Assembly: GCA_021203325.1 (NCBI GenBank)
Contig: JAJQBL010000020.1
Span: 5,771-52,589 of the forward strand
Length of the DNA: 46,819 bases
Direction: 5' to 3'
DNA from: Clostridiales bacterium
GTDB lineage: Bacteria > Bacillota > Clostridia > Oscillospirales > Oscillospiraceae
Shown: piece by piece, positions 1-46,819 of the stretch
How the letters are laid out: every line of letters begins with the position of its first letter
How positions within the stretch are numbered: the first letter of the stretch is position 1
The notes under the pieces: generated by a model
Told to the model about the DNA's origin: nothing
Databases searched by the model: none
The model's input: only the letters and a program-made list of their open reading frames with translations
Position numbers and translations under genes: made by a program

Positions 1-1811
1 TAGCTGGTGGAGGTGGTGTCTGTCAGTTTCGTCCAGGAGCCGCCGGAGACCTTGCGGAACACCCGGTACTTGGCGGCCCCGCTGACCGCCTCCCACTCCA
101 CCGTCACGCCGCTGGAGGTGCCGGTGACGCCGGACAGGACGGGGGTGGCCAGCAGGGAGGAGGTGGACAGCGTCCAGCACTGGGCGGCGGACAGGCTCTC
201 GGTGGAGATGCGGATGTTGCTGCCGCTGGAGGAACCTGCGCTGGCCAGGCAGCACTGAGTGGCGCACTTGGGCACCAGGCAGTAACTGTCCGACCCGGTG
301 GGGAGGATCTGCCACAGCTGGTTATCGTCCCCGTCGTAGCTCTCCTGCCGCACGTTGGTGCCGGTGATGGGGGTGCCGTTCTTCACGGCCAGGGCCAGGC
401 CGGAGCTGGCGTTGATGATTTTGTAGTAGCCGCTGCTGACATAGGTGATTTTGAACTTCTGGGCGGTGGTACCGCTGCCCGACGCCAGCTCGATGTTGGC
501 GTTGGCGGAGGTGGAATCGTCCTCAACGGCCACGGCGTTGCCCGAGTTCTGGGTGGAGTAGATGTAATAGGAGCCGTCGCTGACGGTGGCCGCCTTGGCC
601 AGCACGGTGAAGGTCAGGGAGAACACCGTCTCCGTCCCGGCGGAGGTGGTGGCCGTCACCTTATACTTGTAAATGCCGGGGGAGAGCTGGCTGAACAGCA
701 GGTCGTCGTCCAGATTGCTCAGGTCGTAGCTGGTGGCGTTGGGGGTCACGGACTCATAGCAGCCGGACACCTTATCGCCGGACTTGGTGTAGCACCCCGC
801 CGTCACCTTGGTGATGGTCTTGGAGGAGGACAGCGTCCCGGACACCGAGAAGGCGGTGCCGGTGGTCATGGTGACGGGGAGGGTGTAGCCGCTGATGGTG
901 ACGGTGGAGGTGGAGGAATCGCCGTACTTGGCCCAGTAGGTGTCGGTGGCCAGCTTCTGCCGGGTCGCGTAGGTGGAAGAGCTGCACCCCTCAAAGTACT
1001 TGGCGAAGTAATAGGCGGCGTTGGACGCCCCTTCTTCCGTGTTCGGCACGCTGCGGAGGTAGCTGGAGGTCTTCACTGCGCTGTCCCAGAGACCCCCCAG
1101 CTCCTGGGCGGTGAAGCCCATCTGGCCGGCGACTGTGTCGTAGTTGGAGGGGTAAAGGCTTTTCAGGTTGCTGAGCCGGGTGCTGGACCACTGGCACAGG
1201 CCGTAGTACCCGCCGGAGCCGGTGATGGTGGGGTCCAGACCGCTCTCGGTATACATATTGGCCAGCACGCCGCAGGCTGCGGCGGTGTTCAGCCCCAGGG
1301 TGTCGGTGAGGTAGGTATAGATGGTGCTCTCATTGCCGCTGGTGGAGGCGGTCATGATGCCGTCCTCTCCGGAACCGCCCTCCATCTCTGCCAGGAACAC
1401 GTCCAGGACGGGCAGGTCGTCGTCCGTCAGGGTCTCCGCCCGGGGGTAGGCGTCCTCGTCCCACTGGGCCTCGAACATATAGTAGTAGAAGTCGGTGTCC
1501 TCATAGTCCACTTCGGAGCACCAGCTCACCGCCACCTCCACCGGCTCCTCCTGACCCTCCAGGGTGAGGAGAACGGTGTCCGGGAACTGCTCCAGCAGTT
1601 CCTCCAGCGTGGGCCGCTGGGTGAAGGAATAGGCGGTGTCCGCCCCGTCCAGGGCGGCGGCAGTGACAATCCCCGCCGTCTGAGTCTCCGTCTGGGCGGG
1701 TTCCTCCGTGTCAAGCTCCGCGGCGGCGGCCCCAACGGCCCCTGTCCCTGTCAGGACGGCCGCGCACAGCAGCGCCGCTCCGATCCGTTTCCATTGTTTC
1801 ATCCGTCTCAT
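1..1811 (-). CDS. Secreted lysozyme-like protein with ricin-type lectin and Fn3 modules (partial, runs off left edge)
   Basis: The reverse strand is open from an ATG at 1811 to the window edge, about 603 codons with no stop. The ATG follows AAAGGGA by 8 bases; a second in-frame ATG lies at 1802. Residues 1-30 form a signal peptide (basic MRRMKQWKR, hydrophobic core, AAAAE). Residues about 160-300 resemble the phage-tail lysozyme fold (TIYTYL..GVLANMYTESGLDP..GGYYGLCQWS), with Glu189 as likely catalytic acid. Residues about 410-545 look like a ricin-type beta-trefoil lectin (SYYIYSTQNSG, DDNQLWQI). From about 555 an Fn3-like domain starts (VLSGVTGTSSGVTVEWEAVSGAAKYRVFRK). Inferred role: exported cell-wall or glycan-targeting enzyme. 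The C-terminus is not in the window, so anchoring and total length are unknown. Domain calls are by eye. Confidence 0.8.
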   Translation of the reverse strand, partial: MRRMKQWKRIGAALLCAAVLTGTGAVGAAAAELDTEEPAQTETQTAGIVTAAALDGADTAYSFTQRPTLEELLEQFPDTVLLTLEGQEEPVEVAVSWCSEVDYEDTDFYYYMFEAQWDEDAYPRAETLTDDDLPVLDVFLAEMEGGSGEDGIMTASTSGNESTIYTYLTDTLGLNTAAACGVLANMYTESGLDPTITGSGGYYGLCQWSSTRLSNLKSLYPSNYDTVAGQMGFTAQELGGLWDSAVKTSSYLRSVPNTEEGASNAAYYFAKYFEGCSSSTYATRQKLATDTYWAKYGDSSTSTVTISGYTLPVTMTTGTAFSVSGTLSSSKTITKVTAGCYTKSGDKVSGCYESVTPNATSYDLSNLDDDLLFSQLSPGIYKYKVTATTSAGTETVFSLTFTVLAKAATVSDGSYYIYSTQNSGNAVAVEDDSTSANANIELASGSGTTAQKFKITYVSSGYYKIINASSGLALAVKNGTPITGTNVRQESYDGDDNQLWQILPTGSDSYCLVPKCATQCCLASAGSSSGSNIRISTESLSAAQCWTLSTSSLLATPVLSGVTGTSSGVTVEWEAVSGAAKYRVFRKVSGGSWTKLTDTTSTS

Positions 1812-1861
1812 CTCACACGTCCCTTTCTGGTTCTCATGGTGTGTACTGCGTCCTGCCAATA

Positions 1862-1890
1862 AGTATAACATCTTTTGTAACTATTTGCAA
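1862..1890 (-). promoter_or_regulatory. Sigma-A-type promoter of the secreted lysozyme-like gene
   Basis: On the minus strand, -35 TTGCAA (1885-1890), a 17-base spacer and -10 TATACT (1862-1867). The predicted start gives a leader of about 45 bases before the ATG at 1811. Confidence 0.7.
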
Positions 1891-1945
1891 CCTTTGTTAC
1901 CATTTTTTCTTTCTCTTTTTTTCTGAAACGCCCGGTTTTTCTATC

Positions 1946-1974
1946 TTGACATCGGGGTTCCGGTGTGTTACCAT
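1946..1974 (+). promoter_or_regulatory. Promoter for the MATE gene leader
   Basis: -35 TTGACA (1946-1951), a 17-base spacer and -10 TACCAT (1969-1974). The predicted start near 1981 leaves a structured leader of about 120 bases before the MATE start codon. Confidence 0.6.
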
Positions 1975-1980
1975 GAGTGC

Positions 1981-2071
1981 GCTTGCGCGGAGGGCATATC
2001 ATTCGGCAGAAATGATACGCCGGATAAGGCTACAGGCTGAAACGCCTGTACTTTATCCGGCGCTGTTTTTT
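1981..2071 (+). promoter_or_regulatory. Structured leader with terminator hairpin: candidate riboswitch (guanidine-IV/mepA type?)
   Basis: Between the promoter and the MATE gene are two hairpins. The first is TATCATT (1997-2003), loop CGGCAGA, AATGATA (2011-2017). The second is a long stem CGCCGGATAA (2018-2027) with TTATCCGGCG (2053-2062), containing an inner stem ACAGGC/GCCTGT, followed by TTTTTT (2066-2071), so it looks like an intrinsic terminator before the gene. The loop of hairpin 1 contains CAG, which could pair with CTG at the top of hairpin 2. Guanidine-IV (mepA motif) riboswitches precede mepA-type MATE genes in Clostridia and act by antitermination, so that class is the best guess. 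Assignment rests on context and layout, not on a consensus match I could compute. Confidence 0.5.
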
Positions 2072-2101
2072 CGGGCGGGGCGGCATCAGGAGGGATTTTT
2101 T

Positions 2102-3424
2102 ATGGACTTTTTGACCGGAAACATCAGAACGATCTACTTCAAATACCTGGCCATGGCCTTTGGCGGTTCGCTGATTTCCTCCGTCTACGGCATTGTGGAC
2201 ATGGCCATGGTGGGCAACTACCAGGGGCCGGAGGGCACCTCTGCCCTGGCCATCGCCGCGCCGCTGTGGAACATCATCTTCAGCCTGGGGATGCTGATGG
2301 GCATCGGCGGCGCCGTCCTCCTCAGCACCCTGCGGGGCAAGGGGCCGGGGAACGAGGCGGCGTCCAACCAGTTCTTCACCGCCGCCGTCATCGGCGGGGC
2401 CTTCCTGTCCGTTGTGGTGTGGGTCGGGCTGATTTTCTTTGATGACCAGCTGCTGACCCTCTTCGGGGCCACGGAGGAGCTGCTCCCCCTGGTGAAGCAG
2501 TACATCCTGCCCATCAAATTCATGGTGCCCGTCTACCTGTGGACCCAGCTGCTGTCCGCCTTCCTCCGCAACGGCGGCGACCCCGGCCTCGCCACGGCGG
2601 CGGTGTGGATCGGCTGCCTGTTCAACATCGCGGCGGACTACTTCTTCATTTTCGTCCTGGGCTGGGGGCTGTTCGGCGCAGGCTTCGCCACCATTTTGGG
2701 GACAATTCTCACCCTGCTCATCATGCTGGCCCACTTCTTCGGCAAAAAGAACACCCTCCGGCTGGTGCGGCCTGTAGCCCTGGGGGCGAAGCTGTGGAAA
2801 ATCACCGTCACCGGCTTCTCCACCTTCTTCGTGGACGTGGCCATGGGCATCCTGACCATCCTGTTCAACCGGCAGATTCTGGCCCTGCTGGGCGCCAACG
2901 CTCTGTCGGTCTACGCCATCATCATCAACATCAGCACCCTGGTGCAGACCTGCGCCTACAGCATCGGCCAGGCGGCCCAGCCCATCCTCTCCACAAACTT
3001 CGGCGCGGGGCAGGGGGACCGCATCCGCAGGGTGCTGGTCTACGCCCTGGGGACGGTGGCGGCCCTCAGCGTCATCTGGACGGCGGTGGACCTGGCCTTT
3101 CCCAACGCCCTGGTGCGCCTCTTCATGACCCCCACAGAGGAGATTCTGGCCATCGCCCCCACCATTATCCGGCGGTACAGCATTTCCTACCTGCTGCTGC
3201 CCTTCAACATCTTCTCCACCTACTACTTTCAGGCCCTGATGCGGCCGGGCACCGCCTTCGCGGTGTCCGTGTCCCGTGGGGCGGTGATCAGCGAGGCGCT
3301 GATCTACCTCCTGCCGGCGGCGGCGGGGGCGGACGCCATCTGGTTTGCCATGCCCGTCACCGAGCTGGTGGTGGCCGTCTATGTGACGGTGATGATGGTG
3401 CGGTACACCAGGGAGTTGACCTAA
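2102..3424 (+). CDS. MATE family efflux transporter
   Basis: 440-residue multidrug and toxic compound extrusion protein of the inner membrane, expected to export cationic compounds using a Na+ or H+ gradient. About 12 hydrophobic segments are visible in two similar halves, and the length is normal for the family. The start ATG at 2102 (MDFLTGNIRTIYFKYL) follows AGGAGGG (2088-2094) at the right distance; the frame stays open upstream to 1841 but that part lies in the leader. It is preceded by a terminator-like leader, so expression is probably controlled by premature termination. A MepA-like role fits the leader guess, but the substrate cannot be read from sequence. Confidence 0.9.
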   Translation: MDFLTGNIRTIYFKYLAMAFGGSLISSVYGIVDMAMVGNYQGPEGTSALAIAAPLWNIIFSLGMLMGIGGAVLLSTLRGKGPGNEAASNQFFTAAVIGGAFLSVVVWVGLIFFDDQLLTLFGATEELLPLVKQYILPIKFMVPVYLWTQLLSAFLRNGGDPGLATAAVWIGCLFNIAADYFFIFVLGWGLFGAGFATILGTILTLLIMLAHFFGKKNTLRLVRPVALGAKLWKITVTGFSTFFVDVAMGILTILFNRQILALLGANALSVYAIIINISTLVQTCAYSIGQAAQPILSTNFGAGQGDRIRRVLVYALGTVAALSVIWTAVDLAFPNALVRLFMTPTEEILAIAPTIIRRYSISYLLLPFNIFSTYYFQALMRPGTAFAVSVSRGAVISEALIYLLPAAAGADAIWFAMPVTELVVAVYVTVMMVRYTRELT

Positions 3425-3431
3425 ACGCAAA

Positions 3432-3462
3432 GGCGGCGCACTCTCCGCCGGAGTGCGCCGCC
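3432..3462 (+). terminator. GC-rich hairpin after the MATE gene
   Basis: Perfect 12-bp stem GGCGGCGCACTC / GAGTGCGCCGCC with a 7-base loop, 8 bases after the MATE stop. There is no U tract on the plus strand, so termination is uncertain. Confidence 0.45.
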
Positions 3463-3678
3463 GGGGCACGGCCTGTGCCCCACACCTGGGCAGAGGGCCG
3501 CAAGCCTGACCCTCCGCCCGGCGTTTTGCCGTCCCGCAGCCTGTTTTGGGGCTGTGGGCGGCGAAACAGGAAGGAGGATAAGCTGTTCCCGCTGTCCACG
3601 TTCAGTATATGCAGGGGTAAGCGGTTCATACCGGCTTTTTTTGCCAGTTTTTGGCTGCAACTTTTTCGGGTTTCCCCC

Positions 3679-3740
3679 TTGCATCCCGGCGTTTGCCATG
3701 CTAAAATAAAATATGTATAGCCTTTTGCCCGAAAAAGGCT
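3679..3740 (+). promoter_or_regulatory. Promoter and promoter-proximal hairpin in the helicase leader
   Basis: -35 TTGCAT (3679-3684), a 17-base spacer and -10 TAAAAT (3702-3707) predict a start near 3714. Immediately after is a perfect 8-bp hairpin AGCCTTTT (3719-3726) / AAAAGGCT (3733-3740) followed by TCTTTTCTG. It resembles a weak terminator or a protective 5' stem-loop. A leader of about 170 bases then runs to the helicase start, which fits long leaders known for cold-induced DEAD-box genes. Apart from these signals and the hairpin after the MATE gene, 3425-3885 shows nothing recognisable. Confidence 0.5.
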
Positions 3741-3885
3741 TCTTTTCTGTTTCTTTTCCGGCGGGGCTGCCCCGCTGGGCGGAGTCGTGCGGCCTGCCTC
3801 CGTCCGTTTCCTGCCCGGGCCGAACGTTTCCGCCCCGGGCGGCCGCACCACTATTTGATTCCATTTTAAAGAAGGATGTATTTCA

Positions 3886-6015
3886 TTGACCTTTCAAGAC
3901 TGTCACTTAATCGAACCTATTCTCCGGGCCCTGACCGAGCAGGGCTACACCGAGCCCACCGCCATTCAGGCGGGGGCCATCCTCCCCGCCCTGGAGGGGC
4001 GGGATATTTTGGGCACCGCCCGCACCGGCACCGGCAAGACCTGTGCCTTCGCAACCCCCATCCTGCAGCTGCTGAGCCAGCGGCCTGCCCAAGGTCGGCC
4101 CATTCGGGCGCTGGTGCTGACCCCCACCCGGGAGCTGGCCATTCAGAATCAGGAGTGCTTTGAAGCCTACGGCAGGTATCTGGACCTGAAAAGCGTGGTC
4201 ATCTTCGGCGGCGTGGGTCAGAACCCCCAGGTGGAGGCCATCCAGTCCGGGGCGGACATTCTGGTGGCCACTCCGGGGCGGCTGGCCGACCTGTACCAGC
4301 AGGGGCTGCTGGATCTGTCCCATCTGGAGATCTTCGTGCTGGATGAGGCCGACCGTATGCTGGACATGGGCTTCATCCACGATGTGCGGAAGATCCTGAA
4401 ATGGCTGCCCAAGGAGAAGCAGACCCTGTTCTTCTCCGCCACCATGCCGGAGGAACTCACCGACCTGGTGGGCAGCCTGCTCCACAAACCCGTCCGGGTG
4501 TCGGTGGACCCGGTGAACTCCACCGTGGACGCCATCGAGCAGCGGGTCTACAAGGTGGACAAGGGCAACAAGACCCGCCTCCTGGTGCGGCTGCTGGCCC
4601 AGAACGACTGGCCCTCCGTGCTGGTGTTCACCCGGACGAAGCACGGGGCCAACAAGGTGTCCAAAGAGCTGGAGAAGGCGGACATCCCCGCCTCCGCCAT
4701 CCACGGCAACAAGAGCCAGACCGCCCGTCAGGCCGCCCTGTCCGGCTTCAAGGCCGGGGCGCTGCGGGTGCTGGTGGCCACCGACCTGGCCGCCCGTGGC
4801 CTGGACATTGAGGAGCTGGCCTGCGTCATCAACTATAACCTGCCGGAGGTGCCGGAGACCTACGTCCACCGCATCGGCCGCACCGGCCGGGCGGGCCACG
4901 GCGGCATCGCCATCTCCTTCTGCGACTTTGACGAGCAGCCCCTCCTCCACGACATTGAAAAGCTCATCCGCAAGACCGTCCCGGAGGTGAAGGGCCACCC
5001 CTTCCCCATGCAGCAGACCCAGCCCAGCCCCAGGGACAAGCAGGGCCGCATCATCAACGCCGAGGACCAGGAGGCCCGGGAGGCCGCCAGAGCCGCCGCC
5101 AAACAGCGCCGGGAGGCCCAGAATCCCCAGCAGCAGGCCGCCCCGGCCCAGCCGGAGCAGAAGCCTGCCAAGCCGGCAGAAAAACCGGCAAGGTCGGCAA
5201 AGCAGCAGCCCGCAAAGCCGGAGCCTGCCCCGTCCAAACCGGCCCAGACTCCGCCGGAGGCCCCCGCCAAAGCCTCCGCCAGAAAAAAGAAGGGGAAACA
5301 GACCGCCCCCGCCGCCTCTGTGTCCGAGCTGTTCGGGGTGGACATCCCCGGCCTGCTGCCCGACCCGGTGGAGGAGCCGCCGGCGCTGGAGGAGAAGTTC
5401 GACTCCTCGGACATTCTCCACCGCAAGCCCAAGAAGCCGGAGCGGCGGGTGGTGCCCTCCCTCAGCAGCGTCTCCCTGCTGCCCAACATCGAGCTGAAGG
5501 AGACCTTCGGCTCCAAGCTGCGGGAGGACAGCGTCTCCTTCTCCCCCACCGGCGGGGCGCTGGACGCCACCGACCGGATGTTCAAGACGAAAACCGTCCT
5601 GCCGGAGCAGTACGGCGGAAAAAAGCGGAACCCGGACGCCGAGGGCAGCTCCGGCCAAAAAAAGAAAAAGTCCGGCCAGACCGGGGCGGCATCGTCCAAA
5701 TCCGCTGACCGGTCCGCCGGGAAACCGTCCTCCGCCCCGGCCCAGTCCGGCGGCAAGGCGTCCTCCGGCCAGAGCGGGAAAAAATCCGCCCAAAAAAGCG
5801 GCGGACAGAAGCCCGCCGCAAGTCCTCAGAAGCCGGTGGAAAAGTCCGCCAAACAGGGCAAAAAGGGGCGAAGCAGCCCAAAAAGGGCAAGCCAAACCAG
5901 AAGTTATCCACCGATGTGGATAACCGTGTGCAAAAGTTCGCCAAGCCCCACTACCCCGCCGACAGCGGGATGCGCTATTCCCGCACCAAGGACTCCACCG
6001 AGCAGGCCAGCCTGA
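3886..6015 (+). CDS. DEAD-box ATP-dependent RNA helicase (C-terminal tail shifted out of frame)
   Basis: ATP-dependent RNA unwinding in ribosome assembly or mRNA turnover. All core motifs are present: Q motif GYTEPTAIQ, motif I ARTGTGKT, PTRELA, TPGR, DEAD, SAT, VFTRTKHG, ATDLAARGLDI and HRIGRTGRAG. From about residue 400 comes a long low-complexity Lys/Pro/Ala/Ser tail, typical of RhlE/DeaD-like proteins that hold RNA. The start is TTG at 3886, 10 bases after GAAGG; the ATG at 3876 is in another frame. In the frame given the last 48 residues look non-native. A -1 shift near 5860-5870 instead gives KQPKKGKPNQKLSTDVDN and ends at TAA 6057-6059, 25 bases before lspA. One G missing from a run is the simplest explanation. 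First gene of a likely operon with lspA and the pseudouridine synthase. Confidence 0.85.
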   Translation: MTFQDCHLIEPILRALTEQGYTEPTAIQAGAILPALEGRDILGTARTGTGKTCAFATPILQLLSQRPAQGRPIRALVLTPTRELAIQNQECFEAYGRYLDLKSVVIFGGVGQNPQVEAIQSGADILVATPGRLADLYQQGLLDLSHLEIFVLDEADRMLDMGFIHDVRKILKWLPKEKQTLFFSATMPEELTDLVGSLLHKPVRVSVDPVNSTVDAIEQRVYKVDKGNKTRLLVRLLAQNDWPSVLVFTRTKHGANKVSKELEKADIPASAIHGNKSQTARQAALSGFKAGALRVLVATDLAARGLDIEELACVINYNLPEVPETYVHRIGRTGRAGHGGIAISFCDFDEQPLLHDIEKLIRKTVPEVKGHPFPMQQTQPSPRDKQGRIINAEDQEAREAARAAAKQRREAQNPQQQAAPAQPEQKPAKPAEKPARSAKQQPAKPEPAPSKPAQTPPEAPAKASARKKKGKQTAPAASVSELFGVDIPGLLPDPVEEPPALEEKFDSSDILHRKPKKPERRVVPSLSSVSLLPNIELKETFGSKLREDSVSFSPTGGALDATDRMFKTKTVLPEQYGGKKRNPDAEGSSGQKKKKSGQTGAASSKSADRSAGKPSSAPAQSGGKASSGQSGKKSAQKSGGQKPAASPQKPVEKSAKQGKKGRSSPKRASQTRSYPPMWITVCKSSPSPTTPPTAGCAIPAPRTPPSRPA

Positions 6016-6084
6016 TGAAGCCCTACTATCTCAGCGACGTGGAGGATTCACACAAGTAACCCCCGTTGACAGGAGCGTTCCCAT

Positions 6085-6561
6085 ATGTTTTATTATTACC
6101 TCGCGGCGGCGGTTCTGGTGGCCCTGGATCAGGCGGCCAAGCTGATGACCCGCCGGTGCATCGCCCTGGGGGAGCACGTCACCCTGCTCCCCCATGTGGT
6201 GGGGCTGACCTATGTGCAGAATACCGGCATGGCCTTTTCCTCCCTGTCCTCCCACACGCTGCTGCTGACCGTCGTCTCTCTGGTGGCCAGCGTCCTGCTG
6301 GCGGTGGCCGTCTGGAAGAACCCCTTCCGCTCCAAATTCGCCAACTGGACGCTGACCCTGATTCTGGCCGGGGCGGTGGGCAACCTCATCGACCGGGCGC
6401 TGTTTGGCTTCGTCACCGATATGATCGAGGTGCTGTTCATCAACTTCGCCGTGTTCAACGTGGCGGACTCCTTCATCTGCGTGGGGGTGGCGCTGCTGAT
6501 GATTTACGCCCTGTTCTTTGACAAGTCGGAGGATGCGCCGGAACAGGCCGGGAAGGACTGA
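6085..6561 (+). CDS. lspA: Lipoprotein signal peptidase (signal peptidase II)
   Basis: 158-residue membrane aspartyl protease that removes signal peptides from prolipoproteins after lipidation. Four hydrophobic segments are present. Family motifs are clear: NTGMAF, GNLIDR and FNVADS, the last two carrying the catalytic aspartates. The start ATG (MFYYYLAAAVLVALDQAAKL) follows AGGAG with about 10 bases. It lies 25 bases after the frame-corrected end of the helicase and 10 bases before the pseudouridine synthase start. The lspA-rluD pairing is common in Firmicutes. Confidence 0.95.
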   Translation: MFYYYLAAAVLVALDQAAKLMTRRCIALGEHVTLLPHVVGLTYVQNTGMAFSSLSSHTLLLTVVSLVASVLLAVAVWKNPFRSKFANWTLTLILAGAVGNLIDRALFGFVTDMIEVLFINFAVFNVADSFICVGVALLMIYALFFDKSEDAPEQAGKD

Positions 6562-6571
6562 GGGGAGCGCC

Positions 6572-7486
6572 ATGGAAGAGCTGACCTTCACCGTCCCCGA
6601 CGGGGCGGAGCTTCGGGCGGACGCCTTCCTCGCCGCCGCCCTGGAGGGCTTCACCCGCTCCGCCGTCCAGCGGCTGATGGAGGCCGGGCTGGTGACGCGC
6701 TCCGGCCGGCCGGTGAAGAAGAACACCCGCCTGGCCCCCGGCGACCGGCTCACCGTGGAGGTTCCCGACCCGGAGCCTATTGACGCGAAGCCCCAGGACA
6801 TCCCCCTGGACGTGGTCTATGAGGACGAGGACGTCATCGTGGTGAACAAGCCGGTGGGGATGGTGGTCCATCCCGCGGCGGGCCACCCGGACGGGACGCT
6901 GGTGAACGCCCTGCTGTACCACTGCGGGGACAGCCTCTCCGGGGTCAACGGCAGGCTCCGCCCCGGCATCGTCCACCGCATCGACCGGGACACCAGCGGC
7001 CTCATCATCGCCGCCAAGAACGACGCCGCCCACCTGGCCCTGGCGGAGCAGCTCCAGGACCACACCCTGGCCCGCACCTATGAGACCATCGTGGTGGGCG
7101 GCCTCCGGGAGGACTCCGGCACCGTGGACGCCCCCATCGCCCGGCACCCCGTTGACCGGAAGCGGATGGCGGTGGTGGCGGGGGGCAGGCGGGCCGTCAC
7201 CCACTGGCAGGTGCTGGCCCGGTACCCCGGCTACACCCGGCTGGAGTGCCGCCTGGAGACGGGCCGCACCCATCAGATTCGGGTCCACATGGCGTATCTC
7301 GGCCACCCCGTCCTGGGGGACACCGTCTACGGCAGCAAAAAGCCCTATCCCGGGCTGGCAGGCCAGTGCCTCCACGCGAAAAAACTGGTCTTTCGCCATC
7401 CCCGCACCGGGGCGCAGGTGGAGGTGGAGTGCCCTCTGCCGGAATATTTTGTGAACGTGGCGGAGAAGCTGGAGGGGAGAAGGTAG
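6572..7486 (+). CDS. RluD-family 23S rRNA pseudouridine synthase
   Basis: 304-residue protein converting uridine to pseudouridine in large-subunit rRNA (RluA/RluD family). An N-terminal S4-like RNA-binding domain spans about residues 12-75 (LRADAFLAA..AVQRLMEAGLV). The catalytic domain carries HRIDRDTSG with the catalytic Asp, RTHQIRVHMAYLGHPVLGD, and LHAKKLVF. The start ATG at 6572 sits behind AGGGGAG; upstream in-frame codons from 6518 overlap lspA and lack a good binding site. Distal gene of the helicase-lspA operon. The precise uridine target is not readable from sequence. Confidence 0.92.
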   Translation: MEELTFTVPDGAELRADAFLAAALEGFTRSAVQRLMEAGLVTRSGRPVKKNTRLAPGDRLTVEVPDPEPIDAKPQDIPLDVVYEDEDVIVVNKPVGMVVHPAAGHPDGTLVNALLYHCGDSLSGVNGRLRPGIVHRIDRDTSGLIIAAKNDAAHLALAEQLQDHTLARTYETIVVGGLREDSGTVDAPIARHPVDRKRMAVVAGGRRAVTHWQVLARYPGYTRLECRLETGRTHQIRVHMAYLGHPVLGDTVYGSKKPYPGLAGQCLHAKKLVFRHPRTGAQVEVECPLPEYFVNVAEKLEGRR

Positions 7487-7522
7487 GCGGGCTGTCCAGA
7501 CGGTTTGCCTGAGAACCGGAGC

Positions 7523-7551
7523 TTGACAAAACGGCCACGCCAGGCTATAAT
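7523..7551 (+). promoter_or_regulatory. Perfect consensus promoter of antisense RNA A
   Basis: TTGACA (7523-7528), a 17-base spacer and TATAAT (7546-7551), both hexamers perfect. Predicted start near 7558. The spacer is unrelated to those of the two sister promoters (14554-14582 and 14946-14974), so only the promoter elements are conserved. Confidence 0.8.
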
Positions 7552-7557
7552 AAGCAT

Positions 7558-7643
7558 AGAAAGGGCGCTGTCCGGTAACGGCTAGCCCCCGTTAGATTAA
7601 GAAGTAACCGTATCCGGTGGCAATGGGGCGGTTACTTCTTTTT
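7558..7643 (+). ncRNA. Antisense RNA A: type I antitoxin-like RNA
   Basis: About 86 bases from the consensus promoter to a strong terminator: stem AAGAAGTAACCG (7599-7610) / CGGTTACTTCTT (7629-7640) and a T tract to 7643. It is convergent with the small peptide gene at 7632-7718 and complementary to that gene's 3' untranslated region and last codons, the arrangement of RNA antitoxins such as RatA and SR4. It starts with GGGCGCTGTCCGGTAACGG, nearly identical to the two sister RNAs at 14.45-14.94 kb. Predicted from sequence only. Confidence 0.7.
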
Positions 7644-7718
7644 GTTTAACATCTGTATGAACAGGTTACAAACACCGATAATAACCAGGAAAAGCGTTAA
7701 GACTTCCATCGTACTCAT
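7632..7718 (-). CDS. Small hydrophobic peptide A: type I toxin-like (holin-like toxin)
   Basis: 28 residues: MSTMEVLTLFLVIIG, then a short polar turn, ending LNKKK. A single membrane-spanning stretch with a basic tail is typical of Fst/TxpA/BsrG-type type I toxins and of proteins annotated as putative holin-like toxins. The ATG at 7718 follows AAAGGGGGG by about 7 bases. The binding site can pair with C-rich leader sequence, so translation is probably restrained. The stop codon lies inside the antisense RNA terminator stem. A sister peptide at 14780-14863 shares about 65% of residues, while the surrounding DNA is conserved only in regulatory blocks, which supports real coding. Toxicity is inferred. 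Confidence 0.7.
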   Translation of the reverse strand: MSTMEVLTLFLVIIGVCNLFIQMLNKKK

Positions 7719-7827
7719 CGGGCAGCCCCCCTTTCCGAAGGACAGGGGACGCAAGAAGCTGCCCCCGTAAAGGGGCAAACCGCCACTGTATTGGACAGCG
7801 CCAACCCTCGAAAAGAGGGTCAATGAC

Positions 7828-7856
7828 AGACTACCACAATTTGCTTCAAAAAGCAA
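7828..7856 (-). promoter_or_regulatory. Promoter of toxin mRNA A
   Basis: Minus strand: -35 TTGCTT (7851-7856), a 17-base spacer and -10 TAGTCT (7828-7833) in the context TGTGGTAGTCTGTCATTG. The same block occurs before peptide B as TGTGATATTCTGTCAATG, so an extended -10 is conserved. The leader then contains GGCGCTGTCC, complementary to the 3' end region GGACAGCGCC of the same transcript. Confidence 0.55.
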
Positions 7857-7949
7857 GCAGTTCTGTCGATAGATTGTAAGGTCAGCCTGCCCGCTTGTCC
7901 CCCATTTCTCTGCGAAACGAATTTGCGGCGTTATTATGCCCATGTTAAT

Positions 7950-7972
7950 CCCCGTTGCTTGCCGCAACGGGG
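7950..7972 (+). promoter_or_regulatory. Inverted repeat at the HTH gene promoter (operator or hairpin)
   Basis: CCCCGTTGC (7950-7958), 5 bases, GCAACGGGG (7964-7972): a perfect 9-bp inverted repeat 45 bases before the HTH gene start. It overlaps a possible promoter (TTGCCG about 18 bases before TATCCT) and could be an autoregulatory operator. A short hairpin terminator (TTTCG follows) is the alternative. Confidence 0.4.
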
Positions 7973-8016
7973 CCTTTCGTGGTATCCTCTCCTTATCAGC
8001 AAGGAGGTGCTGTTTG

Positions 8017-8640
8017 ATGTTCAGTGAAAATTTGAAAGCGCTGCGGAAGCAAAAAGGCATGAGCCAGGAGACGCTGGCTCAGCAGCTCCATGTGGTGCGG
8101 CAGACTGTGTCCAAATGGGAGAAAAATTTGTCTGTCCCCGACGCGGATATGCTGATCCGCATTGCGGAGCTGTTCGAGGTGTCCGTCTCCGACCTGTTGG
8201 GGGAGCAGATTCAGCGGGAGCCGGAGATGAGCCAGGTGGCCGCCCAGCTGGCCCTCCTGAATGAGCAGCTGGCCAACCGCACCCGCCGCCACCGGCGGAT
8301 TTTCCGGGGCGTACTGATTGGGCTGGCCGCAGTGGTGGTGCTCACTCTGGCGCTGAGCTTTGCGGGGGCGGTGACCTTCCTATCGGTGCCGGAGAACCTG
8401 ACCACGGTGGATTTGGTCTGCACCCTGGACGGGGAGGCGTATGGGTACACCATCACCTACGACCAGAACTACCGGGTGGTGGAGGCCGGCGGCGACGCCT
8501 GGCTCTTTGACCACGTCGGTATGGACGAGTACAGCGACGCCAACCGGCAGATCGCCCTCATTGAGGACTATTTTGACCTCCGGGGCGGCACCGTCACCGT
8601 AACGGAGCAGGAAGCTGCATCCTACGCAGAGACAGAGTGA
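8017..8640 (+). CDS. XRE-family HTH regulator with a single transmembrane segment
   Basis: 207 residues. Residues 5-60 are a Cro/CI-type helix-turn-helix (LKALRKQKGMSQETLAQQLHVVRQTVSKWEKNLSVPDADML). A linker leads to one membrane helix at about 100-122 (GVLIGLAAVVVLTLALSFAG) and an extracytoplasmic tail of about 85 residues. The layout suggests a membrane-tethered regulator, common in Clostridia. The ATG at 8017 is set by AAGGAGG 9 bases upstream; the frame is open from 7936 but that part lies in the promoter region. Monocistronic, ending in a strong terminator shared with convergent ftsH. Ligand and targets unknown. Confidence 0.85.
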   Translation: MFSENLKALRKQKGMSQETLAQQLHVVRQTVSKWEKNLSVPDADMLIRIAELFEVSVSDLLGEQIQREPEMSQVAAQLALLNEQLANRTRRHRRIFRGVLIGLAAVVVLTLALSFAGAVTFLSVPENLTTVDLVCTLDGEAYGYTITYDQNYRVVEAGGDAWLFDHVGMDEYSDANRQIALIEDYFDLRGGTVTVTEQEAASYAETE

Positions 8641-8652
8641 CCCACACAGAAC

Positions 8653-8685
8653 GCCCCCACCGGCGGGAATCCCGCCGGTGGGGGC
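8653..8685. terminator. Bidirectional terminator between the HTH gene and ftsH
   Basis: 15-bp perfect stem GCCCCCACCGGCGGG / CCCGCCGGTGGGGGC with a 3-base loop, then TTGTTTCCGTTT on the plus strand. It lies between two convergent genes. Confidence 0.8.
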
Positions 8686-8701
8686 TTGTTTCCGTTTGCA
8701 A

Positions 8702-10591
8702 TTACGATTCTTCTGTCTGGGGCACTTCTCCGCCGCCCTCCAGGGCCTCCGGGGCCTGATAGACCGCCTCGAAGTCCTCCCGGCTCATGGTCTCGTACTC
8801 CAGCAGATATTCCGCCGTGGCGGTGAGCTGGGCCATGTCCCGCTGCAAAATCTCCCGGCACTGGGCGTAGGCTTTCTCGATGATGGAGCGCACCTCCCGG
8901 TCGATTTTGGCGGAGACCTCCTCGGAGTAGGGCTTGGCCTGGGCCATGGAGCGGCCGATGAACACCTCGCCCTTGCTGTCGTCATAGACGACAGACCCCA
9001 GTTCCTCGCTCATGCCGTACTTCGCCACCATGGAGTGGGCGATGGAGGTGGCCCGCTCCAGGTCGTTGCTGGCCCCGGTGGAGATGTCCCCCAGCACCAG
9101 CTCCTCCGCCACCCGGCCCCCAAGGAGGGCCACGATGTCCTCATACAGCTCGGTGCGGCTGACAAAGCTCTTGTCCTCCTCCGGCAGGGAGATGGTCATG
9201 CCGCCGGCCTGACCCCTGGGGACGATGGTGATTTGATGCACCGGGTCGTGGGTGGGCAGGGCGTGCATGGCCACGGCGTGGCCCGCCTCGTGCCAGGCGG
9301 TGAGTTTTCGGGCCGCCGGGGTCACCACGCTGCTCTTCTTCTCCGGCCCGGCGATGACCTTGATGATGGAGTCCTGCAGGTCCTGCATGGTGATGAAGGG
9401 CTGATTCTTCCGGGCGGCCAGGAGAGCCCCCTCGTTCATCAGGTTCTCCAGGTCGGCGCCGGTGAAGCCGCCGGTGCCCGCCGCCAGGGTGTGCAGATCC
9501 ACATCCTCCGCCAGAGGCTTCTTCCGGGCGTGTACCTTTAAGACCTCTTCCCGGCCTTTAATGTCGGGGAGGCCCACATAGATTTGGCGGTCAAACCGCC
9601 CCGGCCGCAGCAGAGCGGGGTCCAGAATGTCCACCCGGTTAGTGGCCGCCATGACCACCACGCCGGAGTTGCCTTCAAAGCCGTCCATCTCCACCAGCAT
9701 CTGGTTCAGGGTCTGCTCCCGCTCGTCATGGCCGCCGCCCAGGCCGGCGCCCCGCTGACGGCCCACGGCGTCGATCTCGTCAATGAAGATGATGGCGGGG
9801 GCCACCTGCTTGGCCTGGTCGAACAGGTCCCGGACACGGCTGGCGCCCACGCCCACATACATCTCCACAAAGTCGGAGCCGGAGATGGACAGGAAGGGCA
9901 CCCCGGCCTCCCCCGCCACCGCCTTGGCCAGCAGGGTCTTGCCGGTGCCGGGAGGGCCTACCAGCAGAATGCCCTTGGGGATGCGGGCCCCCAGCATGGT
10001 GTACTTCTCCGCGTCCTTCAGAAAGTCCACCACCTCGGCCAGCTCTTCCTTCTCCTCCACGGCCCCGGCCACGTCGTCAAAGGTCACCTTCTGCTTCATG
10101 TCCTCCTGGGAGACGGTTCTGGCCTTACCGAAGTTGTTCAGGGGGCCGCTGCCTCCGCCCCCGCCGTTCAGGTTGGCCTGGCGCAGCAGCAGGAAGTACA
10201 GCAGCAGGGCCATGACGCAGCCTCCCAAAATGCTGGGCAGCCACACCTGCCACCAGGGGGTGCCGCTGTCCGGGAGGTAGTTGTAGCTGACAATGATGCC
10301 CTCTTGGGCCTGCTCCTCAATGAGGTCGTTCAGGTCGCTGTAAAACAGCTCGGTGCTGGCCACCTGGCAGACCACGGTGGTGCTGTCCAGGTACGCCTCG
10401 GAAAGGCCCAGGGTCGCCACCCCGTCCCGGACGGAGACGGAGGACACCTGTTCCTCCTGGAACAGCGTCACCATCTGGCTGTAGCTCACCTCCACCGTAG
10501 TCCCTCCGCTGCCGGAGTTGGTGTACAGGAAGGCCACCAGGCCAATCAGGACGATATACATGAAAATCGTCGTAATCGTTCTCTTGTTCAA
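8702..10591 (-). CDS. ftsH: ATP-dependent zinc metalloprotease FtsH
   Basis: 629-residue membrane AAA+ protease that degrades membrane and regulatory proteins. An N-terminal helix (residues 5-25) and a second near 115-138 flank an extracytoplasmic domain. The AAA module has Walker A GPPGTGKT, Walker B IIFIDEID and the second region of homology ([20 protein letters not shown]). The zinc site is HEAGH with a downstream acidic ligand. The start is TTG at 10591, 8 bases after GGAGAG; no ATG fits. It follows hpt on the same strand, the conserved tilS-hpt-ftsH order of Firmicutes. Confidence 0.96.
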
Positions 10592-10684
10592 ATGCTCTGC
10601 TCTCCAATCTGCGATTTGCCGCTGGGAAAGGCATCAGGCGCGTCCCTGCGGCCGGCCCGCCGCGCCTGTGAGGCTGTTGGTCGG

Positions 10685-11233
10685 TCAGCCGCCGTAGACC
10701 TCCGGTTTCAGGATGCCGATATAGGGCAGGTTCCGGTATTTCTGGTCGTAATCCAGGCCGTAGCCCACCACAAAGGCATCGGGCACGGTGAAGCCCACAT
10801 AGTCGGCGGTGATGGGCTTCGTCCGGCGCTCCGGCTTGTCCAGCAGGGTGCAGATGGAGACGGAGGCCGCCTTCCGCAGCCGCAGCAGGTTCATCAGGTA
10901 GTACAGGGTGCTGCCGGAGTCCAGAATGTCCTCCGCCACGATGACGTGATACCCCTCCAGGTTCATGGAGATGTCCTTTTTGATCTCCACCTGGCCGGAG
11001 GATTTGGTGCCCCCGCCGTAGGAGGAGACGGAGAGGAAGTCCACCAGGCAGGGCAGGTCGATGGCCCGGCTCAGGTCGGCCATGAAGATATAGCTGCCCC
11101 GGAGGACGCTGAGGAGGAGGATCTTGTCCTCGCCCTGAAAGTCCCGGGTGATCTCCGTCCCCAGGGCCCGCACCCGGCTGCGGAGCTGCTCCTCGGTGAA
11201 CAGCACCTGTGCAATGTCTTGTTCCATACCCAT
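10685..11233 (-). CDS. hpt: Hypoxanthine phosphoribosyltransferase
   Basis: 182-residue purine salvage enzyme joining hypoxanthine or guanine with PRPP to give IMP or GMP. The PRPP-binding loop VIVAEDILDSGSTL is intact, as are LLSVLRGSYIFMADL near the N-terminus and a C-terminal VPDAFVVGYGLDYDQKYRNLPYIG block. The ATG at 11233 follows AGAAGG by about 8 bases; an internal ATG two codons later is an alternative. It lies between tilS and ftsH as in many Firmicutes, but a roughly 310-bp repeat (11267-11580) separates it from tilS, so it may need its own promoter. Confidence 0.95.
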   Translation of the reverse strand: MGMEQDIAQVLFTEEQLRSRVRALGTEITRDFQGEDKILLLSVLRGSYIFMADLSRAIDLPCLVDFLSVSSYGGGTKSSGQVEIKKDISMNLEGYHVIVAEDILDSGSTLYYLMNLLRLRKAASVSICTLLDKPERRTKPITADYVGFTVPDAFVVGYGLDYDQKYRNLPYIGILKPEVYGG

Positions 11234-11266
11234 TGTGATGGCCTTCTTTCTGATTTTTGTGTCATT

Positions 11267-11580
11267 AGCCTGAGGAGGCTGTACTCCTTAGACAAGGTTT
11301 GATAAAGAAAATAGGTGTTTTCCCTCCGGGGGCCCCATTTCTCGTTCCGCCGAGAAATGGGGGAAAGAGGGCGGCTTAAGAGGGCCGCTGTGCGTCCCTC
11401 TTAAGAATCTCCCTCTATCCCGCCGGGGCTTCGCGCTGTCCAGCCCATTAAGTGGTCTATCCCGTCAGAGACGAAGTAACTTCTAGCTGGTGAGACTGCC
11501 GCCGATGGCGGCTGGCAGGGATTGCCGTTTCGCCCTGCCGGAGGCGGGCGAAACGAGCAATTTTATCATCCTTTGGTCGA
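11267..11580 (+). repeat. Intergenic repeat family R, copy 1
   Basis: Shares long blocks with copies near 23.9-24.3, 31.7-32.1 and 37.1-37.5 kb: CTCCTTAGACAAGG at the left, CGCGCTGTCCAG, CCGTCAGAGACGAAGTAACT, and ACTGCCGCCGATGGCGGCTGG. Hairpin 1 is CCCCATTTCTCG (11333-11344) / CGAGAAATGGGG (11351-11362). Hairpin 2 is CTTAAGAGGG (11375-11384) / CCCTCTTAAG (11396-11405). Hairpin 4 is GCCGCC / GGCGGC (11498-11512). Hairpin 5 spans 11522-11560. Stem bases differ between copies but stay paired. The right end is degenerate. It sits between tilS and hpt, antisense to both. No coding potential seen. Confidence 0.75.
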
Positions 11581-11658
11581 TAAAATCTGATGTTCTGCGC
11601 CGCAACATTTTCCCCTGAACAAAGGCCCCCGTTCGTTTTACACCAAACCCCCGTTTTG

Positions 11659-12993
11659 TTATCTCCGCTCCGTGACGATATGCAGCGCTTCCTCCCCCGG
11701 CCGGGGCAGAAAGGCGCAGTCCGCCCCGAAGGCGCCCAGCGCCGCCACCTGCTCCCCGAAGAGGAACACCGGCAGGAAGTCCCGCTCGTTTTGGGGCACC
11801 TTGCTGTCGATCAGCAGCTTCTTCACCGTTTTCCGGCTTCTGGCAGGGAGGGTGATGGCGTCCCCGGTCTGCCGGGGGCGGAGGGTGTAGTCCCCCGGCC
11901 GCAGATAGAAGGAGTGGGGCTGGTTGAACTTCCCCTCCGGGCAGGGCTCCAACGCGCAGACCACCCGCCAGCGGGGGGTGTCTGTGACGCCGGGGACGGC
12001 CAGCGGGACGGGGAGAAACGGCTCGTCCTCTCCCGCTGTCAGCTCCAGTAGATCATAGACCCGCCGGGCGGTGAGGCCGCCGGGCAGGGGGACGAAGCCG
12101 GAGGGGCGTTCGTTCCTGCAAAGCTGCAAAATCTGGGCCCGCTGGCTGGCGGTCAGCACCACCTCCGGCGCAATCTGCGCCGCCAGCTGCTGCAGGGTCC
12201 GGCTGGACAGGGGGGCGGGGGCCTCCCCCAGCGCTGCCGCAGGGAGGGCAACGCCCCCCGGTATCGCCGCGGCCTGGGCGGTGAGCTGCGCCGCCTGGGT
12301 CTCCAGAAAGGCGTTGTCCGCCCGGAGTGCGGCCCCGTTCCGGCCCAAGGTCTCCGCCGCATTGGGCCAGCGGGTCTCCAGCAATGGGAACACCTCATGC
12401 CGGAGAAAGTTCCGGGTGTAGGCGGTGTCCCGGTTCGTCTCGTCCTCCACATGGGGGATGCCGTGGGCGGCGTTATAGGCTTCGATGTCCCGGCGGGAGG
12501 TGGTCAGGAGCGGCCGCACCAAATCGCCCCGACGGGGGGCGATGCCGCCCAGCCCGTTCAGGCCGCTGCCCCGGAGCAGGTGGAGGAGTATCGTCTCCCC
12601 ATTGTCCTGGGCGTTGTGGGCGGTGGCGATGCGCTGGGCGCGGCAGTCCGCCGCCGTCTCCCGGAGGAAGGCGTAGCGGCAGCGCCGGGCGGTGTCCTCC
12701 AGCCCGCGGTGCTCCTTTGCGGCCAGGGCGGGGATGTCCGCCCCGCCGATGTGGACAGGGACGCCGTGGGCCCGGCACCAGCCCTCCACAAAGGCGCAAT
12801 CCCGGCGGGAGTTTTCCCGGATGTGGTGGTCAAAGTGGGCGGCCTCCACGGTGAAGCCGTACTGCTCCCCCGCCTCCAGCAGCAGGGCCAGCAGACACAT
12901 GGAATCCGCCCCGCCGGACACCGCCGCCAGAATCTTCCCCCCCGCCGGGGGCAGCAGATCCTCCTCCCGGCACAGCCTCCAGAACCCCTCCAT
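11659..12993 (-). CDS. tilS: tRNA(Ile)-lysidine synthetase
   Basis: 444-residue enzyme that converts C34 of the CAU anticodon of tRNA-Ile to lysidine using ATP and lysine, essential for AUA decoding. The N-type ATP pyrophosphatase P-loop is ILAAVSGGADSMCLL, followed by AAHFDHHIRENS and ATAHNAQDNGETILLHLLRGSG. A TilS C-terminal domain is present (residues about 365-440, with RKTVKKLLIDSKVP). The start is placed at the second of two adjacent ATGs (12993, next to AGGAG); the first at 12996 overlaps the dnaB stop as ATGA. Translationally coupled to dnaB, which is less usual than the hpt neighbour. Confidence 0.93.
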   Translation of the reverse strand: MEGFWRLCREEDLLPPAGGKILAAVSGGADSMCLLALLLEAGEQYGFTVEAAHFDHHIRENSRRDCAFVEGWCRAHGVPVHIGGADIPALAAKEHRGLEDTARRCRYAFLRETAADCRAQRIATAHNAQDNGETILLHLLRGSGLNGLGGIAPRRGDLVRPLLTTSRRDIEAYNAAHGIPHVEDETNRDTAYTRNFLRHEVFPLLETRWPNAAETLGRNGAALRADNAFLETQAAQLTAQAAAIPGGVALPAAALGEAPAPLSSRTLQQLAAQIAPEVVLTASQRAQILQLCRNERPSGFVPLPGGLTARRVYDLLELTAGEDEPFLPVPLAVPGVTDTPRWRVVCALEPCPEGKFNQPHSFYLRPGDYTLRPRQTGDAITLPARSRKTVKKLLIDSKVPQNERDFLPVFLFGEQVAALGAFGADCAFLPRPGEEALHIVTERR

Positions 12994-14351
12994 CATCGCT
13001 CCTGATGGAAGGTGTCCCGGCCGGAGAAGGTGGTGAACTCCGGCAGCCACTGGACGATGACCTTCCCCGTCTCGCCGTGGCGGTTCTTGGCCACGATCAG
13101 CTCCGCCTCGTTCTTGTGCTCGGAGTCCTCATGATAATAGTCGTCCCGATAGATGAACATGACGATGTCGGCGTCCTGCTCGATGGCGCCGGACTCCCGG
13201 AGGTCGGACAGCATGGGCCGCTTGTCCTGTCGGCTCTCGTTGGCACGGGACAGCTGGGAGAGGCACAGCACCGGCACGTTCAGCTCCTTGGCCATGATTT
13301 TCAGGGCACGGGAGATGTCGCTGACCGCCTGCTGGCGGCTCTCCCCGGCGTAGCTCTTGCCGCCGGCGGACTGCATCAGCTGCAAATAGTCCACGCAGAC
13401 CAGCCCCAGGTCCTTCACCCTCCGGCACTTGGCCAGCATATCGGTGACGGTGAGGGAGGGGTTGTCGTCAATGAGAATGTTGGTCTGGCTCAGCACCGAG
13501 GCGGCGTTGGCCACATCCGCCCAATCCTGCTCCTCCAAATTGCCGGTGACCAGCTTTTTGTTGTCGATCAGCGCCTCGTTGGACAGCAGGCGCATGGCCA
13601 GCTGCTCCCGGCTCATTTCCAGGGAAAAGTAGACCACGCTCTTCTTCGTGTTCTTCCCCGCCGTCAGCAGGATGTTCAGGGCCAGGGAGGTCTTGCCCAT
13701 GCCGGGCCGGGCGGCCAGCAGCACCAGGTCGGAGTTGTTCAGGCCGGAAATCTGCCGGTCCAGGTCGGTGAGGCCGGTGCTGATGCCGGGAATGTCGCTG
13801 TCGCTGGCGGCCAGCTCCTCCAGACGGGTGTAAACGTTGTCGATGGCCTCGGAGATGTGGATCAGCCCCCGGCTGGCCCGGCCCTGGCGGATGTCATAGA
13901 TGCGCTGCTCCGCCACCTCCAGAATGTCCTGGGCGGAGCCTTCGTTGCGCTGCACCATGCCGGTGATGTCCGCCGCCGTGTCCCCGATGCGGCGGAGCAG
14001 GCTCTTGTCCTGGACGATGGCGATATACTCCCCCACGTTGGCGGCGGTGGGGGTGATGTCCAGCAGCTGGAGGACGTAGTTCCGGGTGGTGTTCTCCTGA
14101 TAGTACCCGTCGATGCGCATCTGCTCCAGCACCGTCACCGCGTCGATCTTCTGGGACAGATTGAACATCTTGTTAATGGTGGTGAACAGCTCCACGTTTT
14201 CCTTCTGATAGAAGTCGTCCTTGCTGAGGGCCTCCATCACCTGGGGGACGCAGCGGCTGTCGATGAGCATACTGCCCAGGACGGACTGCTCCGCCTCCAG
14301 GGAGTGGGGCACCTGGCGGTAGAGCAGGTCTTCGTTGTTCAGTTCCGGCAT
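12993..14351 (-). CDS. dnaB: Replicative DNA helicase DnaB
   Basis: 452-residue hexameric 5'-3' replication helicase (DnaC of Bacillus nomenclature). The N-terminal primase-interacting domain covers about residues 1-110 (PHSLEAEQSVLGSMLID). The RecA-like core has Walker A ARPGMGKT, FSLEMSREQLAMRLLS, Walker B LVCVDYLQLM, and LSQLSRANESR..LSDLRESGAIEQDADIVMFIYR. The ATG at 14351 follows GGGAGG by 6 bases. It heads the dnaB-tilS run; rplI and gdpP lie upstream on the same strand, separated by two small-RNA/toxin loci. Confidence 0.97.
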   Translation of the reverse strand: MPELNNEDLLYRQVPHSLEAEQSVLGSMLIDSRCVPQVMEALSKDDFYQKENVELFTTINKMFNLSQKIDAVTVLEQMRIDGYYQENTTRNYVLQLLDITPTAANVGEYIAIVQDKSLLRRIGDTAADITGMVQRNEGSAQDILEVAEQRIYDIRQGRASRGLIHISEAIDNVYTRLEELAASDSDIPGISTGLTDLDRQISGLNNSDLVLLAARPGMGKTSLALNILLTAGKNTKKSVVYFSLEMSREQLAMRLLSNEALIDNKKLVTGNLEEQDWADVANAASVLSQTNILIDDNPSLTVTDMLAKCRRVKDLGLVCVDYLQLMQSAGGKSYAGESRQQAVSDISRALKIMAKELNVPVLCLSQLSRANESRQDKRPMLSDLRESGAIEQDADIVMFIYRDDYYHEDSEHKNEAELIVAKNRHGETGKVIVQWLPEFTTFSGRDTFHQER

Positions 14352-14454
14352 AGCGCGCCTCCCTGCCCTTTCAGGGCGATGATGTCAACGTTTATGGTGC
14401 AGCCCATCCTTTTAACGTAATCAACCTGTGCGAATTGTTTTACAATCCGTTGTA

Positions 14455-14547
14455 ATTAAGAAAAAGTAACCGCCCTGGCCTACCAAGCGAGCGGTTACTT
14501 CTTAACCATCAACTAGGGGGCCAACCGTTGCCGGACAGCGCCTTTGT
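14455..14547 (-). ncRNA. Orphan antisense-type RNA C (third antitoxin-like RNA)
   Basis: The promoter is TTGACA-17-TATAAT on the minus strand (14554-14582, both hexamers perfect). The predicted RNA starts near 14547, carries GGCGCTGTCCGG(C/T)AACGG like its sisters, and ends at the hairpin AAGTAACCGC (14491-14500) / GCGGTTACTT (14464-14473) with TTTTTCTTAATT after it. No intact small hydrophobic peptide lies opposite. The plus strand keeps only a stub ending ATT-AAG-AAA-AAG-TAA in the expected place, so the partner toxin seems lost or eroded while the RNA remains. Confidence 0.6.
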
Positions 14548-14553
14548 TGTTTT

Positions 14554-14582
14554 ATTATATTCCGGCGTGTAGCATTTGTCAA
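14554..14582 (-). promoter_or_regulatory. Consensus promoter of RNA C
   Basis: Minus strand -35 TTGACA (14577-14582), 17 bases, -10 TATAAT (14554-14559). The spacer sequence is unlike those of RNA A and RNA B. Confidence 0.75.
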
Positions 14583-14659
14583 CATTCCCGGCCGGTTTCT
14601 CTTGACAAAATTCCTTGCCGGCTCTGTTCTTCCAGCGAAGAAAAATAGAGCCGCAGCTC

Positions 14660-14688
14660 TTACCCTTTGGGGAAAAATGTGATATTCT
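14660..14688 (+). promoter_or_regulatory. Promoter of toxin mRNA B
   Basis: Weak -35 TTACCC (14660-14665), 17 bases, -10 TATTCT (14683-14688) with a TG extension, in the conserved block TGTGATATTCTGTCAATG. The predicted mRNA starts at about 14695 with GGCGCTGTCC, complementary to GGACAGCGCC at 14924-14933 in its own 3' region. Confidence 0.5.
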
Positions 14689-14779
14689 GTCAATGGCGCT
14701 GTCCAATACGGTGGCGGTTGGCTCCCTTCCCAGGGGGCAGCTTCTGCGCCCCCTGCTCTCAGGAAAGGGGGGCTGCCCA

Positions 14780-14863
14780 ATGGCTACATCCGAAGTGTTA
14801 CAACTTTGCCTTGTTATCATTGGCATTTGTAATCTGTTCATCCAGATAAGCAAAAAGAAGTAA
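14780..14863 (+). CDS. Small hydrophobic peptide B: type I toxin-like (holin-like toxin)
   Basis: 27 residues: MATSEVLQLCLVIIG, then ICNLFIQ and SKKK. One membrane span with a basic tail; closely related to peptide A (MSTMEVLTLFLVIIG..NKKK). The ATG at 14780 follows AAAGGGGGG by about 7 bases. Upstream GGGCAGC can pair with GCTGCCC next to the start codon, and GCCCCC can pair with the binding site, so initiation is probably masked. The TAA (14861-14863) lies in the antisense RNA terminator stem. The longer open frame from 14615 has no binding site and starts before the promoter. Function as a membrane toxin is inferred. Confidence 0.7.
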   Translation: MATSEVLQLCLVIIGICNLFIQISKKK

Positions 14864-14939
14864 CCGCCCCAAGCCCACAGTGGCGGTTACTTCAGCGATC
14901 TACCCAGGGGGCTAACCGTTACCGGACAGCGCCCTTGTT
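14850..14939 (-). ncRNA. Antisense RNA B: type I antitoxin-like RNA
   Basis: Roughly 90 bases starting near 14939 with GGGCGCTGTCCGGTAACGG and ending at the stem GAAGTAACCGCC / GGCGGTTACTTC (+ strand 14857-14868 and 14882-14893) plus TTTTT. It overlaps the last codons and the 3' untranslated region of peptide B in antisense. Same plan as RNA A; the loop region of the terminator differs between copies, which could give pair specificity. Confidence 0.7.
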
Positions 14940-14945
14940 ACTATT

Positions 14946-14974
14946 ATTATATACCCGATTCGGGCATCTGTCAA
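14946..14974 (-). promoter_or_regulatory. Consensus promoter of antisense RNA B
   Basis: Minus strand -35 TTGACA (14969-14974), 17 bases, -10 TATAAT (14946-14951), both perfect. Confidence 0.8.
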
Positions 14975-15009
14975 CTCTGAGGCTTCAGGGTTTTTCTTTT
15001 TCTCTTTGC

Positions 15010-15453
15010 TTACCCCTCCACCACCATCACGTGAAAGCTCCCGGAAATCTCATACCCCATCCTGCACTTCACCTCGTAGGTGCCGAAGGCCTTGATGGGC
15101 TCGGCGCTGAGCCGGGCCTTGGGGATGTCATAGCCGTACTGCTTCTTCAGCATATCGGAGATCTCCTTGGTGGTGATGCTGCCGAAGAGCTTTCCTCCGG
15201 CCCCGGCTTTGGCGGGAATCTTCACCAGTACGTCCTTGAGCTGACCCACCAGCTCCAGGGCCTCCGCCCGCTCGGCGGCCTCCTTGGCCCGGCGGGCCTT
15301 CTCCTGAAGCTGCATGGTGTTGATGTTGTCCGCCGTGGCGGGCAGCGCCAGCTTCTTCGGAATCAGAAAGTTCCGGGCGTAGCCGTCGGAGACGTCCACC
15401 AGCTGGCCCTTTTTGCCCTGGCCCTTCACATCAGCCTGTAAAATTACCTTCAT
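15010..15453 (-). CDS. rplI: 50S ribosomal protein L9
   Basis: 147-residue large-subunit protein that binds 23S rRNA and stabilises the L1 region. The N-terminal domain MKVILQADVKGQGKKGQLV..GYARNFLIPKKLA is typical, followed by a long helix and a C-terminal domain with AGAGGKLFGSITTKEI. The ATG at 15453 follows AGGA by about 8 bases. The frame is open to 15501, but those extra 16 codons lack a binding site. It starts 53 bases after gdpP on the same strand, the usual gdpP-rplI-dnaB order, here with two small-RNA loci inserted before dnaB. Confidence 0.96.
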   Translation of the reverse strand: MKVILQADVKGQGKKGQLVDVSDGYARNFLIPKKLALPATADNINTMQLQEKARRAKEAAERAEALELVGQLKDVLVKIPAKAGAGGKLFGSITTKEISDMLKKQYGYDIPKARLSAEPIKAFGTYEVKCRMGYEISGSFHVMVVEG

Positions 15454-15505
15454 TGTCGTTTCCTCCCAATCGAATTTGGTTGCAAAATGCGCTTGTGTCA
15501 ACGGT

Positions 15506-17506
15506 TTAAGCCTTGAGCCGCCCGGAGAAGTATCCGTCGATGGCCCGATGAAGCTGCTCCAGCACGCCCTCCATGGTGGCGTTGGGAATCTGGGCCCCGG
15601 CTGCGGCGGAGTTGCCGCCGCCCCCCAGGGTCTCCAGAATCACCTGCACGTTGATGTCCCCGGTGCTGCGGCCGGAGATGATGGCGGTGTCCCCGTCAAA
15701 GTAGAGGACGAAGGAGGTATCCACCCCCTCCACGTTCAGGATGGCGTCCGCCGCCTGTGCGGCGATGACCCGGCCCACGTTGCTGGAGGTGGTGGCGATG
15801 GCGACCCCCTCCCGGTACATGGTGGCACTCTGGATAATGGCGTTCTTCTTGACGGTGTCCGTCAGGTTGTTCTGGAACAGCCGCTTCACCTCCATGGTGT
15901 CCGCCCCGCAGCGGCGCAGGAAGGCCGCCGCCTCAAAGGTGCGGCCCCCGGTGCGGAGGGTAAAGCTCTTGGTGTCCAGCACGATGCCGGCCAGCAGGGC
16001 CTCCGCCTCCACCCGCAGCAGGTCGGAGGACTCCATGATGCATTGAATCATCTCCGTCACCAGCTCGCAGGCGGAGGAGGCGTAGGGCTCGTGGCAGTTG
16101 ATGGCGGCCCCGGTGATATACTCCGTGGCCCGGCGGTGATGGTCGATGACCGCCACCTGCCGGAACTTCTCCAGCAGCTCCGGGGTGGCCACCTGGCTGG
16201 GCCGGTTGGTGTCCACCACCACCAGAATGCTCCCCGCGTCATAGAGCAGCATGGCGTCCTCCGCCGAGAGGAACACCCCCTGATAGGCCGGCGACGCCGA
16301 CAGCCGCTTGATCAGCACCGTGGCAGGCACCGCCCGTTCCTCCGCGATGATGGAGACGGGCACTCCCTTCTTCCGGCAGATGGCGGCTACCCCCGCCGCC
16401 GCCCCGGCGCAGTCCATATCCCCGTTCCGGTGGCCCATGACAAAGACCCGGCTGGCGGCGGAGATGAGCCGCTCCAGTGCGTTGGCCGTCACCCGAATCT
16501 TCACCTTGGTGCGCACCTCCCGCTCCTGGGAGTGGCCGCCGTAGAAGGAGAAGTTGTTCTGACTGCGGATGACCGCCTGGTCCCCGCCCCGGCTCAGGGC
16601 CATGTCCAGGGCCAGAGAGGCGTACTCGTACAGGTCGTGGAAGTCCGCCTGCCTGTCCATGCCGATGCCCAGGGACAGGGTGGCGTTGATGCCGTTGGGG
16701 GAGAGGACCTCGTGGGCCGTGTCCAGCAGCTGGGTGAACTCGGCCTCCTGGTAGGCGTGCATATACTGTTCCTCACAGACCAGAAGGTACCGCCCCCGCT
16801 CGTACCGGAGCAGCAGGCCCCGGGAGGGCTTCACCCAGTCGGTGAGCTTCTCCTCCACGGCGGAGCGGATGTCGGCCCGGCCCCTCTCGGAGATGCCCCG
16901 CATCATTTCCTCATAGTTATCGATAATGATAAAGGACACGGTGGGGCGGGTGGCATAGAACTGCTCACGGGTCTCCACATAATCGGTCACGTCGATCCAG
17001 AAGGTGGTGGCCAGCCGGGTCCTGCTCTCGTCGCCGCCGGTCATGCGGCCAAAGACCTGATAGCGCCGGTCGCCGATGCGCTGCTCCTGGGGGCAGAAGG
17101 GCAGCTCCCCCTCCTCCAGCCAGTCCATGGGGAGGTCGGGCACCAGCGTGGTGATGTGGGCGTCCATGTCCCGCTCCTCCTCGCCGATGATGCCCAGGAA
17201 CAGGTCATTGCACCAGATCACTTCCTCCGTGTCCGGCCGGAAGATCACCATGGGGAAGGGGGCGTTGAGCATGGTGTCCTTGCCGGCCGCCTCGATCTCC
17301 TTGCCGATGCGGGTCAGCTCCGCGGCCAGCTCTTTTTTCTGGCGGCTTTTGTAGATTTGGGTCACCAAAATAGCCAGCAGCGTCAGCGCCAGCTCGATCA
17401 CGCCCGCCGCCAGGTTCAGCACCATGGTCGCGGCGGAAAACACCAGCAGCAAAAGATAGAACAGCTTGTCGTGGGGCTCTATCAAACGGTTCAGCTTTTG
17501 ACTCAA
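15506..17506 (-). CDS. gdpP: Cyclic-di-AMP phosphodiesterase GdpP (YybT)
   Basis: 666-residue membrane enzyme that hydrolyses c-di-AMP to pApA. Two N-terminal helices span about residues 12-55, then a PAS-like domain, a degenerate GGDEF domain (LSLGIGMDRQADF..SRGGDQAVI), a DHH domain (VMGHRNGDMDC, VVVDTNRPSQ, VIDHHRR) and a DHHA1 domain (ETLGGGGNSAAAGAQI). Metal-binding Asp and His residues of the DHH site are visible. I place the start at TTG 17506, 8 bases after AGGAGG. The GTG at 17515 overlaps that binding site and is unlikely. First gene of the gdpP-rplI run. Confidence 0.94.
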   Translation of the reverse strand: MSQKLNRLIEPHDKLFYLLLLVFSAATMVLNLAAGVIELALTLLAILVTQIYKSRQKKELAAELTRIGKEIEAAGKDTMLNAPFPMVIFRPDTEEVIWCNDLFLGIIGEEERDMDAHITTLVPDLPMDWLEEGELPFCPQEQRIGDRRYQVFGRMTGGDESRTRLATTFWIDVTDYVETREQFYATRPTVSFIIIDNYEEMMRGISERGRADIRSAVEEKLTDWVKPSRGLLLRYERGRYLLVCEEQYMHAYQEAEFTQLLDTAHEVLSPNGINATLSLGIGMDRQADFHDLYEYASLALDMALSRGGDQAVIRSQNNFSFYGGHSQEREVRTKVKIRVTANALERLISAASRVFVMGHRNGDMDCAGAAAGVAAICRKKGVPVSIIAEERAVPATVLIKRLSASPAYQGVFLSAEDAMLLYDAGSILVVVDTNRPSQVATPELLEKFRQVAVIDHHRRATEYITGAAINCHEPYASSACELVTEMIQCIMESSDLLRVEAEALLAGIVLDTKSFTLRTGGRTFEAAAFLRRCGADTMEVKRLFQNNLTDTVKKNAIIQSATMYREGVAIATTSSNVGRVIAAQAADAILNVEGVDTSFVLYFDGDTAIISGRSTGDINVQVILETLGGGGNSAAAGAQIPNATMEGVLEQLHRAIDGYFSGRLKA

Positions 17507-17591
17507 TCCGGGCACCTCCTTTGCGCCGTGTGCCCGCGGCTGCCGACCCGGGTACCTGTCTGCGATTTGACTATTCTGCCATTATGCCGTT

Positions 17592-17620
17592 ATTATACCA
17601 AACCCCGCCGGATAAAACAA
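17592..17620 (-). promoter_or_regulatory. Promoter of gdpP-rplI
   Basis: Minus strand -35 TTGTTT (17615-17620), 17 bases, -10 TATAAT (17592-17597). The leader of about 80 bases reaches the TTG start at 17506. Confidence 0.7.
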
Positions 17621-17676
17621 GTAAAAGTGTAGAGTTTCCACGGAAATCAAGTTTTAGGTCAAACATACCAAAGAAA

Positions 17677-17710
17677 CCCCTCAGTCTGGCCTTACGGCCA
17701 GACTGAGGGG
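17677..17710. repeat. 15-bp perfect hairpin between divergent genes
   Basis: CCCCTCAGTCTGGCC / GGCCAGACTGAGGGG with loop TTAC. There is no good T tract on either side. It sits between the divergent gdpP and racemase-like promoters, so it is unlikely to be an end-of-gene terminator. It may be a REP-like palindrome. Confidence 0.5.
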
Positions 17711-17800
17711 TGGAACCGCCGGAGAAAGCTTCCATAGCGAACGCTGCCCGAGGAACCCGGCCCCAATCGGGAGGGAACGCACCTATTTCCCTCCAGCCCC

Positions 17801-17829
17801 TTGCAAAACCGCCTCCGGGCGTATATAAT
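17801..17829 (+). promoter_or_regulatory. Promoter of the alanine-racemase-like gene
   Basis: -35 TTGCAA (17801-17806), 17 bases, -10 TATAAT (17824-17829). The transcript would start near 17836, which rules out translation starts before that point and supports TTG 17864. Confidence 0.75.
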
Positions 17830-17863
17830 TGTACCAGTTTCCCCTTGGAAAGGCGTGAATTCT

Positions 17864-18931
17864 TTGAAGAGCATCGTATTTGACACCGCTGCGCTGAAGC
17901 ACAACCTTGCGGTCATCCGCAACCGGGCGGGCGACGCCCAGATCTTCGCCGTCCTCACCGGCGACGGCTACGGCGCCGGTCTGGTGGAGCTGGCCCGCGT
18001 CCTGCGGGACAACGGGATCGACAGCTTTGCCATCGGGGACCCGGAGGACGCCCGCCGCCTGCGGGACGCCGGCTTCGGGGAGGAACAGATCCTTATGCTG
18101 AACTCCACCGCCGACACCGAGGTCTTAAAGCAGCTCATCGACCTGAACGTCATCTGCACCATCGGCAGCTATGAGACCGGGGTGGCCCTGAACGCGGCGG
18201 CGGAGGAACTGGGCACCTACGCCGAGGCCCATGTCCTCATCGACACCGGCATCGGCTACTGCGGCTTTCTCCCCTCAGAGCCGGAGAAGCTGCTGCAAAT
18301 CTTCCAGCATCTGCCCAGAGTGACGATTTCCGGCACCTATACCCGGCTGGTCTCCGACAGCAAGGACATCTCCCATCAGATGGAGCTGTTCCAGGAGGCG
18401 CTGAACACCCTGCGCCAGCAGGGGCTGGACCCCGGCCTGATCCACGCCTCCAACTCCGCCTCCCTGATGCATACGGACGGCATCCAGTTCGGCGCCGTCC
18501 GGGTGGGCAGCGCCCTGCTGGGCCTGACGGAGAAGGGCCGCCGCCGGGGCCGCGCCGCCCTGAAACCGGTGTGCCACGGGGAGGCTACCCTGGACGTGGT
18601 TCACTGGCTACCCAAAGGCTCCTCCCTGGGCTATGAGCAGCAGGTCACCCTCCGCCGGGCCACCCGGGTGGCCATCCTTCAGGTGGGCTACCAGAACGGC
18701 TTCGGCGTGGGGAAGATGTCCACCAACTGCTTCCGGGCCTTCTTCCGGGCCCTGCTCAGCCGCAGGCAGCGCTATGTCACCATCGACGGCAAACGGGCCC
18801 GCATCCTGGGCCGCATCGGCCCCACGGAAACCGCCATTGACGTCACCGATCTGAAATGCTCCGAGACCTCTGTGGCCTGCTTCCGCATTGACCCCCGGTT
18901 CGCCCGGGGGCTGCACCGGGTCTACCGGTAA
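17864..18931 (+). CDS. Alanine racemase-like fold III protein lacking the PLP lysine
   Basis: 355 residues, colinear with alanine racemases: N-terminal TIM-barrel region (TAALKHNLAVIRNRAGDAQIFAVL) and a C-terminal beta domain. In active enzymes the barrel segment reads VVKADAYGHG with the Schiff-base Lys; here it is VLTGDGYGAG, with Thr32 in place of Lys. The CMD active-site segment of the C-terminal domain is also changed (LGRIGPTETAIDVTD). The Tyr in SLGYEQQVTL is kept. So the fold is probably retained without racemase activity; a sensory or regulatory use is possible but unsupported. The start is TTG 17864 after GGAAAGG. Monocistronic, with its own promoter and terminator. Confidence 0.8.
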   Translation: MKSIVFDTAALKHNLAVIRNRAGDAQIFAVLTGDGYGAGLVELARVLRDNGIDSFAIGDPEDARRLRDAGFGEEQILMLNSTADTEVLKQLIDLNVICTIGSYETGVALNAAAEELGTYAEAHVLIDTGIGYCGFLPSEPEKLLQIFQHLPRVTISGTYTRLVSDSKDISHQMELFQEALNTLRQQGLDPGLIHASNSASLMHTDGIQFGAVRVGSALLGLTEKGRRRGRAALKPVCHGEATLDVVHWLPKGSSLGYEQQVTLRRATRVAILQVGYQNGFGVGKMSTNCFRAFFRALLSRRQRYVTIDGKRARILGRIGPTETAIDVTDLKCSETSVACFRIDPRFARGLHRVYR

Positions 18932-18943
18932 TGGCCGCCTTTT

Positions 18944-18985
18944 CGCCTGCGCAGGACGGGATTTTCCCCCTGGGCAGGCGTTTTT
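18944..18985 (+). terminator. Intrinsic terminator of the racemase-like gene
   Basis: Outer stem CGCCTGC (18944-18950) / GCAGGCG (18974-18980) with an inner CAGG/CCTG and GGG/CCC stem, then TTTTT (18981-18985). Confidence 0.75.
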
Positions 18986-19100
18986 GCGGCTGCTATCCCT
19001 CCCCGGCGTACATTTGTCCGCAGGTTGAAGTATCTTGTTTTCCGTTTTTGGATTATAAAAGAGATTTTCGAAATTTTACACAGTTTTGACAAAAAAGCAG

Positions 19101-19128
19101 TTGCAATTTCAGAAATATTTGCTATAAT
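19101..19128 (+). promoter_or_regulatory. Promoter of ppdK
   Basis: -35 TTGCAA (19101-19106), a 16-base spacer and an extended -10 TGC-TATAAT (19123-19128). The leader is about 85 bases long. Confidence 0.75.
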
Positions 19129-19221
19129 ATTGTAGCAACGCGATACGCCACAGGCATTCTGCCTGTGAGTCTGACCGGCCGCCAGGAGGGATGGCAGCCG
19201 TATAAAAAGGAGCATGAACGT

Positions 19222-21503
<2,282 letters not shown>

Positions 21504-21536
21504 GCGTCGGTTCCCGGCACATCCCTGAAAGAAGCA

Positions 21537-21568
21537 GCAAAGCCCGGTTCGCCTGAACCGGGCTTTGC
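21537..21568 (+). terminator. Terminator hairpin after ppdK
   Basis: 14-bp stem GCAAAGCCCGGTTC / GAACCGGGCTTTGC with loop GCCT. The small minus-strand gene ends against it, so it may serve both. Confidence 0.7.
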
Positions 21569-21676
21569 CTATCGGTCGCTGACGGTGGGCACGTCGGAAT
21601 GGGCATAGATCAGGTCGTCCAAATCCTGCTCCCGCTTCGGCTCCGGCGTCTGCCGGGGCCTCTCTTTCTCGCTCAT
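21569..21676 (-). CDS. Small uncharacterised protein (35 residues)
   Basis: ATG at 21676 behind GGGAGGG, 35 codons, TAG directly at the edge of the ppdK terminator. The predicted product MSEKERPRQTPEPKR..DLDDLIYAHSDVPTVSDR is highly charged, with no membrane segment. The binding site is strong and the frame fills the gap between two terminators, which favours a real gene. I do not recognise the family. Codon use looks like the neighbours. Confidence 0.5.
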   Translation of the reverse strand: MSEKERPRQTPEPKREQDLDDLIYAHSDVPTVSDR

Positions 21677-21784
21677 GCGGCTCCCTCCCATGCCGGGAAC
21701 CGCCGGGCGGCTCCCAAAGAATACCCACTATTCTATGCCCTGGGGCGGGAGAAGATGCGCGGAATTTGGAGGCTGCGTAAAAAA

Positions 21785-21810
21785 CGCCGCCGCACTTTTG
21801 TGCGGCGGCG
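21785..21810 (-). terminator. Terminator of the ABC-2 permease gene
   Basis: 11-bp stem CGCCGCCGCAC / GTGCGGCGGCG with a 4-base loop; TTTTTTACG follows on the minus strand. It lies 27 bases after the permease stop. Confidence 0.75.
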
Positions 21811-21836
21811 TTTTCGCGTTATCGCGTTGAACGGCC

Positions 21837-22622
21837 TCAAATGGACTTCACATACCGGCGTTCGTATTTATACACCACCCGGATGCCGATGACGGAGAGG
21901 GCCACCCCGATCACCATCCAGGCCACCAGCCAGTCCAGCTCCGGCGTCTGACCGTAGAGCATGGCGTTGCGCAGGGAGGTAATGACGAAACAGGTGGGGT
22001 TCAGGTGAATCAGCCCGCTGCGCAGGGTTTCGTTCATGTTGGAGGTCTCCAGATTGTAGAACACGCCGGAGAGGTAGAACAGCAGCCGCAGCAGCACGTT
22101 GACGATGTTGGCCAAATCCTCCATAAACACACCGAAGTGGAGCAGCAGCATACTCAGCCCAAAGGTCAGCAAAAACAGCATCAGCAGATAGGGCAGCAGC
22201 CAGAACACCGTGGATTGATAGGGCACCCGGTAAATCATCATGGTGATAATCACCAGCCCCAGGGAGATCAGCAGCTTGAACCCCTGCACCAGCATGGTGG
22301 ACACCACCAGGGCGAACTTTGGCACATACACCTTGGAGATCACGCCCCGGTACTGTTTAATGAGCTTGACACTGGAGTTAATGCTCTTCTGGAAAAAGTT
22401 CCAGGTGCTGTAGCCGATGAAGATGAAGGCGCACAGATACTGCTGGGTTCGGCCGAAAATCATCGCATACACAAAGGTGTACACCAGCATGAACAGCAGC
22501 GGGTCCAGAATCCACCACAGCCAGTTCAGGAAGGAGCCGGCCACCTCATTTTTCAGCTGGGCCTTGGCGGAGTAAACCATATATCGGTAGTATTTTTTTA
22601 AATCTCTGACAAAACGCTCCAT
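21837..22622 (-). CDS. ABC-2 type polysaccharide/polyol-phosphate export permease
   Basis: 261-residue inner-membrane permease with six predicted helices and the ABC-2 signature region (NWLWWILDPLLFMLVYTFVY, LIHLNPTCFVITSLRNAMLYG). Closest in style to TagG/Wzm/RfbA exporters of teichoic acid or O-antigen-like glycans. The ATG at 22622 follows GAGG. No ATP-binding partner is adjacent in the window: dusB lies upstream on the same strand and a terminator downstream. The TagH/Wzt-like subunit must be elsewhere or the gene was separated from its cluster. The 102 bases between it and dusB hold nothing else I recognise. Confidence 0.88.
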   Translation of the reverse strand: MERFVRDLKKYYRYMVYSAKAQLKNEVAGSFLNWLWWILDPLLFMLVYTFVYAMIFGRTQQYLCAFIFIGYSTWNFFQKSINSSVKLIKQYRGVISKVYVPKFALVVSTMLVQGFKLLISLGLVIITMMIYRVPYQSTVFWLLPYLLMLFLLTFGLSMLLLHFGVFMEDLANIVNVLLRLLFYLSGVFYNLETSNMNETLRSGLIHLNPTCFVITSLRNAMLYGQTPELDWLVAWMVIGVALSVIGIRVVYKYERRYVKSI

Positions 22623-22724
22623 AAGCAGTTACCTCAGAATACAAATTTCAAGGTGTATTATAGCAGGTTTTTTCGGCGTTGGCAACTGTGAAAGCAAAAT
22701 CCTCAGACCGGAAGGGCAATCCCC

Positions 22725-23696
22725 TCACCGGCCCAAATCCCGCTTCATGGCGTCGGTGAGCCGCTCCAGATCGTCCATGGTGGAGACGCGGCTGATGCGC
22801 TCCTTCCACCGGGCGGCGCCCCGCACCCCTCTGAGGTACCAGGCGTAGTGCTTCCGGGCCTCCAGACAGGCGATTTTCTCCCCCTTCTGGGCTTTGGCCA
22901 GGGCAAACTGAGCCATGGCGGTGTCGCACCGCTCCTCCACGGTGGGTTCCGGGGGAATCTCCTCCCCCCGGAGGGCGGCCAGCCCCCGGCGGAACAGCCA
23001 GGGGTTGCCGAAGGCCCCCCGGCCCACCATGGCCATCTCGCAGCCGGTGTAGCGGAGGATGTGGGGCACGTCCTCCGGCTCAAAAATGTCGCCGTTGGCA
23101 ATCACCGGGATGGACACCCCCTGCCGCACGGCCCGGATGATGTCCCAGCCCGCCCGGCCGGAGTACATCTGGGTTTTCGTCCGGCCGTGAACAGTGACGG
23201 CGGCGGCCCCCGCCGCCTCCAGGCACTGGGCAAACTCCACCGCGTTGACGCTGCCCTTGTCCCAGCCCTTCCGGGTCTTCACCGTCACCGGCACGCCCAC
23301 GGCCCGGCGCACCGCCTCCACAATGGCGGCGGCCCGCTCCGGATTCTTCATCAGGGCGGAGCCGTCCCCGTTGCCCGCCACCTTGGGCACCGGACAGCCC
23401 ATGTTGATGTCGATGATGTCGGGATGGGCCACGGCCATCACCTTCTCCGCCGCCTGGGCCATGCAGTCCGGCTCGCTGCCGAAGATCTGGACGGCCACGG
23501 GATGCTCCCCCTCCCCCAGCTCCAGCAGGCGGAGGGTCTTGCCGTCCTGAAAGCACAGTGCCTTGGCGGACACCATCTCCGTCACCGTATAGCCCGCGCC
23601 GAACCGGCGGCACACCGTCCGGAAGGCCAGGTCGGTGACCCCGGCCATGGGGGCCAGGGCCAGGGGGGTGTCGATGGTCACGTTGCCGATTTGCAT
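22725..23696 (-). CDS. dusB: tRNA-dihydrouridine synthase (DusB-type)
   Basis: 323-residue FMN-dependent enzyme reducing uridines to dihydrouridine in tRNA. The TIM barrel has LAPMAGVTDLAFR near the start, IIDINMGCPVPKV with the catalytic Cys, VTVKTRKGWD, VTVHGRTKTQMY, and IANGDI. The ATG at 23696 (MQIGNVTIDTPLALAPMAG) follows AAAAGGAG by 8 bases; the open frame reaches 23768 without a better site. It is downstream of mtaB on the same strand, but a repeat (copy R2) lies between them. Confidence 0.93.
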   Translation of the reverse strand: MQIGNVTIDTPLALAPMAGVTDLAFRTVCRRFGAGYTVTEMVSAKALCFQDGKTLRLLELGEGEHPVAVQIFGSEPDCMAQAAEKVMAVAHPDIIDINMGCPVPKVAGNGDGSALMKNPERAAAIVEAVRRAVGVPVTVKTRKGWDKGSVNAVEFAQCLEAAGAAAVTVHGRTKTQMYSGRAGWDIIRAVRQGVSIPVIANGDIFEPEDVPHILRYTGCEMAMVGRGAFGNPWLFRRGLAALRGEEIPPEPTVEERCDTAMAQFALAKAQKGEKIACLEARKHYAWYLRGVRGAARWKERISRVSTMDDLERLTDAMKRDLGR

Positions 23697-23785
23697 AGGG
23701 GGTTCTCCTTTTCTGACAGCGTCGGGGGAAGTGTTTGTCTTTCTTTCGTGGTAGAGCGTGGTTCTCAATCTTCCTTTTTCTGTAG

Positions 23786-23804
23786 GGGCGCACAGTGTGC
23801 GCCC
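23786..23804. repeat. Perfect palindrome GGGCGCACAGTGTGCGCCC upstream of dusB
   Basis: 19-base palindrome in the context TGTAGGGGCGC..GCGCCCG, about 90 bases before the dusB start. I recall TGTAGGGGCG-type palindromes as common intergenic repeats in gut Firmicutes. A regulatory role is not evident. Confidence 0.5.
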
Positions 23805-23869
23805 GGCCCATCTTTCCTCCTTGGAAAAGGTAGTTGAAAGGAAACAGGTTTTGCCCTTACGGTGGGGCC

Positions 23870-24293
23870 TCCTTAGATAACATTCGCTATAGAGACTTTG
23901 CCCGGCCTTCCCTGCCGGGAAGCGGGGCCTACTTTTCTCGCTCCGCCGAGAAAAGTAGCAAAAGAGGGCGGCTCAGGGAGGAGCTTCGGGGCCTCGCTCC
24001 TCCCTAAGAACCCTCCTCCTATAACCCCGGGGCCTCGCGCTGTCCAGTCTGTAAGTGGTCTTTCCCGTCAGAGACGATGTAACTTTTCACGCACCAAAGC
24101 TGCCGCCGATGGCGGCTGGGTACGATTGCCGCCCACGTTCCTGCCGTCAAGCGGCATTTCCGCTGCGCTCCCTATGCCTTACGGCGGAACGGGCGTCAAT
24201 TTTGTCATCATTTGGTTGTGGACATCTGACTGTAAGGCTACGTTATTCTCCTAAACTCAGGATAGATTGCATCTTTAAGTTGATGGCATTGCC
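23870..24293 (+). repeat. Intergenic repeat family R, copy 2 (with nested 29-bp insert)
   Basis: Contains the family blocks CTCCTTAGATAAC, CGCGCTGTCCAG, CCGTCAGAGACGATGTAACT, and GCTGCCGCCGATGGCGGCTGG. Hairpin 1 here is CTACTTTTCTCG / CGAGAAAAGTAG: the bases differ from other copies but pairing is kept. The right end TTAAGTTGATGGCATTGCCC is the reverse complement of the left ends of the copies at 37.1 and 46.2 kb and lies one base from the mtaB stop codon. A 29-bp element (24146-24174) is inserted in the loop of hairpin 5, flanked by TGCC on both sides. The left limit is uncertain. Confidence 0.75.
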
Positions 24294-24294
24294 C

Positions 24295-25614
24295 TCACTC
24301 CTCCGAGGTGATGCTCCCCACCAGCCGGTTCCCGTCCTCCACGCCCGTAACGGCCACGTTCCGGAGGACGTTGTGGAGGTTCTCCCCCCGGGCGTACACC
24401 TCCACATAGTTGGGGGCGTGGCCCCGCCACAGCCCCTGGCCGGAGGAGGCACCCTCCGCCGTCTCCTCAAAGAGGACGGGCAGGGTCTCGCCCACGAACT
24501 GCGCCAGATACGCCCCCTGCATTTCCCGGGCAATGGCGGTGGCCTGATGGCAGCGTGCCTCTTTCACGGCGTTGGTCAGCTGCCCCGGCAGCCGGTCGGC
24601 CACCGTGCCGCTGCGGCGGGAATAGGGGAAGATGTGCATGGCAGAGAACTGCGCCCGGCGCAGAAAGTCCAGCGTCTCGGCAAACTCCGCCTCCGTCTCC
24701 CCGGCAAAGCCGCAGATCAGGTCGGTGGTGATGGCTGGCCGGTCAAACCACTGCCGCAGCAGGCGGCAGCTCTCCAAAAACCGGGCGGTATCGTACCGGC
24801 GGTTCATCCGCTTCAGGGTGGCGTCGCAGCCCGATTGCAGGCTCAGATGGAAGTGGGGGCAGAGGTTGGGGAGCCGGGCAGCCCGGCGGCAGAAATCCTC
24901 TGTAACGGTTCTCGGCTCCAGGGACCCCATCCGAATCCGCAGGCCGGGGCCGGCGTGGCAGACGGCCTCCAGCAAATCGATGAGGGTTTCGTCTCCGGAC
25001 AGGTCCTTCCCCCAGGAGGAGATCTCGATGCCCGTCACCACAATCTCCTGATACCCCGCCGCAGCCAGTTCCCGGGCCTGGGCCACTGCGTCCTCCAGCG
25101 GCTCTGACCGCACAGGGCCGCGGGTGTAGGGGATGATGCAGTAGGTGCAGAAGTTGGCGCAGCCGTCCTCCACCTTTAACAGCGCCCTGGTGCGGCCGGG
25201 CAGTCCCCCGGCGGGCAGCACCTCGAAGGGGGCCTTGCGATGCACCGCGTCGTCCACCTCCAGCCGACGGCGGCGCTCCTCCACCGCCTGCTCCACCGCG
25301 TCCAGAAATTCCAGCCGCTTCCCTGTGCCGTAGACCACGTCCGCCCCCAGGGCCGCCACCTCCTCCGGTTTGGCCTGGGCGTAGCAGCCGCAGACGGCCA
25401 GCACGCTGTCCGGCGCCATCTTCTTCACCCGGCGCAGCATATTGCGGCACTTTTTGTCGCTGACAGCGGTGACGGAGCAGGTGTTCACAATGTAGGCGTC
25501 CGCCGGGGCGTGGAAGTCGGTGAGGGTGTGGCCCCGCTGGCGGAGGATGGTCTCCATGGCCTGGGTCTCGTACTGGTTGACCTTGCAGCCCAGGGTGTAA
25601 ATGGCAAATCGCAT
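24295..25614 (-). CDS. mtaB: tRNA (t6A37) methylthiotransferase MtaB
   Basis: 439-residue radical SAM enzyme that adds a methylthio group to t6A37 of tRNAs reading ANN codons. The N-terminal UPF0004 domain (FAIYTLGCKVNQYETQAM, NTCSVTAVSDKK, AVCGCYAQ) supplies cysteines for the second cluster. The radical SAM motif is CANFCTYC, and a C-terminal TRAM domain is visible (residues about 375-438). The ATG at 25614 has a weak GGGAG site. Its stop touches the inverted-repeat end of repeat R2, so R2 landed immediately 3' of this gene. Confidence 0.94.
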   Translation of the reverse strand: MRFAIYTLGCKVNQYETQAMETILRQRGHTLTDFHAPADAYIVNTCSVTAVSDKKCRNMLRRVKKMAPDSVLAVCGCYAQAKPEEVAALGADVVYGTGKRLEFLDAVEQAVEERRRRLEVDDAVHRKAPFEVLPAGGLPGRTRALLKVEDGCANFCTYCIIPYTRGPVRSEPLEDAVAQARELAAAGYQEIVVTGIEISSWGKDLSGDETLIDLLEAVCHAGPGLRIRMGSLEPRTVTEDFCRRAARLPNLCPHFHLSLQSGCDATLKRMNRRYDTARFLESCRLLRQWFDRPAITTDLICGFAGETEAEFAETLDFLRRAQFSAMHIFPYSRRSGTVADRLPGQLTNAVKEARCHQATAIAREMQGAYLAQFVGETLPVLFEETAEGASSGQGLWRGHAPNYVEVYARGENLHNVLRNVAVTGVEDGNRLVGSITSEE

Positions 25615-25632
25615 GAGGCGCTCCCTTTCGTG

Positions 25633-25661
25633 TTGCTTTTTCTTCCGAAAACCGGTATAAT
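25633..25661 (+). promoter_or_regulatory. Promoter of the CmpB-type membrane gene
   Basis: -35 TTGCTT (25633-25638), 17 bases, -10 TATAAT (25656-25661). The leader of about 150 bases contains GCAGCCC/GGGCTGC and CTTTTTCCGG-type hairpins of unknown role. Confidence 0.65.
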
Positions 25662-25820
25662 AAACGCTACAGATGTGCGCAGCAGCCCCTCAGGGCTGCC
25701 GCAACGTCCCTATTATAATCGTTTTCGGCGCCGCTGTACAGTGTTTTTCCGGAGATTTTCCGGAAAAAGCGCCGTCAGCTCCTTCCTCACCACCCTGACG
25801 CAACAGAAAGAAGGCTCCCT

Positions 25821-27128
25821 ATGGACTACACCTATACCGAACTCGTCACCTTTTTGCTGCTGTACGGCTTCCTGGGCTGGCTGATCGAAGTGATCGTCAT
25901 CGTGGTGAAGGACCGCACCTTCTCCAACCGGGGCTTTTTCGACCTGCCCATCTGCCCCAAGTACGGCATTATGGCGGTGGCGCTGATGGTGGCCCTCCCC
26001 ACGCTGGAGGGGCACGTCATCACCCAGTATATCCTGGCCCTGGTGGTGGTGTCGGTGGTGGACTTTCTGGCCGGCGACCTGACCCGCCGCACCTGGCGGC
26101 GAAAGCTGAGCCAGTACGAGCGGGCCACCCTCTTCTCCGGCGAATGGCAGGGCCTGCTCATGGCCATGGGGAAGGCGCTGACGGCGATGCTGGTGATTCT
26201 GCTGCTCCACCCCTTCCTGTATACCTTTGTCAGCCTGCTGCCCGTCCTGCTGCTGCGGATTGTGGACTGCGTGATTCTGGGCATCATGGCGTTTGACCTG
26301 GCAGGCGTCCTCTACGCCGTGTCCAAAAGCAGGAACGGGGCAGACCTGGCCCATGCGGAGGAGGTGCAGCAGCGCGAGCAGTCCGCCGTTCAGGGCAAAC
26401 TGGGAGATCTCATCTGCCGTAACGTCTGGAGGCGGCTGAACCGGGCCTACCCCGACATGGAGGGGCGGTATGGCCGGGACGCCGGGGACTATGTGTTCGC
26501 CAAGGGCGTGTGCCTGGACAAGCTGTTCTGGGTCTTTATCATCTGCGCCTTTCTGGGGGATTTGATCGAGACGGTGTTCTGCCGCTTCTCCGCCGGATAC
26601 TGGATGAGCCGCTCCAGCGTGCTGTACGGGGCCTTCTCCGTGGTGTGGGGCATCGGCGCGGTGGTGCTGACCATGGTGCTCCAGCCACTGGCGGGGAAGG
26701 AGGACCGTTATGTGTTCCTGGGGGGCGCCATTGTGGGCGGCGTGTACGAGTATATGTGCAGCGTGTTCACCGAGTACGTCTTTGGCACCGTCTTTTGGGA
26801 CTACAGCGATATGCCCTTCAACATCAACGGCCGCACCAACCTGCTGTTCTGCATCTTCTGGGGGCTGCTGGCGGTGGTGTGGATCAAGGTGCTCTACCCC
26901 GCCATCAGCGGGTGGATTGAGCATCTCCCCACCCTCTACGCCAAAGTGGTCACCTGGGCGCTGGTGCTGCTGATGGTCGCCGACGCCCTGCTCACCGGGG
27001 CGGTGATGCTGCGCTATGTGGAGCGGAGCTATGACCTGGAGGCCGGCACCGTGCTGGAGGAGTTTATTGACAACAACTATTCCGACGAATTTGTGGAGGA
27101 ACGATGGCCGAATATGAAACTGACCTGA
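25821..27128 (+). CDS. CmpB-type putative ABC transporter permease, internally duplicated
   Basis: 435 residues, strongly hydrophobic, with about 10 membrane segments. Two similar halves are visible: FLLLYGFLGWLIEVIVIVVK..FSNRGFFDLPICPKYG near residue 10, and WVFIICAFLGDLIETVFCRF..MSRSSVLYGAFSVVWG near residue 240. Each is followed by a short loop and further helices, a repeat of the CmpB-like family (PF06541). Annotated as a permease but the transport role is unproven. The start ATG follows AGAAGG. The last 25 bases overlap the start of the methyltransferase gene, so the two are translationally coupled. Confidence 0.8.
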   Translation: MDYTYTELVTFLLLYGFLGWLIEVIVIVVKDRTFSNRGFFDLPICPKYGIMAVALMVALPTLEGHVITQYILALVVVSVVDFLAGDLTRRTWRRKLSQYERATLFSGEWQGLLMAMGKALTAMLVILLLHPFLYTFVSLLPVLLLRIVDCVILGIMAFDLAGVLYAVSKSRNGADLAHAEEVQQREQSAVQGKLGDLICRNVWRRLNRAYPDMEGRYGRDAGDYVFAKGVCLDKLFWVFIICAFLGDLIETVFCRFSAGYWMSRSSVLYGAFSVVWGIGAVVLTMVLQPLAGKEDRYVFLGGAIVGGVYEYMCSVFTEYVFGTVFWDYSDMPFNINGRTNLLFCIFWGLLAVVWIKVLYPAISGWIEHLPTLYAKVVTWALVLLMVADALLTGAVMLRYVERSYDLEAGTVLEEFIDNNYSDEFVEERWPNMKLT

Positions 27129-28105
27129 GGGGGCCGGAGGAAGCCCTCCCCGCCTTCCTGCCCCCGCTGCTGGAGGAGCAGTATGGCCCCGCCCTGACGG
27201 AGCGGATTCTGGCGGGGTACCGCTGCCAGCGGGCGGTGACTCTCCGGGCCAACACGCTGAAAACAGACCGGGCGGCGGTGGAAGCCGCCCTGACCGACGC
27301 CGGGCTGGCGCCGGAGCAGCTGCCCTGGTACCCGGACGCCTTCCTGCTGCCCCGGGCCAGGGAGGACGCCGTCCGGGCCCTGCCGATGTACAAGGCGGGG
27401 GAGGTGTACCTCCAAAGCCTCAGCTCCATGCTGCCGCCCCTGGCGCTGAACCCCCAGCCGGGGATGGACATTCTTGACATGGCCGCCGCCCCCGGCGGAA
27501 AGACCACCCAGCTGGCGGCCCTCGCGGGGAACCGCTGCCACATCACCGCCTGCGAGCTGAATCCCCGCCGGGGGGAGCGGCTGAAATACAATGTGGCGAA
27601 GCAGGGGGCCTCCTGCGTCTACGTCATGGTGACGGACGCCCGGCAGCTCAGCGACAGCTTCGCCTTCGACAGCGTCCTGCTGGATGCGCCCTGCAGCGGC
27701 AGCGGCACCCTGTCCCTGACGGAGCCGGGGCCGGGACGGTTCACCCAGGCCCTGGTGGAGAAGAGCGTCCGCAGCCAAAAGGCTCTGCTGGCCAAGGGGC
27801 TTCGGCTCCTGAAGACGGGGGGCGAACTGGTATACTCCACCTGCTCCGTCCTGGCGGCGGAGAACGAGGACGTGGTGGCCTGGGCGCTGGAGAGCGCCGG
27901 AGTGGAGCTTGTTCCCATCCGGGGGGACTGGCTGGAGGCGCTGCCCCTGCTGCCCACCCGGCTGGCGGGGACGGTGTGCGTCTGTCCGGACAGCCGGTTC
28001 GAGGGCTTCTTCGTGGCAAAGCTCCGGAAAACCGGGCCGGTGCGCCTGCCGGGGATACCCGGCGGCGGGAAGGGGAGAGCCGCCGCCCGGCGGAGGAGAC
28101 GGTGA
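27104..28105 (+). CDS. RsmB/NOP-family RNA m5C methyltransferase
   Basis: 333-residue SAM-dependent rRNA or tRNA cytosine-5 methyltransferase. The SAM motif is MDILDMAAAPGGKTTQLA; the active-site blocks are LLDAPCSGSGTLS and ELVYSTCSVLAAEN, each with a catalytic cysteine. A short RNA-binding C-terminal part follows, ending in an Arg-rich tail (GRAAARRRRR). It is shorter than full RsmF/YebU and lacks the NusB-like domain of RsmB, so the target (16S rRNA likely) is uncertain. The ATG overlaps the CmpB-type gene with GGAGGA in that gene's coding region. Confidence 0.9.
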   Translation: MAEYETDLRGPEEALPAFLPPLLEEQYGPALTERILAGYRCQRAVTLRANTLKTDRAAVEAALTDAGLAPEQLPWYPDAFLLPRAREDAVRALPMYKAGEVYLQSLSSMLPPLALNPQPGMDILDMAAAPGGKTTQLAALAGNRCHITACELNPRRGERLKYNVAKQGASCVYVMVTDARQLSDSFAFDSVLLDAPCSGSGTLSLTEPGPGRFTQALVEKSVRSQKALLAKGLRLLKTGGELVYSTCSVLAAENEDVVAWALESAGVELVPIRGDWLEALPLLPTRLAGTVCVCPDSRFEGFFVAKLRKTGPVRLPGIPGGGKGRAAARRRRR

Positions 28106-28142
28106 TGGGGTGGACATCCTTAAAAGCCGCGGCTCCGCCGCC

Positions 28143-28352
28143 TCAAAACTCCCCGCCCTTGCGCCCCAGGTGGGGCGTGTCGTCCGCCCGCGCCTGATGC
28201 ATCCGGCCCCCGTCGATGCCCTCCGGCCTGCGTTTGTGCTGGGCGGTGTGTCTACCGTCCTGCACGTCCGGCGTCAGGTCAAAGGCGAACTCCGCGTCGT
28301 CCTTCTGGCCGTCCAGGGGGCGGCGGAGGGGGCTTTTCTTCCGTTTTGCCAA
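28143..28352 (-). CDS. Small uncharacterised basic protein (69 residues)
   Basis: Start TTG at 28352, 8 bases after AAGGAGG, giving MAKRKKSPLRRPLDG..DDAEFAFDLTPDVQDG and a His/Arg/Gly-rich tail. The frame remains open to 28394 with ATG choices that have no binding site. Hydrophilic, no signal peptide. I do not recognise the family. The strong binding site and position (convergent with the methyltransferase, divergent from ferredoxin) support it as real. Confidence 0.5.
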   Translation of the reverse strand: MAKRKKSPLRRPLDGQKDDAEFAFDLTPDVQDGRHTAQHKRRPEGIDGGRMHQARADDTPHLGRKGGEF

Positions 28353-28434
28353 ATTCTGCACCTCCTTTCCCATGGATAAAGGGAGTGTGCCCACGTTTCA
28401 GGCCGGATATTCCGGCACTTTTTCGGAGACTGGA

Positions 28435-28500
28435 GGTTAAACACCACTAACTTTTTAGGCAGATACTTCCGGTATTTTCGGTTAATTGCCGCTAACTTTT
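28435..28500 (+). promoter_or_regulatory. Pair of ~22-bp direct repeats upstream of ferredoxin
   Basis: GGTTAAACACCACTAACTTT (from 28435) and GGTTAATTGCCGCTAACTTT (from 28480), 45 bases apart, just before the ferredoxin promoter. The spacing is about four helical turns, so an activator or repressor site pair is possible. No regulator is suggested by name. Confidence 0.4.
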
Positions 28501-28520
28501 GATTTTTTTGAAAATTTCCC

Positions 28521-28548
28521 TTGATTTTTTTCGCAATCATGCTACAAT
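28521..28548 (+). promoter_or_regulatory. Ferredoxin promoter
   Basis: -35 TTGATT (28521-28526), 16 bases, -10 TACAAT (28543-28548), about 30 bases before the start codon. Confidence 0.65.
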
Positions 28549-28579
28549 GAACTCATCCAGAAACAAGGAGGAATTTATC

Positions 28580-28750
28580 ATGGCATTTAAGATTGGCGAA
28601 GGCTGCATTTCCTGCGGCACCTGCGCTGAGAACTGCCCCGTCGGCGCGATCTCCGAGGGCGATGATGCTTATGTCATCGATGCCGATGCCTGCATCTCCT
28701 GCGGCACCTGTGCTGAGAACTGCCCCATGGGTATCATTGCTGAGGACTAA
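28580..28750 (+). CDS. 2[4Fe-4S] ferredoxin
   Basis: 56-residue clostridial-type electron carrier. Two CxxCxxCxxxC(P) motifs, CISCGTCAENCP near residues 9-20 and again near 38-49, show the internal duplication. The ATG at 28580 follows AAGGAGG. Single-gene transcript between a promoter and a strong terminator. Likely partners are hydrogenase or pyruvate:ferredoxin oxidoreductase, not in the window. Codon use is strongly biased, consistent with high expression. Confidence 0.95.
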   Translation: MAFKIGEGCISCGTCAENCPVGAISEGDDAYVIDADACISCGTCAENCPMGIIAED

Positions 28751-28766
28751 CCCCCAACCTTACATA

Positions 28767-28798
28767 AAAATGCGGACGGAGCCCTCCGTCCGCATTTT
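28767..28798 (+). terminator. Ferredoxin terminator
   Basis: 15-bp stem AAAATGCGGACGGAG / CTCCGTCCGCATTTT with a 2-base loop, then TTATT. Confidence 0.85.
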
Positions 28799-28810
28799 TA
28801 TTCGCCCTAT

Positions 28811-28828
28811 TCTGCATATTTATACATT
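28811..28828 (+). promoter_or_regulatory. ARG box 1 (ArgR/AhrC operator)
   Basis: TCTGCATATTTATACATT matches the operator consensus TNTGNATWWWWATNCANA at every defined position except the last. It lies 53 bases upstream of a perfect box. Confidence 0.6.
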
Positions 28829-28863
28829 TCTCGTGGGTATATCGGGAAACGGCCGGGAAGCAA

Positions 28864-28881
28864 TTTGCATTTTTATGCAAA
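28864..28881 (+). promoter_or_regulatory. ARG box 2 (ArgR/AhrC operator), perfect match
   Basis: TTTGCATTTTTATGCAAA fits TNTGNATWWWWATNCANA at all positions and is palindromic. It sits immediately upstream of the argG -35 element, so arginine-dependent repression of argG-argH is expected from what is known of ArgR/AhrC. Confidence 0.75.
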
Positions 28882-28888
28882 TTGATGC

Positions 28889-28917
28889 TTGCAATCCGGC
28901 CCGGGCCGTGGTAAGAT
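28889..28917 (+). promoter_or_regulatory. argG promoter
   Basis: -35 TTGCAA (28889-28894), 17 bases, -10 TAAGAT (28912-28917). The leader of about 50 bases ends in TAGGAGGAA before the argG ATG. Confidence 0.65.
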
Positions 28918-28972
28918 AACCCTCGTAGACAAGCTTCTGCGGTTTCGCAGTTCATTTTTAGGAGGAATCCCC

Positions 28973-30196
28973 ATGGCAAAGAAAGAAATCAAGAAGGTCG
29001 TTCTGGCTTACTCCGGCGGTCTGGATACGTCCATCATCATCCCCTGGCTGAAGGAGAACTATAATAATCCTGAGATCATCGCCGTGGCCGGCAACGTGGG
29101 CCAGGCGGACGAGCTGGACGGCCTGGAGGAGAAGGCCCTGAAAACCGGGGCCAGCAAGCTCATCGTGGCCGACCTGGTGGACGAGATGGTGGACGAGGTC
29201 ATCGTCCCCTCCGTCATGGCCGACGCCAAGTATGAGACTTACCTGCTGGGCACCGCCTTTGCCCGCCCCATCATCGGCCGGAAGCTGGCCCAGATCGCCC
29301 TGGAGGAGGGCGCGGACGCCATCGCCCACGGCTGCACCGGCAAGGGCAACGACCAGGTGCGGTTTGAGCTGGCCATCAAGCGCTTCGCCCCCGGCATGAC
29401 CATCATTGCCCCCTGGCGTGAGTGGGACATCGTCTCCCGCGACCAGGAGATCGACTATGCCGAGGCCCACAACGTCCCCCTGAAAATCACCCGCGAGACC
29501 AACTACTCCAAGGACAAGAACCTGTGGCACCTGAGCCATGAGGGTCTGGACCTGGAGGACCCGGCCAACGAGCCCCAGTACGACAAGCCCGGCTTCCTGG
29601 AGATGGGCGTCTCCCCCATTCAGGCCCCGGACGAGCCCACCTATGTCACCCTGGAGTTTGAGCAGGGCAAGCCGGTAGCCATCAACGGCGAGCGCAAGAA
29701 AGCCTCCGACATCATCCGCGACCTGAACGAGTACGGCGGAAAGAACGGCATCGGCATCATCGACATCGTGGAGAACCGTCTGGTGGGCATGAAGGACCGT
29801 GGCGTCTATGAGACCCCGGGCGGCACCATCCTGTACAAGGCCCACGAGCTGCTGGAGATGATCACCGTGGACAAGGACACCCTCCACGAGAAGCAGAAGC
29901 TCAGCGTGGACTTTGCCGACCTGATCTACAACGGCAAGTGGTTCAGCCCCCTGCGGGAGGCCCTGTCCGCCTTCGTGACGGAGACCCAGAAGTACGTCAC
30001 CGGCACCGTGAAGGTCAAGCTGTACAAGGGCAACATCATCCCCGCCGGCATGACCTCCCCCTACTCCCTGTACTCCGAGAGCCTGGCCACCTTTGACGAG
30101 TCCGACTATGACCAGAAGGACGCCGCCGGCTTCATCAACCTGTGGGGTCTGCCCACCACCGTCCAGGCGCTGCGGGAGCAGGGCAAGCTGAACTAA
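28973..30196 (+). CDS. argG: Argininosuccinate synthase
   Basis: 407-residue enzyme joining citrulline and aspartate with ATP to form argininosuccinate. The N-type ATP pyrophosphatase motif [10 protein letters not shown] is at residues 12-21, followed by [15 protein letters not shown] and [16 protein letters not shown]. The ATG at 28973 ([10 protein letters not shown]) follows TAGGAGGAA; the frame is open from 28889, before the predicted transcript start. First gene of argG-argH, under two ARG boxes. Confidence 0.97.
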
Positions 30197-30226
30197 GCGC
30201 CACGGCAGTAAGGAGAGACAACAGTT

Positions 30227-31624
30227 ATGAAACTCTGGGCCGGACGCTTTCAGAAGGAAACCGACTCCCTGGTAAACGATTTTAACGCATCCATTGACTT
30301 TGACCAGCGGCTTTACGCCCAGGACATCAAAGGTTCCATCGCCCACGCCACCATGCTGGGGGAGCAGGGCATCATCCCCCAGGAGGACGCGGACGCCATC
30401 ATCAACGGCCTGAAGACGATTCTGGCGGACATCGAGGCGGGGGAAGTGGAGTTCTCCCTGGACAACGAGGACATCCACATGAATATCGAGACCATCCTGA
30501 CGGAGCGCATCGGCTCCGCCGGGAAGCGCCTCCACACCGCCCGCAGCCGGAACGACCAGGTGGCGGTGGACTTCCGGATGTTCGTGAAGGACGAGATCCC
30601 CGTCATCATCGATCAGATTCTGGACCTGGAGGATGTCCTCATCCGCAAGGCGGAGCAGAATATTGACACGGTCATGCCCGGCTACACCCATATGCAGCGG
30701 GCGCAGCCCACCACCTTCGCCCACTATATGATGGCCTACGCCAATATGTTCCGCCGGGATGTGACCCGTCTGGAGGACTGTATGGAGCGGATGGACGAGT
30801 GCCCCCTGGGGGCCGGCGCCCTGGCCACCTCCTCCTACCCGGTGAACCGGGCCAGGACGGCGGAGCTGCTGGGCTTCCAGCGGCCCACGGAGAACTCCAT
30901 GGACTCCGTCTCCGACCGGGACTATGCCATTGAGTTCCTCAGCGCCTGCAGCCTGCTGATGATGCACCTGTCCCGCTTCTCTGAGGAAATCATCCTATGG
31001 TGCAGCTGGGAGTTCAAGTTCGTGGACCTGGACGACGCTTATTCCACCGGCTCCTCCATCATGCCCCAGAAGAAGAACCCCGACGTGGCCGAGCTGGTGC
31101 GGGGCAAGACCGGCCGGGTCTATGGCGACCTGGTGAGCCTGCTGACGGTGATGAAGGGCCTCCCCCTGGCTTACAACAAGGATATGCAGGAGGACAAGGA
31201 GCCGGTGTTCGACGCCATCGACACGGTGGAGCAGTGCGTCCCCGTCTTTGCCGCCATGCTGGACACCCTGACCATCCGGCCCAAGGATATGGCCCGGGCC
31301 GCCTCCCGTGGCTTCATCAACGCCACCGACTGCGCCGACTACCTGACCAAGAAGGGGATGCCCTTCCGGGAGGCCTATATGGTGGTGGGGCGGCTGGTGA
31401 ACAGCTGCATCAAGTCCGGCGACACTCTGGACACCCTGACCCTGCGGGACTTCCGGGCCATCTCCGACCTGTTCGACTCCGACATCTACCGCGCTCTGGA
31501 GCTGCGGCACTGCGTCGGGGAGCGGAAGGTCTACGGCGGCCCCTCCCCGGAGGACACCACCCGGCAGATTCAGTCCGTGAAGGACTTCGTGGCGGCCCAC
31601 CGGCGGCCCCAGGCGCAGGAATAA
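30227..31624 (+). CDS. argH: Argininosuccinate lyase
   Basis: 465-residue fumarase-superfamily enzyme splitting argininosuccinate into arginine and fumarate. The signature GSSIMPQKKNPD with the catalytic Ser in the flexible loop is intact; the N-terminal MKLWAGRFQKETDSLVNDFNAS and HTARSRNDQVAVD are typical. The ATG follows AAGGAGAG, 30 bases after argG, so the two are cotranscribed. A terminator follows at 31642. Confidence 0.97.
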   Translation: MKLWAGRFQKETDSLVNDFNASIDFDQRLYAQDIKGSIAHATMLGEQGIIPQEDADAIINGLKTILADIEAGEVEFSLDNEDIHMNIETILTERIGSAGKRLHTARSRNDQVAVDFRMFVKDEIPVIIDQILDLEDVLIRKAEQNIDTVMPGYTHMQRAQPTTFAHYMMAYANMFRRDVTRLEDCMERMDECPLGAGALATSSYPVNRARTAELLGFQRPTENSMDSVSDRDYAIEFLSACSLLMMHLSRFSEEIILWCSWEFKFVDLDDAYSTGSSIMPQKKNPDVAELVRGKTGRVYGDLVSLLTVMKGLPLAYNKDMQEDKEPVFDAIDTVEQCVPVFAAMLDTLTIRPKDMARAASRGFINATDCADYLTKKGMPFREAYMVVGRLVNSCIKSGDTLDTLTLRDFRAISDLFDSDIYRALELRHCVGERKVYGGPSPEDTTRQIQSVKDFVAAHRRPQAQE

Positions 31625-31641
31625 TCGAATCGCTTCCGACG

Positions 31642-31685
31642 GCGGGGCGAGTGGCAACACTTGCCCCGCTGATTTGCTTTTTTTG
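31642..31685 (+). terminator. Terminator of argGH
   Basis: Stem GCGGGGC-AGTG (from 31642) / CACT-GCCCCGC (ending 31669) with loop GCAA, then GATTTGCTTTTTTT. Confidence 0.75.
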
Positions 31686-31739
31686 TGCGGGGATTTCTTT
31701 CGCTGAAAAGTGCAATGCCCTATCGCCCTTTCCGCCAGG

Positions 31740-32075
31740 AGTAACAGCGTAGTCTTACAGTCAGATGTCCACGACCAAAGGGCAACAAAATTGCCGACCG
31801 TTCCGCCGTAAGGCCGGAACGTGGCGGCAATCCCCGCCAGCCGCCATCGGCGGCAGTCTCACCACTTGAAAGTTACTTCGCCTGTTGCCTGATAGACCAC
31901 CTATAGATGAGACAGCGCGAAGCCCCAGTGGGATAGGAGAGGGATTCTTAAGGGGGAGCGAGGCCCCGAGCTTCCCCTTAAGCCGCCTTCTTTCCCCCAT
32001 TTCTTGGCGGAGCAAGAAATGGGGCCCCCGGAGGGAAAGAACGTTTTTCCTTCATCATTCCTTGTCTAAGGAAAT
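31740..32075 (-). repeat. Intergenic repeat family R, copy 3 (reverse orientation)
   Basis: On the minus strand it begins at TTTCCTTAGACAAGGAATG and carries hairpin 1 CCCCATTTCTTG / CAAGAAATGGGG, hairpin 2 CTTAAGGGG / CCCCTTAAG, ACTGCCGCCGATGGCGGCTGG, and hairpin 5 TTGCCG..CGTTCC / GGAACG..CGGCAA. Pairing in hairpin 5 is kept with bases different from copies 1 and 4. It fills the gap between argH and argC. The end nearest argH has diverged. No gene seen inside. Confidence 0.75.
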
Positions 32076-32113
32076 CACCCCCCGGAACCTGCAACGAACC
32101 GTTGCCCACCTCA

Positions 32114-32142
32114 TTGACAGCTCTCCCGGAACCCATTAAAAT
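32114..32142 (+). promoter_or_regulatory. Promoter of argCJBD
   Basis: -35 TTGACA (32114-32119), 17 bases, -10 TAAAAT (32137-32142), giving a short leader to the argC ATG. No ARG box is visible here, unlike at argG. Confidence 0.7.
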
Positions 32143-32170
32143 AACAATAGTATGACATGGGAGGTTTTCC

Positions 32171-33094
32171 ATGAAACCCAAGGTATATATCGACGGTCAG
32201 GCAGGCACCACCGGCCTGCAAATCTACCAGCGCCTGGGGGCGCGGACGGACATCGAGCTTTTGACCATCTCCCCCGCGCTGCACCGGGACGTGGCGGAGC
32301 GGAAAAAGCTGATGAACCGGGCCGACCTGGTGTTCCTCTGCCTGCCGGACGCCGCCGCCGTGGAGGCGGTGGCCCTGGTGGAGAACCCGGCCACCCGCAT
32401 CATTGACGCCTCCACCGCCCACCGCACAAACCCCGCCTGGGTGTACGGCTACCCGGAGCTGCGCCCCGGCCAGCGGGAGGCCATCGCCCAGTCCAAACGG
32501 GTGGCGAACCCCGGCTGTCACGCCACCGGCTTTATCTCCGCCGTGGCCCCGCTGGTGCAGGCGGGGGTGCTGTCCCCGGCGGACTTCGTGGCCTGCTACT
32601 CGCTGACGGGGTATTCCGGCGGCGGCAAGGGGATGATCGGGGACTATGAGGCCCCTGACCGGCCCCAGGCCCTCAGCGCCCCCGCCCTCTACGGCCTGAC
32701 CCTGAACCACAAGCACGTCCCGGAGATGCAAGCGGTCTGCGGTCTGGAAACCGCCCCCTGCTTCACCCCGGTGGTGGACGACTACTATAAAGGTATGGCC
32801 ACCACCGTGCTGCTGCCCAAATCCGCCAAAGTGATGTGGGAGGCCCTCTCTGCCCACTACGCCGGGCAGGCCATGGTGTCCGTGGCACCGCTGGAGAACC
32901 CCGGCAAGCTGTACGCCAACGCCCTGGCGGGGCTGGACACCCTGACGCTCCACGTCTGCGGCAACGAGGCCCGCTGCACCGTCACTGCCCTCTTTGACAA
33001 CCTGGGCAAGGGGGCCTCCGGCGCGGCGGTGCAGAACATGAACCTGATGCTGGGCTTCCGGGAAACGGAGAGCCTGCATCTGTCTGAATCATGA
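32171..33094 (+). CDS. argC: N-acetyl-gamma-glutamyl-phosphate reductase (short type)
   Basis: 307-residue NADPH-dependent reductase making N-acetylglutamate semialdehyde. The dinucleotide-binding start is VYIDGQAGTTGLQIYQRL, and the catalytic Cys lies in VANPGCHATGF. The length matches the short ArgC class rather than the roughly 345-residue form. The ATG follows GGGAGG by 6 bases. First gene of argC-argJ-argB-argD-acetyltransferase. Confidence 0.95.
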   Translation: MKPKVYIDGQAGTTGLQIYQRLGARTDIELLTISPALHRDVAERKKLMNRADLVFLCLPDAAAVEAVALVENPATRIIDASTAHRTNPAWVYGYPELRPGQREAIAQSKRVANPGCHATGFISAVAPLVQAGVLSPADFVACYSLTGYSGGGKGMIGDYEAPDRPQALSAPALYGLTLNHKHVPEMQAVCGLETAPCFTPVVDDYYKGMATTVLLPKSAKVMWEALSAHYAGQAMVSVAPLENPGKLYANALAGLDTLTLHVCGNEARCTVTALFDNLGKGASGAAVQNMNLMLGFRETESLHLSES

Positions 33095-33124
33095 TTACAG
33101 ATTACATATAAAGGAGAACCAGCT

Positions 33125-34345
33125 ATGAAACAACTTCCCGGCGGCGTCTGCGCCGCAAAGGGCTTCCGCGCCGCGGCCACCCATGCCGGCGTCAAGGCGG
33201 GCAGCTCTCCCGACAAGAACGACCTGGCCCTGATCTTTTCCGAGGCGGAGTGCAACGCCGCCGGTATGTTCACCACCAACCGGGTGAAGGCCGCCCCGGT
33301 GTACGTCACCATGGCCCACCTGGAGAGCGGCGTACTACGGGGCGTGGTGGTGAACTCCGGCAACGCCAACGCCTGCTGTCACCTGTCCCATGAGCACGCG
33401 GAGGAGGTCTGCGCCGCCGCCGCAAAGGTACTGGGGGTGTCCCCGGACGACATCGCCGTGGGTTCCACCGGCGTCATCGGCCAGGAGCTGAACGCCCAGG
33501 CCATCATCGACGCCCTCCCCGGTCTGGCCCGGAATCTGACCAAGGACGGCTCCGACGCCGCCGCCCACGCCATCATGACCACCGACACGAAGAAGAAGGA
33601 GATCGCCGTCTCCTTTGAGGTGGGGGGCAAGACGGTGAAGCTGGGGGGCATCGCGAAGGGCTCCGGCATGATTCACCCCGCCATGGGCACCATGCTGTGC
33701 TACCTGACCACCGACTGCGCCATCTCCACCGAGATGCTGGGGGACGCCCTCCATCAGGTGGTGCCCCGCACCTTCAACCGGGTCACCGTGGACGGCGACA
33801 CCTCCACCAATGACACCTGCCTGCTGATGGCCAACGGCCTTGCCGGGAACCCCCTCATCGAGTGGAAGGACGAGGGCTATGACGCCTTCGTGGAGGCGCT
33901 GACCGAGGTCTGCACCTATCTGGCGAAGCACATGGCCGCCGACGGCGAAGGGGCCAGCCGCCTCATCACCTGCACCGTCTCCGGCTCCCGCAGCGAGGAC
34001 GCGGCGGAGCGGCTCAGCAAGAGCATCGTCTCCTCCTCCCTGGTGAAGGCCGCCGTCTTCGGGGCGGACGCCAACTGGGGGCGGGTGGTCTGCGCCATGG
34101 GCTACTCCCGGGCGCCCTTCCGCCCGGAGTGCGTGGAGGTGCGCTTCGCCTCCGCCGCCGGGGAGATTCAGGTGTGCTATGAGGGAATGCAGGTGCTGTT
34201 TGACGAGGACAAGGCCAAGGCCATCCTCTCCCAGCCGGAGGTGGAGATTCTGGTGAATGTCCACGAGGGCAGCGCCAGCGCCACCTGCTGGGGCTGCGAC
34301 CTGACCTATGAGTACGTCCGCATCAACGGAGATTACCGCACCTGA
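33125..34345 (+). CDS. argJ: Bifunctional glutamate N-acetyltransferase / ornithine acetyltransferase
   Basis: 406-residue precursor of the enzyme that moves acetyl from N-acetylornithine to glutamate, making the pathway cyclic. It self-cleaves before a Thr nucleophile; here KGSGMIHPAMGTMLCYLTTD places the cut at Gly188-Thr189 (most homologues have Ala-Thr). NSGNANACC near residue 77 and GSTGVIGQ near 113 match the oxyanion region. The ATG follows AAAGGAGAA. With ArgJ present no argE is needed, and none is seen. Confidence 0.96.
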   Translation: MKQLPGGVCAAKGFRAAATHAGVKAGSSPDKNDLALIFSEAECNAAGMFTTNRVKAAPVYVTMAHLESGVLRGVVVNSGNANACCHLSHEHAEEVCAAAAKVLGVSPDDIAVGSTGVIGQELNAQAIIDALPGLARNLTKDGSDAAAHAIMTTDTKKKEIAVSFEVGGKTVKLGGIAKGSGMIHPAMGTMLCYLTTDCAISTEMLGDALHQVVPRTFNRVTVDGDTSTNDTCLLMANGLAGNPLIEWKDEGYDAFVEALTEVCTYLAKHMAADGEGASRLITCTVSGSRSEDAAERLSKSIVSSSLVKAAVFGADANWGRVVCAMGYSRAPFRPECVEVRFASAAGEIQVCYEGMQVLFDEDKAKAILSQPEVEILVNVHEGSASATCWGCDLTYEYVRINGDYRT

Positions 34346-34359
34346 CCGGAGGGAGAACC

Positions 34360-35214
34360 ATGTCCTATCTGTCCTCGGAACGCGCCAACGTCCTGATGGA
34401 GGCGCTTCCCTACATTCAAAAATACAGCGGGAAAACCGTGGTGGTGAAATACGGCGGCAACGCCATGACCTCCGACGCCCTGCGGGACGCGGTGATGAGC
34501 GACGTGCTGCTGCTGAAGCTGGTGGGCATCAATGTGGTGCTGGTCCACGGCGGCGGGCCGGAGATCAACGCCATGCTGAAACGGCTGGGCAAGGAGTCCA
34601 AATTCGTGGACGGCCTGCGCTACACCGATGAGGAGACCATCGACGTGGTGCAGGAGGTGCTCTGCGGCAAGGTGAACAAGAATCTGGTGGCCGCCCTGAA
34701 CCGCCGGGGCGGCAAGGCCGTGGGCCTGTGCGGCCTGGACGGGGCATTGTTCGAGGCCAAGGTGAAGGATATCCGCTATGGCCTGGTGGGGGAGATCACC
34801 AACGTCAACGCCCAGATCGTCACCGACTGCATCAACGCCGGATATATCCCCGTGGTGTCCACCGTGGCCCAGGGCATCGACGCGGAATGTTCCTACAACA
34901 TCAACGCCGACACCGCCGCCGCCCGGCTGGCCATCGCCCTCCATGCGGAGAAGCTGATTTTGCTCACCGACGTCCGGGGCCTCCTGATGGACCCCAAGGA
35001 CGAGAGCACCTTAATTCCCATCGTCAACATCGCCGACGTGCCCGGTCTGAAAAACAAGGGCATCATCACCGGCGGCATGATTCCCAAGGTGGACTGCTGT
35101 GTGGAGGCCATCCGCTGGGGGGTCCGGCGCAGCCACATTCTGGACGGCCGCATCCCCCACTCCATTTTGATTGAAACCCTGTCCGACACCGGCATCGGCA
35201 CCATGATTCTGTGA
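34360..35214 (+). CDS. argB: Acetylglutamate kinase
   Basis: 284-residue kinase phosphorylating N-acetylglutamate. Amino acid kinase motifs: TVVVKYGGNAM, VLVHGGGPEINAML, INADTAAARLAIAL, and GGMIPKVDCCVEAI. An N-terminal helix of about 20 residues (SSERANVLMEALPYIQKYSG) is like the one used for hexamer formation and arginine feedback in arginine-sensitive kinases. The start ATG follows GGAGGGAG, 15 bases after argJ. Confidence 0.96.
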   Translation: MSYLSSERANVLMEALPYIQKYSGKTVVVKYGGNAMTSDALRDAVMSDVLLLKLVGINVVLVHGGGPEINAMLKRLGKESKFVDGLRYTDEETIDVVQEVLCGKVNKNLVAALNRRGGKAVGLCGLDGALFEAKVKDIRYGLVGEITNVNAQIVTDCINAGYIPVVSTVAQGIDAECSYNINADTAAARLAIALHAEKLILLTDVRGLLMDPKDESTLIPIVNIADVPGLKNKGIITGGMIPKVDCCVEAIRWGVRRSHILDGRIPHSILIETLSDTGIGTMIL

Positions 35215-35239
35215 CCCGCCTGAGAAAGAAGGAAACGAG

Positions 35240-36427
35240 ATGACATTTGAAGAACTGAAGGCCCTGGACCATCAGTACACCATGCAGACCTATGGCCGCT
35301 TCGACGTGGCGCTGGACCACGGAGAGGGCGCCACCCTGTACGATTTGGAGGGCCGGCCCTATGTGGACTTTGCCAGCGGCATCGGCGTGGCCTCTCTGGG
35401 CTACGGCCACCCCGCCTGGGTGAAGGCGGTGGAGGAACAGGCGAAAAAGCTGGCCCACGCCTCCAACCTGTTCTACACCGAGCCTTACGCCCGGCTGGCG
35501 GAAAAGCTCTGCCTCCGCTCCGGGATGTCCGCCGCCTTCTTCGCCAACGGCGGCGCCGAGGCCAACGAGGGCATTATCAAGCTGGCCCGGAAGTACAGCT
35601 TTGACAAATACGGCCAGGGCCGGGCCACCATCATCACCCTCCACAACTCCTTCCACGGCCGCACCATCACTACCCTCCAGGCCACGGGGCAGGATGTGTT
35701 CCACAACTACTTCTTCCCCTTCACCGAGGGGTTCCGCTACGCGGAGACGCCGGACATGGCCGGGGTTCAGGCCCAGGACGGGGACGATGTCTGCGCCGTG
35801 ATGGTGGAGCTGATTCAGGGCGAGGGCGGCGTCCTCCCCCTGGACAAAGGGTTTGTGCAGGAGCTGGCGGACTGGTGCGCCAGCAGGGACTACCTCCTGC
35901 TGGTGGACGAGGTGCAGACCGGCATCGGCCGGACGGGGAGCCTGTTCTGCTTCCAGCAGTACGGCATCCTCCCCGACGCCTGCACCTTCGCCAAGGGCAT
36001 CGCCGGCGGCCTGCCCATGGCCGGTGTGCTGGCCAACGAGAAGTGCCGCAGCGTCCTGACCCCCGGCACCCACGCCACCACCTTCGGCGGCAACCCGGTG
36101 GCCGCGGCGGCGGCCCTGGCGGTGCTGGACACGCTGGACGACGACATGATGGCCCAAATCAACGAAAAGGGCCAATACCTGATGGATACCGTCCGCAGCT
36201 GGAACGCCCCCTGCGTGGACACGGTGCGGGGCATGGGCCTGATGGTGGGCATTGTTTTGAAGGACGGGGTGGACCGCGGCGCACTGGTCAGCGCCATCTA
36301 TGACCGCCATGTGCTGGTGCTGACCGCCGGGCCGAAGACCATCCGCCTGCTGCCCCCGCTGGTGGTCACGAAGGAGGAGATGGATGCGGGTCTGGCCGTC
36401 CTCCGGGACGTGCTTTGCGGAGAATGA
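35240..36427 (+). CDS. argD: Acetylornithine aminotransferase
   Basis: 395-residue class III PLP aminotransferase forming N-acetylornithine. The PLP Lys is in TFAKGIAGGLPM, LLVDEVQTGIGRTG supplies the Asp pairing with the PLP ring, and FANGGAEANEGIIKLAR binds phosphate. The start ATG follows AAGAAGGAAA, 26 bases after argB. Three bases separate it from the next gene. Confidence 0.95.
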   Translation: MTFEELKALDHQYTMQTYGRFDVALDHGEGATLYDLEGRPYVDFASGIGVASLGYGHPAWVKAVEEQAKKLAHASNLFYTEPYARLAEKLCLRSGMSAAFFANGGAEANEGIIKLARKYSFDKYGQGRATIITLHNSFHGRTITTLQATGQDVFHNYFFPFTEGFRYAETPDMAGVQAQDGDDVCAVMVELIQGEGGVLPLDKGFVQELADWCASRDYLLLVDEVQTGIGRTGSLFCFQQYGILPDACTFAKGIAGGLPMAGVLANEKCRSVLTPGTHATTFGGNPVAAAAALAVLDTLDDDMMAQINEKGQYLMDTVRSWNAPCVDTVRGMGLMVGIVLKDGVDRGALVSAIYDRHVLVLTAGPKTIRLLPPLVVTKEEMDAGLAVLRDVLCGE

Positions 36428-36430
36428 CCT

Positions 36431-37036
36431 ATGGACATCTATGAACAGATGCACTCCGGGGAACTGTACTTTCCGGAGGACGAGGGCCTGATGGCCCGGC
36501 AGGCCCGGTGTATGGAGCTGCTGTATGACTACAACCAGACCCGCCCCTCTCAGAGTGAGCGGCGGGAGGAGCTGCTCCGCCAGATGTTTGCGGAGATCGG
36601 CGAGGGCTGCTACATCGAGCCGCCCCTCCACGCCAACTGGGGCGGCCGCCACGTCCACTTCGGCAAAGACATCTATGCCAACTTCAACCTGACCCTGGTG
36701 GACGACACCCACATCTATGTGGGAGACAACACCATGTTCGGCCCCAACGTCACCGTGGCCACGGCGGGCCACCCCATCCTCCCGGAGCTGCGGGAGCAGG
36801 GCCTCCAGTACAACGTCCCCGTCCGCATCGGGCGCAACTGCTGGCTGGGGGCTGGGGTGGTGGTGCTGCCCGGCGTCACCATTGGGGACAATACCGTGGT
36901 GGGGGCAGGCAGCGTGGTGACGAAGGAGCTGCCCGCAAACGTGGTGGCGGTGGGGAATCCCTGCCGGGTGCTGCGCCCCATCGGGGAGCGCGACAAGGCG
37001 TTTTATTTTAAGGACAGACGGATTCAGCGGCCGTGA
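36431..37036 (+). CDS. Sugar O-acetyltransferase (maltose/galactoside acetyltransferase-like)
   Basis: 201-residue left-handed beta-helix acetyltransferase using acetyl-CoA. The N-terminal cap (MHSGELYFPEDEGLMARQARCMELLYDYNQTRP) and hexapeptide repeats with ATAGHPILPELR (catalytic His) and GVVVLPGVTIGDNTVVGAGSVVTKELP are typical of Maa/LacA. It begins three bases after argD, inside the arginine operon, where a sugar acetyltransferase is unexpected. A role in acetyl-group handling for arginine synthesis is conceivable but unsupported; simple co-transcription is as likely. Confidence 0.9.
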   Translation: MDIYEQMHSGELYFPEDEGLMARQARCMELLYDYNQTRPSQSERREELLRQMFAEIGEGCYIEPPLHANWGGRHVHFGKDIYANFNLTLVDDTHIYVGDNTMFGPNVTVATAGHPILPELREQGLQYNVPVRIGRNCWLGAGVVVLPGVTIGDNTVVGAGSVVTKELPANVVAVGNPCRVLRPIGERDKAFYFKDRRIQRP

Positions 37037-37115
37037 GCGGCGGGAATCCAGTTTAAAAGCCGGTTTGAGAGGAAACCCCTTCACTGTCAAGCGGCATTTC
37101 TGCTATGCGCACTAC

Positions 37116-37536
37116 CCTTTCAGGACAATGGCATCAACTGAAAGGGCTGCACTCCTTAGACAAGGGTTGATGAAGGAACTGCGTTTTGCCCTCCGGGCGG
37201 GCCCCATTTCTTGCTCCGCCAAGAAATGGGGGAAAGAAGGCGGCTTAAGGGGAAGCTCGGGGCCTCGCTCCCCCTTAAGAATCCCTCTCCTATCCCGCTG
37301 GGGCTTCGCGCTGTCCAGCTCATAGGTGGTTTATCCCGTCAGAGACGAAGTAACTTCTAACTGGTGAGACTGCCGCCGATGGCGGCTGGCGAGGATTGCC
37401 GCCCACGTTCCTGCCTTACGGCGGAACGGGCGTCAATTTTATCATCCTTTCATCGCTGAAATCTGACTGTTCGATTACGTTACTCCCCTAAACTCAGGAT
37501 AAATTGCATCTTAAGCTGATAACATTGCCTTTCAGG
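37116..37536 (+). repeat. Intergenic repeat family R, copy 4: complete MITE-like element with target duplication
   Basis: The most complete copy. The direct repeat CCTTTCAGG flanks it at 37116-37124 and 37528-37536. The left terminus is ACAATGGCATCAACTGAAAG and the right is CTTAAGCTGATAACATTG, imperfect inverted repeats of each other and of the ends of copies 2 and 5. Depending on whether GG belongs to the terminus, the duplication is 5 to 9 bases. Internal hairpins match the other copies (CCCCATTTCTTG / CAAGAAATGGGG; CTTAAGGGG / CCCCTTAAG; GCCGCC / GGCGGC). Inserted between the sugar acetyltransferase and argF, it probably separates argF from the upstream operon. Confidence 0.8.
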
Positions 37537-37602
37537 GGAGCTAAAACTTGATTTCAGTGGCCGCAATCGCAATTTTTTAACTTTTCCACGGAGGACACTT
37601 CC

Positions 37603-38532
37603 ATGATAAAGCATCTGCTGACCATGCAGGATCTCAGCATCAATGAGATCTACCGCATCCTGAACCTGGCCGACCAGCTGAAATACAACCAGCAGCACGG
37701 CATTCCCCACCGCCGGCTGGAGGGGAAAACTCTGGTCACCATCTACGAGAAGCCCTCCACCCGCACCCGCATCAGCTTCGAGACGGGGATGTTCCAGCTG
37801 GGGGGCCTGGCCATGTACCTCTCCGGCAGGGAGAGCCAGGTGGGCCGGGGGGAGACGGCGGCGGACACCGCCCGCACCCTGAGCCGGTACTGCGACGGCA
37901 TCATGATCCGCACCTTCCGGCAGGAGGACGTGGAGGAGCTGGCGGCCTACGCCACCGTCCCCGTCATCAACGGCATGACGGACTACGCCCACCCCTGCCA
38001 GGTGCTGGCCGACCTGATGACCATCCGGGAGCGGTACGCCCACTTGGACGGGCTGAAGCTGGCCTATGTGGGGGACGGAGACAATATGTGCCAGTCCCTC
38101 ATCGTGGGCGGGCTGAAAGCCGGCATGACCGTGGCGGCCGCCACCCCCAGGGACTACCGGCCCCTGCCGGAGATTCTGGACTTCGCCGCCTCCGACCCCG
38201 GCTTTGACTTCCTGCTGACCGATGACCCCAGGGAGGCCGTCCGGGACGCCGACGTGGTGTTCACCGACGTGTGGGTGTCCATGGGCAAGGAGGCGGAGAC
38301 GGAGCAGCGGCTCCGGGCCTTCCAGGGCTACAGCGTCACCGCCGAGCTGCTGGCCCTGGCGAAGCCCGGCTGCATGGTGCAGCACTGCCTCCCCGCCCAC
38401 AAGGGCCAGGAGATCAGCCAGGAGGTTTTTGAGGCCCACGCCCGGGAGATTTTTGACGAGGCGGAGAACCGCCTCCACGTCCAGAAGGCCATCATGTGCC
38501 TGCTGATGGGCGGCGCGGAGCGGGAGGACTGA
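37603..38532 (+). CDS. argF: Ornithine carbamoyltransferase
   Basis: 309-residue enzyme making citrulline from ornithine and carbamoyl phosphate. Carbamoyl phosphate loop KPSTRTRISFE, HPCQVLAD, and the ornithine-site HCLPAHKGQEI are intact. The ATG follows GGAGGACACTTCC. The gene lies after repeat R4, which has replaced most of the normal upstream DNA. A weak promoter-like TTGATT (37548) with an AT-rich stretch 17 bases later is the only candidate. Confidence 0.96.
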   Translation: MIKHLLTMQDLSINEIYRILNLADQLKYNQQHGIPHRRLEGKTLVTIYEKPSTRTRISFETGMFQLGGLAMYLSGRESQVGRGETAADTARTLSRYCDGIMIRTFRQEDVEELAAYATVPVINGMTDYAHPCQVLADLMTIRERYAHLDGLKLAYVGDGDNMCQSLIVGGLKAGMTVAAATPRDYRPLPEILDFAASDPGFDFLLTDDPREAVRDADVVFTDVWVSMGKEAETEQRLRAFQGYSVTAELLALAKPGCMVQHCLPAHKGQEISQEVFEAHAREIFDEAENRLHVQKAIMCLLMGGAERED

Positions 38533-38596
38533 ACCCTCCGGGGCGGCAAATGCTGCGGAGCCGCCCGGCAAATCCGCGAACCTGAGAAAAACCAGA

Positions 38597-38637
38597 CTCC
38601 CCCGCCTGCGCATGACGGTCACGCGCCGGCGGGGGAG
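38597..38637. terminator. Terminator between argF and the Nif3-like gene
   Basis: Stem CTCCCCCGCC (38597-38606) / GGCGGGGGAG (38628-38637) between two convergent genes; CAATGTTT follows on plus and a T-rich stretch (GGTTTTTCTC) on minus. Confidence 0.65.
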
Positions 38638-38643
38638 CAATGT

Positions 38644-39474
38644 TTACAGAATAAAGTCGAAGGCGTCTCCGGACTGAACGAAGTGCACCGGCACATCCCC
38701 CACCAGCCGGGGCAGGTACCGCACCATGTACTTCATGCCGATTTCCTCAAAGTTGAAGTGGCCGATGTTGTAGACGATTTTGGGGTGGCCCAGCTGGCTG
38801 GCGTCCCGCATATAGGCGCACACCGTCCAGTCAATGACCTCAAGGGGGATGATGGCGTCAATGTCCTCCCGGGCTACCTTCAGCAGCTTGGCGTCGGCCT
38901 GGGCGTCCCGGTCAATGATATGCTCCCACAGGAACACCTTGGACACCCTGGCGTGGGGGTCGCCGGAGATGCGGATGCCATTCAGGTTCAGCTTTTCCTT
39001 CAGGTACAGCCCCAGCTCGGTGGCGTCCGTCTCCGGCAGCCGGAACAGCAGGGGCTTCTTTTCCGAGCCGATCAGGTAGTCCTCTCAGCCCAGCTCCTTC
39101 ATAATGCCGTAGTAGATGCCGTCCAGCGGCGGGTCGATGGGGCTGCCGCCGTGGATGTGGTCATGGTCCCGCCAGACCACGATGCCCCCGTCCTCCAGCA
39201 GCTGCCGCTTCTCCTGAAAGATCTGACTGTCGGCCAGATAGTCGGTGGTGTCCTCATGGCTCCAAAACAGCGGCTCGTGGGCAATGATCAGGTTGGCCCC
39301 CAGCTCCGCCGCCCGGCGGATGACGTTCACAGAGGCAAAGCAGGTCACCACAATGCCGGTACACTCCTGCTCCGGGTCGCCGTACTTCACCACATCGGTG
39401 GTGGGGAAGGCGGGGTCGTCCTTCATGGGCGGGTGGTAGGCGATGACCTTGGCGATGACTTCACTGATTTTCAT
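38644..39474 (-). pseudogene. Nif3-like dinuclear metal centre protein interrupted by an in-frame TGA
   Basis: Read through, the frame gives 276 residues of the Nif3/YqfO family: MKISEVIAKVIAYHPP.., LGANLIIAHEPLFWSHED, RDHDHIHGG, and a second half with KVFLWEHIIDRDAQ and VYNIGHFNFEE. At 39085-39087 a TGA sits where Trp is expected (KELG-stop-EDYLIGS; TGG in most relatives, as I recall). Both halves keep the same frame with no indel. The ATG at 39474 follows AAGGAG. Either a nonsense mutation, a sequencing error, or readthrough; no Sec insertion element was identified. The half proteins (39085-39474 and 38644-38946) would each lack part of the metal site. Confidence 0.8.
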
Positions 39475-39626
39475 AACAGACTGCTCCTTGTCTTTCCCGG
39501 CTGCGGCCCGGTGGCCGCTCCGCCGGTTTATATTTTCCATTATAGCGCAAAAAGGGAACGGCGTCAAGCGGTGGCGGGGGCCGGCGGCACAACGGGCGTC
39601 TTTCCAACTGTGTACACACTTCCTCC

Positions 39627-39655
39627 TTGACGCCGCCCCATTTATCCCTTATAAT
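39627..39655 (+). promoter_or_regulatory. Promoter of malQ, directly abutted by a MITE
   Basis: -35 TTGACG (39627-39632), 17 bases, -10 TATAAT (39650-39655). The predicted start (near 39662) falls inside the left terminal repeat of the 39659-40028 element, so the element becomes the transcript leader. Confidence 0.7.
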
Positions 39656-39658
39656 TAT

Positions 39659-40028
39659 AAGGAACCTCTGAATAAATGTGCTTTGACCAAAGGGAATCCC
39701 CGGAGGGGACGGCGCCTTGCGGTAATTTTGCGCCATTGAATCAGTAGAGCAAAAGATGCAAAAATCACTTCGGTTTAAGGTGGCTTCGCCAGCATAGCTG
39801 GCTCAGGATTTTGCTAAAAATATGCCACCGGCATATTTTTTACGCAAAATCTTACAAAAGCTTGAAATCCGTCAGGATTCCTGCGCTTTTGCGCCTTTTT
39901 CTGAAGCGCAGGCCGCATGGCCAATTCCTCTTATGCGCAAATGCAGGGAGCAATGGCCGCAGGCCATGCGAGTCGCAGACACAAATTTCCTCGCAACCCG
40001 CTCTCGTCCATTTATTCAGAGGTTCCTT
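39659..40028. mobile_element. 370-bp MITE with perfect 20-bp terminal inverted repeats
   Basis: Left end AAGGAACCTCTGAATAAATG (39659-39678) is the exact reverse complement of the right end at 40009-40028. A TA target duplication is compatible with the flanks (TA-AGGAACC..GGTTCCT-TA). No transposase frame is present, so it is non-autonomous, likely moved by an IS630- or IS5-type enzyme elsewhere. Inside are the palindrome GCCAGCATAGCTGGC (from 39788) and the hairpin AAAAATATGCC..GGCATATTTTT (39816-39840), both also found at 46.41-46.46 kb. Confidence 0.85.
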
Positions 40029-40078
40029 AACAACGTTTTGCGATGATATGGCCCCGGCCATGGAAAGGATATGATACT

Positions 40079-41578
40079 ATGTTCCCCCGCTCCAGCGGCA
40101 TCCTGCTGCACCTGACCTCCCTCCCCGGCGACTATGGCATTGGCTCCATGGGCCGGGAAGCCCGACACTATGTGGACTTTCTCCAGAAGGCCGGGCAGAG
40201 CTATTGGCAGATTCTCCCTCTGGTCCCCCCCGGAGAGGGCAACTCCCCCTATATGTCCCCCTCCTCCGCGGCGGGGAATCCCCTCCTCATCGACCTGCCC
40301 ACCCTGGTGGAGGAAGGTCTGCTGCAATGGTCCGACCTGGCCCCGTACCACTACTATGACGTGGACCGAATCAACTACGGCTGGGTCAATGAGATTCACG
40401 GGATGCTGCTCCACCGGGCCTACGACACGGCCCGCACCCGGCCTGACGTGATGGCCCAGGTGGATGCCTTCGCCGCCGAGCAGGGGGACTGGCTGCCCGA
40501 CCTGGCCCTGTTCCTGGCCATTGGGGAGCATTTCGGCTGCAAGCTGGTGGACTGGCCGGACGAGGATTTGGTGGCTCGCCAGCCGGCGGCTCTGGCGGCG
40601 TACCGGGCGGAGCTGTCGGAGCAAATCGGTTACCATGTGTTCTGCCAGTACCTGTTCCACCGCCAGTGGAGCGCCCTGCGCCGCTACGCCAACGAGCGGG
40701 GCATCAAGCTCATCGGGGACATCCCCTTCTACGTCTCCCCCGACTCTGTGGACGTGTGGGTGCATCCGGAGGTGTTCCAGGTGGACCCCAAGACCCGCCG
40801 GGCCACCTTTGTGTCCGGCGTTCCGGCGGATATGTTTTCCGCCACCGGTCAGCTGTGGGGCAACCCCCTGTACAACTGGCCCGTCCACGCCGCCGACGGC
40901 TATCAGTGGTGGTGCAGCCGCATCCGCCGCACCAGCCGGTTCTATGATGTGATTCGAATCGACCACTTCCGGGGCTTCCACACCTATTGGGAGATTCCCG
41001 CCACGGCGGAAAACGCCCTGGACGGCCGCTGGCGGCCCGGCCCCGGCATGGCGCTGCTGGATGCCCTCCGCCGGAATGTGCCGGAGGCGGAGTTCATCGC
41101 CGAGGATCTGGGGGACATCAGCGAGGAGGTCTACCGCTTCATCCAGGGCTCCGGCCTGCCCGGTATGCGGGTGCTGACCGACGCCTTCAACGATGTGGGG
41201 GGCAGCAGCTCCTTCCTGCCCCATCACTGCGTCCCCGACGCCGTGATGTACACCGGCACCCACGACACCCCCACCTTCCTCCAATGGCTGTTCGACCAGG
41301 CCAATGACGACCAGCGCAGCTACGCCTGGCGGTACCTCCGGCTGCGGGAGGACGAGGGCCTGAACTGGGGGGTCATCGCCGGAGCCTGGGGCAGCGTCTG
41401 CTCCCTGGCCATGGCCCCCCTGCAGGACGTGCTGGGGCTGGGCGGGGACGCCCGGATGAACACCCCCGGCACGGAAGGCCCCCACAACTGGAGCTGGCGG
41501 GTGCGGATGGAGGCGCTGAACGACGGCGTGGCCGGGAAGCTCCGGGAGCTGACCTGGCTCTACGGCCGCCTGCGCTGA
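40079..41578 (+). CDS. malQ: 4-alpha-glucanotransferase (amylomaltase, GH77)
   Basis: 499-residue glucan-transferring enzyme of maltodextrin and glycogen metabolism. GH77 landmarks: GDIPFYVSPDSVDVW, the nucleophile region RIDHFRGFHTYWEIP, the acid/base region EFIAEDLGDI, and YTGTHDTPTFLQW. The start ATG at 40079 (MFPRSSGILLHLTSLPG) follows AAAGGA by about 8 bases; the frame is open back to 40043 with no binding site. Coupled to the downstream phosphopantetheinyl transferase (1 base between). Its promoter is separated from it by a MITE. Confidence 0.95.
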   Translation: MFPRSSGILLHLTSLPGDYGIGSMGREARHYVDFLQKAGQSYWQILPLVPPGEGNSPYMSPSSAAGNPLLIDLPTLVEEGLLQWSDLAPYHYYDVDRINYGWVNEIHGMLLHRAYDTARTRPDVMAQVDAFAAEQGDWLPDLALFLAIGEHFGCKLVDWPDEDLVARQPAALAAYRAELSEQIGYHVFCQYLFHRQWSALRRYANERGIKLIGDIPFYVSPDSVDVWVHPEVFQVDPKTRRATFVSGVPADMFSATGQLWGNPLYNWPVHAADGYQWWCSRIRRTSRFYDVIRIDHFRGFHTYWEIPATAENALDGRWRPGPGMALLDALRRNVPEAEFIAEDLGDISEEVYRFIQGSGLPGMRVLTDAFNDVGGSSSFLPHHCVPDAVMYTGTHDTPTFLQWLFDQANDDQRSYAWRYLRLREDEGLNWGVIAGAWGSVCSLAMAPLQDVLGLGGDARMNTPGTEGPHNWSWRVRMEALNDGVAGKLRELTWLYGRLR

Positions 41579-41579
41579 G

Positions 41580-42128
41580 ATGAAAATCCGCCTGTTGGCC
41601 GTCCGGCCCAGGGACGGGGAATCCCTCCATCAGTCCGCCCACCGGCTGCTGTCCCTGGCGGCGGCGGAGGCGGGGCTGCCTGACGGTCTGACCCTGGGAT
41701 GCACCTCGGAGGGAAAGCCCGTCTTTCCGGAGGCGCCGGAGTTCCACTTCAACCTGTCCCACGCCGCCGGATGGGCGGTGTGCGCCGTAGCCCCCTGCCC
41801 GGTGGGGGTAGACTTGGAGGGGGAGCGGCCCCTGCGGGCCAACGTGGTCCGGCACTTCTCCCCCGCCGAGCAGGCCCGGCTGGCGGCGCTGCCCCCCGCC
41901 GCCTTCTTCGACCTGTGGGTGCTGAAGGAGGCGGCGGCCAAATGCACCGGCCGCTGTGGGATGCGGGGGGTGCTCCACGGCTCGGAGGTGACGCTCCACC
42001 CCCTTTCCGTGGGGGTGGAGGGCATTGGGGCGGCGCTGGTGCCTTTCCCAGAGGAGGGGCTGCACCTGGCGGTGTGCGCCGCCACGGAGGCGCCTCTGGA
42101 GCCGGTGCTGACCATACTGGAACGCTGA
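41580..42128 (+). CDS. Sfp-type 4'-phosphopantetheinyl transferase
   Basis: 182-residue enzyme that moves the phosphopantetheine arm of CoA to a carrier-protein serine. Motifs: GKPVF..FHFNLSHAAGW, VGVDLEGERP with the metal-binding Asp and Glu, and FFDLWVLKEAAAKCTG. It is short for Sfp (about 224), like other compact Firmicutes members. The ATG lies one base after the malQ stop. No polyketide or peptide synthetase is in the window, so the acyl carrier target is unknown. Confidence 0.9.
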   Translation: MKIRLLAVRPRDGESLHQSAHRLLSLAAAEAGLPDGLTLGCTSEGKPVFPEAPEFHFNLSHAAGWAVCAVAPCPVGVDLEGERPLRANVVRHFSPAEQARLAALPPAAFFDLWVLKEAAAKCTGRCGMRGVLHGSEVTLHPLSVGVEGIGAALVPFPEEGLHLAVCAATEAPLEPVLTILER

Positions 42129-42160
42129 AAAAGCCGCTGCACGAATGCGGCGGTTTTTTC
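42127..42160. terminator. Bidirectional terminator between the PPTase and smr genes
   Basis: 14-bp stem GAAAAAGCCGCTGC / GCGGCGGTTTTTTC (two G-U type pairs) with a 6-base loop between convergent genes. Confidence 0.75.
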
Positions 42161-42175
42161 AGAAACGAATCGGAT

Positions 42176-42523
42176 TTAAAGTATCACAAAGGTGACGCCG
42201 TTGTTGTACCGCTCCAAATCCCGGTCGCTGCGGAGGGCGTCGCAGCGGCGGAGGGCCTGCCGGGTCTCCTCCTCGAAGATGGAGAATTTCTCTCCGGGGA
42301 CGAAGCCGGCAATCTGTCCCCGGGCCTTCCGGGCGGACAGCTCCCGCCGGACGGCCACCCGAATCTTCCCGCCCGTTCCGGAGGAGCCGTAGCCGTGAAT
42401 CAGCTTCACCGCGGCGTATCCCAGCCGTTTGCTGGTAATCAGCTCGCTGTCCAGCCGCCGGAGGGCCTGCTCCACCGTGGGCAGACCCTGTTCCAAATTC
42501 ACCTGACGGAGCTGTCCTGCCAT
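42176..42523 (-). CDS. Stand-alone Smr domain protein
   Basis: 115 residues. The Smr (small MutS-related) fold is seen in VNLEQGLPTVEQALRRLDSELI..YAAVKLIHGYGSSGTGGKIRVAVRREL; the HGYGSGxGxIR-type loop is the conserved core of Smr nucleases. Smr domains nick DNA or cleave RNA at stalled ribosomes. Here there is no MutS2 part. The ATG at 42523 follows AAGGGA by 6 bases. It stands just upstream of tRNA-Ser on the other strand. Confidence 0.88.
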   Translation of the reverse strand: MAGQLRQVNLEQGLPTVEQALRRLDSELITSKRLGYAAVKLIHGYGSSGTGGKIRVAVRRELSARKARGQIAGFVPGEKFSIFEEETRQALRRCDALRSDRDLERYNNGVTFVIL

Positions 42524-42591
42524 AGGGTTTCCCTTCTTTCACGGTTTTTCCATCATGATAACACAGATGCCGGGTTCTTGCAAGAAAAGGC

Positions 42592-42620
42592 TTGCCAACC
42601 GCCCGGAATTGTGGCATAAT
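42592..42620 (+). promoter_or_regulatory. Promoter of tRNA-Ser
   Basis: -35 TTGCCA (42592-42597), 17 bases, -10 CATAAT (42615-42620), about 18 bases before the tRNA 5' end. Confidence 0.55.
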
Positions 42621-42637
42621 AGGAGGGCGATGAGCGT

Positions 42638-42726
42638 GGAGATGTATCGAAGTGGTCATAACGAGCCTGACTCGAAATCAGGTTACCCGTAAGGGTACGT
42701 GGGTTCGAATCCCACCGTCTCCGCCA
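42638..42726 (+). tRNA. tRNA-Ser (anticodon CGA), CCA encoded
   Basis: Class II tRNA. Acceptor stem GGAGATG / CGTCTCC, anticodon arm CCTGA-CTCGAAA-TCAGG giving anticodon CGA (reads UCG), a long variable arm TACCC..GGGTA as in tRNA-Ser, and T arm GTGGG-TTCGAAT-CCCAC. Discriminator G then CCA at 42724-42726. Followed by a hairpin terminator. Confidence 0.95.
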
Positions 42727-42730
42727 TCAC

Positions 42731-42762
42731 AACGGGTTCCGGCAATTCTGCCGGAACCCGTT
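42731..42762 (+). terminator. Hairpin terminator after tRNA-Ser
   Basis: 14-bp perfect stem AACGGGTTCCGGCA / TGCCGGAACCCGTT with loop ATTC. The T tract is short. From here to 42921 the DNA holds small palindromes (GATTTTAGGA..TCCTAAATC) but no gene I can support. Confidence 0.65.
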
Positions 42763-42921
42763 TATGCCGCCTGCTTTCGGGCGACTTACAAATGCGAAAG
42801 CCTGCTTGTGACTGCCCCCTGCCGCTCGGGGACTTAAAAATAGGCGGCTTGCAAGTCCCTCTGCTTCGGCAGGAGGATTGATTTTAGGATGTATAGACGA
42901 GGGGATTCTCCTAAATCACGC

Positions 42922-42949
42922 GGCGCACAGGCCATACGGCCTGTGCGCC
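42922..42949. terminator. Terminator near the end of the Nudix gene
   Basis: 12-bp stem GGCGCACAGGCC / GGCCTGTGCGCC with loop ATAC; TTTCTGTTTTA follows on the plus strand. It is 13 bases beyond the Nudix stop and may serve the minus-strand operon or plus-strand read-through. Confidence 0.6.
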
Positions 42950-42962
42950 TTTCTGTTTTACT

Positions 42963-43526
42963 TCAATTCCCGGTGAGATACCGCCCCATCAGCTTCTCAT
43001 AGACCCGCGCCAGCATCCACGGCTCGCGGACCTGTTCCCGCACCTGGGCCGGGGTCAGCCAGCGGACGCCGGTGTTCTCCCCGGGGCAGGGGCGCAGGGG
43101 CGTCCCCTCCTCCGCCTCCACCAGCCAGGTGAGGTTGAAATGCAAATGACAGGGGACGTACTGCCCCCGCTTCTCGTGGCCCGCCACAAAGAGCTGCTCC
43201 AGGGAGCAGGGCCGGGGGGACACCAGCCGCCCGCCGGTGACGCCGGTCTCCTCCCCCAGTTCCCGCAGGGCCACGGCGGCGAGATCGTCCTCCCCGTCGG
43301 CGTGGCCCCCGATCCACGACCAGGACTGATACAGGTTGTGGTAGACCATCAGGGTTTTCGTCCGCCGGGGGTTCACCACCCACACCGAGGCGGTGAAGTG
43401 GCCCGCCGGATTCTCCCGCAGCAGGCAGTCCGGGTTCCGGATGGCAAAGGCCAGCATAGAGGCCCTGTCCCGTTCCTCCTGCTCATTCCAGGGGCGATAC
43501 CCTTCTATCAGCTCCAAAAGTGTCAT
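42963..43526 (-). CDS. Nudix hydrolase
   Basis: 187 residues. The Nudix box is complete: GGHADGEDDLAAVALRELGEETGV, fitting GX5EX7REUXEEXGU with its metal-binding glutamates. Flanking sequence (TASVWVVNPRRTKTLMVYHNLYQSWSWIGGH) resembles proteins that hydrolyse nucleoside diphosphate derivatives; the substrate is unknown. It starts 6 bases after the GTPase-nuclease gene, whose end contains its GGGAGG site, so both are one operon. Confidence 0.92.
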   Translation of the reverse strand: MTLLELIEGYRPWNEQEERDRASMLAFAIRNPDCLLRENPAGHFTASVWVVNPRRTKTLMVYHNLYQSWSWIGGHADGEDDLAAVALRELGEETGVTGGRLVSPRPCSLEQLFVAGHEKRGQYVPCHLHFNLTWLVEAEEGTPLRPCPGENTGVRWLTPAQVREQVREPWMLARVYEKLMGRYLTGN

Positions 43527-43532
43527 GTTTCG

Positions 43533-46160
43533 TCAGCCTCCCAACGCCTGGGCGATCTCCCGCTCCACCTCCTGCACCTCGTCCCACAGGGTACGGGCGG
43601 AGATGCGGAGGGAGCCGTGGCCCAGAACGATGACCTGCTCCAGCCCGTCCGACGTGGCCACCCGCACCCGATGGTGTTTACTCAGGTCTAAGGTGGCCTT
43701 TTCGATATACATATCCGCCGTCTCCGCCTCTTTCGTGTAGACCACATGGATATTCCGATACCGCTCCACCGAGCCGACGCCCCCCTTCACCTTGTAGGCG
43801 TCAAAGACCACGATGACCTCGCACCGGCGCATCCCCCGGTAGTTGCAGAGGATGTCCAGCAGCCGGTCCCGGGCGGCGGACAAATCTTCCCTGGCCAGGG
43901 CCTTCAGCTCGTCCCAGGCGAAGATGATGTTGTAGCCGTCCACCAGCAGGTACTCCGTCTGGAGAGGCTGCTCTTTCAGCTTCACCGGTTTGTTTTGGCG
44001 CTCCTCCGTGCGGATGCGGGCCTGGGACTCAAAAGCCCGCCGCCGCTTCACCGGGCCATAGGTCTGGGCGAAGATGGCCTCCGGCTCTTTATCCATCACC
44101 TGGGCGGCCCGGAACCGTCTGGCCCGCTCCTCTATGGGGGCGGCCTCCTCCTCCAGCTCCGGCTGCTCCGGCTGCCAGGGGGGCAGGTGCATATACTCCG
44201 GCACCTGCCGCCAGTTCACTGTGAAGCCCGCGCCGTGGGCGCAGAACACGGAGTCCGGCGTGTTGGCAAGGTCGGCCTCCGGCTGGTATCCCAACCCCGC
44301 GATGACCTCCTCCGGGTTGTGACAGGGCTGATACCCAGACACGGTGGCGCTCAGCCGTCCCCGGCCTCCGGTGTAGGCGGCCAGCTCCGTCTGATACCCC
44401 CGCAGGGTGGACACCGGCCCGCTGCCGGTGAGCACCGCCGTTTCCTGCCCCGTCTCCTGAATCTGGCAGGAACCGAAGCGCTGCTCCAAGTCGGTTATGG
44501 CCCGGCCCACCTGCTCCAGCGGCAGCTCCAGCCGGAGGTCATACCAGGGCTCCAGCAGCAGGCTCTCCGCCTGCATCAGCCCCTGGTGGACGGCCCGATA
44601 AGTGGCCTGGCGGAAGTCCCCGCCCTCGGTGTGCTTCTCGTGGGCCCGGCCGGTGAGCAGGGTGATTCTCATGTCTGTGATGGGGGAGCCGGTCAGCACC
44701 CCCAGATGCTCCTTCTCCTCCAGATGGGTCAGAATCAGCCGCTGCCAGTTCCGGTCCAGCACGTCGCCGCTGCAGGCTGTGCCGAACACCAGACCGCTGC
44801 CCCGGGTCCCCGGCTCCAGCAGGAGGTGCACCTCCGCATAGTGCCGCAAAGGCTCAAAGTGGCCCACCCCTTCCACCGGGGCGGTGACGGTCTCCCGATA
44901 GAGGATGCTCCCTTCCCGGAACCGCACCGCCAGCCCGAACCGGTCGGCGATCAGCCGCTGCAGGACCTCCAGCTGCACCTCGCCCATGAGCTGCATATGG
45001 ATCTCCTGAAGCTGCTCCTTCCAGACGATGTGGAGCTGGGGGTCCTCCTCCTCCAGCTCCCGCAGCTTTTGAAGGGCCTCCGGGACGTTGCACCCCTGGG
45101 GCAGCTCCACCCGGTAGGTCAGCACCGGGGTCAGGGCGGGGGGCAGGCTGCGGGCTCCGCTGCCCAGCCCCTGGCCGATGAAGGTGTGGGTCAGGCCGGT
45201 GACGGCGCAGACCGTCCCCGCCGAGGCGGCCTCCGCCTGCCGGAACTTCTGACCGGAGTAGCGGCGAATCTGGTCAACCTTCTCCGCCCAGACCTCCTCC
45301 TCCGGCACCGGGCGGCCGTTCCGGCCCAGGGTGCCCCGGTTGGTCAGGAGCTGTTTGGGCCGCAGGCACCCGCCGGTGACCTTCAGCCAGGTCAGCCGGT
45401 TCCCCCGGCCGTCCCGGGAGATTTTGTAAACCTCCGCCCCAAATTCCGGGGGCCAGGCGGTTGGCCGGGTGTACCGGGTCAGCCCCTCCAGCAGCTCCGC
45501 CACGCCGTCCAGCCGCAGCGCCGCGCCGAAGTAGCAGGGGAACACCTTCCGTTGGGCCACGGCCTGGGCGACAGCCTCATCCGTCAGGCCCCCCGTCTCC
45601 AGATACTGCTCCAAAAGGGCCTCGTCCGCCGTGGCGACGTCCTCCTGCCACGCCTGGACGGGGGCGGAGCAGTCACAGCAGCCGTCGTCCAGCCGGCGTT
45701 TCAGCTCCGCCAGCAGCGCCTGCCTGTCGCTGCCCGGCAGGTCCATCTTGTTGACAAAGAGGAAGGTGGGGATGCCCCGCTGTTTCAGCAGCCGCCACAG
45801 GGTCTCCGTATGGCTCTGCACCCCGTCGGTGCCGCTGATGACCAGAATGGCGTAGTCCAGCACCTGGAGGGTGCGCTCCATCTCGGCGGAGAAGTCCACA
45901 TGGCCCGGCGTGTCCAGCAGCGTCACCTCCAGCCCCTCCAGGGGCAAAATCGCCTGCTTGGAGAAGATGGTGATGCCCCGCTCCCGCTCCTGGGCGTCGG
46001 TATCCAGAAAGGCGTCGCCGTGGTCCACCCGGCCCAGCTTTTTCAGGGCCCCGCCCGCGTACAGCATGGCCTCGGTCAGGGTGGTCTTGCCCGCGTCCAC
46101 ATGGGCCAGCAGGCCGACGCACAGGGGAGTTGTTTTGTTTTCTGTTGTCTGCCCGCCCAT
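43533..46160 (-). CDS. TetM/EF-G-like translational GTPase fused to a Rae1/YacP-like NYN nuclease
   Basis: 875 residues. The N-terminal part is an EF-G/TetM-type GTPase: P-loop AHVDAGKTT (19-27), RGITI, DTPGHVDF, NKMD, then domains II-V to about residue 640. After a Glu/Pro-rich and then basic linker, residues about 715-875 form a YacP-type NYN domain: YLLVDGYNIIFAWDELK, VIVVFDAYKVKGG, TKEAETADMYIEKA and VATSDGLEQ, with the acidic residues expected for a PIN-like active site. Rae1 (YacP) of Bacillus cleaves mRNA in the ribosomal A site, so the fusion suggests delivery of a nuclease to ribosomes by a TetM-like factor. The ATG at 46160 follows GGGAGG by 7; the ATG at 46193 lies in the promoter. 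Tetracycline resistance is possible but not shown. Confidence 0.88.
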   Translation of the reverse strand: MGGQTTENKTTPLCVGLLAHVDAGKTTLTEAMLYAGGALKKLGRVDHGDAFLDTDAQERERGITIFSKQAILPLEGLEVTLLDTPGHVDFSAEMERTLQVLDYAILVISGTDGVQSHTETLWRLLKQRGIPTFLFVNKMDLPGSDRQALLAELKRRLDDGCCDCSAPVQAWQEDVATADEALLEQYLETGGLTDEAVAQAVAQRKVFPCYFGAALRLDGVAELLEGLTRYTRPTAWPPEFGAEVYKISRDGRGNRLTWLKVTGGCLRPKQLLTNRGTLGRNGRPVPEEEVWAEKVDQIRRYSGQKFRQAEAASAGTVCAVTGLTHTFIGQGLGSGARSLPPALTPVLTYRVELPQGCNVPEALQKLRELEEEDPQLHIVWKEQLQEIHMQLMGEVQLEVLQRLIADRFGLAVRFREGSILYRETVTAPVEGVGHFEPLRHYAEVHLLLEPGTRGSGLVFGTACSGDVLDRNWQRLILTHLEEKEHLGVLTGSPITDMRITLLTGRAHEKHTEGGDFRQATYRAVHQGLMQAESLLLEPWYDLRLELPLEQVGRAITDLEQRFGSCQIQETGQETAVLTGSGPVSTLRGYQTELAAYTGGRGRLSATVSGYQPCHNPEEVIAGLGYQPEADLANTPDSVFCAHGAGFTVNWRQVPEYMHLPPWQPEQPELEEEAAPIEERARRFRAAQVMDKEPEAIFAQTYGPVKRRRAFESQARIRTEERQNKPVKLKEQPLQTEYLLVDGYNIIFAWDELKALAREDLSAARDRLLDILCNYRGMRRCEVIVVFDAYKVKGGVGSVERYRNIHVVYTKEAETADMYIEKATLDLSKHHRVRVATSDGLEQVIVLGHGSLRISARTLWDEVQEVEREIAQALGG

Positions 46161-46187
46161 GAAACGGCCTCCCTGATCATTTACTGG

Positions 46188-46216
46188 GTTCATTTTACCA
46201 CAGCGGGCGGGAATAG
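46188..46216 (-). promoter_or_regulatory. Promoter of the GTPase-NYN and Nudix operon
   Basis: Minus strand extended -10 TGG-TAAAAT (46188-46193) with a weak TCGACT -35 seventeen bases upstream. The leader is short, ending in GGGAGG. Confidence 0.45.
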
Positions 46217-46232
46217 TCGAGGAGAGATTTTT

Positions 46233-46362
46233 GGGGGCAATGTCATCAACTTGAGGGGGTTGGGTTCCTTAGATAACGTTGGCTATCGAGGCTTTGCCCG
46301 GCCTTCGCCGTCAAGCGGCATTTCCGCTGCGCTCCCTACCCTTGCCAGGGAAGCGGGGGCCT
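46233..46362 (+). repeat. Intergenic repeat family R, copy 5 (truncated) with 29-bp insert
   Basis: The left terminus GGGGGCAATGTCATCAACTT and the following TTCCTTAGATAAC..GCTATCGAGGCTTTGCCCGG match copy 2. A 29-bp element (46310-46338) is inserted in the loop of the CTTCCC/GGGAAG-type hairpin. After GCGGGGGCCT only a short GACTGCCGC-like piece remains and the rest of the family is missing. It lies just upstream of the GTPase-NYN promoter. Confidence 0.65.
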
Positions 46363-46411
46363 GACTGCCGCGCTATCACTTTTAGCATATCCTCCTCGGT
46401 CAGTGAGCCTT

Positions 46412-46464
46412 GCCAGCATAGCTGGCTGCGGTTTTCGGCTAAAAATATGCCGCTGGCATATTTT
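46412..46464 (+). repeat. Second copy of a palindrome pair also found in the malQ MITE
   Basis: GCCAGCATAGCTGGCT (46412-46427) and AAAAATATGCCGCTGGCATA (from 46441) repeat, with two or three changes, the pair at 39788-39840. No 20-bp terminal repeats of that MITE are seen here, so this is a separate or decayed element. From 46465 to 46620 I see no gene. Confidence 0.6.
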
Positions 46465-46621
46465 CTTGATGTATTGTATGAAGGGTACTTTTTAACAGTC
46501 CCGAAAATACATCATGACTGAGGCTCGTTTGTGACGAAATGGACAGCAGTTATGAAGATTGGGGGTGATAATCCCAGAATTATCGTAGCTGTAAACAAAT
46601 TCGACACGAAGGGAGCTTCCT

Positions 46622-46711
46622 ATGGACATCACTTACACAAAATGCGGGGACTATTACATCCCCAACATCGCACTCTCCGACACCACGCACTACCACATAG
46701 ACAATATGTAA
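46622..46711 (+). pseudogene. N-terminal remnant resembling transposon protein TnpV
   Basis: ATG behind GGGAG gives MDITYTKCGDYYIPNIALS then DTTHYHIDNM and TAA, 29 residues. As I recall, proteins annotated TnpV in Tn4451-like elements start with this kind of sequence but run to about 110-120 residues. Here the frame closes early, so it looks like a stub. Recognition is from memory of the N-terminus only. Confidence 0.5.
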
Positions 46712-46731
46712 TGACCTCCGATTTGTAGAAA

Positions 46732-46760
46732 CGTGGATTTACCTGTATAATGTAGGTGTC
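46732..46760 (+). promoter_or_regulatory. Promoter at the right edge
   Basis: -35 TTGTAG, 17 bases, -10 TATAAT, followed by AATGGAGG before an ATG at 46806. The sequence is more AT-rich than the rest of the window. Confidence 0.6.
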
Positions 46761-46805
46761 CACCAACTACAAGACAGGGATTACCACATACAAATGGAGG
46801 TCAAA

Positions 46806-46819
46806 ATGAATTATAGCAC
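46806..46819 (+). CDS. Start of an unidentified gene (partial, right edge)
   Basis: ATG at 46806 with GGAGG about 7 bases upstream and a good promoter before it; only MNYS is visible. Given the TnpV-like stub beside it, this may be the edge of a mobile element. No function can be assigned. Confidence 0.45.

Follow-up and report, generated by a model that had tools for sequence, protein, structure and literature searches.

The window, a 46,819-nucleotide stretch of contig JAJQBL010000020.1 from a Clostridiales bacterium, carries on its minus strand a single open frame (43533..46160) for an 875-residue protein in which an EF-G-like translational GTPase is followed by a C-terminal nuclease domain of the NYN_YacP (Rae1) type. 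The gene is not a product of chance or of an assembly join, since relatives are encoded at 302 loci in other genomes; 80 of these loci were retained, and the matches span nearly the whole length of the fusion. An antisense frame on the plus strand (43746-46364, 872 aa) was taken to be an artefact of G+C-rich codons. The first ATG of the fusion frame, at 46193, gives an 886-residue product in the ORF listing (43533-46193), and residue numbers here count from this codon as M1, the likely start being residue 12. The codon at 46160 appears to be the better start, because the GGGAGG (46173-46168) 7 bases upstream, within the Shine-Dalgarno sequence AGGGAGG (46168..46174), is kept in all seven aligned sequences (the window and six close relatives), and because the far ATG overlaps a predicted -10 box. 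This box belongs to a promoter-like site on the same strand, TCGACT-17-TAAAAT with a TG before the -10 (46192..46220), about 30 bases upstream of the start codon. The scanned region held two such sites where 0.7 were expected, which is weak taken alone; TCGACT with a -10 of TAAAAT or TAGAAT is kept in six of the seven aligned sequences, the exception being the relative L020.

The GTPase part is a member of the EF-G/EF2 translational GTPase superfamily, with the G1-G4 motifs, DTPGH and domains III-V, all encoded on the minus strand. The G domain (residues 26-242, 45468..46118) matches Pfam GTP_EFTU at 2e-49, and its motifs AHVDAGKTT, RGIT, DTPGH and NKMD are present and conserved, the GTPase motifs including DTPGH showing no variation among 41 aligned fusions. 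A domain II-like stretch (residues ~243-345, 45159..45467) was placed by alignment to EF-G; it had no match of its own in the Pfam search of the fusion protein, and it contains a short insertion not shared by most relatives. Domain III (residues 356-425, 44919..45128) matches EFG_III at 8.6e-6, with a score of 26.2 bits that falls slightly below the Pfam cut-off of 27, while domain IV (residues 429-542, 44568..44909; EFG_IV, 2.2e-19) and domain V (residues 546-626, 44316..44558; EFG_C, 5.4e-16) are recognised directly. At its tip, domain IV carries the loop GRAHEKHTEGGDFRQATYRA (residues 515-534, 44592..44651), a signature of the family. Alignment further defines a C-terminal extension, SVFCAHGAGF...W...YMH (residues 627-672, 44178..44315), variants of which occur in the unfused sister GTPases; none of the EF-G or Tet(M/W) rows that we compared contains it. 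A linker (residues 673-745, 43959..44177) leads to the nuclease domain (residues 749-882, 43548..43949), which matches NYN_YacP at 3e-48, with 164.4 bits against a Pfam cut-off of 24.6. Measured between the extension motif's end and DGYN, the linker is 83-144 aa long (median 92) in 99 of 101 full-length fusions, so that a structural test of whether the nuclease can reach the A site, as suggested in an earlier sequence-only reading, would have little force; the motif L..IF..TYG was considered as a mark of the family and rejected, its strict pattern occurring in 38 of the 101. The Pfam domains and conserved G motifs thus bear out the description, in an earlier sequence-only reading, of a one-frame fusion of a GTPase with a C-terminal NYN domain.

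Among the known systems closest to the fusion are the Tet-type ribosomal protection proteins Tet(M/W/O/S), which are likewise EF-G-like translational GTPases with a GTPase part of similar length. Its best NCBIfam match is the Tet model NF012153, and one fused copy bears the name TetM/TetW/TetO/TetS protein at NCBI; both would fit an antibiotic-protection protein with a nuclease add-on, in which a Tet-type factor would dislodge a drug from the A site and RNase action would be part of the mechanism. A literature search on the fusion architecture returned Atkinson 2015 (PMC4342817) alone, which mentions in a single sentence a YacP-like NYN domain in ten Clostridiales 'Tet' proteins, files these as Tet and links them to resistance, a suggestion that we have spelled out further here. 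These proteins have the same two parts and are matched to our fusion by description only; we assume that the ten species carry this same family. The match to NF012153, however, reaches only 387.4 bits against a cut-off of 775, so that the GTPase falls below the Tet threshold, whereas the Tet(M/W) comparators L170 and L171 score 852.6 bits. At the tip of domain IV the fusion has HEKHTEGGDF where Tet(M/W) has YSPVSTPADF, the loop in which, we presume, Pro-509 of TetM lies. A drug-displacing role has been described for Pro-509 (PMC8161019). Together with the C-terminal extension, this loop sets the fusion apart from Tet(M/W/O/S), and the fused GTPases form one clade (100) separate from Tet(M/W) in a quick tree of 25 fused, 15 unfused and 15 other sequences, which has SH-aLRT support only and carries long-branch and composition warnings.

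Two further features speak against antibiotic protection. In tet(M) the leader contains an attenuator; the fusion leader behind the promoter-like site is short and, as a weak indication, would have no room for one of this type. Mobility of the fusion is not obvious: there are 24 plasmid records with an NYN match and the fusion was named in two of the 20 listed, and nine genomes that consist of one contig carry the fusion on that contig. Taken together, the halved score, the different loop and the separate clade led us to reject membership of the Tet family, and we consider antibiotic protection improbable. The kinship with TetM that the sequence-only reading had assumed is not supported, and the role it proposed on drug-blocked ribosomes finds no support in the sequence, given the separate clade and the missing Tet loop. 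Its statement that no experimental description was known still stands in the literature found, although the architecture itself had been noted by Atkinson 2015.

As judged from sequence, the GTPase is instead an EF-G/Tet-like subfamily of its own, with an unfused sister group in Clostridia for which we found no existing name. The sister proteins are 645-700 aa where whole; they have the signature of domain IV in common with the fusion and carry a variant SVFC.HGAGF extension, but they stop at the extension and lack the NYN domain. Of the 17 genomes with a sister protein, 7 have no YacP of either form, and the co-occurrence of the sister proteins with free YacP was not significant (10/17 vs 74/168, p = 0.31), so that a link between the two by co-occurrence was rejected; the tally of 84 free copies behind these counts includes one match below the cut-off. 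Because it is found without YacP and is not associated with the free form, the unfused GTPase must serve some separate function.

The nuclease, in turn, points to Rae1. Up to an E value of 1, the only PDB matches of the NYN part are to B. subtilis YacP/Rae1 (5mq8 and 5mq9; 1.7e-25). The motifs DGYN, VFDA, ETAD and ATSD are present and conserved, and D752, D798, D827, E831 and D849 of the fusion align with D7, D53, D81, E85 and D104 of Rae1, which we take to be its catalytic acids. All five have a conservation of 1.00 (to two decimals) across 122 fused copies and 30 free ones that include Rae1, in agreement with the acidic residues first read from the letters alone. The two proteins differ in form, Rae1 being a small stand-alone protein and the fused domain the C-terminal part of an 875-residue protein at another genomic place. 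They also differ at the C-terminus. In the window lineage the NYN domain ends 21 aa past S865, compared with 48-52 aa in 29 of the 30 free rows (the 30th being Rae1 itself, trimmed at residue 137), and it lacks the last ~30 residues of Rae1, including the place of R166. Among the 122 fused rows the tail is at most 30 aa long in 35 and at least 40 aa in 87. A change of R166 to Pro reportedly turned up among loss-of-function suppressors (PMC6613710). Among close relatives, constraint within the fusion is strongest on the nuclease and weaker on the GTPase: dN/dS between the window and its six close relatives is 0.02-0.05 for NYN, 0.18-0.27 for the GTPase and 0.16-0.21 for the linker, and the pair L022/L024 gives 0.03, 0.08 and 0.12, respectively.

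In B. subtilis, Rae1 is described as co-transcribed with yacO (rlmB), and free YacP copies lie near rlmB. In the window genome the sole NYN_YacP is that inside the fusion, on contig C1, with rlmB on contig C160; the question whether the organism also has a free YacP, raised by the sequence-only reading, is thus answered in the negative for this genome. The position near rlmB, together with a role in rRNA and tRNA maturation proposed for the NYN domain and cited by Atkinson 2015 (PMC4342817), would suit an RNA-processing function, in which the GTPase would be akin to an assembly factor while the nuclease trims stable RNA. We regard this as very unlikely, since Rae1 itself is described as an endonuclease that attacks mRNA in the A site (PMC12320835).

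The fusion is widespread. A search for the same architecture placed it in 106 (about one third) of the 291 genomes sampled from the class, among the matches listed and after further checks of individual genomes, on which the fused and free classes both rest; a few of the 106 are partial copies at the end of a contig (among them G422, G430, G469, G502 and G511) or split (G344). Free NYN_YacP above the cut-off occurs in 83 of the 291, both forms together in none, and neither form in 101, which indicates that the YacP function is not essential. Apparent double carriers dissolved on inspection, the second matches in G427, G489 and G528 being below the cut-off (21 bits) and the separate copies in G511 being two parts at the ends of two contigs. 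One genome in a 391-genome sample, G611, is a true exception with both fused and free copies. In a sample of the order, NYN_YacP was found in 101 of 295 genomes and no free YacP gene was seen; the short frames in G107, G150, G193, G205 and G215 sit at contig ends, and that in G275 is split. Nor does any of the 291 genomes combine the fusion with the unfused sister GTPase (3e-4 if independent), with at most four GTPase candidates scored per genome. The samples were evenly drawn but their members are related, and only four families mix fused and free states, so the exclusion rests on few events. Within these bounds it is near-complete, and the fused gene looks like a stand-in for free Rae1 in many Clostridia. 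In a tree of 27 chosen from the 122 fused NYN domains and 29 free ones, 26 of the 27 fused rows group in a single clade (100/99) that also takes in one free row, L122 from G529, while L166 clusters with free copies; L165 and L166 are long-branch rows, and the broken genes L167 and L181 were left out of this and the GTPase tree. From these sequences, the fusion most likely arose once, early in Clostridia, and it is retained across 25 sampled families.

The gene 6 bases downstream of the fusion encodes a Nudix hydrolase (42963..43526, minus strand; Pfam NUDIX 1.1e-12), and the short gap suggests that the two are probably co-transcribed in the window, as first proposed. The Nudix gene is a neighbour at 6 of 81 loci, namely the window and its close relatives L020-L024, and any other neighbour cluster at no more than 13, with neighbours undercounted as many of the 81 loci are cut by contig ends. 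The pairing is therefore lineage-specific, and the Nudix hydrolase was rejected as a conserved partner.

The best reading of these sequences is a ribosome-directed mRNA nuclease. We think it somewhat probable that the fusion is a housekeeping, ribosome-associated Rae1-type endoribonuclease joined to, and carried by, its own translational GTPase. The sequences show the architecture, the conservation of both active sites, a main clade in each of the two trees and a near-complete exclusion of free Rae1. Ribosome binding, mRNA cleavage, the coupling to GTP and the order of events are what we infer from its parts. The GTPase part would dock at the factor site of paused ribosomes, with domain IV reaching into the decoding region, and mRNA in or beside the A site would be cleaved by the tethered nuclease, either on GTP hydrolysis or after it; tmRNA, which is present in the window genome, may then clear the cut complex. 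A single A site should not have room for both domain IV and the nuclease at the same time, so the two would either take turns or work on neighbouring ribosomes. Several observations weigh against this reading, namely the missing C-terminal residues of Rae1 in the window lineage, the sister GTPases in genomes that have no YacP, the genomes with neither form, the double carrier G611, the small number of events behind the exclusion, and the weaker constraint on the GTPase.

A rather unlikely alternative is that the fusion merely co-tethers a normal Rae1 and a separate general translation factor for dosage or localisation, with no coupling of GTP to cleavage. B. subtilis Rae1 is not known to depend on a GTPase of this kind, and the unfused GTPase and free YacP genes each also exist without the other. 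The long linker, the much stronger constraint on NYN than on the GTPase among close relatives, and the grouping of the free NYN of G529 with fused copies are also as such tethering would predict. Against it, the fusion has been kept in 25 sampled families after an apparent single origin, with both active sites intact. A bolder version of the ribosome-directed reading, which we put forward only tentatively, is a GTP-gated mRNA nuclease that would enter the ribosome like EF-G and clear or test the A site before its tethered Rae1 domain cuts; it would serve many gut Clostridia as a main nuclease for A-site quality control, and the unfused sister would be an unstudied translation factor.

The catalogue of endonucleases cleaving mRNA on the ribosome is described as still incomplete (PMC12320835). 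A natural protein that joins an A-site-type nuclease to a translational GTPase gives a hint of how such an enzyme may be delivered to the ribosome. With two separable active sites, nuclease delivery becomes a testable question. There is also a consequence for database labelling, as at least one fusion gene is called a tetracycline-resistance protein although the family falls outside Tet by sequence. If the bolder version is true, a main A-site quality-control nuclease would be partly hidden in databases under a tetracycline-resistance name.

The fusion gene (43533-46160, minus strand) encodes 875 amino acids in a single frame, in which Pfam recognizes a translational GTPase G domain, EF-G-type domains III, IV and V (domain III marginally below the cut-off) and a C-terminal NYN_YacP domain. 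PDB matches of the GTPase part are EF-G and Tet proteins, and those of the NYN part only B. subtilis YacP/Rae1 (5mq8, 5mq9). GTPase and NYN domain form one protein, as the sequence-only reading had it: a scan of bacterial genomes found relatives encoded at 302 loci, the best 80 of which match the fusion across almost its full length. Although the frame has its first ATG at 46193, the ATG at 46160 is the one marked by a conserved Shine-Dalgarno site, backing the start originally chosen; upstream, a promoter-like site (TCGACT-17-TAAAAT, minus strand) ends at 46192.

The window gene adds to an architecture already described. Passages of Atkinson 2015 report that the Tet proteins of ten Clostridiales acquired a YacP-like NYN domain, and suggest a resistance mechanism (PMC4342817). 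We found no further description in the open-licence literature, which leaves out the main Rae1 papers, and no experiment; the earlier statement that no experimental description was known stands to that extent, but the architecture itself was in print. Those passages mention neither the replacement of free Rae1 and the separation from Tet nor the unfused sister group and the pattern of constraint.

The GTPase part had been read as TetM-type. With the Tet model, however, the fusion scores 387 bits against a cut-off of 775, and two Tet(M/W) comparators score 853. Against a profile built from the GTPase part alone, these comparators reach 246 bits; in the class Clostridia, whole fusions score 622-1164 bits, almost all above 800, and an unfused sister group in 17 genomes (GTPases of the same subfamily without the NYN domain) scores 690-778 where whole. 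In a 55-row tree, made by a quick method and carrying long-branch and composition warnings, the fused GTPases form one clade (support 100), and with the unfused ones they make up a clade (support 100) that excludes Tet(M/W) and the other Tet-like proteins. Tet(M/W) has the domain IV loop YSPVSTPADF, in which Pro-509 of TetM lies. At this place the seven fused and eight unfused rows displayed carry variants of H..HT.GGDF, apart from L165, which is divergent. A C-terminal extension, SVFC.HGAGF in variants, is common to fused and unfused rows but absent from Tet(M/W) and EF-G rows. Given the separate clade, half the Tet cut-off and the replaced loop, we dropped the TetM label. An EF-G-like binding mode is likely. 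According to passages of PMC8161019, TetM Pro-509 extends to the drug site; despite the published suggestion of resistance, we regard drug protection as an improbable function of the fusion. Besides a canonical EF-G, the window's own genome encodes a second EF-G-like protein (L018) with altered G motifs, GHSGSGKT and SKCD.

GTPase motifs, domain IV tip and NYN acidic residues are invariant or almost so in 81 aligned proteins and in the 41 proteins of a second alignment. The acidic residues, on whose conservation the first reading had staked its nuclease assignment, are conserved: positions matching Rae1 D7, D53, D81, E85 and D104 have a conservation of 1.00 to two decimals across the NYN domains compared, 122 fused and 30 free, Rae1 among them. 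Comparing the window gene with six close relatives gives a dN/dS of 0.02-0.05 for the NYN domain, 0.18-0.27 for the GTPase and 0.16-0.21 for the linker (0.03, 0.08 and 0.12 in one pair of relatives). Both active sites are retained, with the strongest constraint on the nuclease part.

The organism's one NYN_YacP gene is the fusion itself; the second, free YacP whose presence had been left to check was not found. NYN_YacP occurs in 101/295 genomes of the order sample, almost all in frames of at least 830 aa, the shorter ones lying at contig ends (G107, G150, G193, G205, G215) or being split (G275), and no free gene was seen in this sample. In the class sample it occurs in 249/391 genomes, where the listed frames are either ~170-220 or ~850-950 aa long, apart from a dozen odd lengths. 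Among the 291 class genomes additionally searched with the profile of the GTPase part alone, a first tally put the fusion in 106 and NYN_YacP without a fusion in 84; neither form occurred in 101, and in no genome did a free copy accompany the fusion. Re-checking 39 genomes, mainly ones among the 84 for which no frame length had been given, found free genes of 160-217 aa in 38 and G533 below cut-off, so the free count is 83. The 106 fusions spread over 25 families, four of which have free copies in other genomes (fused/free: f46 6/2, f47 2/4, f51 4/1, f52 8/1). Zero overlap is very unlikely under independence, yet these genomes share ancestry, and there are few independent switches; G611, outside the 291, carries both copies. 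Outside the class, the fusion occurs in 12/289 genomes of the phylum sample. G424 has two fused copies on two contigs (L182, L192), and one fused gene (L167, G508) is interrupted by an in-frame stop and readable only as separate pieces. Two unannotated faecal 'phage' records (H21, H22), possibly bacterial DNA, have NYN domains 68% and 56% identical to that of the fusion.

The fusion has no conserved neighbour gene: the commonest non-fusion cluster occurs in 13/81 loci, and the Nudix gene 6 bases downstream in the window in 6/81, namely the window itself and L020-L024, all closely related to it. Neighbours are available for seven free copies. In C. difficile, the one annotated case, the order is rlmB, NYN, sigH, tuf; of six read by eye, four directly adjoin an rlmB-like gene (L200, L201, L204, L211), L213 is one gene away and L210 (G529) elsewhere. 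The window genome's rlmB is on a different contig from the fusion. The fusion is chiefly chromosomal, since in nine single-contig genomes it sits on the one contig. Plasmid records matching NYN number 24, and among the 20 listed two bear a named fusion (Monoglobus, Agathobacter); that of Agathobacter rectalis (L218, 961-4426), named a TetM/TetW/TetO/TetS protein, is on a 252-kb plasmid, adjoining a toxin-antitoxin pair (BrnT-type toxin, CopG-family antitoxin). Some C. difficile records classed as plasmids (96-150 kb; L219, H5-H16) also match and are possibly mislabelled; H5, the one opened, contains the normally chromosomal cysS-rlmB-sigH-tuf-rplK region. Close to the fusion in the window lies a small Smr-domain-like protein (42176-42523, minus strand; 25.6 bits against a cut-off of 25.7), absent from the recurrent neighbour clusters given for fusion loci; Smr domains are found in SmrB, a nuclease that acts on collided ribosomes. 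Two adjoining minus-strand frames, 38644-38946 (no match) and 39085-39567 (NIF3, 31.8 bits), may derive from one gene split by a frame change, either natural or made in assembly.

In a tree of 27 fused and 29 free NYN rows, one clade (support 100/99) contains 26 of the fused rows plus a single free one (L122, G529), and the fused row L166, on a very long branch, falls among free copies. The G529 free gene (L210, 4787-5308), which is not beside rlmB, looks like a secondary release from the fusion, because G529 also has an unfused GTPase that groups with the unfused sisters in the GTPase tree. As both trees give one main fused clade, they support a single, old fusion event.

Passages of three papers describe Rae1 as an endonuclease whose target is mRNA in the A site of the ribosome (PMC12320835, PMC8266666, PMC6613710), and we give very little credence to the alternative that the fusion processes stable RNA. 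Tet-type factors bind in the A site where EF-G does, and they appear to use GTP hydrolysis for their release (passages of PMC8161019). Several points speak against a simple delivery picture. Domain IV and the nuclease should not fit together in one A site. The NYN domain of the window lineage stops ~30 residues short of the Rae1 end, without the place of R166, a residue altered in a loss-of-function suppressor (passages of PMC6613710); 87/122 fused rows, however, retain a tail of at least 40 aa. Unfused GTPases exist without YacP of any kind (7/17 genomes) and are not associated with free YacP. The nuclease might be tethered to the GTPase without coupling, which we consider doubtful, though less so than the other alternatives. 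Because Rae1 cuts A-site mRNA and Tet-type factors bind there, we lean towards a nuclease of the Rae1 type that is directed to ribosomes and carried by the GTPase. The fusion would most likely bring this nuclease to paused ribosomes, and tmRNA, present in the window's genome, could clear the product of cleavage.
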